Shown here: positions 1 through 64,000 of the stretch, one piece after another
Numbering within the stretch: the stretch's first letter is position 1
Layout of the letters: each line of letters begins with the position of its first letter
Source: Candidatus Peregrinibacteria bacterium
Lineage (GTDB): Bacteria; Patescibacteriota; Gracilibacteria; UBA1369
Length of the DNA stretch: 64,000 nucleotides
Direction: 5' to 3'
NCBI GenBank assembly: GCA_020851415.1
Contig: JADZCU010000050.1
Span: 50,475 to 114,474 of the forward strand
The notes under the pieces: model-generated
Seen by the model: only the letters and a program-made list of their open reading frames with translations
The model's database searches: none
Told to the model about the DNA's origin: nothing
Position numbers and translations under genes: made by a program

Positions 1-1715
1 CCGCGGGAAGAGGTAAAAAGTTTTTGGGAAATATTAATGCGATTATTGCGACTATTATTGGAGGCAATTTGTATCTTACTCAGACAGGTGATGCAGAGGC
101 CTATTTGATGCGACGCCGTTTATGTTCAACCATAAGTGAAGGTCTTTCCGATGAAGAGTCTGAGGACGTATTTACCAACATTGCCAGTGGTACTCTGGAG
201 TCCGGCGATTTGGTACTTATCAATACCACAAGACTGCTTCGCTATATCAGCAAGACCGACCTGGCCAAAGTTGTTTCCGGGCGTAATTTGATTTCCACTT
301 TAGCGGAACTGAAGGATGAACTTTCCGGTGAAGTTTTGAATAAGGTTGGTTTGATTGCCGTGAACTGCGTGGAAAATGGACCAAATCTGGATGATCAGGA
401 GCGTGGAAAAGTTGTGGCACATCTGCAGAAAGAGGAAATGAACGGGTCTCCAGCTAAATCTGAGAAGCGTGATTCAATGGTAGTTTTAAAGGATACTATT
501 GCGAATCTTTCACGGAGCGTTGATGACTTGCGTCGTCGGGTTGCCGGTAAAGGCGGCTCTAAAGGTGGCGGGCGTATTGAACGTGGCTCAAGCGGATCCG
601 GGAGCGGGTTTAAGATTGGTAATATGGGTAAAGATAAATTGATTCCGATTTTTATTCTGGTTGTGGTTGCTTTGACTGTTGGGGTTTGGTGGCTCCGGGG
701 CCGTGCTCTTGAGCAGGCAGCCATTGAAAATTACGATAAGGTTTTGACTGAAGTGCGTGAAGAGATTGCTTCTGCTGAGACCACCGGACAATATAATAAG
801 GATCAGGCCGGTGAAATGTTGGCTCATGCTGAAAAGAAGGCGCTTGAGGTTTTGAATTCCGGCTATCATCGTGCGAAAGCGAATGAGCTTTTGAAAGGTA
901 TCAATGAAACGAAAGACAAACTTGATGGAGTGATTCATCCTGAAACCAAGGTATTGGTTGATCTTGCTACGAAGCGTTCCAATGTCAGTGCGCTTGGTTT
1001 GCTTGGCTTGAAAGGGACTTTGTATGCTTATGAATATAACGCTTTGTATCCAATTGTTTTGGATAAGATTCAGGATCCGTTGACGATTGATGAAAACGAA
1101 ACGGTTATCGGGGCTACGATTTATCCGGATAAAGACTCTTTGATGTTTTACACAAAGTCTGGGAAAGTTATTGAATATGCCGACAATCGTATGACTTTTG
1201 TAGATAGCGCCGACGGTGCTTTCCATAAGGGTGTTGATGTGAGAGGTTACAGCAACAAGCTGTATATTCTTGACCCGGAAGGTAATCAGATCTGGAGATA
1301 CGCTCGTCGCCGCGATAAGTTTGATGCTGCCGAAGCCTATAACGTAAATGCCGATATTAAGAACGGTTTATCATTGGCAATTGACGGCAGTGTGTATGTT
1401 TTGAACAAGGACGGTTTTATTACCAAACTGTTTAGCGGCAATCAGGAACAGTTCCCGATCAAGAAACAGCCGGTTAAACCTATGGCTCAACCGACAAAGA
1501 TTTATACCGAACTGGATATGCCTAACATATACATTCTTGAGCCTGCCGAGCGTCGTGTATTGGTTTATGCCAAGGACGACAAAACAGGCGGTGCCACGTA
1601 TCTGCAACAGTTTGTTTTTGATGATATGCCTGACTTGCGTGACCTGTTCGTTGATAAAGATACGAACCGACTCTATGTTATGGATTCGACCAAGGTTTAT
1701 CAGGTGAATCTGTAA
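1..1715 (+). CDS. PP2C-like N-terminal region, one TM helix and C-terminal beta-propeller-like repeats; 5' truncated by window edge
   Basis: Frame is open to base 1 upstream of the track start (TTG at 24). TM segment IPIFILVVVALTVGVWWL, then repeated NHL/propeller-like YVLNKDG / IYILEPAERRVLVY / LYVMDSTKVYQV units. Confidence 0.6.
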   Translation, partial: AGRGKKFLGNINAIIATIIGGNLYLTQTGDAEAYLMRRRLCSTISEGLSDEESEDVFTNIASGTLESGDLVLINTTRLLRYISKTDLAKVVSGRNLISTLAELKDELSGEVLNKVGLIAVNCVENGPNLDDQERGKVVAHLQKEEMNGSPAKSEKRDSMVVLKDTIANLSRSVDDLRRRVAGKGGSKGGGRIERGSSGSGSGFKIGNMGKDKLIPIFILVVVALTVGVWWLRGRALEQAAIENYDKVLTEVREEIASAETTGQYNKDQAGEMLAHAEKKALEVLNSGYHRAKANELLKGINETKDKLDGVIHPETKVLVDLATKRSNVSALGLLGLKGTLYAYEYNALYPIVLDKIQDPLTIDENETVIGATIYPDKDSLMFYTKSGKVIEYADNRMTFVDSADGAFHKGVDVRGYSNKLYILDPEGNQIWRYARRRDKFDAAEAYNVNADIKNGLSLAIDGSVYVLNKDGFITKLFSGNQEQFPIKKQPVKPMAQPTKIYTELDMPNIYILEPAERRVLVYAKDDKTGGATYLQQFVFDDMPDLRDLFVDKDTNRLYVMDSTKVYQVNL

Positions 1716-1731
1716 AACCTATGAAAGATGG

Positions 1732-1764
1732 AGAGCTCAATGTGAAAGCGTTGAGCTCTTTTTT
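1732..1764 (+). terminator. Rho-independent terminator
   Basis: AGAGCTCAA-N10-TTGAGCTCT followed by a T run. Confidence 0.85.
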
Positions 1765-1866
1765 GTTGGTGAAATGGCGACGGTGATTGGGGATTTCACT
1801 ATCGTTTGTGGTGCTCTGAAAACACAATTCATTGAAGTGCGACTTCTTTGGATTGCCACTTGATGA

Positions 1867-2904
1867 TTATTTTTTAGCGGTTTGTTTTGATGCATCTTCA
1901 AAGAGCTCTTCTTCGAGTGTTGTTGGGAGTTCTCCGGTGCTTTTTGTTTCTTTCTTGAGTGAATAGAATGAGAAAAAGCCAGCCGGGATCGGGAACCAGA
2001 AAGAGATCAGGCGGTAGATAAGTGTAGCGCCCACGGCAATGGTTGGGTCAATTTTAGCTTCAAGGAATATCAGGATTAGTGAAGCTTCTGCAGCACCAAT
2101 GCCGGCCGGCGCGAGGGTGATTTTGCTAAAGATGAGCGAGGAAGCATAAGCGAAAATGATGACGCTCATAGGCGGTAATACGCCAAAGGTAAGGAAAGAG
2201 AAGACCAGGCTGGCTATATTGGAAGCGTAGTAGATAATGCCTGCCAGGAACCCGAAAAAGACCAGTCCGCCGTGTTGCATGAGCCTTTTTTTGTATACAT
2301 TCTTATTTTTGATGAAAGACAGAAACGGTTTGGTCCATTTGTATTTACTGAGGTGTTTTTCAATGTGCGGGTAGAATTTTTTGAGTGTTATATAGAGCCC
2401 GAGAATGACCAGTACAAAGATCAGTGCTCCAAAGGATATGATTGATGTGTTGAGGGTGCCCGCCGGGTTTTCTACAAAAAAACCGCTTATAATAAACATT
2501 ATAATGAGCAGTATGTGGATGAGTGCTGTCCAGCAGATAGAAAGGAAAATAAACTTTTCTGTATCTACGCCCAGTTTTTTATAGAAATGATAGGCGGCTG
2601 CGAGCCCGCCTGCTTCACCAACAGGCAGTATGTGTGCTGCGAATACGTTGAGAGATGCAATGCGCAGAGAGTCTTTGATTCTTACTTTCATGTCTGCTAT
2701 ACGCAGGAAGAGTTGTGAAAACCATCCGTCGCCGATGTATTGAAAGGTTTGCGCAAAAATCGCGGCGAAGATCCACCAGTAGTTCAGGGTATCTTTCATC
2801 TGCCAGACCTTGGAGAAATCTTTAAAATGAGGAATAAGCTTGCTTATGGCCAGAGCCATTATTGCAACAACTACCCCGTACTGCACGATTTTAACAGGTT
2901 TCAC
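1867..2904 (-). CDS. Lysylphosphatidylglycerol synthase TM region / UPF0104-like flippase
   Basis: 345 aa multi-TM protein; motif PVGEAGGLAAAYHFYKKLG and APAGIGAAEASLILIF typical of the YbhN/UPF0104 family. Confidence 0.75.
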   Translation of the reverse strand: MKPVKIVQYGVVVAIMALAISKLIPHFKDFSKVWQMKDTLNYWWIFAAIFAQTFQYIGDGWFSQLFLRIADMKVRIKDSLRIASLNVFAAHILPVGEAGGLAAAYHFYKKLGVDTEKFIFLSICWTALIHILLIIMFIISGFFVENPAGTLNTSIISFGALIFVLVILGLYITLKKFYPHIEKHLSKYKWTKPFLSFIKNKNVYKKRLMQHGGLVFFGFLAGIIYYASNIASLVFSFLTFGVLPPMSVIIFAYASSLIFSKITLAPAGIGAAEASLILIFLEAKIDPTIAVGATLIYRLISFWFPIPAGFFSFYSLKKETKSTGELPTTLEEELFEDASKQTAKK

Positions 2905-2928
2905 AAATCAGACGGCTAAAACTAGACA

Positions 2929-3729
2929 TTAATTTTGGGTACCGACTTCTTCTCTGGCGAGTTTTTTTTCCTGAGTAAGACGTTGTTTCATATGACTGAA
3001 TTTGCCAAATTCATATTCGAACTCAACGTTTTTCACGTTGAAGAGATAGCAAGATCCCCATACGATATATTTGAACCACACGCGTGCACGACCTTCTTCA
3101 TCAAAGCGACGTGTGTTGAAAAGAATGTTTGTAGATTTGAGAATACGGAATTTGCCAGCCATACTGAGGGCTTTCAGATAGTAAAGGTCTTCACAATATT
3201 CCATATTGATATCAAAACCGTTTACTTTTTCATGAATGTTTTTCTTTACGATGATTCCGGCACCTGCTGACCCAGGACGTTTTGTGTATTGAAGTGGATT
3301 GATAACGCAATGCTGGTAGAAAGAAAAGACCGCTTTATCAACTAAGCGTTCAGGATATGGTTTGAGGGGGCAGCCGGCACTATCAAGTTTGCGCTCTTGG
3401 ATTTCGTTGAGTGCGTTTTTGATGAAGTTTGGTGGAATACGCGTATCTGCGTCCAGGAAGAGGATGTATTTTCCACGAGCATGCGCTGCGCCGGTGTTTC
3501 TGGCTATTGATACACCTTTTTTAGGAGCGTGTACCAAACGGATGTTCTTTTTTGGGAATTTCTTGATGTAAGATTCTACGTTAGCGCAGGTATTATCTTC
3601 GCTTCCGCTGTCTGCAATGATTGTTTCGTATTTGTTGTGCGGGTTTTGAGCAATAATGCTCTCAATAAGTTTCTCGATAAATCCTTCCTCGTTCAGTGTG
3701 GGGATTACTATGGATAATGCGGGTTTCAT
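2929..3729 (-). CDS. Glycosyltransferase family 2
   Basis: SIVIPTLNEEGFIEKLIESI, IIADSGSEDNT, ILFLDADTRIPP. Confidence 0.85.
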   Translation of the reverse strand: MKPALSIVIPTLNEEGFIEKLIESIIAQNPHNKYETIIADSGSEDNTCANVESYIKKFPKKNIRLVHAPKKGVSIARNTGAAHARGKYILFLDADTRIPPNFIKNALNEIQERKLDSAGCPLKPYPERLVDKAVFSFYQHCVINPLQYTKRPGSAGAGIIVKKNIHEKVNGFDINMEYCEDLYYLKALSMAGKFRILKSTNILFNTRRFDEEGRARVWFKYIVWGSCYLFNVKNVEFEYEFGKFSHMKQRLTQEKKLAREEVGTQN

Positions 3730-3829
3730 TCACTGATGTGTTAAAGGTTTTTTGAAGCCTTTTTAGAGTTAATTTTAGGCAAAATTTTTCTATTAACTAC
3801 CCTATCATTGAATATTGGGATATTCAAGT

Positions 3830-4942
3830 TTAACGCAAGAGTTTGTGGACGAATTGTGCGATCTCAAGGCTGGCTTTTGGCTTACTTGCTTTATTCAGGT
3901 TGCTGAGGTAGGAATCGTAATCTTCACGAATCTCGTTGATGGCGGTTGCGATGTTTGAGTTTTTACGTTTAAGAAATACGCCGAGTTTTCGTTTGGTTAC
4001 AAACTGGGCGTTTCCAAGTTCATGTCTGGCGATTGTTTTGGTGATAATTACTGGTTTGGCGGCGGCTATACATTCCATTATGGTTGCTCCTCCGGCTTTG
4101 GTTATCACAATGTCTGAAGATTTGATGAAGTTGGGCATTTGATCTGTCCAACCTAAAACGAGCGTGTTTTTTTCTTTGCCCAGCTTTTCAAAAGATGTGA
4201 GGAGATGATTATCACGTCCGCAAATGACAATTATGTTGCTATCTGGATTATTGGCACGAATTTGATCTACGGTTTTGATATTTTTCCCTTTTTTTTGAGA
4301 AACGGCGATGAGCAGAATTGTGAAATTTTTTGGATCAAGATGGACTGATTCCAAAAATTTTTGACGATTTATCGGTTCGAAGAAAACTTTTTTTATGGGA
4401 AATCCGAAGGTCTTAATTTTTTTGGGATGTATTTTTTGTTCTTCCAGTGCCTTTGCGGTGCTGCTGTCCGGTACAATGTGGTAGTCCACTTCTGCTGTGG
4501 TCCAGGCTTCATGAACGATGGTTGAGTCTGTTATGACGCTTATGAAGGGGATTCTAGGATTGTATTTTTTGAGTAATTTTACCGTGAGGTGATCCCAAAG
4601 GGGGTAGGTGGAAATAATCAGGTCAGGCTTTTTTTCCAGAAAAAACTGCTTAATTTTTCTGTATACCATAGGGTAGTTCAGAATATTGAGCAGTTTCATG
4701 CGGCTTTTTTTATTCCAGCGCTCGAAGAGAAAATTTACTATAAATGGGTTTGTGCTGGCCAATTTTTCGTAGGTTTTTTTACTGACTTTATTGATTTTTT
4801 TATTTAAAAATTCAATAAAATTCACAATTTCGATGTTGTAGGTTTTCCCATAGGCTAATTCCAGGCCTTCTTGAACTCCCCGGGCGGCACTCATGTGTCC
4901 CTGACCCATTTCTGAGGTTAAAATCAGTATGTTCTTTTTCAT
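3830..4942 (-). CDS. MGDG synthase / MurG-like (GT28) glycosyltransferase
   Basis: MKKNILILTSEMGQGHMSAARGV and C-terminal ITKAGGATIMECIAAAKPVIIT. Start set at the internal ATG before MKKNILILTSE (track start is 4990). Confidence 0.75.
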   Translation of the reverse strand: MKKNILILTSEMGQGHMSAARGVQEGLELAYGKTYNIEIVNFIEFLNKKINKVSKKTYEKLASTNPFIVNFLFERWNKKSRMKLLNILNYPMVYRKIKQFFLEKKPDLIISTYPLWDHLTVKLLKKYNPRIPFISVITDSTIVHEAWTTAEVDYHIVPDSSTAKALEEQKIHPKKIKTFGFPIKKVFFEPINRQKFLESVHLDPKNFTILLIAVSQKKGKNIKTVDQIRANNPDSNIIVICGRDNHLLTSFEKLGKEKNTLVLGWTDQMPNFIKSSDIVITKAGGATIMECIAAAKPVIITKTIARHELGNAQFVTKRKLGVFLKRKNSNIATAINEIREDYDSYLSNLNKASKPKASLEIAQFVHKLLR

Positions 4943-5005
4943 CTTGGCTGCTGCAAGCATTAGGTCGTATCTATCGTTTGTCGGGTGCATTGTAGCATAC
5001 TTGAT

Positions 5006-5656
5006 TTAGGACTGATTTTTGCCAATTTTGATCGGCCAGCATTTACCTGTTTCTTTGTATTGTTTGTTGAACTGATCAATGAGGTTGATCGCTTCTTCAT
5101 TGCTTTTTGCAATGTAGATGTAGTCGAAATCATCGGAGCTGATGAGTTTTTCCTTGAGTGCGTAATCAATAACCCAGTCGACCAGAGGTTCCCACATTTC
5201 GCCGCTTAAGATGATTGGTTTGTACTCGATTTTTTTGACTTGCACCAACTGCCACATATAAAAAAGTTCGAGTGCAGTACCAATGCCACCGGGTGTTACT
5301 ACAAAAACGTTGGCGAGTTTTGCGAATGTTTCGAGTCGTTCAGCGAAACGTTCAAAATGTTTTCTCATTTCTACGAAGTCGTTTGGTTTTTCTTCTGTTC
5401 CAAGTTTTATGGTAAGTCCGATGGATTTGGCTTTGCCGGCTTTATCACCTTCGGTATGGCCTGCGTTGGCCGCTTCCATGATTCCAGGTCCTCCGCCAGT
5501 TATGACATCAAAATTTCGTTCACCGATCATTTTGGCCAGGTTATAAACTTCATCATAATGCTTGGATCCTTTTTGGATGCGCGCTGATCCAAAAATGGCA
5601 ACAAGGAACTCTGTTTTAACAATTTTATTTACGTCTAGGTTTTCAAATGGGCACAT
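5006..5656 (-). CDS. LOG family protein (putative nucleoside 5'-monophosphate phosphoribohydrolase)
   Basis: VAIFGSARI, TGGGPGIMEAANAG, MRKHFERF, VTPGGIGTALELF: the GGGxGxM and PGGxGTxxE LOG motifs. Confidence 0.8.
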   Translation of the reverse strand: MCPFENLDVNKIVKTEFLVAIFGSARIQKGSKHYDEVYNLAKMIGERNFDVITGGGPGIMEAANAGHTEGDKAGKAKSIGLTIKLGTEEKPNDFVEMRKHFERFAERLETFAKLANVFVVTPGGIGTALELFYMWQLVQVKKIEYKPIILSGEMWEPLVDWVIDYALKEKLISSDDFDYIYIAKSNEEAINLIDQFNKQYKETGKCWPIKIGKNQS

Positions 5657-5686
5657 ATGTTTTTTTGTTAAGATATTTTGTGTTTT

Positions 5687-6136
5687 TTATTGTGTGAATT
5701 TATCAATTTTTTCCAGTCTTCGTTTGTGTCTTTCTTCGGCGCTGAAATCTGTTTTGAGCCATAGTTTTACTACTTCGACGGCTTCTTCTTCGGTCACGAA
5801 TCTTGCGCCAAGTGAAAGTATGTTTGCGTCGTTATGTATTCTGGATAGGGTAATGATGTCTTTTGATCCGCCGTAGTAGAGTGCGGCACGTACGCCTTTT
5901 ACTTTATTGGCGGCGATGGCTTCACCTTGTCCTGATCCGCCTATGACAATGCCTTTATCTGTTTGCGGATTTTTTGCGACTTCCTGAGCCGCCGGGATGA
6001 TGTAGTCAGGATAATCATCTAATTCTGCGTATTCGTATGGTCCCATATCCTTGAAGGCGATTCCTTCTTGGGTTAAGAATTTGATGATGGCATTTTTGAG
6101 TTCGAATCCGGCGTGGTCTGAGGCGAGATAAATCAT
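5687..6136 (-). CDS. rpiB: Ribose 5-phosphate isomerase B
   Basis: MIYLASDHAGFELKNAI, GIVIGGSGQGEAIAANKVKGVRAAL. Start set at the ATG of MIYLASDHAG. Confidence 0.9.
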   Translation of the reverse strand: MIYLASDHAGFELKNAIIKFLTQEGIAFKDMGPYEYAELDDYPDYIIPAAQEVAKNPQTDKGIVIGGSGQGEAIAANKVKGVRAALYYGGSKDIITLSRIHNDANILSLGARFVTEEEAVEVVKLWLKTDFSAEERHKRRLEKIDKFTQ

Positions 6137-6153
6137 GGTATTGGGTTTATTTT

Positions 6154-7017
6154 TTAGTTTGTGAACATCCATGGATAGGCTTTCTGAACTTCCAGTACCA
6201 GTGTTTCCGGTTTATAGATTCCTATTTCCGTGATGATGCCTGTGAGGATATCGGGGGTGGTGATTTCGAAAGCCGGGTTCATGACGGTGACACCTTTGGG
6301 TGGATTGTCCCAGACCTCTTTGGGGTCACGCTGTTCAATGACTTCTTCGAACCCGTTGACGGTTTCTGGATCGAATTTCCAGGAGTTGGTCACTGAGTAG
6401 GTTGGTGTGTGTTGTTGAGAAGCAAACTCTGCCAAAAATTCTGTTCCGATTTTGTTGAAGATTTTTCCTTCGGTTGTTACTGCGTCGCAACCAAACAGAA
6501 AGAGGTCGGCTTTTTTGAGAAAAGTCCGGCCGGCGGAGTCTACGAAATGGGTTACTGGGATGCCGTGCGCTGCGATGTTCTCGGCGGTGATGCGGCCCTG
6601 AAAGCGCGGCCGGGTTTCAGTGTTATAGACGGTGAATCTTTTTCCGTCGTCCCAGGCTCTAAAGAGTACCGCTTCAACGCTAGAGGAGTGGCAGTGGGTG
6701 AAAACTATCATGCCATCCTGGATTTTTTTTGCGCCAATTTCGGCAATTTTTTCTTTGGAGTTTTTGAAAAAGTTTTTGACGTAATCTGCGATATTTGGAT
6801 CGCTTTGGAAGTTTTTTAAACAGTATTTGAGAGCATTGCGGAGCGCTGGTTCTGTGGGGCGCGTTGCCACTAATTCATCATGTGCTTTTTGAAGTTCGGC
6901 AAGATCTTTGGTTTCGTTTAACTTTAACGCAAAAGCTTCCACGGCTGCCACTGCTATTTTTTCGGCGCCCTGGATTTTGAGAGCTTTGATGTCGTCGATG
7001 ATTTGCTGGTAAGTCAT
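6154..7017 (-). CDS. Ribose-1,5-bisphosphate isomerase (eIF2B alpha/beta/delta family)
   Basis: ILTHCHSS-like MIVFTHCHSSSVEAV, TVYNTETRPRFQGRITAE, DLFLFGCDAVTTEGKIFNKIGT. Confidence 0.8.
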   Translation of the reverse strand: MTYQQIIDDIKALKIQGAEKIAVAAVEAFALKLNETKDLAELQKAHDELVATRPTEPALRNALKYCLKNFQSDPNIADYVKNFFKNSKEKIAEIGAKKIQDGMIVFTHCHSSSVEAVLFRAWDDGKRFTVYNTETRPRFQGRITAENIAAHGIPVTHFVDSAGRTFLKKADLFLFGCDAVTTEGKIFNKIGTEFLAEFASQQHTPTYSVTNSWKFDPETVNGFEEVIEQRDPKEVWDNPPKGVTVMNPAFEITTPDILTGIITEIGIYKPETLVLEVQKAYPWMFTN

Positions 7018-7048
7018 GGTTGTGACGATTAGCTTTTTGAGCTGCTAC

Positions 7049-7474
7049 TTAACTGGCTCTGTGAACTTTTTCCTCTATTTTTTTGACGATGCTGAGGACT
7101 TTTGCTCTTGGTTTTACGTCGTGTTCATCGATTGCTTTTTTGAGGCTTGATGTTTGGTAGAGATCTTCTATGTATGCCTGAAAAGCCTCGATTTCTTCGT
7201 TGATGTCTGATGTTTCTTCACGCTCTTTTGTTTTGAGATAATCTGTTTTGGCCAGAATGAGTTTTGTTTGGAATAAACTTAGTTCTGTCGCGAGCGAAGC
7301 GATATTTCCGTATTGCTGAGTGAGTTGATCGATTTTCCTTTGCAGAATTGTTCTGCATTGTCGGCTGAGTTCTTTGTGTTTTTCGATTTCTTCATCGGTG
7401 AGCACCAGTGTGCGGCGCACTTTTCCCAGGAGTTTTCCGAAACTTGAACCCTCGTGATGTGAATGATCTGACAT
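7049..7474 (-). CDS. Hypothetical, predicted helical/coiled-coil protein
   Basis: 141 aa, Lys/Glu-rich, embedded between AMP phosphorylase and R15P isomerase on the same strand with ~30 nt gaps. Confidence 0.6.
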   Translation of the reverse strand: MSDHSHHEGSSFGKLLGKVRRTLVLTDEEIEKHKELSRQCRTILQRKIDQLTQQYGNIASLATELSLFQTKLILAKTDYLKTKEREETSDINEEIEAFQAYIEDLYQTSSLKKAIDEHDVKPRAKVLSIVKKIEEKVHRAS

Positions 7475-7502
7475 AAATGGTTATTTTAGTGTTGATGAGG
7501 GA

Positions 7503-8987
7503 TTAGGCGATTTTGTAACATTGATCGGGTATTACCGATTCGAGCGTATCGGCCAGGCGTCCGGCGCTTTCCGCATAGAGTGTGAAAAGTACATCGCCTT
7601 TTTTTACTTTATCGCCAATGTATTTGTTCATGGTGAGTCCGGCTCCCATGTTGATTGGAGCTCCAGCCATTCGCGCATAGCGGGAAATGACTTTGTTGTT
7701 TATGTATTTTACTGTTCCGTTTTTGGTTGCTTTGACGTCGTAGGAAAATTTTCCGGGTGTCAGCGGTATGTTTGTGCGACCTTGGGCATCGATCATTTCT
7801 TGAAGTTTTTTTGCTGCTTTGCCTGACTTCAGCATTTCTTCGGCGAGTTTTTCGCCTTGTCCTTTTTTTGCTTTTCCACAGAGTTCCAGCGCTATACCGG
7901 CAATGTAGATTGCTTTGGTGCGGAGATCTTTTGGTGCATTTGGATCGTTGTTGAGTACTTGAAGACAATCAATGCATTCAAGAATCGGACCAACACCGCG
8001 GCCGATTGGTTGTTTCCCGTCGGTGAGGACTACTTTGATTTTCATACCAAGCATGGTGGCAATTTTTTCAAAACGTTTTTTGAGTGGTTGGGCTGCCGCG
8101 ATTGAGCCAACCTTTACGTCAGGGCCATAGGGGATATCTATGACTACGCAGTTGGCTGATACTGAATGTTTTTTTGCCAGAATTGATGCGAGGAGCATCC
8201 CCTGAGGATCAAGACTTAGCGGGTTACGTACTTTGATCATGTAATCGTCGGCTGCTGCAAGATCTACGCCTCCACCCCAACTGATGAACCCTCCAACTTT
8301 GTTGGCTATTTTGGTGAGTTTTGCCGCATCGTTGTGAACATTTGCCAGGACTTCCATGGTGTCAGCCGTACCGGCGGGGCTTGTGATGGCGCGTGATGAT
8401 GTTTTTGGGATGAGTACTCCGGCTGCCGCACAAATTGGTACAGTGATGAGTGTTGTGCGATTTCCCGGAACTCCACCAATGCAGTGTTTGTCTAGAACTA
8501 CTTTGTTTTTAAATGAGAGTTTGCCACCGTTTTTTACAATGGCTTTGGTGAGTTCTACGGTTTCTTTGTCGTCGAGACCATTTACGTAGCAACCTGAAAC
8601 GAAATATGTCAGTTCTACATCAGAGAGTTTTTGTTTGACGACATCTTCGATAATTTTGTTCATTTTGACTGCGTCGAGTTTTTTTCCGTCAAGTTTCTCA
8701 CGTATGTAGATAACGGATTCCGGTTTTTGGGCCATTTCGATTGATACGCGTTTGTCCCCGCGTATAACCTGAAGTTTGTTCCAGGTATCCAGATAGAGTC
8801 CGATCTCTCCATCTTTTGTTTCATGATTTGAGATATCAACAATGGCGATTGCGTGGTTTTGCCCATTTTTGATAAAAATACGGTCTGCGGCGTGCAGGTC
8901 CATATGGTGAGCCGTCTTTTCGTTTACCACTATTACATAGCGATTACCTACGGTGATGTCGATTTTTTTTGGTTTTAGATAAAACAT
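7503..8987 (-). CDS. AMP phosphorylase (archaeal-type thymidine phosphorylase family)
   Basis: 494 aa; KHCIGGVPGNRTTLITVPICAAAG, KTSSRAITSPAGTADTMEVLANV, N-terminal extension domain. Confidence 0.85.
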   Translation of the reverse strand: MFYLKPKKIDITVGNRYVIVVNEKTAHHMDLHAADRIFIKNGQNHAIAIVDISNHETKDGEIGLYLDTWNKLQVIRGDKRVSIEMAQKPESVIYIREKLDGKKLDAVKMNKIIEDVVKQKLSDVELTYFVSGCYVNGLDDKETVELTKAIVKNGGKLSFKNKVVLDKHCIGGVPGNRTTLITVPICAAAGVLIPKTSSRAITSPAGTADTMEVLANVHNDAAKLTKIANKVGGFISWGGGVDLAAADDYMIKVRNPLSLDPQGMLLASILAKKHSVSANCVVIDIPYGPDVKVGSIAAAQPLKKRFEKIATMLGMKIKVVLTDGKQPIGRGVGPILECIDCLQVLNNDPNAPKDLRTKAIYIAGIALELCGKAKKGQGEKLAEEMLKSGKAAKKLQEMIDAQGRTNIPLTPGKFSYDVKATKNGTVKYINNKVISRYARMAGAPINMGAGLTMNKYIGDKVKKGDVLFTLYAESAGRLADTLESVIPDQCYKIA

Positions 8988-8997
8988 TGATTTTTGA

Positions 8998-10167
8998 TTA
9001 TTTGTTTTTTAATAGTTTGGCGGTTTCTTGGGCGATCTCTTTTTCTTCATTGGTCGGGATCACCAGTACTTTTACTTTGCTTTTTGGTGTTGTGATAAGA
9101 GGTTTGTTGAGCAGGTTTTTTTTCTTATCGAGCGCCAGTCCCAGGAATGTGAGGTAGTCGCATACCATTTTGCGGACATACCAGGCGTTTTCACCAATGC
9201 CGGCTGTGAAGGCGATTGCATCAACGCCGTTGAGTGCCGCTGCGTACGCACCTATGTATTTGGCAATACGGTAGCAGTAGATTTCCATGGCTAGTTTTGA
9301 TTTTGAATCTTTTTTGCAGGTGGCCCAGATATCACGCATGTCGGAATATTTTCCGCTTATTCCTTTGAGGCCTGATTCACGATTTAGAAGTTGGTCGATT
9401 TTTTCGGGGGTTGTTTTGAGTGTTTTGATAAGCGCGAGCGGAAGTGCCGGATCTAGGTCTCCGCAGCGGGTGCCCATCATTAGGCCTTCCAGTGGGGTAA
9501 ACCCCATACTGGTATCAACCGATTTTCCGTTGCGAGTTGCCGTTACACTGCAGCCATTTCCTAAATGACAGGTGATGACTTTGGCGTTTTTTTTGTTGAG
9601 TATCTTGAGCGCCTGTTGAAGTACGTAGGTGTGGCTTGTTCCATGAAAACCGTAGCGGCGAATGTTATGTTTTTTGTAAAGTTCCAGAGGCAATGCATAT
9701 AGAAAGGCTTTTTCCGGCATTGTCTGATGAAAAGACGTATCAAAAACTGCAACCTGTGGAATAGTTGGCAAAACTTTTTTGCAGGCTTTGATACCTTCGA
9801 TATTTGGCGGATTGTGAAGCGGTGCCAGTGAAGAAAGTTCCGTTATGGTTTTGAGAACTTTGGGTGTTATTACTGTAGGTTTTTTGTAAGCTTCACCGCC
9901 GTGGACAACCCTGTGTCCAACAGCTTTGATGTCTTGAAAGCTTTTGATGACATTGTGCTTGATGAAATGTTTCAGAATGTAATCGAGAGCTTCACTGTAG
10001 CTTTCGATTTTTGTTGTTTCCTTGTGGCCCTTATTGTCGCTATAGATCTGTTCTTCCTGCCCCAATCTATCAACAATTCCCTTTACCAATGTGGTAAAAT
10101 TCTTACCGCTATCCATGAGCTGGAATTTCATAGAAGAAGACCCTGCATTGATGACCAGAATCAGCAT
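8998..10167 (-). CDS. ackA: Acetate kinase
   Basis: ILVINAGSSSMKFQL, AVFDTSFHQTMPEKAFLYALP, RRYGFHGTSH, ITCHLGNGCSV, DTSMGFTPLEGLMMGTRCGDLDPAL. Confidence 0.95.
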   Translation of the reverse strand: MLILVINAGSSSMKFQLMDSGKNFTTLVKGIVDRLGQEEQIYSDNKGHKETTKIESYSEALDYILKHFIKHNVIKSFQDIKAVGHRVVHGGEAYKKPTVITPKVLKTITELSSLAPLHNPPNIEGIKACKKVLPTIPQVAVFDTSFHQTMPEKAFLYALPLELYKKHNIRRYGFHGTSHTYVLQQALKILNKKNAKVITCHLGNGCSVTATRNGKSVDTSMGFTPLEGLMMGTRCGDLDPALPLALIKTLKTTPEKIDQLLNRESGLKGISGKYSDMRDIWATCKKDSKSKLAMEIYCYRIAKYIGAYAAALNGVDAIAFTAGIGENAWYVRKMVCDYLTFLGLALDKKKNLLNKPLITTPKSKVKVLVIPTNEEKEIAQETAKLLKNK

Positions 10168-10169
10168 GT

Positions 10170-11177
10170 TTAGTTGGTTGGCGGAATATATTGGAGCTCT
10201 TGTGCTTCACAGGCGGTGAAAGCTGCCAAATCGGCAATGTCTTCAGCTGAACAACCGCGTGAGAGATCGTTTACGGGTTTTTTTAAGCCTTGCAAAATTG
10301 GACCTATGGCTTTTGCTTTTGCTAATCTTTCCACCAGTTTGTAGGCAATGTTTCCGGCCTGGAGATCCGGGAATATGAGAATATTGGCATCGCCCTGGAT
10401 TTTTGAGTTTGGGTATTTGCGTGCGGCTATCTCCGGCACCAATGCCGCGTCCACTTGCATTTCTCCATCAATGATTAGATCTGGTCTGCGGTCATGGATG
10501 AGCTGAATTGCTTCTCTTACTTTATCTACCATTGGATGTTTTGCAGAGCCGTTGGTGGAAAATGAGAGCATGGCAACTCGGGGCTCTATGCCGAAGCGTT
10601 TGGCGGTTTCTGCAGTGTCTATGGCTATGTCAGCCAGATCGTGTGAGTTTGGATCTATGTTGACTGCGCAATCGGCAAAAAGCAGCAGGCGACTTTCCAT
10701 AACCATGAAAAAAATACCTGACACTTTGTGAAATTTTTCTTTGGTTTTAATGATTTGCAGAGCGGGTCTTACCGTTGATCCTGTTGAGGATGTTGCACCC
10801 GATACCAGTCCGTCAACTTCTCCCATTTCAACCACCATGACGGAGAAATAATTTATATCCAGCATGAGTTTTTTTGCTTCATCCAGTGTCATACCTTTAT
10901 TTTTGCGTACTTCAAAAAGGGCTGCCGCGTATTTTTCTTGCAGCGCGGCGTCGGTTTGATCTATGAATGTTACTTTGCTCCAATCGATCTGGAGCCCCAG
11001 TTTAGCTGCCTGGTCTTTGATGACTGTTTCTTTGCCCAACAGAACGGGTTGTACGGTTTGCTCTTTTACGATGATTTCTATGGCTTTGAGAGTGCGATCA
11101 TCAAAAGACTCGGGGAACAGGATCTTTTTATGAAGGCTTTTAGCCCTTTGTTTGATGTCTTGAATGAGATTGATCAT
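10170..11177 (-). CDS. pta: Phosphate acetyltransferase
   Basis: FPESFDDRTLKA, GLVSGATSSTGSTVRPALQIIKT, GPILQGLKKPVNDLSRGCSAEDI. Confidence 0.93.
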   Translation of the reverse strand: MINLIQDIKQRAKSLHKKILFPESFDDRTLKAIEIIVKEQTVQPVLLGKETVIKDQAAKLGLQIDWSKVTFIDQTDAALQEKYAAALFEVRKNKGMTLDEAKKLMLDINYFSVMVVEMGEVDGLVSGATSSTGSTVRPALQIIKTKEKFHKVSGIFFMVMESRLLLFADCAVNIDPNSHDLADIAIDTAETAKRFGIEPRVAMLSFSTNGSAKHPMVDKVREAIQLIHDRRPDLIIDGEMQVDAALVPEIAARKYPNSKIQGDANILIFPDLQAGNIAYKLVERLAKAKAIGPILQGLKKPVNDLSRGCSAEDIADLAAFTACEAQELQYIPPTN

Positions 11178-11281
11178 ACTTTTTGTGTTTTCGTTTTAAT
11201 TTATATTATTTTAGCATTTTTTTGAATTTTTGGCAAAGTTATGCGGTGTCTTGCGAACTTGGGTGGGTGTATGTGAAAAGT

Positions 11282-11316
11282 TTATCGTTATTTCACTTTT
11301 TGGGTCACTACGATAA
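11282..11316. promoter_or_regulatory. Candidate operator: TTATCGT-N21-ACGATAA inverted repeat
   Basis: Perfect 7-bp arms at 11282-11288 and 11310-11316, directly upstream of an extended -10 for the GH1 gene. Confidence 0.35.
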
Positions 11317-11325
11317 GAGATTTTG

Positions 11326-11334
11326 TGGTATAAT
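11326..11334 (+). promoter_or_regulatory. Extended -10 promoter element (TGGTATAAT)
   Basis: TGnTATAAT, 24 nt upstream of the GH1 ATG. Confidence 0.6.
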
Positions 11335-11357
11335 GTTCTGAAATTATCTTTTGTTTT

Positions 11358-12554
11358 ATGTCACAGGGAAAATTTTATTTTGGAGCTGCAACATCCGCCC
11401 ACCAGGTGGAGGGTAATAATGTTCACAGCGATTGGTGGAAATTTGAGCGTGAAGTTCAGGCAAAAGAAGGGTTTATGTCTGGTAAGGCAACCAACCATTA
11501 TGAACTTTATGATCATGATTTTGCTTTGGCATCTAAACTTGGTCATGACGCGCACCGTTTTTCAATTGAGTGGGCGCGCGTGGAGCCTGAGGAGGGAAAA
11601 TTTGATGAGAAAGTTTTGCAACACTATAAAGATGTTTTTAGAAGCTTGAAAAAACATGGATTGAAACCTTTTGTAACTTTGTGGCATTTTACTTTTCCTC
11701 AATGGTTTGCTGAAAAAGGCGCTTTTGCTAGAAGGGAAAATATTTCATGCTTTGTGAAATTTTGTGAAAAAATTACTGATTTTTTTCAGGATGAACTTGA
11801 GTATGTGATGACTATTAACGAGCCGGAAGTGTATTTATACTATTCATATCTGGAAGGAAGATGGCCGCCTTTGCAGAAAAGTATGATAACTTTTTGGAAA
11901 GTTTACGGGAATCTTATTGAGGCGCATAAACAGGTTTACGTTGCGATGAAAAAGTTGAATCCAAAGTTGCAAATCGGCATTGCTAAAAATAATCCGGCGT
12001 TTTCACCGGGCAGACATAACAGTGGTTTGGATAAGGCACTGGTTCTTTTAATGAAGTATATGTGGAACCATATGTTTTTGGATAAGATTAAAAAGTATCA
12101 GGACTTTATAGGACTGAATTATTATTTTCACCGCAGTTTGAAATTTGATTTAAAATTACTGGGGCAATTTTTTATTTATCCGTGCAATTCGTGTGATACA
12201 ACGGATATGGGATGGGAGGTTTATCCACAGGGGATAGCCGGACTTTTACGTGACCTGTGGAAGCGCTACCGCAAGCCGATTATCGTTACAGAAAACGGCG
12301 TTGCGGATCATACGGATAGGCTGCGCGGAAAGTACATCACAGACATTCTTGAACACATAGATAATGTCCGAAAAGACGGGGTGCAGGTGTTTGGATATTT
12401 GCATTGGGCAATGACCGATAATTTTGAATGGGCTGACGGTTTTGATCCGCGTTTTGGTCTGGTGGAAGTGAACTACAAAAATTTTGCCAGAACTCCACGA
12501 CCTTCGGCTTATATTTATCAGAAACTGATTGAAAAATACCGACATCAGAAATAA
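11358..12554 (+). CDS. Glycoside hydrolase family 1 (beta-glucosidase-like)
   Basis: FYFGAATSAHQVEG, FSIEWARVEPEEG, YVMTINEPEVY (acid/base), IIVTENGVADHTD (nucleophile). Confidence 0.9.
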   Translation: MSQGKFYFGAATSAHQVEGNNVHSDWWKFEREVQAKEGFMSGKATNHYELYDHDFALASKLGHDAHRFSIEWARVEPEEGKFDEKVLQHYKDVFRSLKKHGLKPFVTLWHFTFPQWFAEKGAFARRENISCFVKFCEKITDFFQDELEYVMTINEPEVYLYYSYLEGRWPPLQKSMITFWKVYGNLIEAHKQVYVAMKKLNPKLQIGIAKNNPAFSPGRHNSGLDKALVLLMKYMWNHMFLDKIKKYQDFIGLNYYFHRSLKFDLKLLGQFFIYPCNSCDTTDMGWEVYPQGIAGLLRDLWKRYRKPIIVTENGVADHTDRLRGKYITDILEHIDNVRKDGVQVFGYLHWAMTDNFEWADGFDPRFGLVEVNYKNFARTPRPSAYIYQKLIEKYRHQK

Positions 12555-12596
12555 GCGTTTTCTGGTAGGTTAATTTTTATTTATATACGGGTTTTG

Positions 12597-13292
12597 TTAT
12601 TTTAGAAGCACTGCTTTTGCCAGTTGGCGGATCATCATTTCGCTGTAAATAAGCGGTAATTGCCACCACTTGAGATCGTGACTTACAATGTCGATCCTTT
12701 TTTCCCGCATGGCTTTGAAAATGGCTTCGGTGGTTTTTTCTTTGGCATCGACCAATGTATAACCTTGATCGAAATATCTCAGTAGGTGATTGTCGCTGGT
12801 GGCTATCATGGGCAGGTTGTGTTTTTCTGCAGTTTTCACAGCCTTGGTATTGTATTTGTTAATGCATTTTGTGTGGAACCATGAGTATTCGACCGCATCA
12901 AAAAGGTCGATGTTTGCATCCAGATGTTTTTTGAGAGCAATGGACGCCGGATAATAAGGGTGCGCCGCAATGATGAAACAGTCCGGTTTTACTTGTCTGT
13001 ATGTTCTGAGGTCGTCGAAAGTTTTAATGTTCTGGGCGCGAATATCTGCATTCAGAATAAGAACATGCTTTTTGAGGATACTTTTTTCAATCGCAGGGAT
13101 AAGTAAAATACGTTTTTTTTCAGCGTATTTTTTGAGGCTGTCGTTGAAAATCACAACGTTGTGGCAAGTTATCGCCAGGACGTCATAGCCAAGTTTTGCA
13201 GCCCGGTCTATGGCTTCATGCTCACTATGAGCAATGCCATCAATCGGATCCTGTTTGGTGTGCATGTGGAACTGAACTTTGAGTTTAGCCAT
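12597..13292 (-). CDS. PHP-domain metal-dependent phosphoesterase
   Basis: QFHMHTKQDP-IDGIAHSEHEAIDRAAKLGYDVLAITCHN; AAHPYYP; SDNH. Start set at MAKLKVQFHMHT. Confidence 0.8.
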   Translation of the reverse strand: MAKLKVQFHMHTKQDPIDGIAHSEHEAIDRAAKLGYDVLAITCHNVVIFNDSLKKYAEKKRILLIPAIEKSILKKHVLILNADIRAQNIKTFDDLRTYRQVKPDCFIIAAHPYYPASIALKKHLDANIDLFDAVEYSWFHTKCINKYNTKAVKTAEKHNLPMIATSDNHLLRYFDQGYTLVDAKEKTTEAIFKAMREKRIDIVSHDLKWWQLPLIYSEMMIRQLAKAVLLK

Positions 13293-13348
13293 GGCAAAAT
13301 AATGACACACGGGAAATGTCTTTTGGCATCCCCTGAAATAAGAGGGGA

Positions 13349-13567
13349 CTATTCGGTTACTTTTTTGATTGCTGCAGCTGCGTCGTTGACCTCCTGTACT
13401 TTCTTATCAATCTGATTCTTGGTTTTTACTACTTCCTGGGAAGTGCTTTCGTAACTTCTGGTGACATCGGTTTTTACTTTATCTGCCTGTTCTTGAAGTT
13501 GCTGGCAACCGGTGAGGGCGAATACCGTTATAATCGCGGTGAGTGAGAGGAAAGCAGTTTTTTTCAT
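13349..13567 (-). CDS. Small lipoprotein
   Basis: MKKTAFLSLTAIITVFALTGC signal peptide with lipobox; 72 aa. Confidence 0.75.
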   Translation of the reverse strand: MKKTAFLSLTAIITVFALTGCQQLQEQADKVKTDVTRSYESTSQEVVKTKNQIDKKVQEVNDAAAAIKKVTE

Positions 13568-13914
13568 CAGGATTCTTTGGTAAAAAATTCTTTGAAGTCT
13601 CCGTTGAAGGAGTTGAGAAAATTGTGGATATCCAAAATGTCGTTTTCGTTCACCGGAATGTTGCGGTGTGTACGAATATTCATTTTGCTCATATCCGGAA
13701 GTGTCTGTTCGATTTCGTCGCCTTCCTGTTCGGAAATGGTGACATGGACGATGACCTGGTTATTGCAGTTGAAACATGACATATGAAAAAGTCCTTCGTT
13801 TTGAATCGTCGTGAGAACACGAATGCCGTCTTCGATAAATTTCTTGTTGCACTGAGAACAAGGAACTATCTTTTTGAGTTGTTTAATAATCTCTTTTAAT
13901 TCAGCAAAGTTCAT
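13567..13914 (-). CDS. Hypothetical protein with two Cys pairs (zinc-ribbon-like)
   Basis: CSQCNKKF and CFNCNNQ; TGA stop overlaps the ATG of the downstream lipoprotein (TGATG). Confidence 0.6.
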   Translation of the reverse strand: MNFAELKEIIKQLKKIVPCSQCNKKFIEDGIRVLTTIQNEGLFHMSCFNCNNQVIVHVTISEQEGDEIEQTLPDMSKMNIRTHRNIPVNENDILDIHNFLNSFNGDFKEFFTKES

Positions 13915-13988
13915 ATGTGTTCAATCAGGTTCTAACAGCTCAATAGTGCCTTTACATTGGCATGTTGTAAAGGGCAAAATTTCTTGAA

Positions 13989-15587
13989 TTAACCGAAGAA
14001 TTTTGCCTTTGCATCCTTCAATCTTTTGAGACTTTCTTCTTTGCCAAGTGCCCAAAGAAGTTCAAAAACTCCGGGTGAAAATTGTTCTCCGGTGAGGGCT
14101 ACCCGCATCGGCCATAAGAGTTGTCCGTTTTTGATGCCCAGGTCTGTTACCAGCTTGAGTAAACTTTCCTGAAGAGCTTGCATTGAATCAAAGTTTTCGA
14201 AGCTTTCGAGTGTTTTGGCACTTTCGGATAGTGCTTTGGCACACATGGCGTCATCTACGCCCATTTTAGCATTCATAAAGAGATCTTTTGAGCAGTCGGT
14301 AACATTGAAATAGAACTTAATATGTTGTTCCACTTCGTTTGGGTTGCGGAGAATTTTTTCTTCGATGGTGATGAGTTTTTGAGCAATGCGTGTATCGGAC
14401 AACCATTCGCGGAACAGGTGTGTTCCACAGATTTTTATGAGTTCATCACCGCGAACTTTGGCAAATTCGTTGGCGTTTTTGATGTTCGCAAAAAGATACT
14501 GTTTTTCGCCTTTTGGGCTGGTCTGAATTTGTACGGATGCATCGATTTTTTTGGCTTCTGCCTCTAGTTTTTCATGGTATCCTTTTTTCTGCCATTGGAA
14601 GTTGAACCAGTTGAGTTTTTCAACATCAAAAATTGCTCCGGCCTTGTGAACTTTTTCCAAGGAAAAGTTTTGAATGAGATCATCAATTGAGAAGATTTCT
14701 TCTTCAACGCCTTTTCCTGGATGCCAACCCAGCAGCACGATGAAATTTATCAGGGCTTCTTTGGTGTAGCCTTTTTGGATGTAGTCTTCCACGCTCACAT
14801 CGCCCTGGCGTTTTGAGAGTTTGCTTTTATCTTTGTTGAGCAGTAAGGGGATGTGCGCATATTCTGGCGGCAGCCAGCCAAAAGATTTATATAATAATAT
14901 GTGTTTTGGCGTAGATGGAAGCCATTCTTCACCACGAATTGCGTGAGTTATTTGCATGAGATGATCATCAACCACGTTGGCTAAATGATAGGTCGGGAAG
15001 TTGTCTGATTTCATTAAAACCTGGTCGTCGACATTGGACGTATCGAAAACTACGACGCCACGAATGAGGTCTGTGAAGCGGAGTTTTTCACCGTGAGGAA
15101 TTTTTTGGCGGATGACGAAAGGTGTTCCGGCATCTTTTTTTGCCTGGATTTCTTCCGGCGTCAGCTTGAGACACATGCGGTCGTACATTGGCGCCATTTT
15201 CATTGCCTCCTGTTTTTTGCGCATTTCATCCAGTCTTTCTGGGGTACAGAAACATGGATACGCTGCACCTTTTTCAACCAACATTTGGGCATGCTCTCTA
15301 TAGAGCTCTGTTCTTTCAGATTGAATGTATGGTCCAACGTCACCTTTTTGTTCTATTTTGCCATCTTGTAAGTATGGACCTTCGTCATTGTGGAGTCCCG
15401 CCCACTCCAATGTTTTGAGCAGATTTTCCAAAGCTCCTTCTACATAACGTTTTTGGTCGGTGTCTTCAATGCGGAGTAAAAACTGGCCTCCATTTTTTTT
15501 GGCGAAAAGATAGCTGTAAAGGGCTGTGCGAAGGCCACCAACGTGTAAATAGCCTGTCGGGGACGGAGCGAATCGGGTGCGGACCAT
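13989..15587 (-). CDS. gltX: Glutamyl-tRNA synthetase
   Basis: VRTRFAPSPTGYLHVGGLRTALYSY (HIGH) and KLSKRQGD (KMSKS). Confidence 0.96.
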   Translation of the reverse strand: MVRTRFAPSPTGYLHVGGLRTALYSYLFAKKNGGQFLLRIEDTDQKRYVEGALENLLKTLEWAGLHNDEGPYLQDGKIEQKGDVGPYIQSERTELYREHAQMLVEKGAAYPCFCTPERLDEMRKKQEAMKMAPMYDRMCLKLTPEEIQAKKDAGTPFVIRQKIPHGEKLRFTDLIRGVVVFDTSNVDDQVLMKSDNFPTYHLANVVDDHLMQITHAIRGEEWLPSTPKHILLYKSFGWLPPEYAHIPLLLNKDKSKLSKRQGDVSVEDYIQKGYTKEALINFIVLLGWHPGKGVEEEIFSIDDLIQNFSLEKVHKAGAIFDVEKLNWFNFQWQKKGYHEKLEAEAKKIDASVQIQTSPKGEKQYLFANIKNANEFAKVRGDELIKICGTHLFREWLSDTRIAQKLITIEEKILRNPNEVEQHIKFYFNVTDCSKDLFMNAKMGVDDAMCAKALSESAKTLESFENFDSMQALQESLLKLVTDLGIKNGQLLWPMRVALTGEQFSPGVFELLWALGKEESLKRLKDAKAKFFG

Positions 15588-15691
15588 AAAGAAAATTCAG
15601 AAATAGATGTACGCGGCTTATGATAGCAACTTTTGACGCTTCCCAAAAGGGTTTTTTAATGTATAATTAAGTCGTTTATTTTTCTGTTATT

Positions 15692-18031
15692 ATGGCTCGT
15701 AAACGTCGAACATCTTCCCGTAAAAAATCGACCAGGAAAGTTACCCTGGATTTGAAGTCTTCCGTAATGCGTGAAATATGGGCGGTTACGTATTTTGCCT
15801 TTGGTGTTTGTACATATTTGAGTATTAATAACGGGTTTGGATTGGTTGGCGAAGTCCTAATGGGCTTTTTGCGTCCTGTTTTAGGATGGGGCGTGAATAT
15901 TTTGCCGATCCTCTTTATTGGTGCGGCGGTGGCGTTGCTGTTTTCCAAGAAAGTTGTTTTTCCGGCATCCCGAATTATTGGTATTAATTTTCTTTTGGTT
16001 TCGGGGTTAAGTATTTTGCATCTTTCGGTGCCGATGGATGCTTTGTATAGTGAAGCTCAAAATGGTCATTATGGCGGATACATTGGTTTTGTAATGAATT
16101 TTTTGTTCCGTGAGCTTTTGAATGTCGGTCATTTGGGTGCGAGTGCCATTTATTTTACGATACTGGTTATTGGCACGCTTCTGACTTTTGAGATTTCACT
16201 CCGACAGGTAATGGCGTTTATGAAACCTGATATTAAGATTGTTCGAAAAAAAGTTGCCCGTGGACGTGTTGAAGAACAGGAGGTTGAGGAAGAGGAACGT
16301 GAGGAACAGACTGAGGAGGCAGAAAATATTTTGGATGAAGAGGAGGAAGGAGAGATTTCTGAAGAGGATTTTGAACGGGAAAGAAATAAAGCCCGCCAAA
16401 GTGACGCTGATCTTGAAGTTTTGACTATCAAGCGTCCAGAGATTCAAGTTGCCGCTGAGAAAACCAAGGAAAGAAAAATTAAGATTATTGAAGAGGATGA
16501 ACAGCCTGTTCAGGCTTTGGAGTCTGATGGCGAAACGTATGTTTGGTCGCCGCCTTCCCTGGATTTACTTGATCCACCGGTGGGTGATATTGCCCAGGAT
16601 GATGCGCTTTTGAAAGATAATGCTAAAAAGATCCGCGATAAATTACATCAGTTTGGTATTGATGTGGAGATGCATGAGGTTCATGTGGGGCCGACGGTTA
16701 TTCAATATACTTTGCGTCCGCATGAAGGAATTAAGCTTTCTAAAATCACCGGTTTGAAGAGTGATTTAGCCTTGGCTCTCGCGGCTAAAGCGATTCGTAT
16801 TGAGGCGCCGATTCCGGGTAAATCTTTGGTTGGTATTGAGGTTCCCAACGATCATCGTTCGATTGTTCATCTTCGGGAACTTTTGGAGAGCAAAGAGTTT
16901 AGTGAAATTAAATCGAATTTGCGTTTGCCGTTAGGTCGTGATGTGGCGGGAAAACCTGTTTGCGGAGATTTGGCTTCAATGCCACATTTGCTGGTTGCAG
17001 GTGCAACCGGTTCAGGCAAATCTGTTGGTATGAACAGCTTTTTGCTTTCAATGGTTTATCAAAATTCACCGGCTGATTTGCGCTTTATCATGATTGATCC
17101 AAAGCGTGTTGAGTTGAATACTTATAATGGGATTCCTCATTTACTCACTCCTGTTATTACTGATCCTGGAAAGGCTGCAATTGCTCTTCGTTGGGCTGTT
17201 GCTGAGATGAATCGTCGTTATCAGTTGTGTGCAGAGACGGGGCACAGAAACATTCAGGAGTTTAATGCCTGGGCAATGGAAGAAAAAGCACGCATTGAGG
17301 CTGAGATGGCAGAAAAAGCTAATACAGAGGTTGCGGAGGGTGAGGAAGTAGCACCTCCTCCAAAAATTCACCAAAAAATGCCAAACATCGTAATTGTTAT
17401 AGATGAGTTGGCGGATTTGATGATGGCTGCCGGTAAAGAGGTGGAAGCTTCCATTTGTCGTATTGCTCAAATGGCACGTGCGGTGGGCATGCACTTAATT
17501 GTGGCTACGCAGCGTCCATCTGTGGATGTTATTACCGGTTTGATTAAGGCGAATGTTCCAACACGTATCGCTTTTGCCGTGAGCTCCGGCATTGATTCTC
17601 GTACTATTTTGGATGGATCTGGAGCAGAGGATTTACTTGGTAAGGGTGATATGTTGTATTTGCCTGGCGGTATGAGCAGACCTCTTCGTATTCAGGGTAT
17701 TTATGTGTCTTCTAAGGAAATTGAGCGCGTTACCCTTAATATTAAGATTCAGGCTCCAGCCAACTATGTTGATGAGATTATTTCCCAAAAGGTAGCTCAA
17801 CAGAAGGTGCAGGGGATTCCGGAGAGTGACTTGGGTGAAGTTGATGATGATGGTTTATATCAACAGGCGATTGAGGTTATAGCTGAAAGCCGCAAGGCTT
17901 CAGCATCACTTTTGCAGAGAAGATTGAAGGTTGGGTATGCACGTGCCGCTCGAATGCTTGATTTGATGGAAGAAAACGGCCTGATTGGACCGGTGAACGG
18001 TGCCAAGGCGAGGGAGATTTATATAGACTGA
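15692..18031 (+). CDS. ftsK: DNA translocase FtsK/SpoIIIE
   Basis: N-terminal TM region, acidic linker, HLLVAGATGSGKSVGMNSFL Walker A, IVIVIDELADLMM Walker B, C-terminal winged-helix gamma-like region. Confidence 0.95.
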   Translation: MARKRRTSSRKKSTRKVTLDLKSSVMREIWAVTYFAFGVCTYLSINNGFGLVGEVLMGFLRPVLGWGVNILPILFIGAAVALLFSKKVVFPASRIIGINFLLVSGLSILHLSVPMDALYSEAQNGHYGGYIGFVMNFLFRELLNVGHLGASAIYFTILVIGTLLTFEISLRQVMAFMKPDIKIVRKKVARGRVEEQEVEEEEREEQTEEAENILDEEEEGEISEEDFERERNKARQSDADLEVLTIKRPEIQVAAEKTKERKIKIIEEDEQPVQALESDGETYVWSPPSLDLLDPPVGDIAQDDALLKDNAKKIRDKLHQFGIDVEMHEVHVGPTVIQYTLRPHEGIKLSKITGLKSDLALALAAKAIRIEAPIPGKSLVGIEVPNDHRSIVHLRELLESKEFSEIKSNLRLPLGRDVAGKPVCGDLASMPHLLVAGATGSGKSVGMNSFLLSMVYQNSPADLRFIMIDPKRVELNTYNGIPHLLTPVITDPGKAAIALRWAVAEMNRRYQLCAETGHRNIQEFNAWAMEEKARIEAEMAEKANTEVAEGEEVAPPPKIHQKMPNIVIVIDELADLMMAAGKEVEASICRIAQMARAVGMHLIVATQRPSVDVITGLIKANVPTRIAFAVSSGIDSRTILDGSGAEDLLGKGDMLYLPGGMSRPLRIQGIYVSSKEIERVTLNIKIQAPANYVDEIISQKVAQQKVQGIPESDLGEVDDDGLYQQAIEVIAESRKASASLLQRRLKVGYARAARMLDLMEENGLIGPVNGAKAREIYID

Positions 18032-18043
18032 TACCTTGTTGAT

Positions 18044-18069
18044 AAACCGCCCTGAAAAGCGGTTTTTTT
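18044..18069 (+). terminator. Rho-independent terminator of ftsK
   Basis: AAACCGC-N8-GCGGTTT followed by a T run. Confidence 0.85.
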
Positions 18070-18188
18070 GGCTTGTGTTCATGTTTTTTCTGTTTGTGTT
18101 TAGGGTATAGTTTTGACGTTTGTGCAACATATTTTCCGTGCAAACTGTAATGTTTTCCGTATAGTTGGGTACTAATAAATTAGGTGGT

Positions 18189-18239
18189 GTCAAAAAGTGT
18201 TGACTACTGCAGTTGACATTATGGTACATATATTATAAT
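18189..18239 (+). promoter_or_regulatory. Promoter/regulatory region of the lipoprotein array
   Basis: TTGACA (18213-18218), 15-nt spacer, TATAAT (18234-18239); overlapping GTCAA-N6-TTGAC inverted repeat (18189-18204). Confidence 0.55.
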
Positions 18240-18270
18240 ATACTTCCCCTAAATATTAATAATTATAATT

Positions 18271-19119
18271 ATGTCGTTAGATAACTTTAAATCATCTGTG
18301 GTTAGACCATCAAGTTCTAAGAGCAGAAAATTGGCTGCTGCATTGGGACTTATTTTGGGAAGTACTGCAGTGTCAGTTAGTGAAATGGGTTGTGGATTGG
18401 ATGTTCAAGGAACGGCAGATATTACTGGTGCAGGCGGTGAAGGTGGTACGGGTAACGAAGGCGGTACTGATGCCGGTGTGAATTCTGACGCAATTTTCCC
18501 GGTAGAAGATGCAAATATGGATACAGGAGATTTCCCGGATGCCAAAGAAGATGCGGATGCTGGCACTATGGACGCTGATACTAAGGATGCCGAAGCCGGC
18601 ATGGATGCAAGTAGTGATGCAGACGCGGATGTTATGGATGCTGATGCGGGACTTGATGCAAGTGCCGACGCAGATGCAGATGTTACGGATGCGGCTATAG
18701 ATGCCGATGCCGGTTGTGTTGATATTCCGGTTACTTTTAAAAATATGACTGAATATGTTTTGCGTGTTTACAGCGGTAGCTGTAGTCCAGCGGCTGTGAC
18801 ATATTCATCCTTGGGTAGTTTTACCGGTGCAGAGACAACTCTTTGTTTAAAGACTGGTGATATTGCTCTTTTACAGGTGCATGACGGTGCGGATGGTAAT
18901 GCTGTTGAGTTTGATACGACTGGTTTGCCTTTAGCTGTTAAGAAAGTTTCATTTGGTGTTACTACACCAATTAGTGAAGCTGAAGCGAATGCCTATTGTC
19001 CAGACTCTGCTGGTTGGTCAACTTTGAATGTTGCTTCGGATGATGTAAATCCGGCTGCGAACTCGTACAAATATCTGGGTGGATCTCCTAAATCAAATGG
19101 TTACAAAATTGTATTTTAA
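18271..19119 (+). CDS. Array member 1: putative surface lipoprotein, Asp/Ala-rich linker + conserved 4-Cys domain
   Basis: Hydrophobic N-term LAAALGLILGSTAVSVSEMGC; DADA-type repeats; C-terminal CVDIPVTF...TTPISEAEANAYC homologous to the next three ORFs. Confidence 0.8.
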   Translation: MSLDNFKSSVVRPSSSKSRKLAAALGLILGSTAVSVSEMGCGLDVQGTADITGAGGEGGTGNEGGTDAGVNSDAIFPVEDANMDTGDFPDAKEDADAGTMDADTKDAEAGMDASSDADADVMDADAGLDASADADADVTDAAIDADAGCVDIPVTFKNMTEYVLRVYSGSCSPAAVTYSSLGSFTGAETTLCLKTGDIALLQVHDGADGNAVEFDTTGLPLAVKKVSFGVTTPISEAEANAYCPDSAGWSTLNVASDDVNPAANSYKYLGGSPKSNGYKIVF

Positions 19120-19131
19120 TTATCATTTTGT

Positions 19132-19929
19132 ATGAATATTCAGAAAACAGATTCATTGTGTCCTGAAACGTCAGATTTACATCTTGGAACGGCGGCTGAT
19201 CAAGTTTGTGCTGAATCCATTCACGCGGGAACACCGGCAGCGTGTTCAAAAAGTATTTCTGCGAAGGCATTGATGGCAGCGGGTCTTTTTGCTTTAGGCC
19301 AGGCAAGCTGTTTACTGGATTCTACTGGATCATGTCCTGAGCCTTGTAATGCGCAGGGTGGGACTGGTGGAACAAATGTTAGCAGTTCCTCGTCTGGCGG
19401 TAATGGTGGTTCAGAGAATGTTGGTGGTATGGGCGGAAGCACCAGTTCAAGTAGTGGTGGAACAGGTGGTATGAATGAAGGTGGCGCAGGAGGCATGGGC
19501 GGAACAAGTGGTACTGGAGGTGGCAATTGTATGGATATTCCTGTAACTATAGAAGACACAACGGGTGAATATGAGGTGAAGCAGTATGACGCAAGTTGTG
19601 TTCCGGATGGCGTTAATACTTTAGGTGGTGGTTTTGAGACTGGTACTACAGATCTTTGTGTTAAAGTCGGTGGAGGATTCCTTGTTCAGATAAAGAACGC
19701 AGCAGATATGAATTCTTTGAAATTTATATCTCCTGATGTCCCATCAAAAGTGGAAGTTTATCAGTTGGGCGTTAGCACACCTATAAGCGACAGCGAGGCT
19801 GATGCTTATTGCTCAACGAATGGTCCAACACTTGATCCGGTTTCTGCAGATCAGGATCCTACGCTTGCGGGTTTTGAATATACTCCGTCATCTGTAGGAC
19901 CTACGAATATTGTACATGTTTCTTATTAA
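19132..19929 (+). CDS. Array member 2: putative surface lipoprotein, Gly/Ser-rich linker + 4-Cys domain
   Basis: CMDIPVTIEDTTGEYEVKQYDASC...DLCVKVGGGFLVQIKNAAD...STPISDSEADAYC. Confidence 0.8.
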   Translation: MNIQKTDSLCPETSDLHLGTAADQVCAESIHAGTPAACSKSISAKALMAAGLFALGQASCLLDSTGSCPEPCNAQGGTGGTNVSSSSSGGNGGSENVGGMGGSTSSSSGGTGGMNEGGAGGMGGTSGTGGGNCMDIPVTIEDTTGEYEVKQYDASCVPDGVNTLGGGFETGTTDLCVKVGGGFLVQIKNAADMNSLKFISPDVPSKVEVYQLGVSTPISDSEADAYCSTNGPTLDPVSADQDPTLAGFEYTPSSVGPTNIVHVSY

Positions 19930-19934
19930 TATTT

Positions 19935-20687
19935 ATGGATAAACTTTCTATTCCTCACTTAGAGGCAAAAGTTCTTAAGTCACGTTTTGCTAAAAATATT
20001 GGAGTTGCTGCTTTGTTGGCAATTACTACAACGACGGCTGCGGCTGCTTTGGGCTGCTCCGGTGAAGAGTTTACTTCCGGCGATGGATCGGGTGGCGCAG
20101 CAGGATCAGAAAATGCGGGGGGCAAAAGCGGTGCCTCCGGTACTGGTGGCAAAGAGAATGTAGGTGGTTCAGGTGGTATGGCTGGAAAAGAGAATGCGGG
20201 AGGCCAGGGCGGCGTTTCCGGTATCGGTGGTAAACTGAACACTGGCGGTGACGCCGGATTTGGAGGTGGCGGAGCAGCTGGCTGTTTAGATGTTTCTGTG
20301 AAAATTAAAAGTACTACCGGTCAATATGAGGTCAAACAATATGATCAGGATTGCGCCGTTGATGGCGTGAATACCCTTGATAGTTCTTTTGAAACTGGTG
20401 AGCAGGATTTATGTGTTAAACCGGGTGGTGGTTTTGTTGTTCAGATAAAAAATGCAGCGAATAAGAATGCGATTGAGTTTTTTGCTTCAGAAAAGCCTGT
20501 TACGGTTCGTTCAGTTGGTTTTGGAGTTACTACTCCTATCAGCAATGCTGAAGCCGATGCTTATTGTAATTCATCCACAGGTGATAGCTTGAATCCTACG
20601 ACTGCGGATAAAGATCCTGCGGCAGATAATTATAAATACGTTCCTGTTACTCAAACTCAGACGAACGGTTTTATAGTGAAATACTAA
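19935..20687 (+). CDS. Array member 3: putative surface lipoprotein, Gly-rich linker + 4-Cys domain
   Basis: Lipobox-like AALGC; CLDVSVKIKSTTGQYEVKQYDQDC...DLCVKPGGGFVVQIKNAAN...TTPISNAEADAYC. Confidence 0.8.
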   Translation: MDKLSIPHLEAKVLKSRFAKNIGVAALLAITTTTAAAALGCSGEEFTSGDGSGGAAGSENAGGKSGASGTGGKENVGGSGGMAGKENAGGQGGVSGIGGKLNTGGDAGFGGGGAAGCLDVSVKIKSTTGQYEVKQYDQDCAVDGVNTLDSSFETGEQDLCVKPGGGFVVQIKNAANKNAIEFFASEKPVTVRSVGFGVTTPISNAEADAYCNSSTGDSLNPTTADKDPAADNYKYVPVTQTQTNGFIVKY

Positions 20688-20725
20688 TTAAGTTATATCT
20701 TACTTTTCATAAATTTTTTTCTTAT

Positions 20726-21634
20726 ATGTTAGAAGTAGAACCAAACTTGCAACGTGTCGAACAGCAACCAGATGTTTCGACTCCACATGAAAGAGTCACC
20801 GTTCAGACGGGGCCAGTTAATGGTGTTATGGGATCTGTGCGCTCATCAATTGCAAAACGTGCTTTTCTTATGGCTTTTTTGGCTACTACAGGAGCTACGG
20901 CATCTGTAGGAGTGTCTTCGGGGTGTCTTCAGGATTTTGAAAAATTTCGTGCACAAGGTGGTGGTGCGGCAGGTGGATCTGTCAGCAGTGTTGGTGGTAG
21001 CGGAGGTAAAATGGAAAATGTGGGTGGATCCGGCGCGAGCACTAGTTCAAATGGTGGTGTTGGAGGTATGGAGAACGTAGGAGGTTCCGGTGCGAGTACC
21101 AGCTCAAATGGCGGCTTTGGAGGAGTTGGTGGAATGGAAAACGTAGGGGGCTCCGGTAGTTCAACAGGTGGTTCTGGAGGAGTTGGCGGCATGAATGAAG
21201 GCGGTGCCGGAGGTAATGGTGGTGGCTGTGCGGATATTCCTGTGATTGTTGGAGATGCCAATGGTGGAGAATATGATGTGAAGCAATACGATGCAGGTTG
21301 TGCGCCAAATGGAGTCAACACGCTTGCAGATAATGTTTTTGAGACTGTGCCGGGTATGGTTTGTGTAAAAAATAATGGAAGTTTAATTGTTCAGACTCAT
21401 GATGCTGCAACGATGAATTCACTGGTAATCGATTCGCCGGTTACACCTTCTAAAGTTGAATTTTTTCAACTGGGTGTTGCGGCCCCAATTAGTGATGCTG
21501 AAGCCGATGCTTATTGCACAACAAACGGTACAATGGTGGATCCTACAACTGGAGATCAGGACCCAGCTGCTACGGGCTTTGAGTATGAACCGGGTTCAGT
21601 TGGCCAGTCTAATCTTTGGAAGATTACATTTTAG
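20726..21634 (+). CDS. Array member 4: putative surface lipoprotein, repeated Gly-rich linker + 4-Cys domain
   Basis: VSSGC lipobox-like; CADIPVIVGDANGGEYDVKQYDAGC...MVCVKNNGSLIVQTHDAAT...AAPISDAEADAYC. Confidence 0.8.
   Translation: MLEVEPNLQRVEQQPDVSTPHERVTVQTGPVNGVMGSVRSSIAKRAFLMAFLATTGATASVGVSSGCLQDFEKFRAQGGGAAGGSVSSVGGSGGKMENVGGSGASTSSNGGVGGMENVGGSGASTSSNGGFGGVGGMENVGGSGSSTGGSGGVGGMNEGGAGGNGGGCADIPVIVGDANGGEYDVKQYDAGCAPNGVNTLADNVFETVPGMVCVKNNGSLIVQTHDAATMNSLVIDSPVTPSKVEFFQLGVAAPISDAEADAYCTTNGTMVDPTTGDQDPAATGFEYEPGSVGQSNLWKITF
21000..21210 (+). repeat. In-frame GGMENVGGSGxSTxSNGG-type repeats (three main copies)
   Basis: Protein repeat GG(K)MENVGGSGASTSSNGGVGGMENVGGSGASTSSNGGFGGVGGMENVGGSGSSTGGSGG; DNA copies differ at many synonymous positions. 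Confidence 0.8.
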
Positions 21635-21686
21635 GTAAAATTGGTGTAACCTGCTAATGAGGATTACCCATTTTCCGAGTTGATTT

Positions 21687-22679
21687 ATGCAGTCGATTTT
21701 GGTTACCGGCGGTGCTGGTTATATTGGTTCGCATGCGGTGAAGGCCTTGGCTGATGCAGGTTATAAGGTTACGGTTGTTGATAATCTTTCCAAAGGGCAT
21801 GCGGCGGCTGTTGATAAGCGTGCAAGCTTTCTTCAAATGGATTTGAAAGATGCCCAGGCTTTAAAGGATCTTTTTGTTCACGAGCATTTTGATGGAGTGC
21901 TCCATTTTGCCGGCGCGATTGAAGTAGGACTTTCGATGAAAGAACCTGCGATGTTTTTTGAAAGTAATGTGGTGAACGGAGTGAACTTGTTAGAAGCTAT
22001 GAGAGCGGGAAACACAAAGAATATTATTTTTTCTTCGACCGCGGCTGTTTATGGTGAACCGGTTTCAATTCCGATTAAGGAAACCGATCCGTTGAAGCCT
22101 ACGAATTTTTATGGATTATCAAAGTTAATGTTTGAACAGCTGCTGGAAAAATACCGAGAGCTGTATGGTATCAATTATGTTGCGCTCAGGTATTTTAATG
22201 CTTCTGGTGCCGATCCGTCCGGTGAGATTGGTCAGGATTATATTCCTGATACGCACCTTGTTCCGCGCTTGGTGAAGGCAGTTTTGGGGATTTACGATAA
22301 GTTGTCGGTTTTTGGAACGGACTATCCGACAAAAGATGGTACCTGCGTTCGTGATTATATTCATGTGACCGACCTTGTGGACGCCCATTTGCTGGCTTTG
22401 AATTTCCTTTTTGAAAAGGGGCAAAGTGAGGTTTTCAATTTGGGTAATGGTAACGGCTTTTCGGTTTGGGAAGTGATTCAAACGGCGGAGAAAGTTATAG
22501 AGAAGAAAATACCGTATGAAATAACTTTGCGTCGCGCTGGAGATCCTGCTGTCCTGGTTGCTGATTCACAAAAAGCAAAAACACTGCTTGGGTGGACCCC
22601 AAAACATTCCGGCCTCGAAGAGATTATTGGAACTGCCTGGAAGTGGCACTCCACGCACCTTCAGGGGTATGGGGACTAA
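21687..22679 (+). CDS. galE: UDP-glucose 4-epimerase
   Basis: ILVTGGAGYIGSHAVKAL, SSTAAVYGEP, YGLSKLMFE, LRYFNASGADPSGEIGQ, CVRDYIHVTDL. Confidence 0.95.
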   Translation: MQSILVTGGAGYIGSHAVKALADAGYKVTVVDNLSKGHAAAVDKRASFLQMDLKDAQALKDLFVHEHFDGVLHFAGAIEVGLSMKEPAMFFESNVVNGVNLLEAMRAGNTKNIIFSSTAAVYGEPVSIPIKETDPLKPTNFYGLSKLMFEQLLEKYRELYGINYVALRYFNASGADPSGEIGQDYIPDTHLVPRLVKAVLGIYDKLSVFGTDYPTKDGTCVRDYIHVTDLVDAHLLALNFLFEKGQSEVFNLGNGNGFSVWEVIQTAEKVIEKKIPYEITLRRAGDPAVLVADSQKAKTLLGWTPKHSGLEEIIGTAWKWHSTHLQGYGD

Positions 22680-22741
22680 AATATTTGGACATGAAAAAAC
22701 AGACAGGTTGTAAAAGTCTATTCTGTGACTGTTTTTTTGTT

Positions 22742-23059
22742 CTATTGAATGATTCCTTGCAACACAACGTTCAGACCGATGATGACGATTAAGAGTCCAA
22801 TCAGTAGCAAGGTAAAGCCTGTCATTGCTCCGTAAAGCACCCATTTGCCTTCCGGTGTGGCTTTATTCTTTTGTAAATTTTTCCATAAAAAGAAATCCGC
22901 GATTGGAGCGATCACCAGCAGGATATAAAAATTGCCGAGAATTTTGAGGATCAAAATGCTGATAAACACGCTTCCGAGCAACCCCAAAATAAAGCGGAAA
23001 AGGAGGTTTAAAAAGTCGGGATTTTTTTTACTAATTTTGTGATTAGGATGCTGCTCCAT
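22742..23059 (-). CDS. Hypothetical membrane protein
   Basis: About four hydrophobic segments; start placed at the ATG of MEQHPNHKISKK, overlapping the secA 3' end. Confidence 0.55.
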   Translation of the reverse strand: MEQHPNHKISKKNPDFLNLLFRFILGLLGSVFISILILKILGNFYILLVIAPIADFFLWKNLQKNKATPEGKWVLYGAMTGFTLLLIGLLIVIIGLNVVLQGIIQ

Positions 23060-25712
23060 GGCATTTCTTATATTTTTTGCCGCTGCCACAAGGGCATGGA
23101 TCGTTGCGACCCGCTTCGGCAACTTTTGGTTCAGGTTGTGAAGTGGCTTTTATTATTACCGGATTAGAAGGTGCGGATGTACCGTCATCTTCCATATCGG
23201 CATTGATTGTTGAGTATGAATTGCTGTTACCACTCAACGGTTGTTCGATCTGCGCTTCGTTTGTAGTGAGTGTTTGTGGCTTACTGGTGCGAAGTAAGTG
23301 ATCCGGTAACTGTTGCATGAAATTCATGCGGAACAATGTGTTTACCGTGTTGGCCTGAATATCACCAAGAAGTTTGGTGAACATGATAAAGGCCTCTTCT
23401 TTATACTCGATCAGGGGGTCTCGTTGACCGTAGCCTTTTAATGAAACCGCTTCACGCAGATGTTGCATATTGTCGATGTGTTCCATCCAGAGTGCGTCGA
23501 TAACACTTAGGTTAACGCTGCGTTCAATACGGCGCATGATGTCGGTATCCGTGAGCATATCTTCGCGTGCCTGGTACTCCTCAAAAAGATATTTTTTGAT
23601 TACTTCAATAATGTTTTCAGGATCCTGCAGGTGCTGGATCATTTCCAATGTGAATGGACGATCTGGATTGTTGCAAATGGCGTGCACATCGGCTAAGAGT
23701 TCGTTAATGTCCCAGGTTCCTTCCTCATTTTTCATGTGTGTGTGTGCCTGCACCAGATGTTCAACCTGTTTTTCAATCAGTATGATGATGTCATTTTTCA
23801 TGTTGTCCGCAGCCAAAACTTTGCGGCGGCGAGCATAGATAATTTCACGTTGTTTGTTCATGACGTCATCGTATTCAACCAGATGTTTGCGAATGTCGAA
23901 GTTTCTGCCTTCAACTTTTTTCTGTGCGCCTTCAATGGCGTTACTGATGAACTTGTTTTGAATCGGCATGTCGTCTGGAAGCTTGAGATTTTCCATCATG
24001 TTTTGGATGCGCTCGGCGCCGAATAAACGCATGAGTTCATCTTCCATGGAAACAAAGAACTGACTTAAACCGGGATCCCCCTGACGACCACTACGACCGC
24101 GAAGCTGGTTGTCGATACGGCGTGATTCGTGACGTTCAGTTCCAAATACGGCTAAACCGCCAAGTGTTTTTACTTCATCGCTGAGTTTGATATCCGTACC
24201 ACGACCCGCCATGTTAGTTGCGATTGTTACTGCACCTTTTTGTCCGGCCTGCGATACGATTTCGGCTTCCTGTTCATGGTATTTAGCATTCAATACTTTA
24301 TGGGGAATGTTTTCAATTTGGAGCAGTTTGTTCAAAATTTCAGATTTTTCGATTGATATGGTACCAATCAAAACCGGTTGTCCTTTGGCGTGAAGTTCTT
24401 TTACTTTTTCAACAACAGCCAGGTATTTACCGCGCTGATTTTTGTAGATCATGTCGGCATCATCTTTGCGGGTAACCGGGCGGTTGGTTGGGATTGTGAC
24501 TGTATCAAGACCATAAATTTGATAAAACTCTTCCGCTTCGGTTGCGGCGGTACCTGTCATACCTGCAAGTTTTTCAAAAAGACGGAAGTAATTTTGGAAA
24601 GTAACCGTGGCAAATGTTCGGCTTTCACGTTTTACTTCCACATTTTCTTTGGCTTCAATGGCTTGATGCAAACCGTCCGAGTAGCGGCGACCCGGCATCA
24701 AGCGTCCCGTGAACTCATCAACGATAATAATTTCACCTTCCTTTACCACATAATCCACATCTTTTTTATAGACAGTGAAAGCTTTTAAGGCTTGTTCCAG
24801 GTGATGTACTTCAAGGAATCCTGCGTCGGTATAAATATTATCAACACCAAGTTTTTGCTCCATATTGGCAATACCAACTTCTGTCAGAGTGGCGGTTTTC
24901 AATTTTTCATCAACGACAAAATCTTCATTTTCCTTGAGTCCATTCACGAGTTGAGCGTAGCGGACGTATTTGGTAGTGGACTCTTCTGCGGGAGATGAGA
25001 TGATAAGTGGCGTGCGCGCTTCATCAATTAAAATGGAATCCACCTCATCCACTATGGCGTAATTCAAATGACGCTGAACTACCTGGTTCAAAGATCCCGC
25101 CATGTTGTCACGCAGATAATCAAAACCAAATTCATTATTTGTGCCGTAGGTTATATCGCAGGCGTATGCCTGTTTTTTCTCTTCAGGTGTTTGGCCGTGA
25201 ACCACGCAACCGATGGTGAGTCCCATAAATTTATAGAGTCCACCCATCCATTCGGCGTCACGTTGAGCCAGGTAATCGTTAACGGTTACTACAAATACGC
25301 CTTTCTCCGTGAGAGCGTTTAGATATACCGGAAGTGTACAAACCAAAGTTTTCCCTTCACCAGTTTTCATTTCGGCGATTTTTCCCTGATGTAAAACAAT
25401 TCCACCAAGAAGCTGAACGTCGAACGGCACCATTTCCCACTGAACATCTCGGGCGCGTACCGGCCAGCTTTTGCCCACGAGTTTTTTACAGGCAAATTTT
25501 ACCAACGCGAACGCCTCCGGAAGCAGCTTATCTACTGATTCCCCCTCTTGCACTCGTTTTTTGAATTCCGCTGTCTTTAACGGGATGTCATTTTCAGAAA
25601 GAGTATTTTCGTACTCTTCAAATTGAGCGTTAATTTTTTTTACGATTGGCCAGAGTTTTTTAACGGTTTTTTCATTTGGATCGCCCAGTATTTTATTAAT
25701 AAGCTTGTACAT
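23043..25712 (-). CDS. secA: Preprotein translocase ATPase SecA
   Basis: MKTGEGKTLVCTLPVYLNAL, TNMAGRGTDI, C-terminal RNDPCPCGSGKKYKKCHG SEC-C motif. Confidence 0.97.
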   Translation of the reverse strand: MYKLINKILGDPNEKTVKKLWPIVKKINAQFEEYENTLSENDIPLKTAEFKKRVQEGESVDKLLPEAFALVKFACKKLVGKSWPVRARDVQWEMVPFDVQLLGGIVLHQGKIAEMKTGEGKTLVCTLPVYLNALTEKGVFVVTVNDYLAQRDAEWMGGLYKFMGLTIGCVVHGQTPEEKKQAYACDITYGTNNEFGFDYLRDNMAGSLNQVVQRHLNYAIVDEVDSILIDEARTPLIISSPAEESTTKYVRYAQLVNGLKENEDFVVDEKLKTATLTEVGIANMEQKLGVDNIYTDAGFLEVHHLEQALKAFTVYKKDVDYVVKEGEIIIVDEFTGRLMPGRRYSDGLHQAIEAKENVEVKRESRTFATVTFQNYFRLFEKLAGMTGTAATEAEEFYQIYGLDTVTIPTNRPVTRKDDADMIYKNQRGKYLAVVEKVKELHAKGQPVLIGTISIEKSEILNKLLQIENIPHKVLNAKYHEQEAEIVSQAGQKGAVTIATNMAGRGTDIKLSDEVKTLGGLAVFGTERHESRRIDNQLRGRSGRQGDPGLSQFFVSMEDELMRLFGAERIQNMMENLKLPDDMPIQNKFISNAIEGAQKKVEGRNFDIRKHLVEYDDVMNKQREIIYARRRKVLAADNMKNDIIILIEKQVEHLVQAHTHMKNEEGTWDINELLADVHAICNNPDRPFTLEMIQHLQDPENIIEVIKKYLFEEYQAREDMLTDTDIMRRIERSVNLSVIDALWMEHIDNMQHLREAVSLKGYGQRDPLIEYKEEAFIMFTKLLGDIQANTVNTLFRMNFMQQLPDHLLRTSKPQTLTTNEAQIEQPLSGNSNSYSTINADMEDDGTSAPSNPVIIKATSQPEPKVAEAGRNDPCPCGSGKKYKKCHGAAS

Positions 25713-25782
25713 ATCGAAAAACAGATTATATCATCGATAGTTTAGAGTAGTTTCGGGCTTCAGGCAATCCACAAGGTTCCGC

Positions 25783-25796
25783 TTTTGTGGTATGAT
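25783..25796 (+). promoter_or_regulatory. Extended -10 promoter (TTTTGTGGTATGAT)
   Basis: Matches 13 of 14 positions of TTTTGTGGTATAAT upstream of GH1 (11321-11334). Confidence 0.5.
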
Positions 25797-25834
25797 CGTT
25801 TCCGGTTTAATTCTCATTTTTTTATTTTTTCTGT

Positions 25835-26347
25835 ATGGATGACCAGATTCAAAAATTGCTCAAAAATAAATCACCTCAGGAGATTAAAAAATATGCGTTT
25901 GTTACGATTGCTGTAGCCATAATTGGTGGAATAGCCTGGGGCATTGCTTCCGGCCCGATTAACTCAATTTTGGCGGAAAGGGGACTGAAACTGGATAAAA
26001 ATAGCGAGCTTGGCGTGAGTTTCGACAAAGAAAAAATGTGACCTGGTAATATCCCAAATGATGTTCCACGAATTGAAGAAGGAACTATTTGGAGTCAAAA
26101 ATATGATCCTGACAAGAATATTTGGAATGTTTCTTTTAAGGGAATTCCTGAAACCGTAGGAACCGGTTATCAGGCAAGATTGGAATCAAATGGCTGGATC
26201 ATTACTAAAAATGATAAAAACGATTCAGCAAAAACCATGATGATATATGCCGAAAAAGGTCAATTGCTTTTGAACTACAGTCAGAATTTTGATGTTCAAA
26301 GTGGTTCTCTAAAAGTTGAAAAACGACCTTTATATAAGATTCAATAA
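25835..26347 (+). pseudogene. Membrane-anchored hypothetical protein interrupted by one in-frame TGA (26039-26041)
   Basis: MDDQIQKLLKNKSPQEIKKYAFVTIAVAIIGGIAWGIASGPINSILAERGLKLDKNSELGVSFDKEKM[TGA]PGNIPNDVPRIEEGTIWSQKYDPDKNIWNVSFKGIPETVGTGYQARLESNGWIITKNDKNDSAKTMMIYAEKGQLLLNYSQNFDVQSGSLKVEKRPLYKIQ*. 101 further codons in the same frame, ending just before a terminator. Confidence 0.6.
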
Positions 26348-26358
26348 TGATTTTCAAA

Positions 26359-26390
26359 AGGGCGTTAGATGAACTCTAACGCTCTTTTTT
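26359..26390 (+). terminator. Rho-independent terminator
   Basis: AGGGCGTTAGA-TGAAC-TCTAACGCTCT + T run. Confidence 0.85.
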
Positions 26391-26447
26391 AGTTACAGTA
26401 GTTATTGTGTGGTTTTTACTATGAGCTTTGTAAGGCGGGCGATGGGA

Positions 26448-27893
26448 TTATTCTTTGTACCCTTTGATGACTGCCCCGAAAGTTTTGAAAATGATTTTAA
26501 TGTCCATCCAGAGTGACCAGTGTTCAATATAGTAGCTGTCCAAGCGTACCTCTTTTTCGAAATCCAGGTCGGAGCGGCCGCTGATTTGGGCGAGGCCGGT
26601 GATGCCTGGTTTGATCGTGAGGACGAACTTGTGATGCTTTTCGTAATTGGCTACTTCTTCGGGTAAGTGAGGGCGCGGGCCTACTATGCTCATTTGTCCT
26701 TTGAGAACATTGATGAGTTGCGGGAGTTCATCGATACTGGTTTTTCTGAGAAAATTGCCGATTTTTGTTACGCGAGGATCGTTTTTAATTTTTACCATGG
26801 GGGTTCCTTTGCGGGTGTTTTGTTCGGCAAGTTCCGTGTAACGGAGGTTATGAGTTTTTGGGTGCATGGTGCGGAACTTGTAGAAATTGAAAAGTTTCCC
26901 CTGTTCGCCGACACGTTTTACTCTTGAACCGTCGTCCAGGTATTTGAAGAGAATAGTTCCTTTTGAATCCACTTTTATTAGAATTGCTACTAATAAAAGT
27001 ATTGGCGACAAAATAATTAGGCCGACTACTGATGCGAAAATATCAAAAGCACGTTTTAAAACTCTTCCCCATCCATCGAGGGGTGTTGGTTTTAGGGTGA
27101 TAATTGGCAATCCGTTAAAAGTTTCTACTTCAATATTTGATGATTGCACAGCCAAAAGATCAGGCACGAATCGGTAACCAACTTGCCGTGATCGGCAGAA
27201 ATCCAGGATGTCCGTTGCGTCTTCCGATTGCTTTGGATTGTTTGTTGTTTGAATAATCTCTTCTATGTGGTATTTTTTCACGATTTTTGCTAGCTCGTTG
27301 AGTTTTCCCAAAGTTTTTATGTGGTCTATTTTACCCATTTTGTCATCTAATACACCGGCAATGTGGTAATGGAGATCGCGTTTCATACTGAGTGCGAGCT
27401 TTTCAGTGATTGGTGTCGCCCCAATGAACAGTACATTTTTTTTGCCGATACCTTTGAGTAATAAAAATGATTCAATAACTCTAATGAGTCCACGTCCTGC
27501 ACAAACACATACGATCATTAAAAACCACGTATATGCCAGCACTAAACGTGAGAAAGGGAATTCACGAATGACAAAAAAGTAGGCGATGATTAGCATTAAC
27601 CACGCGGAAATAACGATAGCTATTTTTCCTGTTTCCCGACTGTACTTGGTATTACTTTTGAGCGAATAGAGGTTGTTGAGAGCCATCAAGATCATTAAAA
27701 CTATTACCCCGACTGCGCTGAAAATGAAATAGTTTTCAAGGGTAGGGAATGATCCTAAATCCAGAGGAAGGCTTATGAAAGGTATCAGATCTGTATTGAA
27801 ACGAATCTGATATGCGAGATAAAAGGCCATTATTCCGGCAAAAAAATCCACCGGTAAGCGCAATATGCCAAGTAATATTTCAGAAGGTTTCAT
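26448..27893 (-). CDS. Exopolysaccharide polyprenyl-phosphate sugar-1-phosphate transferase (WcaJ/WbaP-like)
   Basis: N-terminal TM region; C-terminal [56 protein letters not shown]. Confidence 0.92.
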
Positions 27894-27911
27894 GAGCCTG
27901 GTGTTTATGAT

Positions 27912-28273
27912 GCTTTCAGGATCATAAGCCGAGTTTTGTCTCCCTTGCGGGGTATGATCATCTCTCTAGGCCATACATTGCTGTATGACTCATGCGGCGG
28001 GAAGTGCAGGCTCTTAGAAGTAAGCTGAATCTACATCTTCCATCCCGCCTTGCACCAGATAGGGTTTACCACGCATCTCTGTCACCAGAGGGCGATCCAC
28101 TGAATGGATCTTTTCACCTTTTATCCGACCGAAGCCGGATTAGTATTGTCTCTGTGGCACTTTCCGTACTCTGCAACTCTCGGAGCAGAGCCATTTCTGT
28201 TAGAAATTATCACCTTCTAACGGTGCTCGGACTTTCCTCCCTACCGAAATAGGGCGATCATTCACCTGAAAGC
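27912..28273 (-). ncRNA. rnpB: RNase P RNA (bacterial type)
   Basis: On the minus strand: GCTTTCAGG...GGGAGGAAAGTCCGAGCACC...CCACAGAGACA...GTGGTAAACCCTATCTGGTGCAAGG...GGCCTAGAGAGATGATCA...ACAAAACTCGGCTTATGATCCTGAAAGC; the end sequences form a perfect 9-bp P1 helix. Confidence 0.95.
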
Positions 28274-28308
28274 AGCCTTATTGTAGCCATTTTTTAATAT
28301 TTTGCAAT

Positions 28309-28330
28309 AAAAAAAAGCTCTGTCGAGCTT
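28309..28330 (-). terminator. Rho-independent terminator of the TPR gene
   Basis: Minus strand AAGCTC-GACA-GAGCTTTTTTTT. Confidence 0.8.
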
Positions 28331-28357
28331 CTTCAGGTTTCTGATGTGGATGCGGTC

Positions 28358-28963
28358 TTACTCTTTTGAGTTGCGAAGTTTTTTGAACTCTTTTTGGAAG
28401 AATTTTACCGCATTGAGACATTCACGGGCTTTTTCGTTTTGTGGTTCGATTTCCAAAACTTTTTTGAAGAGCACTGCTGCGCGTTCAAAGTTTTTGTCGT
28501 TCAAATAACATACACCAAGATCACTTAAGATGAGCGGATCGTTTTGGCTCAAATTTAAGGCACGTTCCAAAATGATAATGCCACGTTTGCGTTGGCCTTC
28601 ATGGAAGATAGACCAGCCAAGACAACGAAGAATTTCCGGGTGGTTCGCTTCAATTTCATCCGCACGTTCAAGATATTCGATAGATCGTTTCCAGTCTCCT
28701 ACCGCTGAGAACACAAAACCGAGCAGGTAGTTACCGTTCGCACTGCGTGGATTTAATTGGAGACTGCGGTTTAAAGCTTTTTTCGCTTTGTCGTAGTATC
28801 GAAGGCTCAAATAATTGTCGCCGATCTCTTCGTATGCTTCAACGCATTCAAGATCGTTCACCAGGATTTGTTCACAAATCTTGATGGCTTCAATGTGTTC
28901 ACCTTGCAATTTTTTCTTGTCAGCCTCCTTTAACAGGAGGTTGAACTCTTCGGCTGGATACAT
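28358..28963 (-). CDS. Tetratricopeptide repeat protein
   Basis: Repeated ALNLSQNDPLILSDLGVCYLNDKNFERAAVLFKKVLEIEPQNEKA type units. Confidence 0.85.
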   Translation of the reverse strand: MYPAEEFNLLLKEADKKKLQGEHIEAIKICEQILVNDLECVEAYEEIGDNYLSLRYYDKAKKALNRSLQLNPRSANGNYLLGFVFSAVGDWKRSIEYLERADEIEANHPEILRCLGWSIFHEGQRKRGIIILERALNLSQNDPLILSDLGVCYLNDKNFERAAVLFKKVLEIEPQNEKARECLNAVKFFQKEFKKLRNSKE

Positions 28964-29229
28964 AAATTTTTGTTTTTGTTTGAATCAGATAATTGTAGCT
29001 TTTTTTACACATAAAATCAAGGTACGAGTACATGAACGCTAGACATTTTGGTAAAAAGTTATGAACCATTGAAAAGAAGGAAAATCTTATACCTTATATA
29101 TAACAAATAAATCTCCCGGTATTTATTGGAGGTATTTCGTCGACTTTGCCTGTTTTGAAGAAGGAGATTTTGAGCTCTTTTACTGTAATTTTATTACCTC
29201 GATGATGTTCATCAGCTATTGGTGGATAC

Positions 29230-30096
29230 TTAAAGATCCAAACTTTTGAGATATTTTCGAAGCTCAGGACCAAGATCTTTTCTTTTGAGTGCGAAATCTA
29301 TGGTTGCCGTGATTAAACCCAGTTTATTGCCAGTGTCGTAACGTTTCCCTTCAATTTCGTAGCCGTAGACGGGTTGTTTTTTCTTCAGCTCACGGAAACC
29401 GTCAATCAGCCTTATTTCTCCTCCGTGACTTGGTTTGGATTTTTCCAGAGCCTGGATGATTTCAGGAGTTACTATGTATTTGCCGATGATAGCCAAATTT
29501 GATGGAGCTTTTGCGGGGGATGGTTTTTCTACTAAATCTTCAATTTCATAAACTCTTCCGGTATGTTTTTTGGGTTTAATAATACCGTACTGGTCGGTTT
29601 CTTTTTTATTCACTTTCTCTAAACCGATTACGGAGCTGCCGGTTTGGTTATAAACGTTTATGAGTTGTTTGATGGCCGGTATTTTGTGATCAACGATGTC
29701 GTCACCAAATAACACTGCGAATGGTTCATCGCCGATGAGTTCCTTGGCGCAGAGGATGGCGTGACCATCGCCGAGTGGCATTGGTTGGCGCACATAGACG
29801 AATTTGGCTAGGTTTGCTATGCCCTGAACTTCTTTCAGTAGGCTGTGTTTTCCTTTTTCAACCAGGGTGTGTTCGAGCTCAAATGAGTAATCAAAATGGT
29901 CTTCGATCGAGCGTTTCCCGCGGCCCGTCACAATGATGATTTCTTCAATTCCCGCTGCCACCGCTTCTTCAACCAAATATTGAATAACCGGTTTATCCAC
30001 AATCGGGAGCATTTCTTTTGGAAGTGACTTGGTCACCGGTAAAAAACGGGTACCGAAGCCTGCTGCTGGAAATACTGCTTTACGGATTTTTTTCAT
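29230..30096 (-). CDS. galU: UTP-glucose-1-phosphate uridylyltransferase
   Basis: KAVFPAAGFGTRFLPVTKSLPKEMLPIVDKPVIQYLVEEAV. Confidence 0.95.
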   Translation of the reverse strand: MKKIRKAVFPAAGFGTRFLPVTKSLPKEMLPIVDKPVIQYLVEEAVAAGIEEIIIVTGRGKRSIEDHFDYSFELEHTLVEKGKHSLLKEVQGIANLAKFVYVRQPMPLGDGHAILCAKELIGDEPFAVLFGDDIVDHKIPAIKQLINVYNQTGSSVIGLEKVNKKETDQYGIIKPKKHTGRVYEIEDLVEKPSPAKAPSNLAIIGKYIVTPEIIQALEKSKPSHGGEIRLIDGFRELKKKQPVYGYEIEGKRYDTGNKLGLITATIDFALKRKDLGPELRKYLKSLDL

Positions 30097-30113
30097 TATT
30101 TGTTGGTTTAAAC

Positions 30114-30542
30114 TTATTCAGGTTTGATGCGGATTACCTTTGATTGCACGCGATCGGTTTTTGGAATTGAAATTTTGAGAATTGAATCTTTGAAACTTGC
30201 GGAAATTTTGCTGGCATCAACAGAGGCTGGCAGTACCACGGATCTGGAGAAATCACCCCAAAAACATTCCTGGGTGAAGTAATCCTCAGAAGCGATTGTG
30301 AGTTCCTGATGGCGCTTCCCGCGAATGGTTAATACATCTTCCGTAACGCTTACATCAATGTCGTTAATTTTTACTCCGGCGATGGGTGCAACAATAACTA
30401 GGTGAGAAGGAGTCTGGTAAATATCCAATGTCAGTTGTCCGAGTGACTCTTCTTCGTTTGTTGCCGCTGGTTGATTGTGTTCAGGCGAAGCAGATTTAAT
30501 TTTTTTTGCCGGAACCGCGATATGTTTTTTGGTCATTTGCAT
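30114..30542 (-). CDS. Hsp20/alpha-crystallin small heat-shock protein
   Basis: LTLDIYQTPSHLVIVAPIAGV, LTIRGKRHQ, RSVVLPASVDASKISASFKDSILKISIPK. Confidence 0.88.
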   Translation of the reverse strand: MQMTKKHIAVPAKKIKSASPEHNQPAATNEEESLGQLTLDIYQTPSHLVIVAPIAGVKINDIDVSVTEDVLTIRGKRHQELTIASEDYFTQECFWGDFSRSVVLPASVDASKISASFKDSILKISIPKTDRVQSKVIRIKPE

Positions 30543-30551
30543 AATGTGATT

Positions 30552-32450
30552 TTAAGCTTTTTCTTCTGAGCTTTCATTTACTTTATTTTTTGTACTACGA
30601 CGTTTTTCAGGCTTTTCTTTATCTTCAGTTTCACCAAAGAATTTAATGAAATCTTTACGATTAAGCGTCTCTTTTTCAATCAGTTTTTTGGCGATGCGCT
30701 CCATGAGTTCTTTGTTGTCTATAATCAATTTCTTTGTTCGGGCATAGGCGGAATCGACAATGTTTTTTACTTCTTTATCGATTGCTGATGCGATTTCTTC
30801 GGAGTAGTTGCGTACATGTCCGTAATCACGTCCAAGGAAGACCTCTTTGTTTCTGTCGCCGTATATAATTGGACCGAGCTTGCTCATGCCATATTCGGTC
30901 ACCATGTTGCGGGCGATCTTTGTTGCTTTTTCCAGGTCGCTGGATGCACCGGTGGTTAATTCTTTAAAGAAAACCTCTTCAGCTACATAACCGCCAAGCG
31001 CCATACACATGGTGTCTTCAAATTTTGCTTTACTTACCAAATGGCCGTCGTTATCGGGCATAGACCAGGTGGAACCCAGAGAACGTCCGCGTGAAATAAC
31101 GGTAATTTTTCTTATCTGATCACAATTTGGTAATAGATGACCGACAACGGCGTGTCCGATTTCATGGAAGGCTGTGATCTCTTTTTCTTTTTCTGAGAGA
31201 ACTACGGATCTTCTTTCGGGTCCCATTGCCAATTTTTCAATGGATTGTTCCAGATCTTCTTCCGTGATTGAATTTTGACTGAGTTTTGCTGCTCTGATTG
31301 CTGCTTCATTCATGAGGTTCTCCAGGTCAGCTCCACTGAATCCTGTTGTGCTTTGTGCGACTTTTTTAATATCAACATCTTTTGCCAAAGTCTTGTTTCT
31401 TGCGTGAACTGCGAGAATTTCTTCGCGCGCACTTAAATCCGGCATATCGATAATAACGTTTCGATCAAAACGTCCTGGACGCATTAAGGCAGGGTCGAGT
31501 ACGTCTGGTCTGTTTGTTGCAGCCATTACTATAACGTTGGTTTCACGTTCGAAGCCGTCCATTTCGGTAAGAATCTGATTGAGTGTTTGTTCACGTTCGT
31601 CGTTTCCACCACCAAGGCCTGCGCCACGTTGGCGGCCTACCGCGTCAATTTCATCCATGAAAATAATACATGGAGCGTTTCGTTTCGCTTTTTTGAAAAG
31701 ATCACGAACACGGCTTGCACCCACGCCTACGAACATTTCCACAAATTCTGAACCTGAGATGTTGAAGAACGGCACGTTGGCTTCACCTGCTACCGCTCGG
31801 GCAAGCAAAGTTTTACCGGTTCCCGGCGGACCAACGAGCAAAACTCCTTTTGGAATTTTTGCTCCCATGCTGGTGTATTTGCCTGGATTTTTCAAGAAAT
31901 CTACTATTTCCACCAGCTCTTCTTTGGCTTCTTTTGCTCCTGCAACATCTTTGAATGTTGTTTGCTGTTTGTCTTTGTCGTGCAGGCGGGCTTTGCTTTT
32001 ACCAAAAGACATGGCCTGATTTGTGCTGTTTTGTGCCTGACGCATCATGAAAACAAAGAATCCTACTATGAGCAGGAATGGAACTATGCTGATGAGCAGG
32101 TTTACCCAGAAATCCTGACCGTCGGTTGGAACTACTTCTGTGGAAATTTCTTTACGGATATTGTCCGGAACATCTTCCAGAAGGTCGTTGATGGTGTCAC
32201 CGGGTTCTTTGAAGGTGTACTGTTTTGTGTCATCAATCAAAGTTATGTTGATACGGTTATCACTGACCGTGATTTGGTCAACTTCACCCGATTTGGCTTC
32301 TGTTAAGAACTGATCCAGTGTGACTTTCTTTATGTTGCCTTCAGTTGGGCTGAAGAGCATGTACACACCACTAATGAGAAGTACTGCTACAACGAGATAG
32401 ATAAGCGTATTACCCTGGCGGTTCTGCGGCATTTTCATGTTTATAGGCAT
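30552..32450 (-). CDS. ftsH: ATP-dependent zinc metalloprotease FtsH
   Basis: [21 protein letters not shown]-type [23 protein letters not shown] zinc site. Confidence 0.97.
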
Positions 32451-32536
32451 CTTAAACTGCGGTAAAAATCAAAGTATTTGTATTCTACTTGCTTCAAGCC
32501 GAAATATCAATTTAGAGAGCTTTGAAATTTGGTCTT

Positions 32537-33550
32537 TTAATGAATTGAACCGCGGGTTTCTAATTTCATTACTTTTTTCCCGTGGGTGTTTCGTTTAATT
32601 ACAAGGAAATATTTTGATCCAAACTCTTTCTTTTTGCCGGAAATGTTTTGCGTGATGAGCGCTTTCACGCTTTCCAAATGCTGGTTGCTGAGATTCAGAC
32701 CATGGCCGTAATTTTGTTGATACAGCTCGGTTAAAATGCACTCCTGAAAAAGTGGTGGCTGTTCTGTGAAAATGCTGGTTAAGCATTCATTTTTCATGAA
32801 ATTTGCGGCCAGCCAACTTTTGGATAGTGTGCTGAGTGTGTTATCTACTTCACCGAAGAGTTGGAGATTTCTTTGAAAAGTTTGAGCGAAATTGGGATTC
32901 AGTTTTTTGAATAACGGAATGATTTGATGACGGATGAAATTTCGTGAATATTTTTCATCGGTGTTACTTTTGTCTATGCGATAGGCAAGACGATGTTTTT
33001 TGAGATATTGTAAAATATCTTCTTTAGTTAAATGGAGCAGGGGACGGAGCACATTGCGGTGAACGCCTCCGTGAAAATCCATCCCTTTGAGTCCACGGGC
33101 GAAGCTTCCCCGTGTCATATTCATGAGGACGGTTTCGATATTATCGTCTGCGTGATGGGCGGTAAGTATGTGAGTGGCTTTGTATTTTTTTTGGAGTTTG
33201 CTGAAAAAACTGTATCGAAAATCCCGGGCAATCTCTTCAATGTTTCCTTTTTTGATGGCGGGTAAAGTTGAGGTCTCGAACTTTATTTTGAGCTTTTTAC
33301 ATAAGTTTTTGACAAAGCGTTCGTCGGCATCACTTTCGCTTCCACGGAGTTTGTGATTTATGTGTGCTGCAATGATTTGGAGGTGTAATTTTTTTTCCAG
33401 TTTTTTAACCAGGTGTAACAAAAAAACAGAATCAGGACCGCCGGAAACTGCAATGATCACCGTGGATTTTTTGATGATACATCCTTGTGATTTTGGGTTT
33501 GAAAGGAGGTCGAGTACTTTTTTTGGTGTGTTGTGGAGGGGATTTTTCAT
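32537..33550 (-). CDS. tilS: tRNA(Ile)-lysidine synthetase
   Basis: IIAVSGGPDSVFLLHL PP-loop, TAHHADDNIETVLMNMTRG, DKSNTDEKYSRNFIRHQIIP. Confidence 0.93.
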   Translation of the reverse strand: MKNPLHNTPKKVLDLLSNPKSQGCIIKKSTVIIAVSGGPDSVFLLHLVKKLEKKLHLQIIAAHINHKLRGSESDADERFVKNLCKKLKIKFETSTLPAIKKGNIEEIARDFRYSFFSKLQKKYKATHILTAHHADDNIETVLMNMTRGSFARGLKGMDFHGGVHRNVLRPLLHLTKEDILQYLKKHRLAYRIDKSNTDEKYSRNFIRHQIIPLFKKLNPNFAQTFQRNLQLFGEVDNTLSTLSKSWLAANFMKNECLTSIFTEQPPLFQECILTELYQQNYGHGLNLSNQHLESVKALITQNISGKKKEFGSKYFLVIKRNTHGKKVMKLETRGSIH

Positions 33551-33571
33551 GATTCAAGGCGCATTGATGGC

Positions 33572-33925
33572 TTAAAAATCGAATCCGATGTTTTGGCGTT
33601 GCATGATTTTGGTTATAAGATCCATGTCGTCATCGTCTGCGGCTATGTTGCGAGCCCTTTTTTTGCATTTTCTGCATAAGTAGACTATTTGATACCCCTT
33701 TTTGCTGTTGTAATCGATTCCGAGAGGTTCCATCAATCCGAGGCATGTGCTTGCTCTGTCGCCCGGGACTTTGTCATCGACGTGTTTGGAATAGAGACAG
33801 AATTTGCAGTGGTTTCTGCAGGTTTTTGTGGCTTTTGGATTTTCTTTTTTGCACTTTTCGCAAATAAAACCTTCGTTGATGGTTACCGGGTGTGTGTTTT
33901 TTTGTTCGGACTGATCCTGGTTCAT
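33572..33925 (-). CDS. RNHCP-domain protein
   Basis: FICEKCKKENPKATKTCRNHCKFCLYSKHVD, VYLCRKCKKRARNIAADDDD. Confidence 0.75.
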   Translation of the reverse strand: MNQDQSEQKNTHPVTINEGFICEKCKKENPKATKTCRNHCKFCLYSKHVDDKVPGDRASTCLGLMEPLGIDYNSKKGYQIVYLCRKCKKRARNIAADDDDMDLITKIMQRQNIGFDF

Positions 33926-33944
33926 TGCTTTAAAAGGTCAAAAG

Positions 33945-33953
33945 TGATATAAT
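33945..33953 (+). promoter_or_regulatory. Extended -10 promoter (TGATATAAT) of the type IV pilus operon
   Basis: TGnTATAAT 30 nt upstream of the PilN-like ATG. Confidence 0.5.
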
Positions 33954-33982
33954 AGTATGATTATTTTCAAACAAATATCAAT

Positions 33983-34633
33983 ATGGAAATCCACAAAAAT
34001 TCTACTAATCCTGCGGAACGTCCACATCGTAGCTCGGGAATGCTGGTGCTTTCAATCATTTCTCTTGTATTGGTGGGTGCTGCAGGTGTTTATCTTACGC
34101 TTCAGAAATCTGCGCTCTTGGAAGAGCAGAAGGTGCTGGCCGCGGATATTGCGTCTTTGAATACAGAGATTGCCGCATTGGAGGATTTGAAAGTTCAATC
34201 CGCGCAGTTGGCGCAGCAATTTTTGGCTTCAATTGAACGTGATGAGATTCAGTGGTCACGCGTGATTACCCGTATTCAGTCGCTTTTGCCTGTAGATGCA
34301 GCCACACAACAGAGTAAGTTTGTGGTTATTTCTTACAATGGTTCTGCCGGAGGCAAAATAACTTTGAATATGGAAACTGTTCCTACGGCAATTGAGCCGT
34401 TCCCAACGTTGGCTGAGCTTTTGGCTACGTTTAACGGAAGTTCATTCTTCAGAAACGCTTATGTCCCGAATATTTCACGTGGCGAGACAGATGATGGGCA
34501 AAAACTTCTGACTTTCACTTTGAATCTGCTCTATGACGAGGATAAAGCTGATGTAGAAACAGTTAAAGATCTGACAGATGGATCTACACAGGAATCGGTT
34601 GATACAAAACCGAAAGTTTCACGAAATTCATAA
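33983..34633 (+). CDS. PilN-like type IV pilus assembly protein
   Basis: Short cytosolic N-term, one TM, coiled coil; precedes PilO-like and PilC genes. Confidence 0.6.
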   Translation: MEIHKNSTNPAERPHRSSGMLVLSIISLVLVGAAGVYLTLQKSALLEEQKVLAADIASLNTEIAALEDLKVQSAQLAQQFLASIERDEIQWSRVITRIQSLLPVDAATQQSKFVVISYNGSAGGKITLNMETVPTAIEPFPTLAELLATFNGSSFFRNAYVPNISRGETDDGQKLLTFTLNLLYDEDKADVETVKDLTDGSTQESVDTKPKVSRNS

Positions 34634-34653
34634 TTTTTTTTTGATACAATTAT

Positions 34654-35223
34654 ATGGAAAATAAAATGCCAAAAGTTTCGGGTTCATCATCTTCCATGGC
34701 GGTGCCACTGGTGCTTTTTCTGGCGGTGTTTCTGGGAGCTGTTTTTTATGTAAAACCAACCTGGGACGAGTCATCAAGTCTTGCACTTGGACGTGACGAT
34801 AAACTTCAGCAGAAGCAGCAACTTCAGGCACGTTTAACCGATCTTCAAAAGATTCAGCAGGAATTGAATGAAGCGTCTGAAGTTAGTAAACAGACATCTC
34901 TTTCTGCTATTCCCGAGAAACTGGAAGAGGATAATTTGATTCTGGATTTGTCGGGTGTGGCTTTGAAGAACGACATTATTTTGAATAGTGTGAATTTTAG
35001 CGTTCCAACTACCGCACCAAAAGGAAAGATCGCCAAAGCTGTGGTGAATACAAATCTTCAGGGAACTGAAGGTGCACTGATTGGTTTTCTTCGTGACATT
35101 GAAGCCAATGCCAGAAAACTTAACGTGAAATCTATCACCATCCAGGTTGGAAGTCGTGATGCGGCTAATCCGCTCTCAAACTTTAATGTGAACATGGAAA
35201 CTTATTATCAGGGCGAAATTTAA
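34654..35223 (+). CDS. PilO-like type IV pilus assembly protein
   Basis: N-terminal TM, coiled coil, ferredoxin-like C-term; position before pilC. Confidence 0.6.
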   Translation: MENKMPKVSGSSSSMAVPLVLFLAVFLGAVFYVKPTWDESSSLALGRDDKLQQKQQLQARLTDLQKIQQELNEASEVSKQTSLSAIPEKLEEDNLILDLSGVALKNDIILNSVNFSVPTTAPKGKIAKAVVNTNLQGTEGALIGFLRDIEANARKLNVKSITIQVGSRDAANPLSNFNVNMETYYQGEI

Positions 35224-35244
35224 AAACTCAGTTTAGATTTTATT

Positions 35245-36447
35245 ATGCAGCAACAGAAAATTAATACTAAAGGCCTCGATTCATTGGTTAAAAATTTCGC
35301 TTCGAAAGTGGATAAGAGACGCCCTGAAGTAATTTATGGCATTTACGATAGCTCAAAACAGTCTCTCTTTACCCGAGTTGACGATTTTTTTATTGATCAT
35401 AGTAAAGTCCCTCTTCAGGAGAAGGCATATTTTTTCCATTTACTGGCGGTAATGCTGGACGCTGGTGTGCCTTTGATTCAAGCCTTGAAGATGCTTGCGA
35501 ATCGTACCCAGAATGAGCGTTTTCGTCGTGTTTTGAACACAGTGGCTTTTATGGTTGTTCAGGGTAAGAAATTTTCGGATTCTTTGGCGCGCTTTCCAGA
35601 TGTATTCGGTGAAATGGAAGTGGGCATTGTGCGATCAGGTGAAGCTGCGGGCAACATGGATAAGATGCTTTTCAGGCTTTCTGATCAGATGGATAAGACT
35701 CATGAACTTCAAATGAAAATCGTAACGGCTTCTATTTATCCGATTGCTGTATTGGTAGTTTTGACCTTGGTTTCAGTTGGTATGCTTGTATGGGTTATTC
35801 CAAGTTTGGTCGGATTGTTAAAAGAGGGCGGACTTGAGGAGAAAGATTTTCCTTTTGCTACTCAGCTTTTGCTTGGGATGAGCTCTTTTATTTCAGGCTA
35901 CTGGTGGGCAATTCTTTTTGGAGGCATTATCGGTTATCTTGTTTTCAAGGTTTGGATCTCTTCTGAAAATGGTAAATATCGCTTCGATTTATTGAAACTG
36001 CGAATGCCGATTATTGGTACTTTGATTAGACGTGTCCTGGTGCTTCGTTTTGTAAGTACGCTGGGTATTTTGATTGAAGCCGGTCTTCCGGTGGTTCAGG
36101 CTTTGACTATTATTGCTACGTCACTTAGTAGTGAATTGTATCGTATGAAAGTTTGGGAAGTGATTTCCAAAGTTCAGCAGGGTGAACGTATTTCTACTTC
36201 ACTTGCCGATTCTCCATTTCTTTTTCCGGAAACTATCACCCAGATGTTGGCTGTTGCAGAACAGTCAGCGTCTATTGGTACGATTTCAGAGAAAATTGCT
36301 TCACATTATGATCGTGAAATTGATAATTCACTAAAACGGCTTACCAGTCTTTTTGAGCCGATTATGATTGTGTTTGTTGGTTTTACGGTTGCATTACTTG
36401 CTTTGGCGATTTTGACTCCAATTTTCCGCCTGAGCCAACTTGTATAA
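35245..36447 (+). CDS. pilC: Type IV pilus inner-membrane platform protein PilC/GspF
   Basis: FFHLLAVMLDAGVPLIQALKML, LRFVSTLGILIEAGLPVVQAL, LTSLFEPIMIVFVGFTVALLALAILTPIF. Confidence 0.92.
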   Translation: MQQQKINTKGLDSLVKNFASKVDKRRPEVIYGIYDSSKQSLFTRVDDFFIDHSKVPLQEKAYFFHLLAVMLDAGVPLIQALKMLANRTQNERFRRVLNTVAFMVVQGKKFSDSLARFPDVFGEMEVGIVRSGEAAGNMDKMLFRLSDQMDKTHELQMKIVTASIYPIAVLVVLTLVSVGMLVWVIPSLVGLLKEGGLEEKDFPFATQLLLGMSSFISGYWWAILFGGIIGYLVFKVWISSENGKYRFDLLKLRMPIIGTLIRRVLVLRFVSTLGILIEAGLPVVQALTIIATSLSSELYRMKVWEVISKVQQGERISTSLADSPFLFPETITQMLAVAEQSASIGTISEKIASHYDREIDNSLKRLTSLFEPIMIVFVGFTVALLALAILTPIFRLSQLV

Positions 36448-36456
36448 CCGCACTCA

Positions 36457-37080
36457 TTGATGAATAGTCGTCGTGGATTTACTCTTATAGAAATTCTTGT
36501 CGTGATTGCGATTGTGGCAATCCTGGCAGTTTTGGCTGTTTCAAGTTATGGGGTTGCGCGAAGACAGGCGAAACTTTCTATAGTTACCGATACTGTTATG
36601 ACGGTTTTACGTCAGCAGCAATCTTTGGCTAAGAGCGGCCGTAGCGGGAGTTCGTTAACCGGACAGATACCAACCTGTTATGGGATGATTTTTTCAAAAA
36701 CAGAACCTTATATTCAGACTGTGCAGGCTCCTTATATTTCGGTGGATGAGTCTATTGATGTGAATAAGAGTGATTTTTGTGATTTGAGGGACGGTTTTTA
36801 TAAGGCGACAACTTTTAGTGAATTTGAGAATTTTATTATTCCCCAAATATCGGTTTTTGGGACTGAAAAGGATAGTTATGCTTTGATATTCCGTCCGCCG
36901 GAGGCTCGCGTGAGCGGCGGCGAAGCTTTGAATTCCGTTGAGAATTTTGTTCAGGCGAATGATCCCAGGGTTCTTATAAAAATGTCGTCTGCCAATGGGA
37001 CGGATTCTACAACTTTTACATTTGATGTTACTACTGGTATTGCCCAAAAACTTCCCGCTTCAACTCAACAAACGTTATGA
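36457..37080 (+). CDS. Type IV prepilin-like protein
   Basis: RRGFTLIEILVVIAIVAILAVLAVSSYG. Confidence 0.85.
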   Translation: MMNSRRGFTLIEILVVIAIVAILAVLAVSSYGVARRQAKLSIVTDTVMTVLRQQQSLAKSGRSGSSLTGQIPTCYGMIFSKTEPYIQTVQAPYISVDESIDVNKSDFCDLRDGFYKATTFSEFENFIIPQISVFGTEKDSYALIFRPPEARVSGGEALNSVENFVQANDPRVLIKMSSANGTDSTTFTFDVTTGIAQKLPASTQQTL

Positions 37081-37748
37081 GAAAAATTCATAAAAAATCA
37101 GGTGGGTTTACTCTTGTTGAAGTGATTATTTCAATCGCTATTTTAGTGATGGTGATTTTTGCCTCAACCAGTTTATTGGTCTCAATTATTCGAAGTAATT
37201 CAAATAACATGAGTACCCTTATTGCTTATGGCTTGGCGCAGGAAGGAATTGAAGGTGTGCGAAATATGCGTGATAGTAGCTGGCTTTTGAATGCGAATTT
37301 CCAGACGGATCTTCCGGATGGATCAAAGCCTTTTGTTTTTGATTTCCCGAAAGATGTGAACGATAAACGTTATTATACTATTGATTATCAGTCTTTTGAG
37401 ACTTCATTACTGGATCTGGATGCCGGCGGACTTGCCGATGTCGCTCCATGGAGATTGAACGATATTACCGTTGGGGGAGCTGAGGAAACGTCGTATTTGG
37501 AAAGTGCCGATACGCTTTTGGATAAGGTGAAAAGCACGGGGCCGGATGAGGTTCAGTATCGCCATGGCGGCGGTGATCCTTCGATTTTTCACCGTTTTAT
37601 TATTCTTGAACCTCTTGAGCATAAACTTTCTGAGGGGACTTCACTTGGGTATGAAAAAAAGTTACGCGTTACGAGTGTGGTTTCATGGAAAGACGCACAA
37701 GCGCATGAGGTGCGTTTAACAACTGAATTGACTGACTGGAAGCCGTAG
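37077..37748 (+). CDS. Type IV prepilin-like minor pseudopilin (PilV-like)
   Basis: SGGFTLVEVIISIAILVMVIFASTSLL; ATGA overlap with upstream gene. Confidence 0.8.
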   Translation: MRKIHKKSGGFTLVEVIISIAILVMVIFASTSLLVSIIRSNSNNMSTLIAYGLAQEGIEGVRNMRDSSWLLNANFQTDLPDGSKPFVFDFPKDVNDKRYYTIDYQSFETSLLDLDAGGLADVAPWRLNDITVGGAEETSYLESADTLLDKVKSTGPDEVQYRHGGGDPSIFHRFIILEPLEHKLSEGTSLGYEKKLRVTSVVSWKDAQAHEVRLTTELTDWKP

Positions 37749-37783
37749 CAGGGTATCCAAAAAATAATAAATTTTTAGATTAC

Positions 37784-38524
37784 ATGAAGTTTAAAATTAC
37801 AAAAAATAGCCCATCTCAAAAAGTTCGAATGTTTCGATCTGGTTTTACTCTGATTGAACTTTTGGTGAGCCTGGTTATTTTTGTGATTTTTTTGGGGATT
37901 GTGTCTACGTCTTATGTGAGTATTGTGAAGGCACAAAGGCAGGCGAATGAAACCAGAAAGATGTATAGCGAGGTTCGTTCAGCAGTGGAACTTTTGGCTG
38001 AGGATGTTCGTTTGGGGACTATTGATTATGATTATTATGAGGCGAAGAGTGATCTGGCGAATGAGAACTGTCAGGAAGGAGCTTTAAGCGCTTCAATTTC
38101 GGCAGGCCGCACTACCATACTTGCTCTTGTTCATAAGGACTCTTTGGAGCGATCGTTTTTCTGCTATGATCAGACCTCTGAGACTTTATGGTATAAGAAA
38201 TTTAAACGTGACCCTTCGGGTTCCACCTGGATTCCTGCTGAGGGTTTTGCAGGGACTACAGAGACTGGTGCCAGTACTCAGGAGACAAACGGTTATCGTG
38301 CTTTGAACAGTGATTTGGTGAAAATTCATTCGATGTCCTTTGCTATTTTCCCCGACAGGAATCCTTATAGTGATGATCCGGATATTTATTTAAAGAACGG
38401 TACGCAGTTTCAACCTAAGGTGTCTGTATTTATGTCTGCCGTAAACGGTACAAGAGCAGGTACGGAGTTTACTATGGATTTTCAAACCACTTTATCTTCA
38501 CGTGTTTATAGTCGCGCATCATGA
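37784..38524 (+). CDS. Type IV prepilin-like minor pseudopilin
   Basis: RSGFTLIELLVSLVIFVIFLGIVSTSYV. Confidence 0.82.
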   Translation: MKFKITKNSPSQKVRMFRSGFTLIELLVSLVIFVIFLGIVSTSYVSIVKAQRQANETRKMYSEVRSAVELLAEDVRLGTIDYDYYEAKSDLANENCQEGALSASISAGRTTILALVHKDSLERSFFCYDQTSETLWYKKFKRDPSGSTWIPAEGFAGTTETGASTQETNGYRALNSDLVKIHSMSFAIFPDRNPYSDDPDIYLKNGTQFQPKVSVFMSAVNGTRAGTEFTMDFQTTLSSRVYSRAS

Positions 38525-39810
38525 GTAAAAATATTTACACAAATAGGAAGGGAAGTTCGCTTCTGGTAGCCATTCTGGTAATGGGTATCTTGATGACTAT
38601 TACGCTTGGACTGAGTTCATTGATTATTCGTGAAATCAATCAGACCGGTGACGTGGTGGCTGCGGGAATGGCTTATTATTCAGCTGAAGCCGGTGTTGAG
38701 AATGCACTTTTGGATTTGCGTGAGCATTTGCCGGGTTATCAGACAAAGGGACTTCCGCAGGCTGTTGCGCTCACTGACTCGGGTGTAAAAGAGTGGATTA
38801 CCCAGACGGGTGTTGAGCCTGATTATCAATATAATATTCGTAACAAGGGAAATGCTTATCCTTATTTTGATGCGGATGTGCCGATTTACTTGGAACCAGG
38901 TGTGGGTGTGACCAAGAAATTTTTATATGAGGGCAGCAATGAGGATGCGCTTGAGGCGACTTATAATGTTTTGCCTTTATCGGATACCGTTACTATTCCG
39001 CTTTTTAGTGATTGCGGCGATGGTACGTTTGAGGATGTGCAGGATTTTGTTCTGCAGTATTATGTGAATTTTGAGGCTGATGAATCGGTAAAACTTGCGG
39101 CTAAACAGCTGGAAGATTTTGATATTTTGCGCTGGAAGGTTTTTGGTACGCCGACTGACGGTGATGCTACCGTTGCCACCAGAACACATGCGATCTCTGA
39201 TTTTTTCCCTGCTGCTACGGGAAATTCTGCGGCTCACCCGGTTTGTATCGGATCGAGTTCGGAGTTGACTGACGGTTGTATTTTACCTGTGGCTAAGTAT
39301 GTTACCGAGGGTGATACTATTGAAGATTTGGGTGATGTTTGGAGTCAGGCTCGCCAATGTTATGTGGGAGATGCCGGTAATATGGTTACTTCAGGTCTTG
39401 GTATTAAGAAAGGCTGCACGATTAAAGATTTTATCTTTAATCATAAGAAAAATTATCTGACGATTACAAATATTGTGAATCCGGATATCGTAGGGGTTAG
39501 TAACCCTCAACTTCGTGATAAACGAGCCAATATTTATTATAGAATTTTGGCGAAACGAGATGTCTCCGGCACTACTTGCGTGAGTGGAGTTCAGGCGGAT
39601 GAAGATGTTATGCCGCGAGAATATGCGCACATTCGCAGTGATGGTTTTTCATCTGACGGTAAAGTAAAACAGAGTATTGATGTGAATTTGAAATTGAATA
39701 ACTTCCTGCCGGTATTTAACTTTTCTTTGTATCACACAGATCCGAATAAGTTGCCTGAGTTAACACTTCCGTTGTTACCGGGTTTTCCGTTTCAGCCTCT
39801 GAGTTTGTAA
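38521..39810 (+). CDS. PilX/GspK-like minor pilin
   Basis: NRKGSSLLVAILVMGILMTITLGLSSLIIREI...AYYSAEAGVENALLDL; no Glu at +5; ATGA overlap with upstream gene. Confidence 0.7.
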   Translation: MSKNIYTNRKGSSLLVAILVMGILMTITLGLSSLIIREINQTGDVVAAGMAYYSAEAGVENALLDLREHLPGYQTKGLPQAVALTDSGVKEWITQTGVEPDYQYNIRNKGNAYPYFDADVPIYLEPGVGVTKKFLYEGSNEDALEATYNVLPLSDTVTIPLFSDCGDGTFEDVQDFVLQYYVNFEADESVKLAAKQLEDFDILRWKVFGTPTDGDATVATRTHAISDFFPAATGNSAAHPVCIGSSSELTDGCILPVAKYVTEGDTIEDLGDVWSQARQCYVGDAGNMVTSGLGIKKGCTIKDFIFNHKKNYLTITNIVNPDIVGVSNPQLRDKRANIYYRILAKRDVSGTTCVSGVQADEDVMPREYAHIRSDGFSSDGKVKQSIDVNLKLNNFLPVFNFSLYHTDPNKLPELTLPLLPGFPFQPLSL

Positions 39811-39862
39811 TTTTTGGGTATCGTTAGAGGAAAGGTTTGACACTTTGATGGTTTATCGCTTG

Positions 39863-39883
39863 AATAAGAGGGATTCTCTTATT
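39863..39883 (+). terminator. Hairpin between the pilus operon and metG (weak terminator or leader element)
   Basis: AATAAGAG-GGATT-CTCTTATT, 11 nt upstream of the metG ATG. Confidence 0.35.
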
Positions 39884-39894
39884 TATTGTTGATT

Positions 39895-41421
39895 ATGTCG
39901 AAGAAATTTTATGTCACCACGTCGATTGCTTACGTGAACGCCAGACCTCACATTGGTTTTGCCATGGAACTTATTCAGGCTGACGTACTTGCCCGTTATC
40001 ATCGTATGATTGGGGATGATACTTTTTCACTGACAGGGACTGATGAGCATGGTATGAAGTTGGAAACGGCTGCCAAGGAGCAGGGACTTGAGCCAAAACA
40101 GCTCGTGGATATGAATGCAGCTTATTTTAAGGAACTGAAGGAAGTTTTGAATTTGAGTTATGATCACTTTATTCGTACCACTGATGATTATCATGAAAAA
40201 GGTGCACAAAAAGTTTGGACTTTGATGAATGAGCAGGGAGATATTTATAAGGATAGTTATGAAGGCTTGTACTGTATTGGTTGCGAAGCTTTTGTTTTGG
40301 AAAAAGATCTGGTTGATGGGAAATGTCCAAACCATAACCGGGTTCCGGAAAAGCTGCGTGAGGAAAACTACTTTTTTAAACTTTCTAAATATTCTGATGC
40401 AATAGGGAAGAAAATTGAAACGGGAGAGTTGAAAATTTTCCCTGAATCGAAAAAGAACGAGATTTTATATGTGATTAAAGATGGATTGAAGGATGTGAGT
40501 TTTTCCCGTCCGAAGAAGATTTTGAAGTGGGGGATTGATGTGCCAAATGATCCGGATCAGGTGATGTATGTTTGGTGTGATGCGCTTTCAAATTACATTA
40601 CAGGTATTGGTTATGGCCGTGATGAAGAGCAGTTTAAGCGTTACTGGCCGGCCGATGTTCATTTGATCGGCAAGGATATTTTGCGTTTTCATTCAGCTAT
40701 CTGGATTGGTATGTTGATGTCTGCAGGTATTGAACTTCCAAAGGCGATTTATGTTCATGGATTTATTACTTCTGAAGGGAAGAAAATGAGTAAGTCTTTG
40801 AATAATGTTGTTGATCCGAATGAGTATGTAGATAAATATGGTGCGGACGCTTTGAGATATTTTTTGTTGAAGGAGATTCCAACAGTTGATGATGGAGATT
40901 TTAGTGTGGAGAGATTTAAGGTTGTTTACGGTACCGAGCTTGCCAATAATATTGGAAACTTGGTGAGTCGCGTGTTGGCTATGACTGGTAAGTATTTTGA
41001 GGGGAAAGTTCCTGAGGCTGTTAAGAGTGAGGATGTTTTGGGTCCTGAGGTTATGAAAGTTTGGAAAGAGTATCAGGAGGCAGTGAATGGATTTGATTTG
41101 AAGAAAGCGTTGGAAATAGTGGCTGCTTTTGCTTCGTATGCCAACAAGTTTGTGGATGATACTAAACCTTGGGTTTTGGCCAAGGAAAATACTCAGGATT
41201 TAGCTCGTGTGATATATGCGTTGCTGGAAATGATCAGACATTTGAGTTTACTATTGCTTCCATTTTTGCCCGCTACTTCGGCGAAAATAAGTAGTTATTT
41301 GGGACAGGCGACTGAGAACCTTGATTTTGGGAAGGCTATTTTGTGGGGGGGGCTACAGTTTGGTCAGCCGGTGCAAAAGGCGGAGCCGCTTTTTGCCAGA
41401 GTAGAAGAACCACAGAAATAG
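39895..41421 (+). CDS. metG: Methionyl-tRNA synthetase
   Basis: FYVTTSIAYVNARPHIGFAMELI, HGFITSEGKKMSKSLNNVVDP. Start placed at the ATG of MSKKFYVTT. Confidence 0.95.
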   Translation: MSKKFYVTTSIAYVNARPHIGFAMELIQADVLARYHRMIGDDTFSLTGTDEHGMKLETAAKEQGLEPKQLVDMNAAYFKELKEVLNLSYDHFIRTTDDYHEKGAQKVWTLMNEQGDIYKDSYEGLYCIGCEAFVLEKDLVDGKCPNHNRVPEKLREENYFFKLSKYSDAIGKKIETGELKIFPESKKNEILYVIKDGLKDVSFSRPKKILKWGIDVPNDPDQVMYVWCDALSNYITGIGYGRDEEQFKRYWPADVHLIGKDILRFHSAIWIGMLMSAGIELPKAIYVHGFITSEGKKMSKSLNNVVDPNEYVDKYGADALRYFLLKEIPTVDDGDFSVERFKVVYGTELANNIGNLVSRVLAMTGKYFEGKVPEAVKSEDVLGPEVMKVWKEYQEAVNGFDLKKALEIVAAFASYANKFVDDTKPWVLAKENTQDLARVIYALLEMIRHLSLLLLPFLPATSAKISSYLGQATENLDFGKAILWGGLQFGQPVQKAEPLFARVEEPQK

Positions 41422-41451
41422 ATTTGATATTTTTGTGTACAATGTAAGTTC

Positions 41452-41483
41452 AAAAAAAGCCCGATACACACCGGGCTTTTTTT
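41452..41483. terminator. Bidirectional terminator between metG and the pilin cluster
   Basis: AAAAAAAGCCCG-N8-CGGGCTTTTTTT. Confidence 0.85.
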
Positions 41484-41494
41484 GAATGTGAGTT

Positions 41495-41923
41495 TTAAGG
41501 TGCAGGTGCAGACGTACTGTCCGTTCCGGGGTCAACGCCGACTTTTCCTGTGCTCAAGAATACCAGGGCGATGTTTGTGACTATTGCCCATGATAAGATG
41601 ATCACAACGAGGCCTATGATCGCGAACATGATAGTTTTTTTTGCATTTTCCATTTGAGTTGAATCACCATGTGATGTGACGTACATAAAACCACCGATTG
41701 CTATCATAAGTACGGCCAATGGGCCGGCAACGTAAATGAGACTGCCGGCAAGCGTTTGGAGTACTGCTGTTACTGGTGCGGCACGACTGCCCGTTGCTGT
41801 ATAACCCGGCGCATATTCCGGTTTCAGATTGGGATCCATTTGAACCTGTCCGAAAACCGGACTGACGTTGAGTGTCAGGAGGGTAATGAACAGTATTGCC
41901 AGACTGAGGAAGTATTTTTTCAT
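41495..41923 (-). CDS. VirB2/TrbC-like pilin (cluster member 5)
   Basis: Signal peptide, two TM helices, HGDSTQMENAKKTIMFAIIGLVVIILSWAIVTNI. Start placed at MKKYFLSLAILF. Confidence 0.7.
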   Translation of the reverse strand: MKKYFLSLAILFITLLTLNVSPVFGQVQMDPNLKPEYAPGYTATGSRAAPVTAVLQTLAGSLIYVAGPLAVLMIAIGGFMYVTSHGDSTQMENAKKTIMFAIIGLVVIILSWAIVTNIALVFLSTGKVGVDPGTDSTSAPAP

Positions 41924-41928
41924 TAAAA

Positions 41929-42327
41929 TTATTGGAAGAAAACCAGTTGAGTTACACCTGTCACTATCGCATATGAAATGGCAATAATAAGCAAAGCCAC
42001 TACGGACCACAAGATAATCCCTTTTCCTTTTTTTACCTCTTCTTCATTACCACGGGCAACCACCATAATTACGCCTCCGACTATGAAGGATATAAAAGTG
42101 AGTGATCCGGTAATTTGCAGGATAAATTTAATAACATTAGCAAGGAGTACCTGCCAGTATTCACTGGGGAGCTGTTTTACCAAACTGACTTTTGATCCTG
42201 CTTTATTAGCTTCATTTGGGTAGGTAACTGTAGGAACGATACTTTCTTGGGCAAAAGCAGCTGGAATCAGGTAAACTCCATTGAATAGTGTGAAGGCTGC
42301 TATAATTGTGATAAGTATTTTTTTCAT
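41929..42327 (-). CDS. VirB2/TrbC-like pilin (cluster member 4)
   Basis: RGNEEEVKKGKGIILWSVVALLIIAISYAIVTGV; signal peptide and two TM helices. Confidence 0.7.
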   Translation of the reverse strand: MKKILITIIAAFTLFNGVYLIPAAFAQESIVPTVTYPNEANKAGSKVSLVKQLPSEYWQVLLANVIKFILQITGSLTFISFIVGGVIMVVARGNEEEVKKGKGIILWSVVALLIIAISYAIVTGVTQLVFFQ

Positions 42328-42328
42328 G

Positions 42329-42757
42329 CTAAGTGCTGCTTGGTGGTGGAGAGTTGAGATTGATTGAGCTGATGATGGTTACTATGGCGTAGGAAAGAAT
42401 GGCAATGACCAGACCAACAATGGCGTATGTAATAGTTTGTTTTCCTTTGGAGATTTTTTCGTCATTACCATAGGCTGTGAGCATCTGAATTGCGCCGATG
42501 ATGATAAAAAGTACTGATGCACCCGCAGAGGCACCCACGACAATTGTGGTAATTGTTGGAAGCAATCTTCCACCGACATCTCCCTCCGGGGTTGTTGAGT
42601 CGCTGTGCGGTAGAATGAGTTGGTCAGCCAGTGTTGGTTTGTTATCTTTATCTAAAGGGACGATTGGTGCGCGGACAGCGAAAGCGATGTTTGTTCCAAG
42701 CATAATGCTGAGCAGACATACCATTATTCCAACTTGTTGTATGTTTTTAAATGACAA
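42329..42757 (-). CDS. VirB2/TrbC-like pilin (cluster member 3)
   Basis: YGNDEKISKGKQTITYAIVGLVIAILSYAIVTII. Confidence 0.7.
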   Translation of the reverse strand: MSFKNIQQVGIMVCLLSIMLGTNIAFAVRAPIVPLDKDNKPTLADQLILPHSDSTTPEGDVGGRLLPTITTIVVGASAGASVLFIIIGAIQMLTAYGNDEKISKGKQTITYAIVGLVIAILSYAIVTIISSINLNSPPPSST

Positions 42758-43319
42758 AGAAGTTGGGGTTAATGGTGTACAGGATTACGGCAGATAAAAA
42801 GAGCAGTATGAGTCCTCCCAATGATTGCATAATGTGCTGTTTGGCTTCGTCGATTACACCGGCGTTGTCACCTGCAGCCGCAATACGCGTGCCGTAATAA
42901 ACCAGCATACCTACGCAGACCATGCCTATGGTTCCGGCTGCCCAACGGTAAATAAAACCGATATACCCATAGAGGAGTGCGGTACCGCTTTTTGCCATTA
43001 GTACTTGAACGCGTTGGCATTTTGCGTCAGCTGGACATGCTCCCAATTTTTCATATTGAGAGTTTGCTTTACCATCTTTATCAATCTTAGTTACACGCAA
43101 ACAGTCCTTAACCGCTAATTCCTGATCAACAAATGTGTCGGATTTTTTACCGGTGAACTGTTCTTCAAGGACTGTAATAATCCAATCCTTGGTCTTTTTG
43201 GGGTCGTTTAATTCTGCACATTCGATTCCGGTTACGGCTGCGAAGGTCATGTTTGGAATCAGCGTTGTAAAAATCGCCAGTAAAACAAAGCAAGTTTTGA
43301 AAAAGTTTTTATGTGCCAT
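42747..43319 (-). CDS. Divergent VirB2/TrbC-like pilin with extended ectodomain (cluster member 2)
   Basis: AGDNAGVIDEAKQHIMQSLGGLILLFLSAVILYTI; extra Cys-containing domain. Start placed at MAHKNFFK. Confidence 0.6.
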   Translation of the reverse strand: MAHKNFFKTCFVLLAIFTTLIPNMTFAAVTGIECAELNDPKKTKDWIITVLEEQFTGKKSDTFVDQELAVKDCLRVTKIDKDGKANSQYEKLGACPADAKCQRVQVLMAKSGTALLYGYIGFIYRWAAGTIGMVCVGMLVYYGTRIAAAGDNAGVIDEAKQHIMQSLGGLILLFLSAVILYTINPNFFVI

Positions 43320-43728
43320 ATTCGTAGAAAATGCTTTGAACAAATGATGTTATAAAGAATGCGGAAAAGGCTACCACCATGCCCATAATTGCATATTTAA
43401 TAATATCTTTACCCCGGCTGATGGCTTGTTCCTGACCTCCTGAGCCAACCATCATAATTCCACCGATGACGATTGCCACAAAGGCAAAAGAACCGATCAC
43501 CATTGAGAGGAAGTTAATCAGACGTACTATGTATGCACCAATTGGCAGAGGTTTTTGTTGCCCTTTTGCGAGTAAATAGGTTCCTGTTTTAAAGGTTTCC
43601 ATATTTTTAAGTGCCTGGTCGGAGCTGCTTCCGGCAGGAGGTGGATCCGCTGCAAAAGCAAATGAACTGAAGTTGAGTACTCCCAGTGCAACAATAATAA
43701 GTGTAAATGTGGCGAGGAAACGTTTCAT
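43309..43728 (-). CDS. VirB2/TrbC-like pilin (cluster member 1)
   Basis: GSGGQEQAISRGKDIIKYAIMGMVVAFSAFFITSFV. Confidence 0.7.
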   Translation of the reverse strand: MKRFLATFTLIIVALGVLNFSSFAFAADPPPAGSSSDQALKNMETFKTGTYLLAKGQQKPLPIGAYIVRLINFLSMVIGSFAFVAIVIGGIMMVGSGGQEQAISRGKDIIKYAIMGMVVAFSAFFITSFVQSIFYEYGT

Positions 43729-43846
43729 AATTTTAGTTTTTATTTTTGGCTCTTGAATTTTAGAGCTGATTTTTTTGTATTTTTACTTTTTTGAGTTGTG
43801 CCTGACCGGCAGCTTAGTGTTTTCTCCGAAAACTTCTTTTTGCTAT

Positions 43847-43887
43847 GCCCGCTTTGGGGCGGGCGCAGATCGCCTCTGGGCGATCTG
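43847..43887 (-). other. Two tandem hairpins immediately 3' of tRNA-Ala
   Basis: CAGATCGCC-TCTG-GGCGATCTG (43866-43887) and GCCCGC-TTTGGG-GCGGGC (43847-43864). Confidence 0.75.
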
Positions 43888-43961
43888 GTGGAGTCAAGGG
43901 GGATCGAACCCCTGACCTCGCCCATGCCAAGGGCGCGCTCTACCAGCTGAGCTATGACCCC
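43886..43961 (-). tRNA. tRNA-Ala (anticodon GGC), CCA encoded
   Basis: GGGGTCATAGCTCAGCTGGTAGAGCGCGCCCTTGGCATGGGCGAGGTCAGGGGTTCGATCCCCTTGACTCCACCA; G3-U70 identity pair, loop TTGGCAT. Confidence 0.96.
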
Positions 43962-44020
43962 AGAGAAGCCGGGTAGAGGATATAAGAAATGATTTTTATG
44001 TGCAAGGAGCAAAGAACGAT

Positions 44021-45061
44021 TTAGGCTTCGAATTCAGGAGGCATGGATTTCATGGCTTCTTCTTCTGTGATGAGATCCGCTTCGAGCATATCCATAAGTG
44101 CTTTTTTCATAGTCTGCATGCCGTCTTTGAAGCCTGTTTCGATTGCTGAATTGATTTGATGTGTTTTTGCTTTACGGATCATGTTGGCAATACCGTTGGT
44201 GTTGATCATGATTTCGAGTGGAGCAACACGTCCTTTTCCGTCTTTTGTTTTGAGCAGGTTTTGCCAAATTACGGCGCGCAAACTTTCTGAAAGCTGGGCG
44301 CGAATTTGATTTTGCTGTTCGGATGGGAAGGCGTCGATAATACGGTCGACAGATTTGGCAGCTCCACTTGTATGAAGTGTTGCGAAAACCAAATGACCTG
44401 TTTCAGCAGCTGTGATAGCTAAAGAGATAGTTTCCAGATCGCGCATTTCACCGATCAAAATAACGTCAGGATCTTCACGAAGTGCTGAGCGAAGCGCACG
44501 GTCAAAACTTAAAGTATGACTCTTTAATTCACGCTGTTCTACAATTGAACGTTTGTTTTCGTGAACGAACTCAATTGGATCTTCAATAGTAATGATGTGC
44601 TGCGCCTCATTTGCGTTTACCTCATTGAGCATGGCAGCCAATGTGGTTGATTTACCTGAACCGGTAGGACCAGTTACTATTACCAGACCGTTGTTAAAGC
44701 CTGTGATGGTTTTAAGGGTCTCAGGAAGGCCGAGTTCATCGATGCTGTACACAACTTCCGGAATCAGACGAAAAACAGCAGCAATTCCTTTCCGTTGAAC
44801 GAAGACGTTCACACGGAAGCGACAGATGCTTGGAATATCCAGCGAGAAATCTATTTCCAGATTTTTGGCAAAATACTGTTTCTGTTCTTCGGTGAGAATT
44901 TCCAGAATGTATTCTTCGGCAGTTTTTTTGGTGAGAACTGCGTGTTCCTCAATCAAAATAATATCTCCGTTGATACGAAGAACCGGTTTGCAGCCGGTTG
45001 TTATGTACACATCGGATGCTTTGTATTGGAGCGCCGTTCGAAAAATTTTATCGAGCAACAT
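44021..45061 (-). CDS. pilT: Twitching motility ATPase PilT
   Basis: VIVTGPTGSGKSTTLAAMLNEVN, IITIEDPIEFVH, LREDPDVILIGEMRDLETISLAITAAETGHLVFATLHTSGA. Confidence 0.93.
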   Translation of the reverse strand: MLLDKIFRTALQYKASDVYITTGCKPVLRINGDIILIEEHAVLTKKTAEEYILEILTEEQKQYFAKNLEIDFSLDIPSICRFRVNVFVQRKGIAAVFRLIPEVVYSIDELGLPETLKTITGFNNGLVIVTGPTGSGKSTTLAAMLNEVNANEAQHIITIEDPIEFVHENKRSIVEQRELKSHTLSFDRALRSALREDPDVILIGEMRDLETISLAITAAETGHLVFATLHTSGAAKSVDRIIDAFPSEQQNQIRAQLSESLRAVIWQNLLKTKDGKGRVAPLEIMINTNGIANMIRKAKTHQINSAIETGFKDGMQTMKKALMDMLEADLITEEEAMKSMPPEFEA

Positions 45062-45109
45062 GAGAGTTTTTTTTTAGTTTTTATTTTTTGTTGAAGTGTT
45101 TTTGCTCTA

Positions 45110-45679
45110 CTAGATGTTTAAATCATCGAGTGAGAGTTCATCGCCGGCATTTTTTGGAAGGACGTTTTCAATTGCGCCCCATTCGCTGTCTTCCAGTTCC
45201 GGAACGATCAATGTTACACGATCTCCGACTTCCGCTTTGAAATATGTAACCGAGGCGAGGAGTACTTTATAGGCTTTAGATATAGCTAAAACGCGGTATT
45301 GACCGTTGTCGTATGTGAGTGTTCCTACGATACGTTTGCGTTCAACCGGACCGATTTGTTTGTATACGAAAGATCCGTCGTCGAGGATGGTCAGTTTGAG
45401 AACGTCACCAGGAATAAGTTTTGATTTGCTGGCGTAGTTTGCTGGGACGGAATACATTTTTTTGTCCGGGCCGATCATGTTTTGACCGTCGAAAACACCT
45501 TCTATAACCTGTTTTTCTTCATCTTCACTCATTGTTCCCATTTTTGCCGCCATGGTTGCGTACTGGTTTTTGCCGGAAATATTTGCGACTTCACCAAGAA
45601 GCTGCTTTGCTGAACGGATGTTGGCTTCGGCGCTATCCAACATTTCTTTTAACAAGGCTATTTTCGATGCATTAGTCAT
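45110..45679 (-). CDS. Hypothetical protein (helical N-term + small beta-domain)
   Basis: 189 aa; coiled-coil N-term, then VPANYASKSKLIPGDVLKLTILDDGSFVYKQI. Confidence 0.6.
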   Translation of the reverse strand: MTNASKIALLKEMLDSAEANIRSAKQLLGEVANISGKNQYATMAAKMGTMSEDEEKQVIEGVFDGQNMIGPDKKMYSVPANYASKSKLIPGDVLKLTILDDGSFVYKQIGPVERKRIVGTLTYDNGQYRVLAISKAYKVLLASVTYFKAEVGDRVTLIVPELEDSEWGAIENVLPKNAGDELSLDDLNI

Positions 45680-45745
45680 TGGATTTTCTTTTTAAGTTTT
45701 ATTTTTAAGTTTCGTGTTTATTATAGCACACTTTTGGCCTTTTTT

Positions 45746-46117
45746 TCAAGCGTTCGAGCCTTCCTTCTGTTTTTTCTTTTCGATCATATTTTGGATAACC
45801 GCGCGGCGTGTGATACCCACATTTGAGAAAATACGGAATGTGAAGACAAAAGTGGCTGCTATATACAGATCCAGGCCTAATTTGTCGCCAAGAAGGGTTA
45901 TAGCAAAGGAGAGGATGATATTAAACAGGAGTCCGGTAATGAAAATGGCTGCATTAAACTGATCTTTGGTCACTTCGGCGCGGATGGCACCAAAGAGTGA
46001 GTCCAAGATACCCATAATAACTACTGCCGTGTATTTGGTAAGCTCGAAAGGGATAGGATAATTGATCGTTAATCCCAGAAGAATGCCGATTGCTATGCCA
46101 AGTATTGCCCAAATCAT
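45746..46117 (-). CDS. Small basic protein (Sbp/DUF1290 family)
   Basis: Three TM helices, IAIGILLGLTINYPIPFELTKYTAVVIMGILDSLFGAIRA; adjacent to ftsQ-like gene. Confidence 0.75.
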   Translation of the reverse strand: MIWAILGIAIGILLGLTINYPIPFELTKYTAVVIMGILDSLFGAIRAEVTKDQFNAAIFITGLLFNIILSFAITLLGDKLGLDLYIAATFVFTFRIFSNVGITRRAVIQNMIEKKKQKEGSNA

Positions 46118-47058
46118 TACTTTTTGCGTTTATAGATTATCTTTTCGACGTTGTTACCGGATATTCTCAAGTCTATATACTGGAGTGGGGTGTTGTAAAT
46201 ATCTAGTTTTGGCAGTGCTTTTTTGAGTTTATCCAGTTGAACCTTGATGTCTTTTTCCATGTCGATCATGACATAGAAGTACTTTTCGGTATAGAGATGA
46301 AGTTCACGTTCACGGGTTTTGAACTGGGCGTGGAGGATTTTCATACCAAACCTTTCTTCGTAGAGATTTATGGCCTGTAGGGCATAATTTAATCTTTCGG
46401 AAGATCTTTTTGGGTCTTGTAAGAAGGTGGTGCGAACCGGGAGTACCTCTTTTGTTTCAATTTTCAGGTAGGGGAGATTTGGATTTTCTGCATTTTCTTC
46501 GGTTATGAAACCTTGACTATCCAGTAGGAATTTTTTTTGAACACCGCCGACGGTGTTGATGAGATTTGCGACAGTCGGGAATTTTTCGTATTGAACCTTC
46601 AGGGTTTTTGGAAAGATTTTTATAATGCGCAGTTTTTGAATTTCCGGTTCGACAGTTTTGATTTGCGCCATAATTTCTCCTTCGTTCAGGGTTGCCAGAT
46701 TTTTTCCCAAGCTTTGATTGAGAATTTCATTTACGACATCGTTGTCATCTATCACTGTATCTTCTTCTACGACCGTGTATTTCTCTATGGCGAAATAGTC
46801 TGAGAAAAAAATGGCGTAAATGCCGAATGAAAGAATGCCGATAGAAAGTACTGAAGCCAGCACTCTTTTCCAGCGGTTGGACGGCAGTTTTAGCTTTGCC
46901 GGTTTAATTAAATTCATTGGTGAAGACCGGTTTTTGCGTCGTTTTATACGATCCGGGATGGAAAGTTTTTTCAGGTACGGCGAACGAGCCTGGGAAATAT
47001 TGCTGGATTTCCTTTCTCCTGTTTTTGGTTTTTTCTTGAATAGACCCATGAGATGCAA
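46117..47058 (-). CDS. FtsQ/DivIB-like POTRA protein
   Basis: Single TM then YTVVEEDTVIDDNDVVNEILNQSLGKNL...IIKIFPKTLKVQYEKFPTVA. Confidence 0.75.
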   Translation of the reverse strand: MHLMGLFKKKPKTGERKSSNISQARSPYLKKLSIPDRIKRRKNRSSPMNLIKPAKLKLPSNRWKRVLASVLSIGILSFGIYAIFFSDYFAIEKYTVVEEDTVIDDNDVVNEILNQSLGKNLATLNEGEIMAQIKTVEPEIQKLRIIKIFPKTLKVQYEKFPTVANLINTVGGVQKKFLLDSQGFITEENAENPNLPYLKIETKEVLPVRTTFLQDPKRSSERLNYALQAINLYEERFGMKILHAQFKTRERELHLYTEKYFYVMIDMEKDIKVQLDKLKKALPKLDIYNTPLQYIDLRISGNNVEKIIYKRKK

Positions 47059-47071
47059 AAAGCGTACGGGT

Positions 47072-48382
47072 CTAAAAATAGAATATGCCGGCTAAAGTGA
47101 CAAGCAAAAGTCCTGCAAAAGTGATTGCCAAGGGCTTCACTAGTTTCCTGTTTCCAAAGAAATATGCGACGGCAATTTTCTGAATCATATTCAGGAAAAT
47201 TACTACCATAATTATATTTTTTGCATTGTGAAAACTGATTAAGCTTCCGGCGGAGGATGCGGTACTGATAATGATCGGATCGTCTATGGCAAAGAATGCC
47301 ATGATGCCGGCGAGTAACATAAACCACTCGATGTTTGTGTATGTGAGTATGATTTTTCCAAAGACGAGTGCGGCAACGATAAATCCACCCAGCTTGAATG
47401 CCTGGCTGATTTTGAATGGGGTCTCGAATTTGTTTACGGATGTTGTTTTGTGGTCAGTTTTTGCCCGTGACATGAAGAGTAGTCCAACTATGAGCAGGTA
47501 TAAAAACATCAGCCCGATGGGTGCTAAAATGTAAGTGAAAGTTTCTTCACTCAGGACTCTTATTTGAATAAAAGTTCTGATGAAACTAATGGCACATGCC
47601 AGTACTATTCCAGCGACGTATGGGGTTACTACCTTGGGATTTTCTTTGCTTTTTTCGGCGAGTGTCAGAGATGTGGCGCTTGACGAGTAGAGACCTCCCA
47701 ATAGTCCGGCAAAAGCTATGCCGTGTCCTTTACCAAAGATTTTCACCAGGATGTAGCCCAGGAAACTGATACCGGAAACGAGTACAACTAAAAACCAGAT
47801 GTTGTAGGGATTGAGTACATTGATACTGTCGAATCCAGGTGGGGGTGTCAGATTTGGGAAGAGGAAATCAAAGATTTCATGGTCGTATGAATGGTTTGGA
47901 AGTAACGGCAATATGACAAAGGTGATGAGTGCAAACTTGATAGTGTCGTAGAGTTCGCGATCATTGATATTGTAGATTGCTTTATGGAGGCGTTGACGCA
48001 TGGAAAGCACCAGCGTTGTGAGGATGGCTAGAATGAGAGCGAGCTGCATGTAGCCGTACACTGTCATGGCACCGTATAAAAAGAGCAGAATTGTTGAGAT
48101 TTCTGTGGTTACACCGATACGATCGTGTTTTATGGAAAGGTAGAGGTATGAACTAATGGAGAGAACCAGCATGGCGATGAGACAACAGGCAAAAATCCAC
48201 ATGCCGATGGTTTGCCCAAGTAATGCGGATATTGCGCCGAAAAGACCAATGAGCATGTCTGTGCGAATACCAACTGCGCTTAAGCCTTTTGAGGTTATGC
48301 GGTTTTTTTCGCGTTCCAGACCCATGAGTGCGCCGATGAGTATGCTAGCGCCAAGTGGAATGATCAGACCGTTGATGTCCAT
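47072..48382 (-). CDS. MgtC/SapB + DUF4010 membrane protein
   Basis: GALMGLEREKNRITSKGLSAVGIRTDMLIGLFGA; second half multi-TM DUF4010-like GLLGGLYSSSATSLTLAEKSKEN. Confidence 0.82.
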   Translation of the reverse strand: MDINGLIIPLGASILIGALMGLEREKNRITSKGLSAVGIRTDMLIGLFGAISALLGQTIGMWIFACCLIAMLVLSISSYLYLSIKHDRIGVTTEISTILLFLYGAMTVYGYMQLALILAILTTLVLSMRQRLHKAIYNINDRELYDTIKFALITFVILPLLPNHSYDHEIFDFLFPNLTPPPGFDSINVLNPYNIWFLVVLVSGISFLGYILVKIFGKGHGIAFAGLLGGLYSSSATSLTLAEKSKENPKVVTPYVAGIVLACAISFIRTFIQIRVLSEETFTYILAPIGLMFLYLLIVGLLFMSRAKTDHKTTSVNKFETPFKISQAFKLGGFIVAALVFGKIILTYTNIEWFMLLAGIMAFFAIDDPIIISTASSAGSLISFHNAKNIIMVVIFLNMIQKIAVAYFFGNRKLVKPLAITFAGLLLVTLAGIFYF

Positions 48383-48502
48383 ACGAAATTTTATTCAGGT
48401 AAATCCGTATATTATAGCATGAAAAGCTTAATTACGCGATATTCAGTTGGTCTGGGGTGGCTTGGGTAGCCGTTGGTGAGCCAGGGGAAGTTGTGCGGAT
48501 AC

Positions 48503-48532
48503 AAAAAACCCCTCTTAAAAAGAAGGGTTTTT
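48503..48532 (-). terminator. Rho-independent terminator
   Basis: AAAAAACCCCTCTT-AAAA-AAGAAGGGTTTTT. Confidence 0.85.
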
Positions 48533-48555
48533 ACAGTATCTTTTGAATTGGCTGT

Positions 48556-48720
48556 TTACATTGAAGGGACAGCGTTTCTTGCATCTGCAAGAGCTTGTAA
48601 ATGAGCGTCTTTGGCAGGGCGGAGTTTGAGCTTGTTAGCGCGCTTCCACATTTTGCTTTTTGGTCTGAGGGCAGCGGCGATTGTAAGGCCGTGTTTATGG
48701 TTGATGTGCTTGTTTGACAT
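48556..48720 (-). CDS. Small highly basic protein, 54 aa (not in ORF track)
   Basis: MSNKHINHKHGLTIAAALRPKSKMWKRANKLKLRPAKDAHLQALADARNAVPSM*; followed by the strong terminator at 48503-48532. Confidence 0.65.
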   Translation of the reverse strand: MSNKHINHKHGLTIAAALRPKSKMWKRANKLKLRPAKDAHLQALADARNAVPSM

Positions 48721-48822
48721 AAAATTCTTAGATTAAAACCCATTATTTTCTTAAGGGCGGTGAGATTTTAAGCCGAGTAGCCTGTTTTCGTCAAGTTTTA
48801 CGCGGAAAAATTGCGATATTTC

Positions 48823-50301
48823 TTAGGAAACCCGGCGTAAGTAGTCCTTATAGTTGGGGTTTTCCATGATTTTATCGACAAGTTTTCTGTTTGTGAGGCT
48901 TGGAGCCGTGAGTTTTGCCGGATCGAGAATCTTATCGAGATCTTTTTCACTCATGAAATTTTGGTAGATGAGTTCTTCTTTTAGGGTTTTTCCTTTGTTG
49001 AGAGCCTCTTTTACCAGTTGTGCAGTTACCTTGTAGCCAAGGTAAGGGGAGAGACCTGTGGCAAGACAGAGACTTTCATCCAGGAACTGCTTACAACGGT
49101 CAGCGTTGGCCTGGATGCCGTCTATACAGAGTGTGCGGAACATTTTTGAACCGTTCGTGAGAAGATCTAATGACCACATAAGGTTATGCATGATCATTGG
49201 AGTCATGACGTTTAACTCCAGCTGGCTGGATTGAACTCCGTAATTGATGGCGGTGTCGTTTCCTATAACCTGGTATCCAATCATATTGAGGCATTCTGGG
49301 ACGGATGGGTTTACTTTGCCAGGCATGATTGAGGATCCCGGTTCGACTTCGGGAATGAGGATTTCTGATATGGCACCCATTGGTCCGGAAACCAGGAGTT
49401 TGAGATCGTTGGCTATACGAATGAAATCGTTTGCCAGTACCCTTAGGCTGTTGGAGGCTATGGCGAATGCATTCATGCTGTGAGTCAGCTCCATTGGGTA
49501 TTTTGTGGCGCTTAGTTTAATGCCGGTAATTTTGCTTAGATTTTTGACCATGAGCGGGCGGAATTTTGGATGTGTGGTGATGCCTGTCCCGAGCGCTGTA
49601 CCGCCAATACCCAGTTCCGTGAGATGATCAAAAGATTCCGCTATGTACATGTTGCAGCGTCTGATGGCTGAACCATAAGCTTCGAACTCCTGGCCCAAAC
49701 GAATTGGAACCGCATCCTGAATATGTGTGCGCCCGACTTTAATGATTTTGTGAAAATCTTTAGCTTTTTTATTGAAAGATTTTTCCAGTTTTTCCAATTC
49801 TTCGTGGAGACTTTCTACGCGATAAAGTGCAGCAAGTCTGATTGCCGTTGGTATAACGTCGTTTGAGGATTGTCCCCAGTTGACGTGATTGTTGGGTGTT
49901 ACTGGTTTGTAACTTCCTTTTATTCCGCTGATCTCTTTTTCTTTTTTTGCGAGAATTTCATTGGCGCGATTGGCGATAATTTCGTTGGCGTTCATGTTGA
50001 AGGGAGTGCCTGCGCCGGCCTGGAAAACATCTAAAATAAATTCATTGTCGAATTTACCATCAATAAATTCCTCTGCGGCTTTTATGATGGCTTTGGCATC
50101 TCTTTTATCTAACTCGCCGAGTTCTAGATTTGTTATAGCTGCAGCCTTCTTTATGATACCGAGAGCTTTTTTGAAGGCTTGTGGCGCCGCAATTCCACTG
50201 ATTTGAAAATTTTGCTGTGCGCGCGCCGTGAAAGAACCCGCGTAGGCATCTTCTGGTACTTTGACCTCACCGATGACATCGCGTTCAATGCGAAATTTCA
50301 T
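48823..50301 (-). CDS. Aspartase/fumarase superfamily enzyme (aspartate ammonia-lyase or class II fumarase)
   Basis: NNHVNWGQSSNDVIPTA, GGTALGTGITTHPKF, EPGSSIMPGKVNPSVPECLNMIGYQVIGND. Confidence 0.85.
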   Translation of the reverse strand: MKFRIERDVIGEVKVPEDAYAGSFTARAQQNFQISGIAAPQAFKKALGIIKKAAAITNLELGELDKRDAKAIIKAAEEFIDGKFDNEFILDVFQAGAGTPFNMNANEIIANRANEILAKKEKEISGIKGSYKPVTPNNHVNWGQSSNDVIPTAIRLAALYRVESLHEELEKLEKSFNKKAKDFHKIIKVGRTHIQDAVPIRLGQEFEAYGSAIRRCNMYIAESFDHLTELGIGGTALGTGITTHPKFRPLMVKNLSKITGIKLSATKYPMELTHSMNAFAIASNSLRVLANDFIRIANDLKLLVSGPMGAISEILIPEVEPGSSIMPGKVNPSVPECLNMIGYQVIGNDTAINYGVQSSQLELNVMTPMIMHNLMWSLDLLTNGSKMFRTLCIDGIQANADRCKQFLDESLCLATGLSPYLGYKVTAQLVKEALNKGKTLKEELIYQNFMSEKDLDKILDPAKLTAPSLTNRKLVDKIMENPNYKDYLRRVS

Positions 50302-50387
50302 AATTGAATTTTAAGAAGTTGAGTTTATTGTACTGCAACTTCTGATATTTTTGAATCTGGTTTTGTCAGAAGATTGGTGTTACTTTT

Positions 50388-50981
50388 TTGGAAGTTAACT
50401 TTTATGTTTTGAAAACAGCACAGTTTAAAATCGTTGGTATTGTTATTTTATTAGGATTTTTTTCTTGGTTTTGTTTTCATACAGTTTTTATTACATTATC
50501 CGGTTTGCAGGATAATGTTCATGTAGCTGATGTCGCGGTGATATTGGGAAATGAAGTAACTCCCGAGGGGCAACCTTCCGACCGCTTAAAAGCTCGTTTG
50601 GATAAAGCGGTTGAAATTTTTTCTCTTGGGCAAACGCAGAACTTTATTGTGAGTGGTGGTACCGGTGAAGAAGGTCGAGATGAAGCTGAGGTTATGGCTA
50701 ATTATTTGATTGATAAAAGTATTCCAGCTGAAAATATTTTTGTTGATTCTGCCGGGATTACCACGGAAGCTACAGCTGAAAATTCAGCAAAAATTATGAG
50801 CGATAATAATTGGAAATCGGTTCTGATTGTTTCTCAGTATTTTCATATAGCTCGAACTAAATTGGCATTTCAAAAGCAGGGGATTACCGAAATTTATTGG
50901 GCATCAGCTCACTACTTTGAAGCCAGAGATCTGTATTCGATCTTCCGGGAGTTTTTTGCATTTTATGCATATCTAGTTTGA
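50388..50981 (+). CDS. YdcF/DUF218-family protein
   Basis: DVAVILGNEVTPEGQPSDRLKARLDKAVEIF, IVSGGTGEEGRDEAEVM, VDSAGITTEATAENS. Start uncertain. Confidence 0.82.
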   Translation: MEVNFYVLKTAQFKIVGIVILLGFFSWFCFHTVFITLSGLQDNVHVADVAVILGNEVTPEGQPSDRLKARLDKAVEIFSLGQTQNFIVSGGTGEEGRDEAEVMANYLIDKSIPAENIFVDSAGITTEATAENSAKIMSDNNWKSVLIVSQYFHIARTKLAFQKQGITEIYWASAHYFEARDLYSIFREFFAFYAYLV

Positions 50982-50986
50982 AATTT

Positions 50987-51976
50987 TTAAGCTTCCGGTT
51001 CGTCGAAATCTACTGGAGGTTCTTGACCTGGCTGTTCAGGGGCATCGACCTGGGTGAATATTGGTTGACCGTAAAAATTTTGGATGCGTTGTTTACGCAT
51101 ATCTGAGACATTTCCGAGTGCCGCTTCATTTTCAGTTTCGATACCTTTGCCAAAAGGCATGTAGATATTTTGTTCATCGAACGCCTGCGCGATCATGCTG
51201 GCGATATCTGTTCGGATTCGGAGGATGTTGCATGGTCGCTGAATCCAGAAACGGAGCGAAAAAACGGCGCCCATGTCTGAAAACTTTTTGAATGTTATAG
51301 CGTGTTTTGGTAGTTTTAAAACTGCCGGATAATTGGCAAGAATTTTATCAAATACCTGCAAAGCTTTTGGCATGTCTGAGGCGTATCCAACAGTTACATC
51401 AAAATCAATGCGGCGTACAGTGTTGTTGCTGAAATTGATAATTGACTGTGTCATGACGTCGCTGTTGTAGATGGTGACATCTTTGTTGTCGAAAGTGGAA
51501 AGCGTTGTTGATTGGAAATCGATTTTGGCTACTTTGCCGGTATACTCCTTAATTTTGATGGTGTCTCCGATTTTGAAAGGAGATTTGAAAAGGATGAGTA
51601 TTCCCGCCACGTAGTTTTTGATAATGTCTTGAAGGCCATAACTTAAACCAAGTATTGCGACGCTGACCATAAGTGTCATATCGATGCCAATAACTTTGAG
51701 AGCGATAGTTACACCCGTAACGAGTAAAAAACCACTGGTGATTTTTTCCAGAAGGTTGAGCGCTGTGCGTTGTTGTTCATGCAGTGTTTCAAATTTCCTT
51801 ATTTTTCCGCGAATGATGGCGATTAAAAAAACGCTTACAGCAATAATTATGGCACCTTCCAGAACCAGCAGGAACTTTTCCAAAATTTGCGGGAGCAGGT
51901 TTTCGAAATCGAGCGATGATCCGCTGTTTACTCCGTCGCTGTTAACATTTACGCTGCCTGGAACAGTTGTTGCCAT
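50987..51976 (-). CDS. Small-conductance mechanosensitive channel (MscS family)
   Basis: LGLSYGLQDIIKNYVAGILILFKSPFKIGDTIKIKEYTGKVAKIDFQSTTL. Confidence 0.9.
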   Translation of the reverse strand: MATTVPGSVNVNSDGVNSGSSLDFENLLPQILEKFLLVLEGAIIIAVSVFLIAIIRGKIRKFETLHEQQRTALNLLEKITSGFLLVTGVTIALKVIGIDMTLMVSVAILGLSYGLQDIIKNYVAGILILFKSPFKIGDTIKIKEYTGKVAKIDFQSTTLSTFDNKDVTIYNSDVMTQSIINFSNNTVRRIDFDVTVGYASDMPKALQVFDKILANYPAVLKLPKHAITFKKFSDMGAVFSLRFWIQRPCNILRIRTDIASMIAQAFDEQNIYMPFGKGIETENEAALGNVSDMRKQRIQNFYGQPIFTQVDAPEQPGQEPPVDFDEPEA

Positions 51977-52095
51977 AGATTGATTTGTTTTTCTTTTCGT
52001 TAAACCTCTTTTGGGGTTTCCTAGTATTTTATCATGAAAACAGCTTTTTCACAATTCGGTAATAGAGGTCTTTTCTTATCTCAAAGCCGTTTTTA

Positions 52096-52123
52096 TTGAC
52101 ATTTAATTGAATCCTAGTTTAAT
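52096..52123 (+). promoter_or_regulatory. Sigma70-like promoter of aspartokinase gene
   Basis: TTGACA-N16-TTTAAT, 30 nt upstream of the ATG. Confidence 0.45.
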
Positions 52124-52153
52124 TTCTCTCGTACTTTTATTTATTTTTGTTTT

Positions 52154-53710
52154 ATGGCTTTTGAACATGAACGAGTTGAGGTTATGAAGTTTGGTGGAAC
52201 TTCAATGGATGATATGGATCAGGTGGAGGCTATAGAACGTCAGGAATCTGCTGATGCTCATACGGTTTTTGTTGTGTCAGCCTTTAGTGGTGTAACTGAT
52301 AAGCTTTTTAAAATTGCAGACGGTTTAATCCCTTTTCAAAAATTGGGAAGCGAGAAAATGAATGTTACTGCTTTTGAACCATTAATCCAGGATACCCTTC
52401 AGCGAATTCGTTCAGCAGTCAGCCAAAAAGATGGGGCTGATTTGTCTCATGTTGAAAATTTTTTACGAAATTATGTAGCTCATGCATTGAAGGTTTTAAA
52501 ATTTTATGTTGATCAGTTGCTAGTAGCTTCGGAAGGTGAAAGAGAGCTACTGAAAAATATTGTCCGTGACCGTATTATTAGTATTGGTGAGGTATTTTCT
52601 GCACATGCACTTTCTGTTGTATTAACGGCCAGGTCTGAGATCGGGAAAGTATACCAGGACATTGATACGACAGATGTCGTTCCAAGACCTGCTAATGGGT
52701 TGCAGATTCATCCAGTTCGTGGTGCCGATAAATTGAAACTTTATCAGGATATTTCAACTGGATTGGGTGGTAAAGCTCTTGGAGTTTTAAAAAAAGGGCA
52801 AAGTCCGATTGTTCCTGGATATGTTGGTTGGGTTCCGGGAGCTATCCAGGAAACTATTGAACGTGGTTATACCGATTGGACAGCTGCAATAGTGGCCCGT
52901 GGATTAGATGACCAATTGAGCCAGGATGGTATGGCTGTTGACCTTACTATCTGGAAGGAAGTTCCTGGTTTATTATCTGCTGATCCTCGTTTAGTTGAAC
53001 CTGGATATAGCGGTAAAACGCATATAACGCATAATGATTTTAAAGTAGCGCTTTTGCGACGTATTATAACTTTCCGTGAAGCGGCTGAACTTTCTGCAGG
53101 TGCTGGTATGAAAGCGATAAATCCGAATGGTATTTTTGTTCTGGATAAGTCGCGGGTCCGCCTCTTTGTAAGAAATACTTTTGATATCCAGGATAAGGGA
53201 ACCAGAGTTATTCCCAATGGTGAAGGGCACAAAAATACCCAGCTGGATAAAGAAATGAAGGGAATTCGTTTTGTGAGCGGAAAAAAGAATCAGACGATGT
53301 TTACTGTGGAAAGTGACCGTATGGTTGCGCAGGAAGGTGTTGCGGCTGATATTTTGGGTGAATGCAGAAGATTAGGTGTCGGTGTTGATGCCATCACTAC
53401 TTCTGCTACGAGTTTATCTTTTAGTGTTAATTCTAATGATCCGAATATAGATAAACTTCAGTTACGTCTTCGGGGGTTGGGAAGCGTTGAAAGACAGGAT
53501 AAATTGGCCCTTGTTTGTTGTATTGGTAATAAACTGAGAGGCGAAGTTGGTTTACTGGCAAAACTTTCTGCAATTTTGGGACACAATGGAATTAATATTG
53601 AGTTTGATGGTGGTGATAAGGATTCAAACCTCACCTTTGTGGTTGATCAGAAAGATTATGAAAAGGCGGTGAAGGTTTTGCATGGGGAGTTGTTTGATGA
53701 GACAAAGTAG
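52154..53710 (+). CDS. lysC: Aspartokinase
   Basis: VEVMKFGGTSMDDMDQV, TDWTAAIVARGLD, C-terminal ACT-like repeats. Confidence 0.88.
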   Translation: MAFEHERVEVMKFGGTSMDDMDQVEAIERQESADAHTVFVVSAFSGVTDKLFKIADGLIPFQKLGSEKMNVTAFEPLIQDTLQRIRSAVSQKDGADLSHVENFLRNYVAHALKVLKFYVDQLLVASEGERELLKNIVRDRIISIGEVFSAHALSVVLTARSEIGKVYQDIDTTDVVPRPANGLQIHPVRGADKLKLYQDISTGLGGKALGVLKKGQSPIVPGYVGWVPGAIQETIERGYTDWTAAIVARGLDDQLSQDGMAVDLTIWKEVPGLLSADPRLVEPGYSGKTHITHNDFKVALLRRIITFREAAELSAGAGMKAINPNGIFVLDKSRVRLFVRNTFDIQDKGTRVIPNGEGHKNTQLDKEMKGIRFVSGKKNQTMFTVESDRMVAQEGVAADILGECRRLGVGVDAITTSATSLSFSVNSNDPNIDKLQLRLRGLGSVERQDKLALVCCIGNKLRGEVGLLAKLSAILGHNGINIEFDGGDKDSNLTFVVDQKDYEKAVKVLHGELFDETK

Positions 53711-53741
53711 ATGTTGGACTTTGTTCAGAAATTTAGGGATT

Positions 53742-53772
53742 AAAAAACCAACCCGTGCGGGTTGGTTTTTTG
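53742..53772. terminator. Bidirectional terminator between lysC and typA
   Basis: AAAAAACCAACCC-gtgc-GGGTTGGTTTTTT. Confidence 0.9.
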
Positions 53773-53789
53773 TTGTTTTGAATCGACTT

Positions 53790-55592
53790 TTAGTTCTTGC
53801 CTGCGCGCTTGCGTTCGTTTTCTGTAAGGTGCTTTTTGCGGATACGGATGGATTTAGGTGTTACTTCAACGAGTTCATCGAACTCAATGTATTCAAGAGA
53901 TTGTTCAAGGTTGAGTGTACGCGGTGGGATGATACGGATAGCTTCATCTGAAGATGTTGTACGCATGTTACTCATCTTCTTTTCTTTATTTGGATTTACA
54001 ACCAAATCATCACTCTTGGAGTTTTCACCGATAATCATACCTTCATATACTGGAGTACCCGGTGGTATGAAGAGTGTACCACGTTCCTGGAGGTTATAGA
54101 GTGAGAAAGCCACTGTAACACCCTGTTCGCCACAGATAAGTACACCACTGCTACGGTGGTTGATTTCGCCTTTATATTCTTGATATTCATAGAAACTGTG
54201 ATCCATAAGTCCTTTACCACGTGTATCCATGATGAATTCAGAACGGAAACCAAGAAGACCACGAGTTGGGATTGTATATTCAATGCGTGTTGTACCGTTT
54301 TCTGAAAGCATGTTTTGCATTTCACCTTTACGGCCACCAAGTTTTTCAATGACTGTACCGGAGTATTCGTCAGGTACATTGATGATTACTTGTTCAATTG
54401 GTTCCATTTTTTTGCCGTCGATAACTTTGAAAATCACCTCCGGCTGTGAAACCTGAAGTTCAAAACCTTCACGGCGCATGTTCTCAATTAAAATTGAAAG
54501 ATGGAGTTCACCGCGTCCGGAAACTTTATAACCGTCTGAGTTTGGGATTTCTTCAACAAGCAAACCTACGTTTGTCTGTAACTCTTTCGCCAAACGATCT
54601 TTGATGTGGCGTGTTGTTACAAATTTTCCTTCTTTACCGGCAAAAGGTGAGTTGTTTACCAGGAAGTTCATGGAAAGTGTTGGTTCATCGATCTCCATGA
54701 GAGGTAATGGTTCTGGATTTTGAGGTGTAGCGATGGTTTCACCAATAGTGATGTCAGGAATACCTGCAACGGCTACCACATCTCCGCATTCGCCTTCAGC
54801 AATTTCAACCTGACGAATACCCTGGTAGTTGAAAAGTTTTACGATTTTTCCCGGTTTTACTGAACCGTCACGTTTGCAAACTGCAACTTGTGAGCCATTT
54901 TTGATGGTTCCACGAGTTACACGTCCGATAGCAATACGACCGATATAATCGTCATATGCCAGGTTTGTAACCTGCATTTGAAGTGGTTGGTCATTGTAAT
55001 CCGGATATGGTTTTACATTTTCGATAATGGTTTCAAAGAGTGGAGTGAGATCTTTTCCTTCATCTTCCATGTTCTTTTTGGCAATACCTTCGCGGGCAAT
55101 AGCGTAAACGATAGGGAAGTCCAACTGTTGGTCGTTAGCACCAAGTTTCACGAAGAGATCAAAAACCATGTCTACTACTTCTTGAGCACGTTCATCCTTA
55201 CGGTCGATTTTGTTGATAACCACAATCGGTTTGAGACCGAGTTTCAGAGATTTTGAAAGTACGAATTTTGTTTGAGGCATCGGACCTTCCTTTGCATCTA
55301 CTAAGAGACAAACTGTATCTACCATTTTCAAAATACGTTCTACTTCAGAACTAAAGTCGGCATGTCCCGGGGTGTCTACCAAGTTAATTTTATAATCCTT
55401 ATATGTAATGGCCGAGCTTTTAGCCAAAATTGTAATACCACGTTCTTTTTCCAACGGATTTGAATCCATTACGAGCTCGTCTACCTTCTCGTGGGAAGTA
55501 AAAGCGTGACCTTGTTTTAAAAGGTGATCGGTAAGAGTTGTTTTACCATGATCTACGTGCGCGATAATCGCGATGTTGATTATTTTCGTCAT
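53790..55592 (-). CDS. typA: GTP-binding protein TypA/BipA
   Basis: [69 protein letters not shown]. Confidence 0.96.
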
Positions 55593-55637
55593 TTTGACAG
55601 GAATATAAAATTATTTCGCGCGGATTATAGCTGTGGT

Positions 55638-57434
55638 TTAGCCGAAGGTAAAGGCAAAAGCTTCAACGCCCGAGTCCGAAAATTCTAAAGTGAGGGTGTG
55701 ACGTTCGTATTGGTCTTTGGTATCTACCAAACTGTAGAGCTTCGCGTCTTTGATAGTAACGGTTCCGTCCGCAGCCACATCAGCTCCGCGTATGCCAGGG
55801 GCGATGAGTTTCCCGTCCAGTAGGACTCTGGCTTTCAGTGTTTTCCCGTTACCGTTCATGACTAGATTTGCCTGGCTTGCTTTGTAATTTATGATGATTT
55901 TGCCGTTTTTTGCACTTAATTTGGCACTATCAGGTCCAACAATCCACTTCCCAACCAGATAAAACATATCTGTTTCGATTTGGGCGGGCTCTTTGAAGGT
56001 TTGTTCTTTATCAGCGATAATGGCCTCTTTGTTACCTTGAGCTTCTTCACGTTCGTAACCTATGTACGTTTCACGGGTTTCGATTTTTCTGAAATCGACA
56101 TTGTCCGCCTGGACACTCGAAGATTTTTCTTCAGGCATGGTTGATGAAGCTTTTCCTTCCGCCAAAAGTTGGCGGATAACTTTTTCTGTTTCTTCATACT
56201 GACCTTCGCCAAAGTGGGTGTAACGAATGAAGCCGTTTTTGTCGATAATGTATTTTGCTGGCCAATAATGGTTGTCGTAGGCGAGCCATGTCTTAAACTC
56301 ATTATCCTGAACAACAGGATATTCTATGCCATAATCTTTTATCGCTTTTTTGACATTATTCAGGTCTTTTTCAAATGGAAATTCCGGCGTGTGTACACCG
56401 ATAATTACGAGCCCTTCATCTTTATATGTTTTGTGCCAAGTGCTGATATAGGGGAGTGTGCGGATGCAGTTGATGCAGCTATAGGTCCAGAAATCTATTA
56501 TTACTACTTTTCCTTTTAAGTCGCTGAGTTTAAGCGGTTCAGAATTCACCCAGCCCTGGTTACCGGTGAGTTCCGGCGCTTTTTGGGTCGGTTCTAATAG
56601 GGGTATGTTGCCTGCTTCTGAAGATACGTTTGTTTGAGCAGGGGAGTTTTGTTCTGCGGATTTTTGTGATCCAAGCTCTCCGCTGGTTTGTTGCAAAAGT
56701 TTTTCTTCAAATTTTGTAAATTGGGGGAAAACACTGTAGAGGGCAGTTTGGATTTTTACGTCCAGGCCAAGAGCAATAAAGGCTACTCCCACCAATAAAA
56801 CGATGCCGGATAATTTTTTTATTTGTTCACCACGTTGTTTGAGAAACTTGAGTTTGTTTATAACCAGATTTCCGCCGTAGGCGATGGTAAGCATTGGTAT
56901 GCCGGCGCCCAGAGAGTAAAAAAGCATGAGAAGTACGGTTTTTCCAAGATCTGCCTGAGTAACCGCGAGGGTAAGGATTGCGCCTAAAATTGGACCTGCG
57001 CAAGGTACCCAAACAAGACCAAGTGAAGCTCCTACTAAAAATCCATCCATAACACCTTTTTCTTTTAGTGTTTCACCTGAAGATTTTATTGCCGGATCTT
57101 TTGTGGGAAGCAGTTTTTTTGCAAACTGTTGAAGTTCAAAAATAACTTTTTCAAAAACACCCGGGAAAATAAGAGCCAGACCGAAGATTGCCAAAAATAG
57201 TAACGCAACTGTTCGAAGTGTTTCGCTGGATATGCCAAACAAGTTGGTTACATAAGTAAAAAGAATGCCAAATCCGGTGAAACTTAACGTAAGTCCCACA
57301 ACTATTGCTATTGGTCTGAATTTACTTTGGTGGCCAATAGTGGATCCCAAAATAATAGGAAGTACCGCAAGAATACAGGGGGCGGCAATAGTTAAAAAAC
57401 CTCCAATGAAAGCGATAAATAGAAGTGAAAGCAT
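55638..57434 (-). CDS. DipZ-like fusion: CcdA/DsbD membrane domain + TlpA-type thioredoxin + C-terminal beta-sandwich
   Basis: FLTIAAPCILAVLPIILG, VPCAGPILGAILTLA, DFWTYSCINCIRTLPYISTWHKTYKDEGLVIIGVHTPEFPFEKD, ETYIGYERE. Confidence 0.87.
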   Translation of the reverse strand: MLSLLFIAFIGGFLTIAAPCILAVLPIILGSTIGHQSKFRPIAIVVGLTLSFTGFGILFTYVTNLFGISSETLRTVALLFLAIFGLALIFPGVFEKVIFELQQFAKKLLPTKDPAIKSSGETLKEKGVMDGFLVGASLGLVWVPCAGPILGAILTLAVTQADLGKTVLLMLFYSLGAGIPMLTIAYGGNLVINKLKFLKQRGEQIKKLSGIVLLVGVAFIALGLDVKIQTALYSVFPQFTKFEEKLLQQTSGELGSQKSAEQNSPAQTNVSSEAGNIPLLEPTQKAPELTGNQGWVNSEPLKLSDLKGKVVIIDFWTYSCINCIRTLPYISTWHKTYKDEGLVIIGVHTPEFPFEKDLNNVKKAIKDYGIEYPVVQDNEFKTWLAYDNHYWPAKYIIDKNGFIRYTHFGEGQYEETEKVIRQLLAEGKASSTMPEEKSSSVQADNVDFRKIETRETYIGYEREEAQGNKEAIIADKEQTFKEPAQIETDMFYLVGKWIVGPDSAKLSAKNGKIIINYKASQANLVMNGNGKTLKARVLLDGKLIAPGIRGADVAADGTVTIKDAKLYSLVDTKDQYERHTLTLEFSDSGVEAFAFTFG

Positions 57435-57767
57435 TTATCTTGGTGTTGTTAAAAATTGGATAATTTTAATGATGAAAGTTATGGTTCCGACGCCGATCAT
57501 GGTGTAGGAGATTATTTCCAGGACTTTTGCCCCGGTGCCCAAATCCAGATCATGTCCGAGTGCTTTCAGTCTGTACCAGGCGTGGTACCAGCCGCAGTAA
57601 AATGCCAATATTACGAAAGCTTCGATCAGTAGATCAAATCTTGTTAAGAATCCCGGCACGAAAAGGTATCCTGCAAAAAACGCGGGAAGAAGAAATGCTG
57701 ACGCCGTCGCAGTCCCTGCGAATGCACCCCATAAAAGTCCGGTGATGATTGATGGTGTTTTTTTCAT
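57435..57767 (-). CDS. frdD: Fumarate reductase membrane anchor subunit D-like
   Basis: 110 aa, three TM helices; position after FrdC-like gene in an A-B-C-D order. Confidence 0.65.
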   Translation of the reverse strand: MKKTPSIITGLLWGAFAGTATASAFLLPAFFAGYLFVPGFLTRFDLLIEAFVILAFYCGWYHAWYRLKALGHDLDLGTGAKVLEIISYTMIGVGTITFIIKIIQFLTTPR

Positions 57768-58126
57768 TATTTCAGTAAGGCAAGAATTCCCAAAATTGAT
57801 GCAGCACTTGTGCCGATTATCAGAAGAAAATAGCTTATAATTTGTACAGCTTTTGGAAGTGGTATCGGAGATATTTTTGGCATAACCCAGAGCCAGGTTA
57901 AGCTATGAATTATGGCTCCAACCAGACCAATAAATCCAAGGATTGTATCAAGTGGAGAGAGTATCATTGCTTTCGTCCCTTCCAAGTTGTTGTCGATGAT
58001 ATTTACGATGATTGAAACCAGTCCGATCAAAATGAAAACAGCGCTGAACTCTCTTATAATGTAGAGCGTATAGCGGTGATTTATTGTCCACCAGAAGTGT
58101 CCGGGTTTTTGTTCCAGGTATTTCAT
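57767..58126 (-). CDS. frdC: Fumarate reductase membrane anchor subunit C-like
   Basis: 119 aa, three TM helices, WTINHRYTLYIIREFSAVFILIG resembling the FrdC N-terminus. Confidence 0.7.
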   Translation of the reverse strand: MKYLEQKPGHFWWTINHRYTLYIIREFSAVFILIGLVSIIVNIIDNNLEGTKAMILSPLDTILGFIGLVGAIIHSLTWLWVMPKISPIPLPKAVQIISYFLLIIGTSAASILGILALLK

Positions 58127-58128
58127 GA

Positions 58129-58875
58129 TTACTTTTTTCGTTTAGTCAGCAAAGCTTTTGTTACATGGAGTACACCCATTGTTTTTAGACGTTGCAGGGC
58201 GATTGCCGGATCAACTTTTTTAGGGCAAACTACCGAACATTCACCAATAAAACTGCATTGCCATACGCCGTTTTTTTGAGTGAGGGAGTCCATGCGTTCG
58301 TTCGGTATTTCGTCGTGACTGTCTTCCAAGTAGCGATAGGCGAGTGCGGCCGCCGCGGGGCCGATGAAGTTTGGATTGTGGCCGACTACCGGACATGCCG
58401 AATAACAGAGCATACACTTAATGCACTGACTGGATTGTTCGATTTTTTTTCTTTGTTCGGGTGTTTGGATCATCTCTTTGTCGAGCGATGCGTGGCGGTT
58501 GATTATATCTGTATAAGGCATTGCTGTGCGAAAATGCTCCATGGCGTTATCTGTATCTACGATCAGATCTTTTATCACCGGAAAGTTTCGTAATGGTTCA
58601 ACCGTGATTGAGCCTTTGTCGGTTTCGCAAAATGTTTGGCACATAAGAGCCGGTTTTCCGTTGATGATTGTTCCACAACTTCCGCAGATACCCATGCGGC
58701 ATGACCATCTGTGTGCAAGCGTTGAGTCTTGCGTATCTTTAATGTGATTCACTGCATCCAGAACAGTCATTCCTTTTTTCTCCGGTATTTCGAACTCCTC
58801 AAGGTGTGACTTTTGAGTTTCCGGATTATAGCGCCTGATTTTTAGTGAGACCTTTTTTGCCATTGGCTCTAACAT
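58129..58875 (-). CDS. frdB: Fumarate reductase/succinate dehydrogenase iron-sulfur subunit
   Basis: CRMGICGSCGTIINGKPALMC, CIKCMLCYSACPVV, CSFIGECSVVCPKKVDP: three Fe-S cluster motifs. Confidence 0.92.
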   Translation of the reverse strand: MLEPMAKKVSLKIRRYNPETQKSHLEEFEIPEKKGMTVLDAVNHIKDTQDSTLAHRWSCRMGICGSCGTIINGKPALMCQTFCETDKGSITVEPLRNFPVIKDLIVDTDNAMEHFRTAMPYTDIINRHASLDKEMIQTPEQRKKIEQSSQCIKCMLCYSACPVVGHNPNFIGPAAAALAYRYLEDSHDEIPNERMDSLTQKNGVWQCSFIGECSVVCPKKVDPAIALQRLKTMGVLHVTKALLTKRKK

Positions 58876-58893
58876 TATTTAATTTTCGAAATT

Positions 58894-60600
58894 CTAGTAT
58901 TTGCGGACTTCAGGCTGCCAGCGGGTGATTGTTACGGGTGCATTGGTTAAACTCATGGCATTATCTTTTTTTGTTACCACGTGATGTATCATGAAATTTT
59001 TATCATCACGATCCGGGAAATCGCTTCGGGTGTGGCTTCCGCGGCTTTCTTTTCTTGCCATCGCGCAGCGTATGGTTGCTTCACCAAGCGTTAACATGGA
59101 TTTCAGTTCCAGGCAGTTAATCAACTCGGTGTTAAATATTTTACTTTTATCTTTGAGTTGAACGTGCTGGAGTTTTTGTTGAAGTTCCAGGAGCGTGTTC
59201 AGACCGTCTTCAAGCGCTTTTTGGTCACGATAAATTCCGGCATTCTGGTCCATGGTTTCTTCCATGGTCATGCGGATAGCCGGCACGCTTTCTGAACCTT
59301 TTTGTTCAAGTAATCTGGCGATATTTTTTTCTTCATCTTCGAGTGCGGTTTTCATCTGAGCGGTTGTTTTTGATGTCTTTTTTGAAATTTCTTGAGCAGC
59401 TTTTTCACCGGCAACTTTGCCGAAAACCAGACAATCAGTGAGTGAGTTTGAGCCAAGGCGATTGGCTCCGTTGATGCTGATACAGTTGGTTTCGCCGGCT
59501 GCGTAAAGCCCTGGAACTGAAGTTTCCATATCAAGGTTCACGTCTATTCCGCCCATGGTGTAGTGCTGAGCCGGGGTTACCGGGATAGGTTCCTTGGCAG
59601 GATCAATACCTGCGAACTCCATGGCGATTTCACGTACCAGTGGCAATTTTTCTTTAATCAATTGATCGCCCAGGTGTCTGAGATCCAGGTGTATGTAGTT
59701 GCCGTATGGGCTTTTGAATCCGCGACCGGCACGGATTTCACTCATGATGGCACGACTGATCATATCGCGCGGGCCCAGTTCCATTTTTTCTGGGAGGTAG
59801 TTTTTGAGAAATCTTTCACCATCTTTGTTGATCAAATATCCGCCTTCACCGCGGGCTGCTTCTGTTATGAGGACGCCGTTACGAGCCAGCGCAGTGGGGT
59901 GAAATTGGATAAATTCCATATCTTTGAGGGAGGCGCCGGCAACGTAAGCCAGATACATACCATCACCGGTTTTGATTCCTCCGTTGGTGGTGAAGCGATA
60001 CATGCGGCCGGCGCCCCCTGTGCAAACGATAATCGCTTTGGCGCTAAACGCATGCAGTTTTCCGGTTTTCATCTGCATGGCAATTACGCCAGTTACTCCA
60101 TGCTGGTCGGTGGTAATTTTTGTGGCGTACCATTCATCATATCTTTTGATATTTTCATGCTTCAGGGTTCTTTCGAAGAGCGTGTGAATCATGTAGAAAC
60201 CGGTTTTGTCAGCAGCGAAAATGGTGCGTTTTACCGACATTCCGCCAAAGGCGCGCACGGCTAATGTTCCATCTTTTTCGCGACTCCAAGGACAACCCCA
60301 GTGTTCCATCTGCATTATTTCTTCTTTGGCGTGCTGAACAAAATATTCGACAGCGTCCTGATCTGCCAAGAAGTCACTTCCTTTGATAGTATCGTAGGCG
60401 TGTTGATCCAGGCTGTCATAGTCTTTAATGGCTGCCGCCAATCCACCTTCAGCCGATACGGTATGACTGCGGGTTGGATATACTTTTGAAACTATCCCGA
60501 TTTTGAGGTCAGGATTTACTTCGGCGGCTGCAATTGCTGCACGCAGTCCGGCAGCACCGCCACCGATAATCAGAAGGTCATGTTGCGTGATTTCTTCCAT
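58894..60600 (-). CDS. frdA: Fumarate reductase/succinate dehydrogenase flavoprotein subunit
   Basis: LLIIGGGAAGLRAAIAA, PTRSHTVSAEGGLAAAIKD (FAD-His), HPTALARNGVLITEAARGEGG, HYTMGGIDVNLD. Confidence 0.94.
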   Translation of the reverse strand: MEEITQHDLLIIGGGAAGLRAAIAAAEVNPDLKIGIVSKVYPTRSHTVSAEGGLAAAIKDYDSLDQHAYDTIKGSDFLADQDAVEYFVQHAKEEIMQMEHWGCPWSREKDGTLAVRAFGGMSVKRTIFAADKTGFYMIHTLFERTLKHENIKRYDEWYATKITTDQHGVTGVIAMQMKTGKLHAFSAKAIIVCTGGAGRMYRFTTNGGIKTGDGMYLAYVAGASLKDMEFIQFHPTALARNGVLITEAARGEGGYLINKDGERFLKNYLPEKMELGPRDMISRAIMSEIRAGRGFKSPYGNYIHLDLRHLGDQLIKEKLPLVREIAMEFAGIDPAKEPIPVTPAQHYTMGGIDVNLDMETSVPGLYAAGETNCISINGANRLGSNSLTDCLVFGKVAGEKAAQEISKKTSKTTAQMKTALEDEEKNIARLLEQKGSESVPAIRMTMEETMDQNAGIYRDQKALEDGLNTLLELQQKLQHVQLKDKSKIFNTELINCLELKSMLTLGEATIRCAMARKESRGSHTRSDFPDRDDKNFMIHHVVTKKDNAMSLTNAPVTITRWQPEVRKY

Positions 60601-60649
60601 CTCCCGGATTTTCCCACTTCGGAGCGTTTTTGTAAATCTTTCGTTGATT

Positions 60650-61642
60650 TTAAGCGATTTTTTCTAATAATTGGTTCTTGGAACTTTGGTCTAATTGTGT
60701 TGCGTTGATAGAATTTTTTGCCAATAGTTTCAGATCATCTTCTGAAAGATTCAACGTTTTGGCAATTTCGAAATAGTTATCGCCTATGTATCCACCAAAG
60801 TAGGCCGGATCGTCTGAATTGAGAGTTACCAGTAATCCTGCATCCATCATTTTTTTGAGTGGATGCTTTGATAAATCTTCCACGACCTTGAGTTTGAGAT
60901 TGGAAAGGGGACAGACCGTGAGGGGCATTTTTTCTTTTACTAACCGATCTACGAGCTGCTGATCATCCAGGCTGTGGTTGCCGTGATCGATGCGCACTAC
61001 TTTTAGAATATCGAGTGCTTCATAAATGTATGATGCGGGTCCTTCTTCTCCGGCATGTGCTACGCAGAAGAGGCCGGCCTCCCGCGCCTTTGTATATACG
61101 TTTGAGAATTTTGACGGAGGGTTGCCGACTTCACTGGAGTCGAGTCCTACACCGTGAATATTTTTGAGATACGGTTTTGCTTCTTCCCAGGTTTTGAGGG
61201 CATCTTGTTCACTTAAATGCCTCAAAAAACACATAATCAATTTGTAACTTATTCCCAGTTCTTTTTGCCCTTTTTCGAGGGCACCACTAATGCCGGTAAT
61301 TACTTTTTCAAAACTTACGCCCCGGGCTGTGTGTCCTTGTGGATCAAAAAATATTTCTGCGTGTTTTACACCTTGTTCGTGTGCTTTTTGCAAGTATGCC
61401 CAGGTGAGATCGAAAAAATCCTGTTCGTGAATAAGTACGCTCATGCCCTGATAATAGATGTCCAAAAAATCTTGCAGATTGCTGAAATTATAAGCTTTTC
61501 GAATTTCTTCCACTGATTTATATTTGAGTGTGACGTTGTTTTTTTGAGCAATTGTAAAAATGAGTTCGGGCTCAAAAGTGCCCTCTATGTGCAGGTGCAG
61601 TTCGGCTTTTGGAAGGTTATAACAGAACTCTTTGGTAACCAT
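60650..61642 (-). CDS. add: Adenosine deaminase family protein
   Basis: LPKAELHLHIEGTFEPE, VAHAGEEGPASYIYEAL, RIDHGN, TVCPLSNLKLKV, LNSDDPAYFGGYIGDNY. Confidence 0.9.
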   Translation of the reverse strand: MVTKEFCYNLPKAELHLHIEGTFEPELIFTIAQKNNVTLKYKSVEEIRKAYNFSNLQDFLDIYYQGMSVLIHEQDFFDLTWAYLQKAHEQGVKHAEIFFDPQGHTARGVSFEKVITGISGALEKGQKELGISYKLIMCFLRHLSEQDALKTWEEAKPYLKNIHGVGLDSSEVGNPPSKFSNVYTKAREAGLFCVAHAGEEGPASYIYEALDILKVVRIDHGNHSLDDQQLVDRLVKEKMPLTVCPLSNLKLKVVEDLSKHPLKKMMDAGLLVTLNSDDPAYFGGYIGDNYFEIAKTLNLSEDDLKLLAKNSINATQLDQSSKNQLLEKIA

Positions 61643-61736
61643 ATATTTTTGTTAAAAAGTGATACTTTTTTATTGTATCGCTTTTGTTCAATAATTGAAA
61701 TTTCGGCAGATTGTTTTTTTCTGTGTGAGTGATTTT

Positions 61737-62789
61737 TTAGATCACAGGCGTAACATTTTGGAGTGTTTCCACAGAGAGAATATCTTTTACCTCCTGACTT
61801 GATTTGGCCTGCATCAGCTTTTGGCGAAGTTCACTGGCGTTGCTGAATCCACGTATATACCAAGCCAAATGTTTGCGCATGGGAACAAAATAATCGGCAC
61901 CCAGAATTTTTTCATACAACTCGGCGTGTTCAACTGCGACTGCAAATTTTTCTTCGATTGTAGGTGTGAGATTTTTGAGGAGCCATGGGTTACCAAATGC
62001 GGCGCGGCCGATAAGGGCACCATCGACGCCATAAGTTTTAATCTTTTCCAAGGCTTCCGGCATGGAATGAATGTCACCATTGCCCATGACAGTTGTTTTG
62101 GTCTGCTTAATGATTTTTGCCGCACTGCCGATTGCTTCCCAATTTGCGCTGCCGGTGTACATTTGTTTGAGTGTGCGGCCGTGTATACAGATATTTGCGG
62201 GCTCTTCTTCCAGTAAGTGCTTAACCCACTCTTCAACGGTGATTTCGCTATAACCGATACGGGTTTTTACAGAGACCGGTAACAGGTGGCGTTCTATATT
62301 TTGTGGCTGATGCTCTTTCACCCAGGCGACAATTTCTTTGGGTAAATCTACATCTTCGATTTTTTTGCCCTCACTCCAGTCTTTCAATGCTTGTTTGGTA
62401 GTGCGAATGATTTGTTTGGCGAGATCAGGTGTTCGAATAAGTCCCGCACCTGCGCCGCGTGATGAAACGCTCGTTGCCGGACAGCCCATGTTGATATCAA
62501 TTCCGTCAAAGCCCAGTTCTGCCACAACAAAGGCAGATTTGTAGAAAGATTCGACATCGATTCCATAAACTTGAGCGACGATAGGACGCTCGATATTATC
62601 AAATTTGAATGCGATGAGTGCTTTTACGGAACCATGGCAAATACCTTCCACGGAAGTGAACTCGGTAATGGTGACGTGGGGACTTCCGTGCTTGGCCGTG
62701 ATTAAACGAAATGGTGCGTCAGTGACGCCATCCATTGGAGAAATGCCGATAATGGGGGACGGGAGTTTATCCCAAAAACCTCTTTTCAT
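61737..62789 (-). CDS. dusB: tRNA-dihydrouridine synthase
   Basis: GISPMDGVTDAPFRLI, VAQVYGID, GFDGIDINMGCPATSVSSRGAGAGL, ICIHGRTLKQMYTGSANW, NGDI. Confidence 0.9.
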   Translation of the reverse strand: MKRGFWDKLPSPIIGISPMDGVTDAPFRLITAKHGSPHVTITEFTSVEGICHGSVKALIAFKFDNIERPIVAQVYGIDVESFYKSAFVVAELGFDGIDINMGCPATSVSSRGAGAGLIRTPDLAKQIIRTTKQALKDWSEGKKIEDVDLPKEIVAWVKEHQPQNIERHLLPVSVKTRIGYSEITVEEWVKHLLEEEPANICIHGRTLKQMYTGSANWEAIGSAAKIIKQTKTTVMGNGDIHSMPEALEKIKTYGVDGALIGRAAFGNPWLLKNLTPTIEEKFAVAVEHAELYEKILGADYFVPMRKHLAWYIRGFSNASELRQKLMQAKSSQEVKDILSVETLQNVTPVI

Positions 62790-62853
62790 TTTTTAATGTT
62801 AGCTCTGGAATCACCAGTAAATGTGATCCATTCCGCTTAAATGAGCCAGCATT

Positions 62854-63441
62854 TTACTTCTTTTTGTTCTCCTCTTCAATCTGTTTTTCGATTTCATCAA
62901 TACTGGTTTTGAGTTTCATTTCTTTGAGTTCGTCATCATCTTCTACTGGAAGTCCCATATGATCATGGATGGCATCCAAAATGTTGAGTATTTTGGTTAT
63001 TTCTTCTTCGGCTCGCACATTGATTTGCAGATCAATTTCTTCACGAAGATCGGCAATTTTTGCCGCACGATTTTGGCTTATAAGAACGATAATTGCCAGA
63101 AAAATCGCTTCCAGCGAAACCACCATGGTGAGAAATGTGAATGGATATGGATCAAATGTTTTGAAGCCTGGAATAACGTTGTTGTTTAACAAAACCCATG
63201 CAAGAAAAAATACTGCGTTTAAAACCAGAAACCAGAATGATCCAAAGAGATCGGTCATTATATCGGCCATTTTTTCACTTGGCCTTCTCATTAAATCCAT
63301 TTTGGCACGGAAACTTTTGATTTTGTCGCGTCGCTCTTTGATTAAGCGGGCGTGTTCTTCTGAAGTTAATTCACGACTTTCTTTGGGATGCATTTCTTTG
63401 TTGAATACTATTTTGCAGAGTTCGTAGATAGGATGAATCAT
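62854..63441 (-). CDS. DUF1003-family membrane protein
   Basis: MTDLFGSFWFLVLNAVFFLAWVLLNNNVIPGFKTFDPYPFTFLTMVVSLEAIFLAIIVLISQNR. Confidence 0.85.
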   Translation of the reverse strand: MIHPIYELCKIVFNKEMHPKESRELTSEEHARLIKERRDKIKSFRAKMDLMRRPSEKMADIMTDLFGSFWFLVLNAVFFLAWVLLNNNVIPGFKTFDPYPFTFLTMVVSLEAIFLAIIVLISQNRAAKIADLREEIDLQINVRAEEEITKILNILDAIHDHMGLPVEDDDELKEMKLKTSIDEIEKQIEEENKKK

Positions 63442-63466
63442 ACCTAAAATATAAATGTTTTTTGTA

Positions 63467-64000
63467 TTATACTTGTTTTTTGTTTTTCTGATGAATGGAT
63501 TTTTTGATATGCCAGAAAATCATCAGGCCGGAGATTACCATTATTACCGAAAGAAGTTGTCCCATGGTTATTCCTCCGAAGAGGAATCCAATTTGCGGGT
63601 CGGGTTCGCGGAAAAACTCGATAAAAATTCTGAATATTCCATAACAGATGAGAAAAGTCCCGGCAACAACTCCACGTTTATCAAATTTTTTCCCTACCAG
63701 TGTGACGATGATAAAAAGTACCAGGCCTTCCAGTGTTGCTTCTAAAAGCTGCGACGGATAACGGCAATTTGTTGGATCTGTAGGAAAGTAGACGCAGAAC
63801 GAATCCTGAAAATTAAGGAAAGCCGGGTGGGCACCCATATGACGATACGGTTCTGATATTTGAACAATTCTTCCGTAGAGCTCAGCGTTGATGAAGTTTC
63901 CAATTTTGGCAAAAAATAGTCCGACCGGAGCTATGCTGCAGATGATGTCTCCGATTTGCAGATACGTTTTTTTATATTTTTTTCGAAATAGCCAAACGGC
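63467..64000 (-). CDS. lgt: Prolipoprotein diacylglyceryl transferase, truncated at window end
   Basis: IGNFINAELYGRIVQ, HPAFLNFQ, YPSQLLEATLEGLVLF, GTFLICYGIFRIFIEFFREPDPQIGFLFGGITMGQLLS; open to base 64000. Confidence 0.92.
   Translation of the reverse strand, partial: AVWLFRKKYKKTYLQIGDIICSIAPVGLFFAKIGNFINAELYGRIVQISEPYRHMGAHPAFLNFQDSFCVYFPTDPTNCRYPSQLLEATLEGLVLFIIVTLVGKKFDKRGVVAGTFLICYGIFRIFIEFFREPDPQIGFLFGGITMGQLLSVIMVISGLMIFWHIKKSIHQKNKKQV

Follow-up and report, generated by a model that had tools for sequence, protein, structure and literature searches.

Tandem putative lipoproteins with a C-terminal domain of unrecognised family between ftsK and galE in a Candidatus Peregrinibacteria genome

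The question raised by this locus is what is encoded by four consecutive plus-strand ORFs between ftsK and galE in a Candidatus Peregrinibacteria (CPR) draft genome (1.42 Mb, 81 contigs, completeness 95%), and what the C-terminal domain common to their products, here called the head, may be for. The analysis started from a stretch of 64,000 nucleotides of this genome, here called the window, to which the coordinates refer unless another locus is named; genomes are designated by G-numbers, that of the window being G000.

The array, its borders and its predicted lipid anchors

The four ORFs span 18271-21634 and are separated by gaps of 12, 5 and 38 nt, as the initial annotation had given them and as the ORF listing and gap measurement bear out (Table 1). 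They had also been described as paralogues, and this agrees with a tblastn search with ORF2 against its own genome, where ORF4, ORF3 and ORF1 are recovered with E-values of 2e-53, 8e-47 and 3e-19, respectively, and no ORF2 homologue was found outside the array.

Table 1. Features of the ftsK-galE interval in the window.
Feature	Position	Strand	Description
ftsK/spoIIIE-like gene	15692..18031	+	conserved left-hand border of the locus
intrinsic-terminator-like hairpin and T run	18044..18071	+	3' of ftsK, between ftsK and the array; pattern scan, sequence
sigma-70-like promoter	18213..18241	+	5' of ORF1; TTGACA-17 nt-TAATAT, 10/12 matches; TATAAT overlapping
ORF1, 282 aa	18271..19119	+	N-tail and hydrophobic segment aa 1-40, Cys41, Asp/Ala-rich stalk 108 aa, head aa 149-282
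51-nt tandem repeat in ORF1 stalk	18571..18692	+	DNA repeat analysis
ORF1 head	18715..19116	+	alignment; AlphaFold2 model pLDDT 75, pTM 0.76
ORF2, 265 aa	19132..19929	+	N-tail and hydrophobic segment aa 1-59, Cys60, Gly-rich stalk 73 aa, head aa 133-265
ORF2 head	19528..19926	+	alignment
ORF3, 250 aa	19935..20687	+	N-tail and hydrophobic segment aa 1-40, Cys41 (canonical lipobox), Gly-rich stalk 76 aa, head aa 117-250
ORF3 head	20283..20684	+	alignment
ORF4, 302 aa	20726..21634	+	N-tail and hydrophobic segment aa 1-66, Cys67 (canonical lipobox), Gly-rich stalk 101 aa, head aa 168-302
57-nt tandem repeat in ORF4 stalk	21011..21123	+	DNA repeat analysis
ORF4 head	21227..21631	+	alignment
galE-like UDP-sugar epimerase	21687..22679	+	conserved right-hand border; 52 nt past ORF4

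The product of the ftsK-like gene has relatives at 30-65% identity that are nearly all Candidatus Peregrinibacteria, Gracilibacteria or Peribacteria records, the closest being from Peregrinibacteria, which places the host within the CPR. The name of the galE-like gene comes from the sequence and the initial annotation, not from a family scan. The terminator-like matches in the region are not above those in shuffled sequences, and the argument for the hairpin after ftsK is its position. TTGACA sites are found not only at the predicted promoter of ORF1 but also 5' of the first lipoprotein gene in three sister loci, and the pattern scan detected no terminator-like site between ORF4 and galE. As the counts of promoter and terminator sites are not clearly above shuffles, it is no more than plausible that ORF1 to ORF4 and galE form one transcription unit.

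All four predicted proteins have the same overall plan, i.e. an N-tail of about 21-47 residues and a hydrophobic segment, followed by a Cys, a stalk and the head. The Cys directly follows the hydrophobic segment in the four window proteins and in all 14 relatives described below (18 out of 18 occurrences). This residue had been called lipobox-like: its position after the hydrophobic segment stands in all four proteins, but the canonical pattern (PROSITE PS51257) fits ORF3 and ORF4 only, and not ORF1 (SEMG-C) or ORF2 (GQAS-C); overall 11 of the 18 proteins fit. LspA (PF01252) and a full Lgt (PF01790) are encoded in the window's genome, both over the cut-off. The lgt gene reported in the window is indeed present, but only as a fragment at the right edge (63512-64000, minus strand, contig end), while the full lgt (contig C45) and lspA lie elsewhere in the genome; together with further lgt pieces on contigs C41 and C76, these copies suggest that the genome holds at least two lgt genes. 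Because a Cys follows the hydrophobic segment in all cases and Lgt and LspA are encoded in the genome, lipid anchoring of the four proteins, as was originally proposed, is likely. With lipoproteins of the Lgt/LspA pathway (PS51257) they share a predicted signal peptide ending in Cys, a hydrophilic spacer and a globular domain; they differ from typical lipoproteins in the length of the N-tails and in that two of the four lipoboxes are non-canonical.

Elsewhere in the window, a 563-aa ORF (24-1715) with a TTG start, the true start being unsure, has no Pfam match at E <= 0.001. The minus strand encodes, according to Pfam, flavoprotein and iron-sulfur subunits of succinate dehydrogenase/fumarate reductase and a fumarase-type lyase (58132-60600 and 48826-50301). 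TCA and respiratory genes are generally scarce in CPR genomes.

The head domain and its remote relatives

The head comprises 133-135 residues (~134 aa) at the C-terminus of each window protein. The alignment confirms what had been read from the sequence, namely a common C-terminal domain with four aligned Cys and F or Y as the last residue in four out of four proteins, and it contains a conserved PIS..EA.AYC segment. The domain had not been recognised at that stage, and it is still not recognised by wider searches: the head has no match in Pfam, NCBIfam, PHROGs or PDB sequences. The AlphaFold2 model of the window head (built from window sequences only; scores in Table 1) predicts six main strands, a helix and three strands. 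The model of a G009 head (six-row alignment; pLDDT 67, pTM 0.63) has the identical order at matching positions plus one short strand, and is not independent of the former since its alignment includes the window heads. With Foldseek neither model matches the PDB at E <= 0.001, and the window model has no match in BFVD either; the best E-value is 0.14, and carbohydrate-binding and lectin folds appear in the output at noise level only. A lectin or adhesin fold is thus not demonstrated.

A profile of the eight heads from ftsK-galE loci found further heads, outside that alignment, in G009, G010, G011 and G007. An iterative HMM seeded with two G009 heads alone gathers 13 sister heads and does not reach the window heads, so that the two groups are linked by profile-profile comparison, together with synteny, architecture and the order of the predicted strands. 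In hhalign, the window profile aligns with the 13 sister heads over the full length with an E-value of 0.0038 (one comparison) and a score of 23.1, whereas 200 column shuffles reach 20.0 at most. Adding the G005 head to the window set brings the score to 32.5, with a shuffle maximum of 21.2. The probabilities given by hhalign itself are modest, 9% for the window set alone and 60% with G005 added. Compared by itself with one group or the other, the G005 head scores no higher than shuffles, and the comparison of the window heads with the two G009 heads alone is not significant. The ORF1 head is 12-20% identical to the sister heads. An earlier reading, in which the head at the sister locus was unrelated, was given up after the 13 sister heads had been collected. 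Taking synteny, architecture and strand order into account as well, it is our judgement that the window heads are very probably, if remotely, homologous to the sister heads. A weak match in G168 disappeared with a better profile, and this genome was discarded as a head carrier.

The proposal that the four Cys form two disulfides is not borne out by the larger set. In the 18-head alignment the Cys of the window heads are at columns 2, 26, 47 and 126, the core pattern of the sister heads is 16, 47 and 101 plus 160, 161 or 166, and no conserved Cys pattern was found between the two groups. Of these columns, 47 is the widely shared one; at head position 44, 17 of the 18 heads have a Cys. The Cys at column 2, which comes first in the window heads, is otherwise present in G005 and four G009 heads only. 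A search of the window's genome detected no VKOR and no DsbB, which is weak evidence because the genome is 95% complete. Within the GTDB family of the window, VKOR is found in 10 of 13 genomes, being absent from that of the window and from G009, and DsbB is found in G009 only. A fusion of a DsbD-like membrane domain, AhpC/TSA and a thioredoxin-like domain (55641-57434, minus strand; Pfam) is possibly an extracytoplasmic disulfide-handling protein, and disulfides in the window heads are possible.

A single position, a Tyr, is common to all 18 heads; Cys, Pro, Phe, Tyr and Gly occupy the near-invariant positions, and none of the residues conserved in all 18 heads is of a catalytic type. These residues bear on the idea that the head is a surface-tethered enzyme or inhibitor, e.g. 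a hydrolase or a protease inhibitor. It is general knowledge that compact Cys-containing beta domains can be inhibitors, which speaks for the idea, but a conserved catalytic constellation is missing from the 18 heads and the head has no family match, and we consider such a function very improbable.

Interchangeable stalks and a conserved locus

The stalks of the window proteins are low-complexity segments of 73-108 residues in which about 80% of the residues are G, A, S, T, D, N or E. Three are Gly-rich and that of ORF1 is Asp/Ala-rich with a net charge of -29, i.e. the stalk type differs among paralogues with homologous heads. Other stalks are found in sister genomes. In G010 the head is at the end of a 1091-aa protein (L067:7533-10808) of STIG1 repeats (PF04885), with eight STIG1-type stretches, 168 Cys and a VKOR gene a few kb away, and in G011 and G009 it is at the end of proteins with MopE motifs (PF11617). 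In these genomes the Cys-rich STIG1 and Cu-binding_MopE repeats take the place of the stalk between lipobox and head, whereas the four window proteins have no such repeats and the head belongs to neither family. Since the same head is carried on Gly-rich, Asp/Ala-rich, STIG1 and MopE stalks, the head is, as judged from the sequences, the conserved functional part of these proteins.

GG-linker matches in G003 and G007 were rejected as relatives, as the similarity is confined to the stalk and the C-termini differ. The G007 proteins (L050:11064-12998 and L052:3-737) have GGAGG linkers and other C-terminal domains, and their C-terminal hydrophobic segment, with basic residues behind it, resembles a sorting or MYXO-CTERM-type tail. 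The G003 protein (L051:6547-7218) is lipoprotein-like, with an NVGG/NEGG stalk and a different Cys-containing C-terminus, and its gene adjoins a VKOR gene.

Inspection of sister genomes shows that the ftsK-galE neighbourhood is a conserved site of head-bearing proteins in four genera: four are encoded here, two in L017 (G009), one in G003 and one in G005, where the ends of two contigs overlap and give a view of the locus from either side. In G010 galE directly follows ftsK, and in several other genomes of the family ftsK is not followed by galE. A profile of all 18 heads matches 7 of the 359 genomes of the class, and all seven belong to the GTDB family of the window (7 of 13 genomes there, 6 being without a head); among 384 genomes drawn from the phylum, only the window's genome matched. 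The 18 copies are distributed unevenly, with four in the window's genome, five in G009, three each in G007 and G011, and one each in G003, G005 and G010. A scan of the window heads against 85,462 species genomes found no relative, but a scan of this kind, seeded with short peptide patterns, would overlook heads as remote as those of the sisters. A phage origin was rejected, as the window heads have no match in PHROGs, phage records or IMG/VR, and likewise a plasmid origin, for which a sister head gave no match.

In the head tree, sequences from one genome or genus group together; the branches are long and few of the forks are firm. This grouping agrees with lineage-specific amplification. Between the congeners G007 and G011, the three array genes have dN values of 0.009-0.037, similar to those of the neighbouring genes, and dS values of 0.17-0.36, with dN well below dS in both head and stalk. 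The array genes of this pair are under purifying selection on this short scale; diversifying selection was not seen in this, the one pair tested, and the pattern does not look like an arms race. One could also imagine the array as a variable decoy or antigen layer that escapes phage, predators or grazing through the exchange of stalks and heads between tandem paralogues. The tandem arrangement, the tandem repeats within stalks, the switching of stalk type among paralogues and the grouping of heads expected of lineage-specific amplification are all in line with such a layer. The low dN/dS of the close pair argues against it, however, as does the ORF listing, where the neighbours of the array include no conspicuous recombinase or silent cassette, and we regard this explanation as improbable.

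A possible binding function in comparison with known systems

Polysaccharide genes are found next to several sister copies. The head loci of G007 and G011 adjoin an ABC-2 (polysaccharide-type) exporter, family 2 glycosyltransferases and an SLH protein, and the head locus of G010 adjoins a polysaccharide pyruvyl transferase and VKOR; in the window it is galE that adjoins the array. Such neighbours speak for the proposed binding function, and they fit the cell's own glycan and a partner cell alike. It is conceivable that the proteins are structural lipoproteins of the envelope, whose heads bind the wall or surface polysaccharide of the cell itself and serve as a coat or tether rather than in partner recognition. 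The co-directional galE with no terminator-like site before it, the export, pyruvyl transferase and SLH genes beside sister copies and the purifying selection between congeners would suit this role; strong divergence of the heads among genera (see the identities of ORF1 to its sisters) and their absence from about half of the family would be odd for a housekeeping wall tether. We consider a purely structural role unlikely, if deserving of some weight.

On balance, and with moderate confidence, we favour the reading that the array encodes lipid-anchored surface-display proteins and that the head, a new domain family, most likely binds an envelope glycan of the own or a partner cell. According to this reading, a signal peptide whose basic N-tail is unusually long would direct export of the proteins. 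Cleavage and lipidation at the Cys that follows the hydrophobic segment would then place them on the outer face of the membrane. The flexible hydrophilic stalk would span the wall and keep the mainly beta head off the membrane, and the head would act as an adhesin- or lectin-like binding module whose ligand may be the cell's own envelope glycan or a partner cell. Binding is favoured over catalysis because no catalytic-type residues are conserved in the 18 heads and because the head is terminal on interchangeable stalks. Against binding and display we count the missing fold match, the two non-canonical lipoboxes out of four, the purifying selection in G007/G011 and the six family genomes without a head. 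What the sequences themselves show is the array, the architecture, the head family, the modularity of the stalks and the conserved locus, while lipidation and exposure at the surface are inferred. The adhesin role named in the initial annotation is likewise something that we infer, with no fold or sequence match behind a specific ligand. More speculatively, the head might be a new fold family that serves one Peregrinibacteria clade as an exchangeable partner- or glycan-recognition module, kept at a fixed ftsK-galE site in several genera and mounted on any stalk; we put this forward tentatively, as it is rather unlikely to hold in full.

The general features of the array can be compared with those of two other systems. 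Firstly, the complete Peribacteria genomes, among them that of Ca. Peribacter riflensis, were reported to code for exported Cys-rich proteins of large size, some of them in a cluster of 14 genes; a role in attachment was suggested, and the similarity of these proteins to Myxococcus Cys-rich repeats is very weak. These genomes also have multiple Lgt copies (PMC4736985). Likened by description, the Ca. Peribacter riflensis and window proteins share a Peregrinibacteria host, (predicted) export, Cys content and a gene cluster (PMC4736985), and the multiple Lgt copies are in line with the number of lgt genes suggested here (PMC4736985). However, the former average 1,655 aa with about 7% Cys (PMC4736985), while the window proteins have 250-302 aa and four Cys in the head. 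In addition, within the sampled class the head profile matched genomes of one GTDB family only. Secondly, PilX2 of the Saccharibacterium Nanosynbacter lyticus is a candidate pilus adhesin with a beta-propeller and a noncanonical signal peptide (PMC12206443). It is similar to the window proteins as a candidate for partner recognition in a CPR bacterium and in its noncanonical signal peptide, but its beta-propeller is borne on a pilus (PMC12206443), and the present analysis showed no relation to the window proteins in sequence or architecture. A description of the head family was not found in the open-licence PMC literature. As far as searched, the window proteins represent the Peribacteria theme in another Peregrinibacteria lineage; their architecture is familiar, but they are small and carry a previously undescribed head family.

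Partner recognition and binding by CPR bacteria are largely unknown, as the PilX2 report puts it (PMC12206443). A small head with 18 variants in seven genomes and a fixed address in four genera is a direct handle on this problem, since it can be made recombinantly and screened for ligands without culturing the organism.
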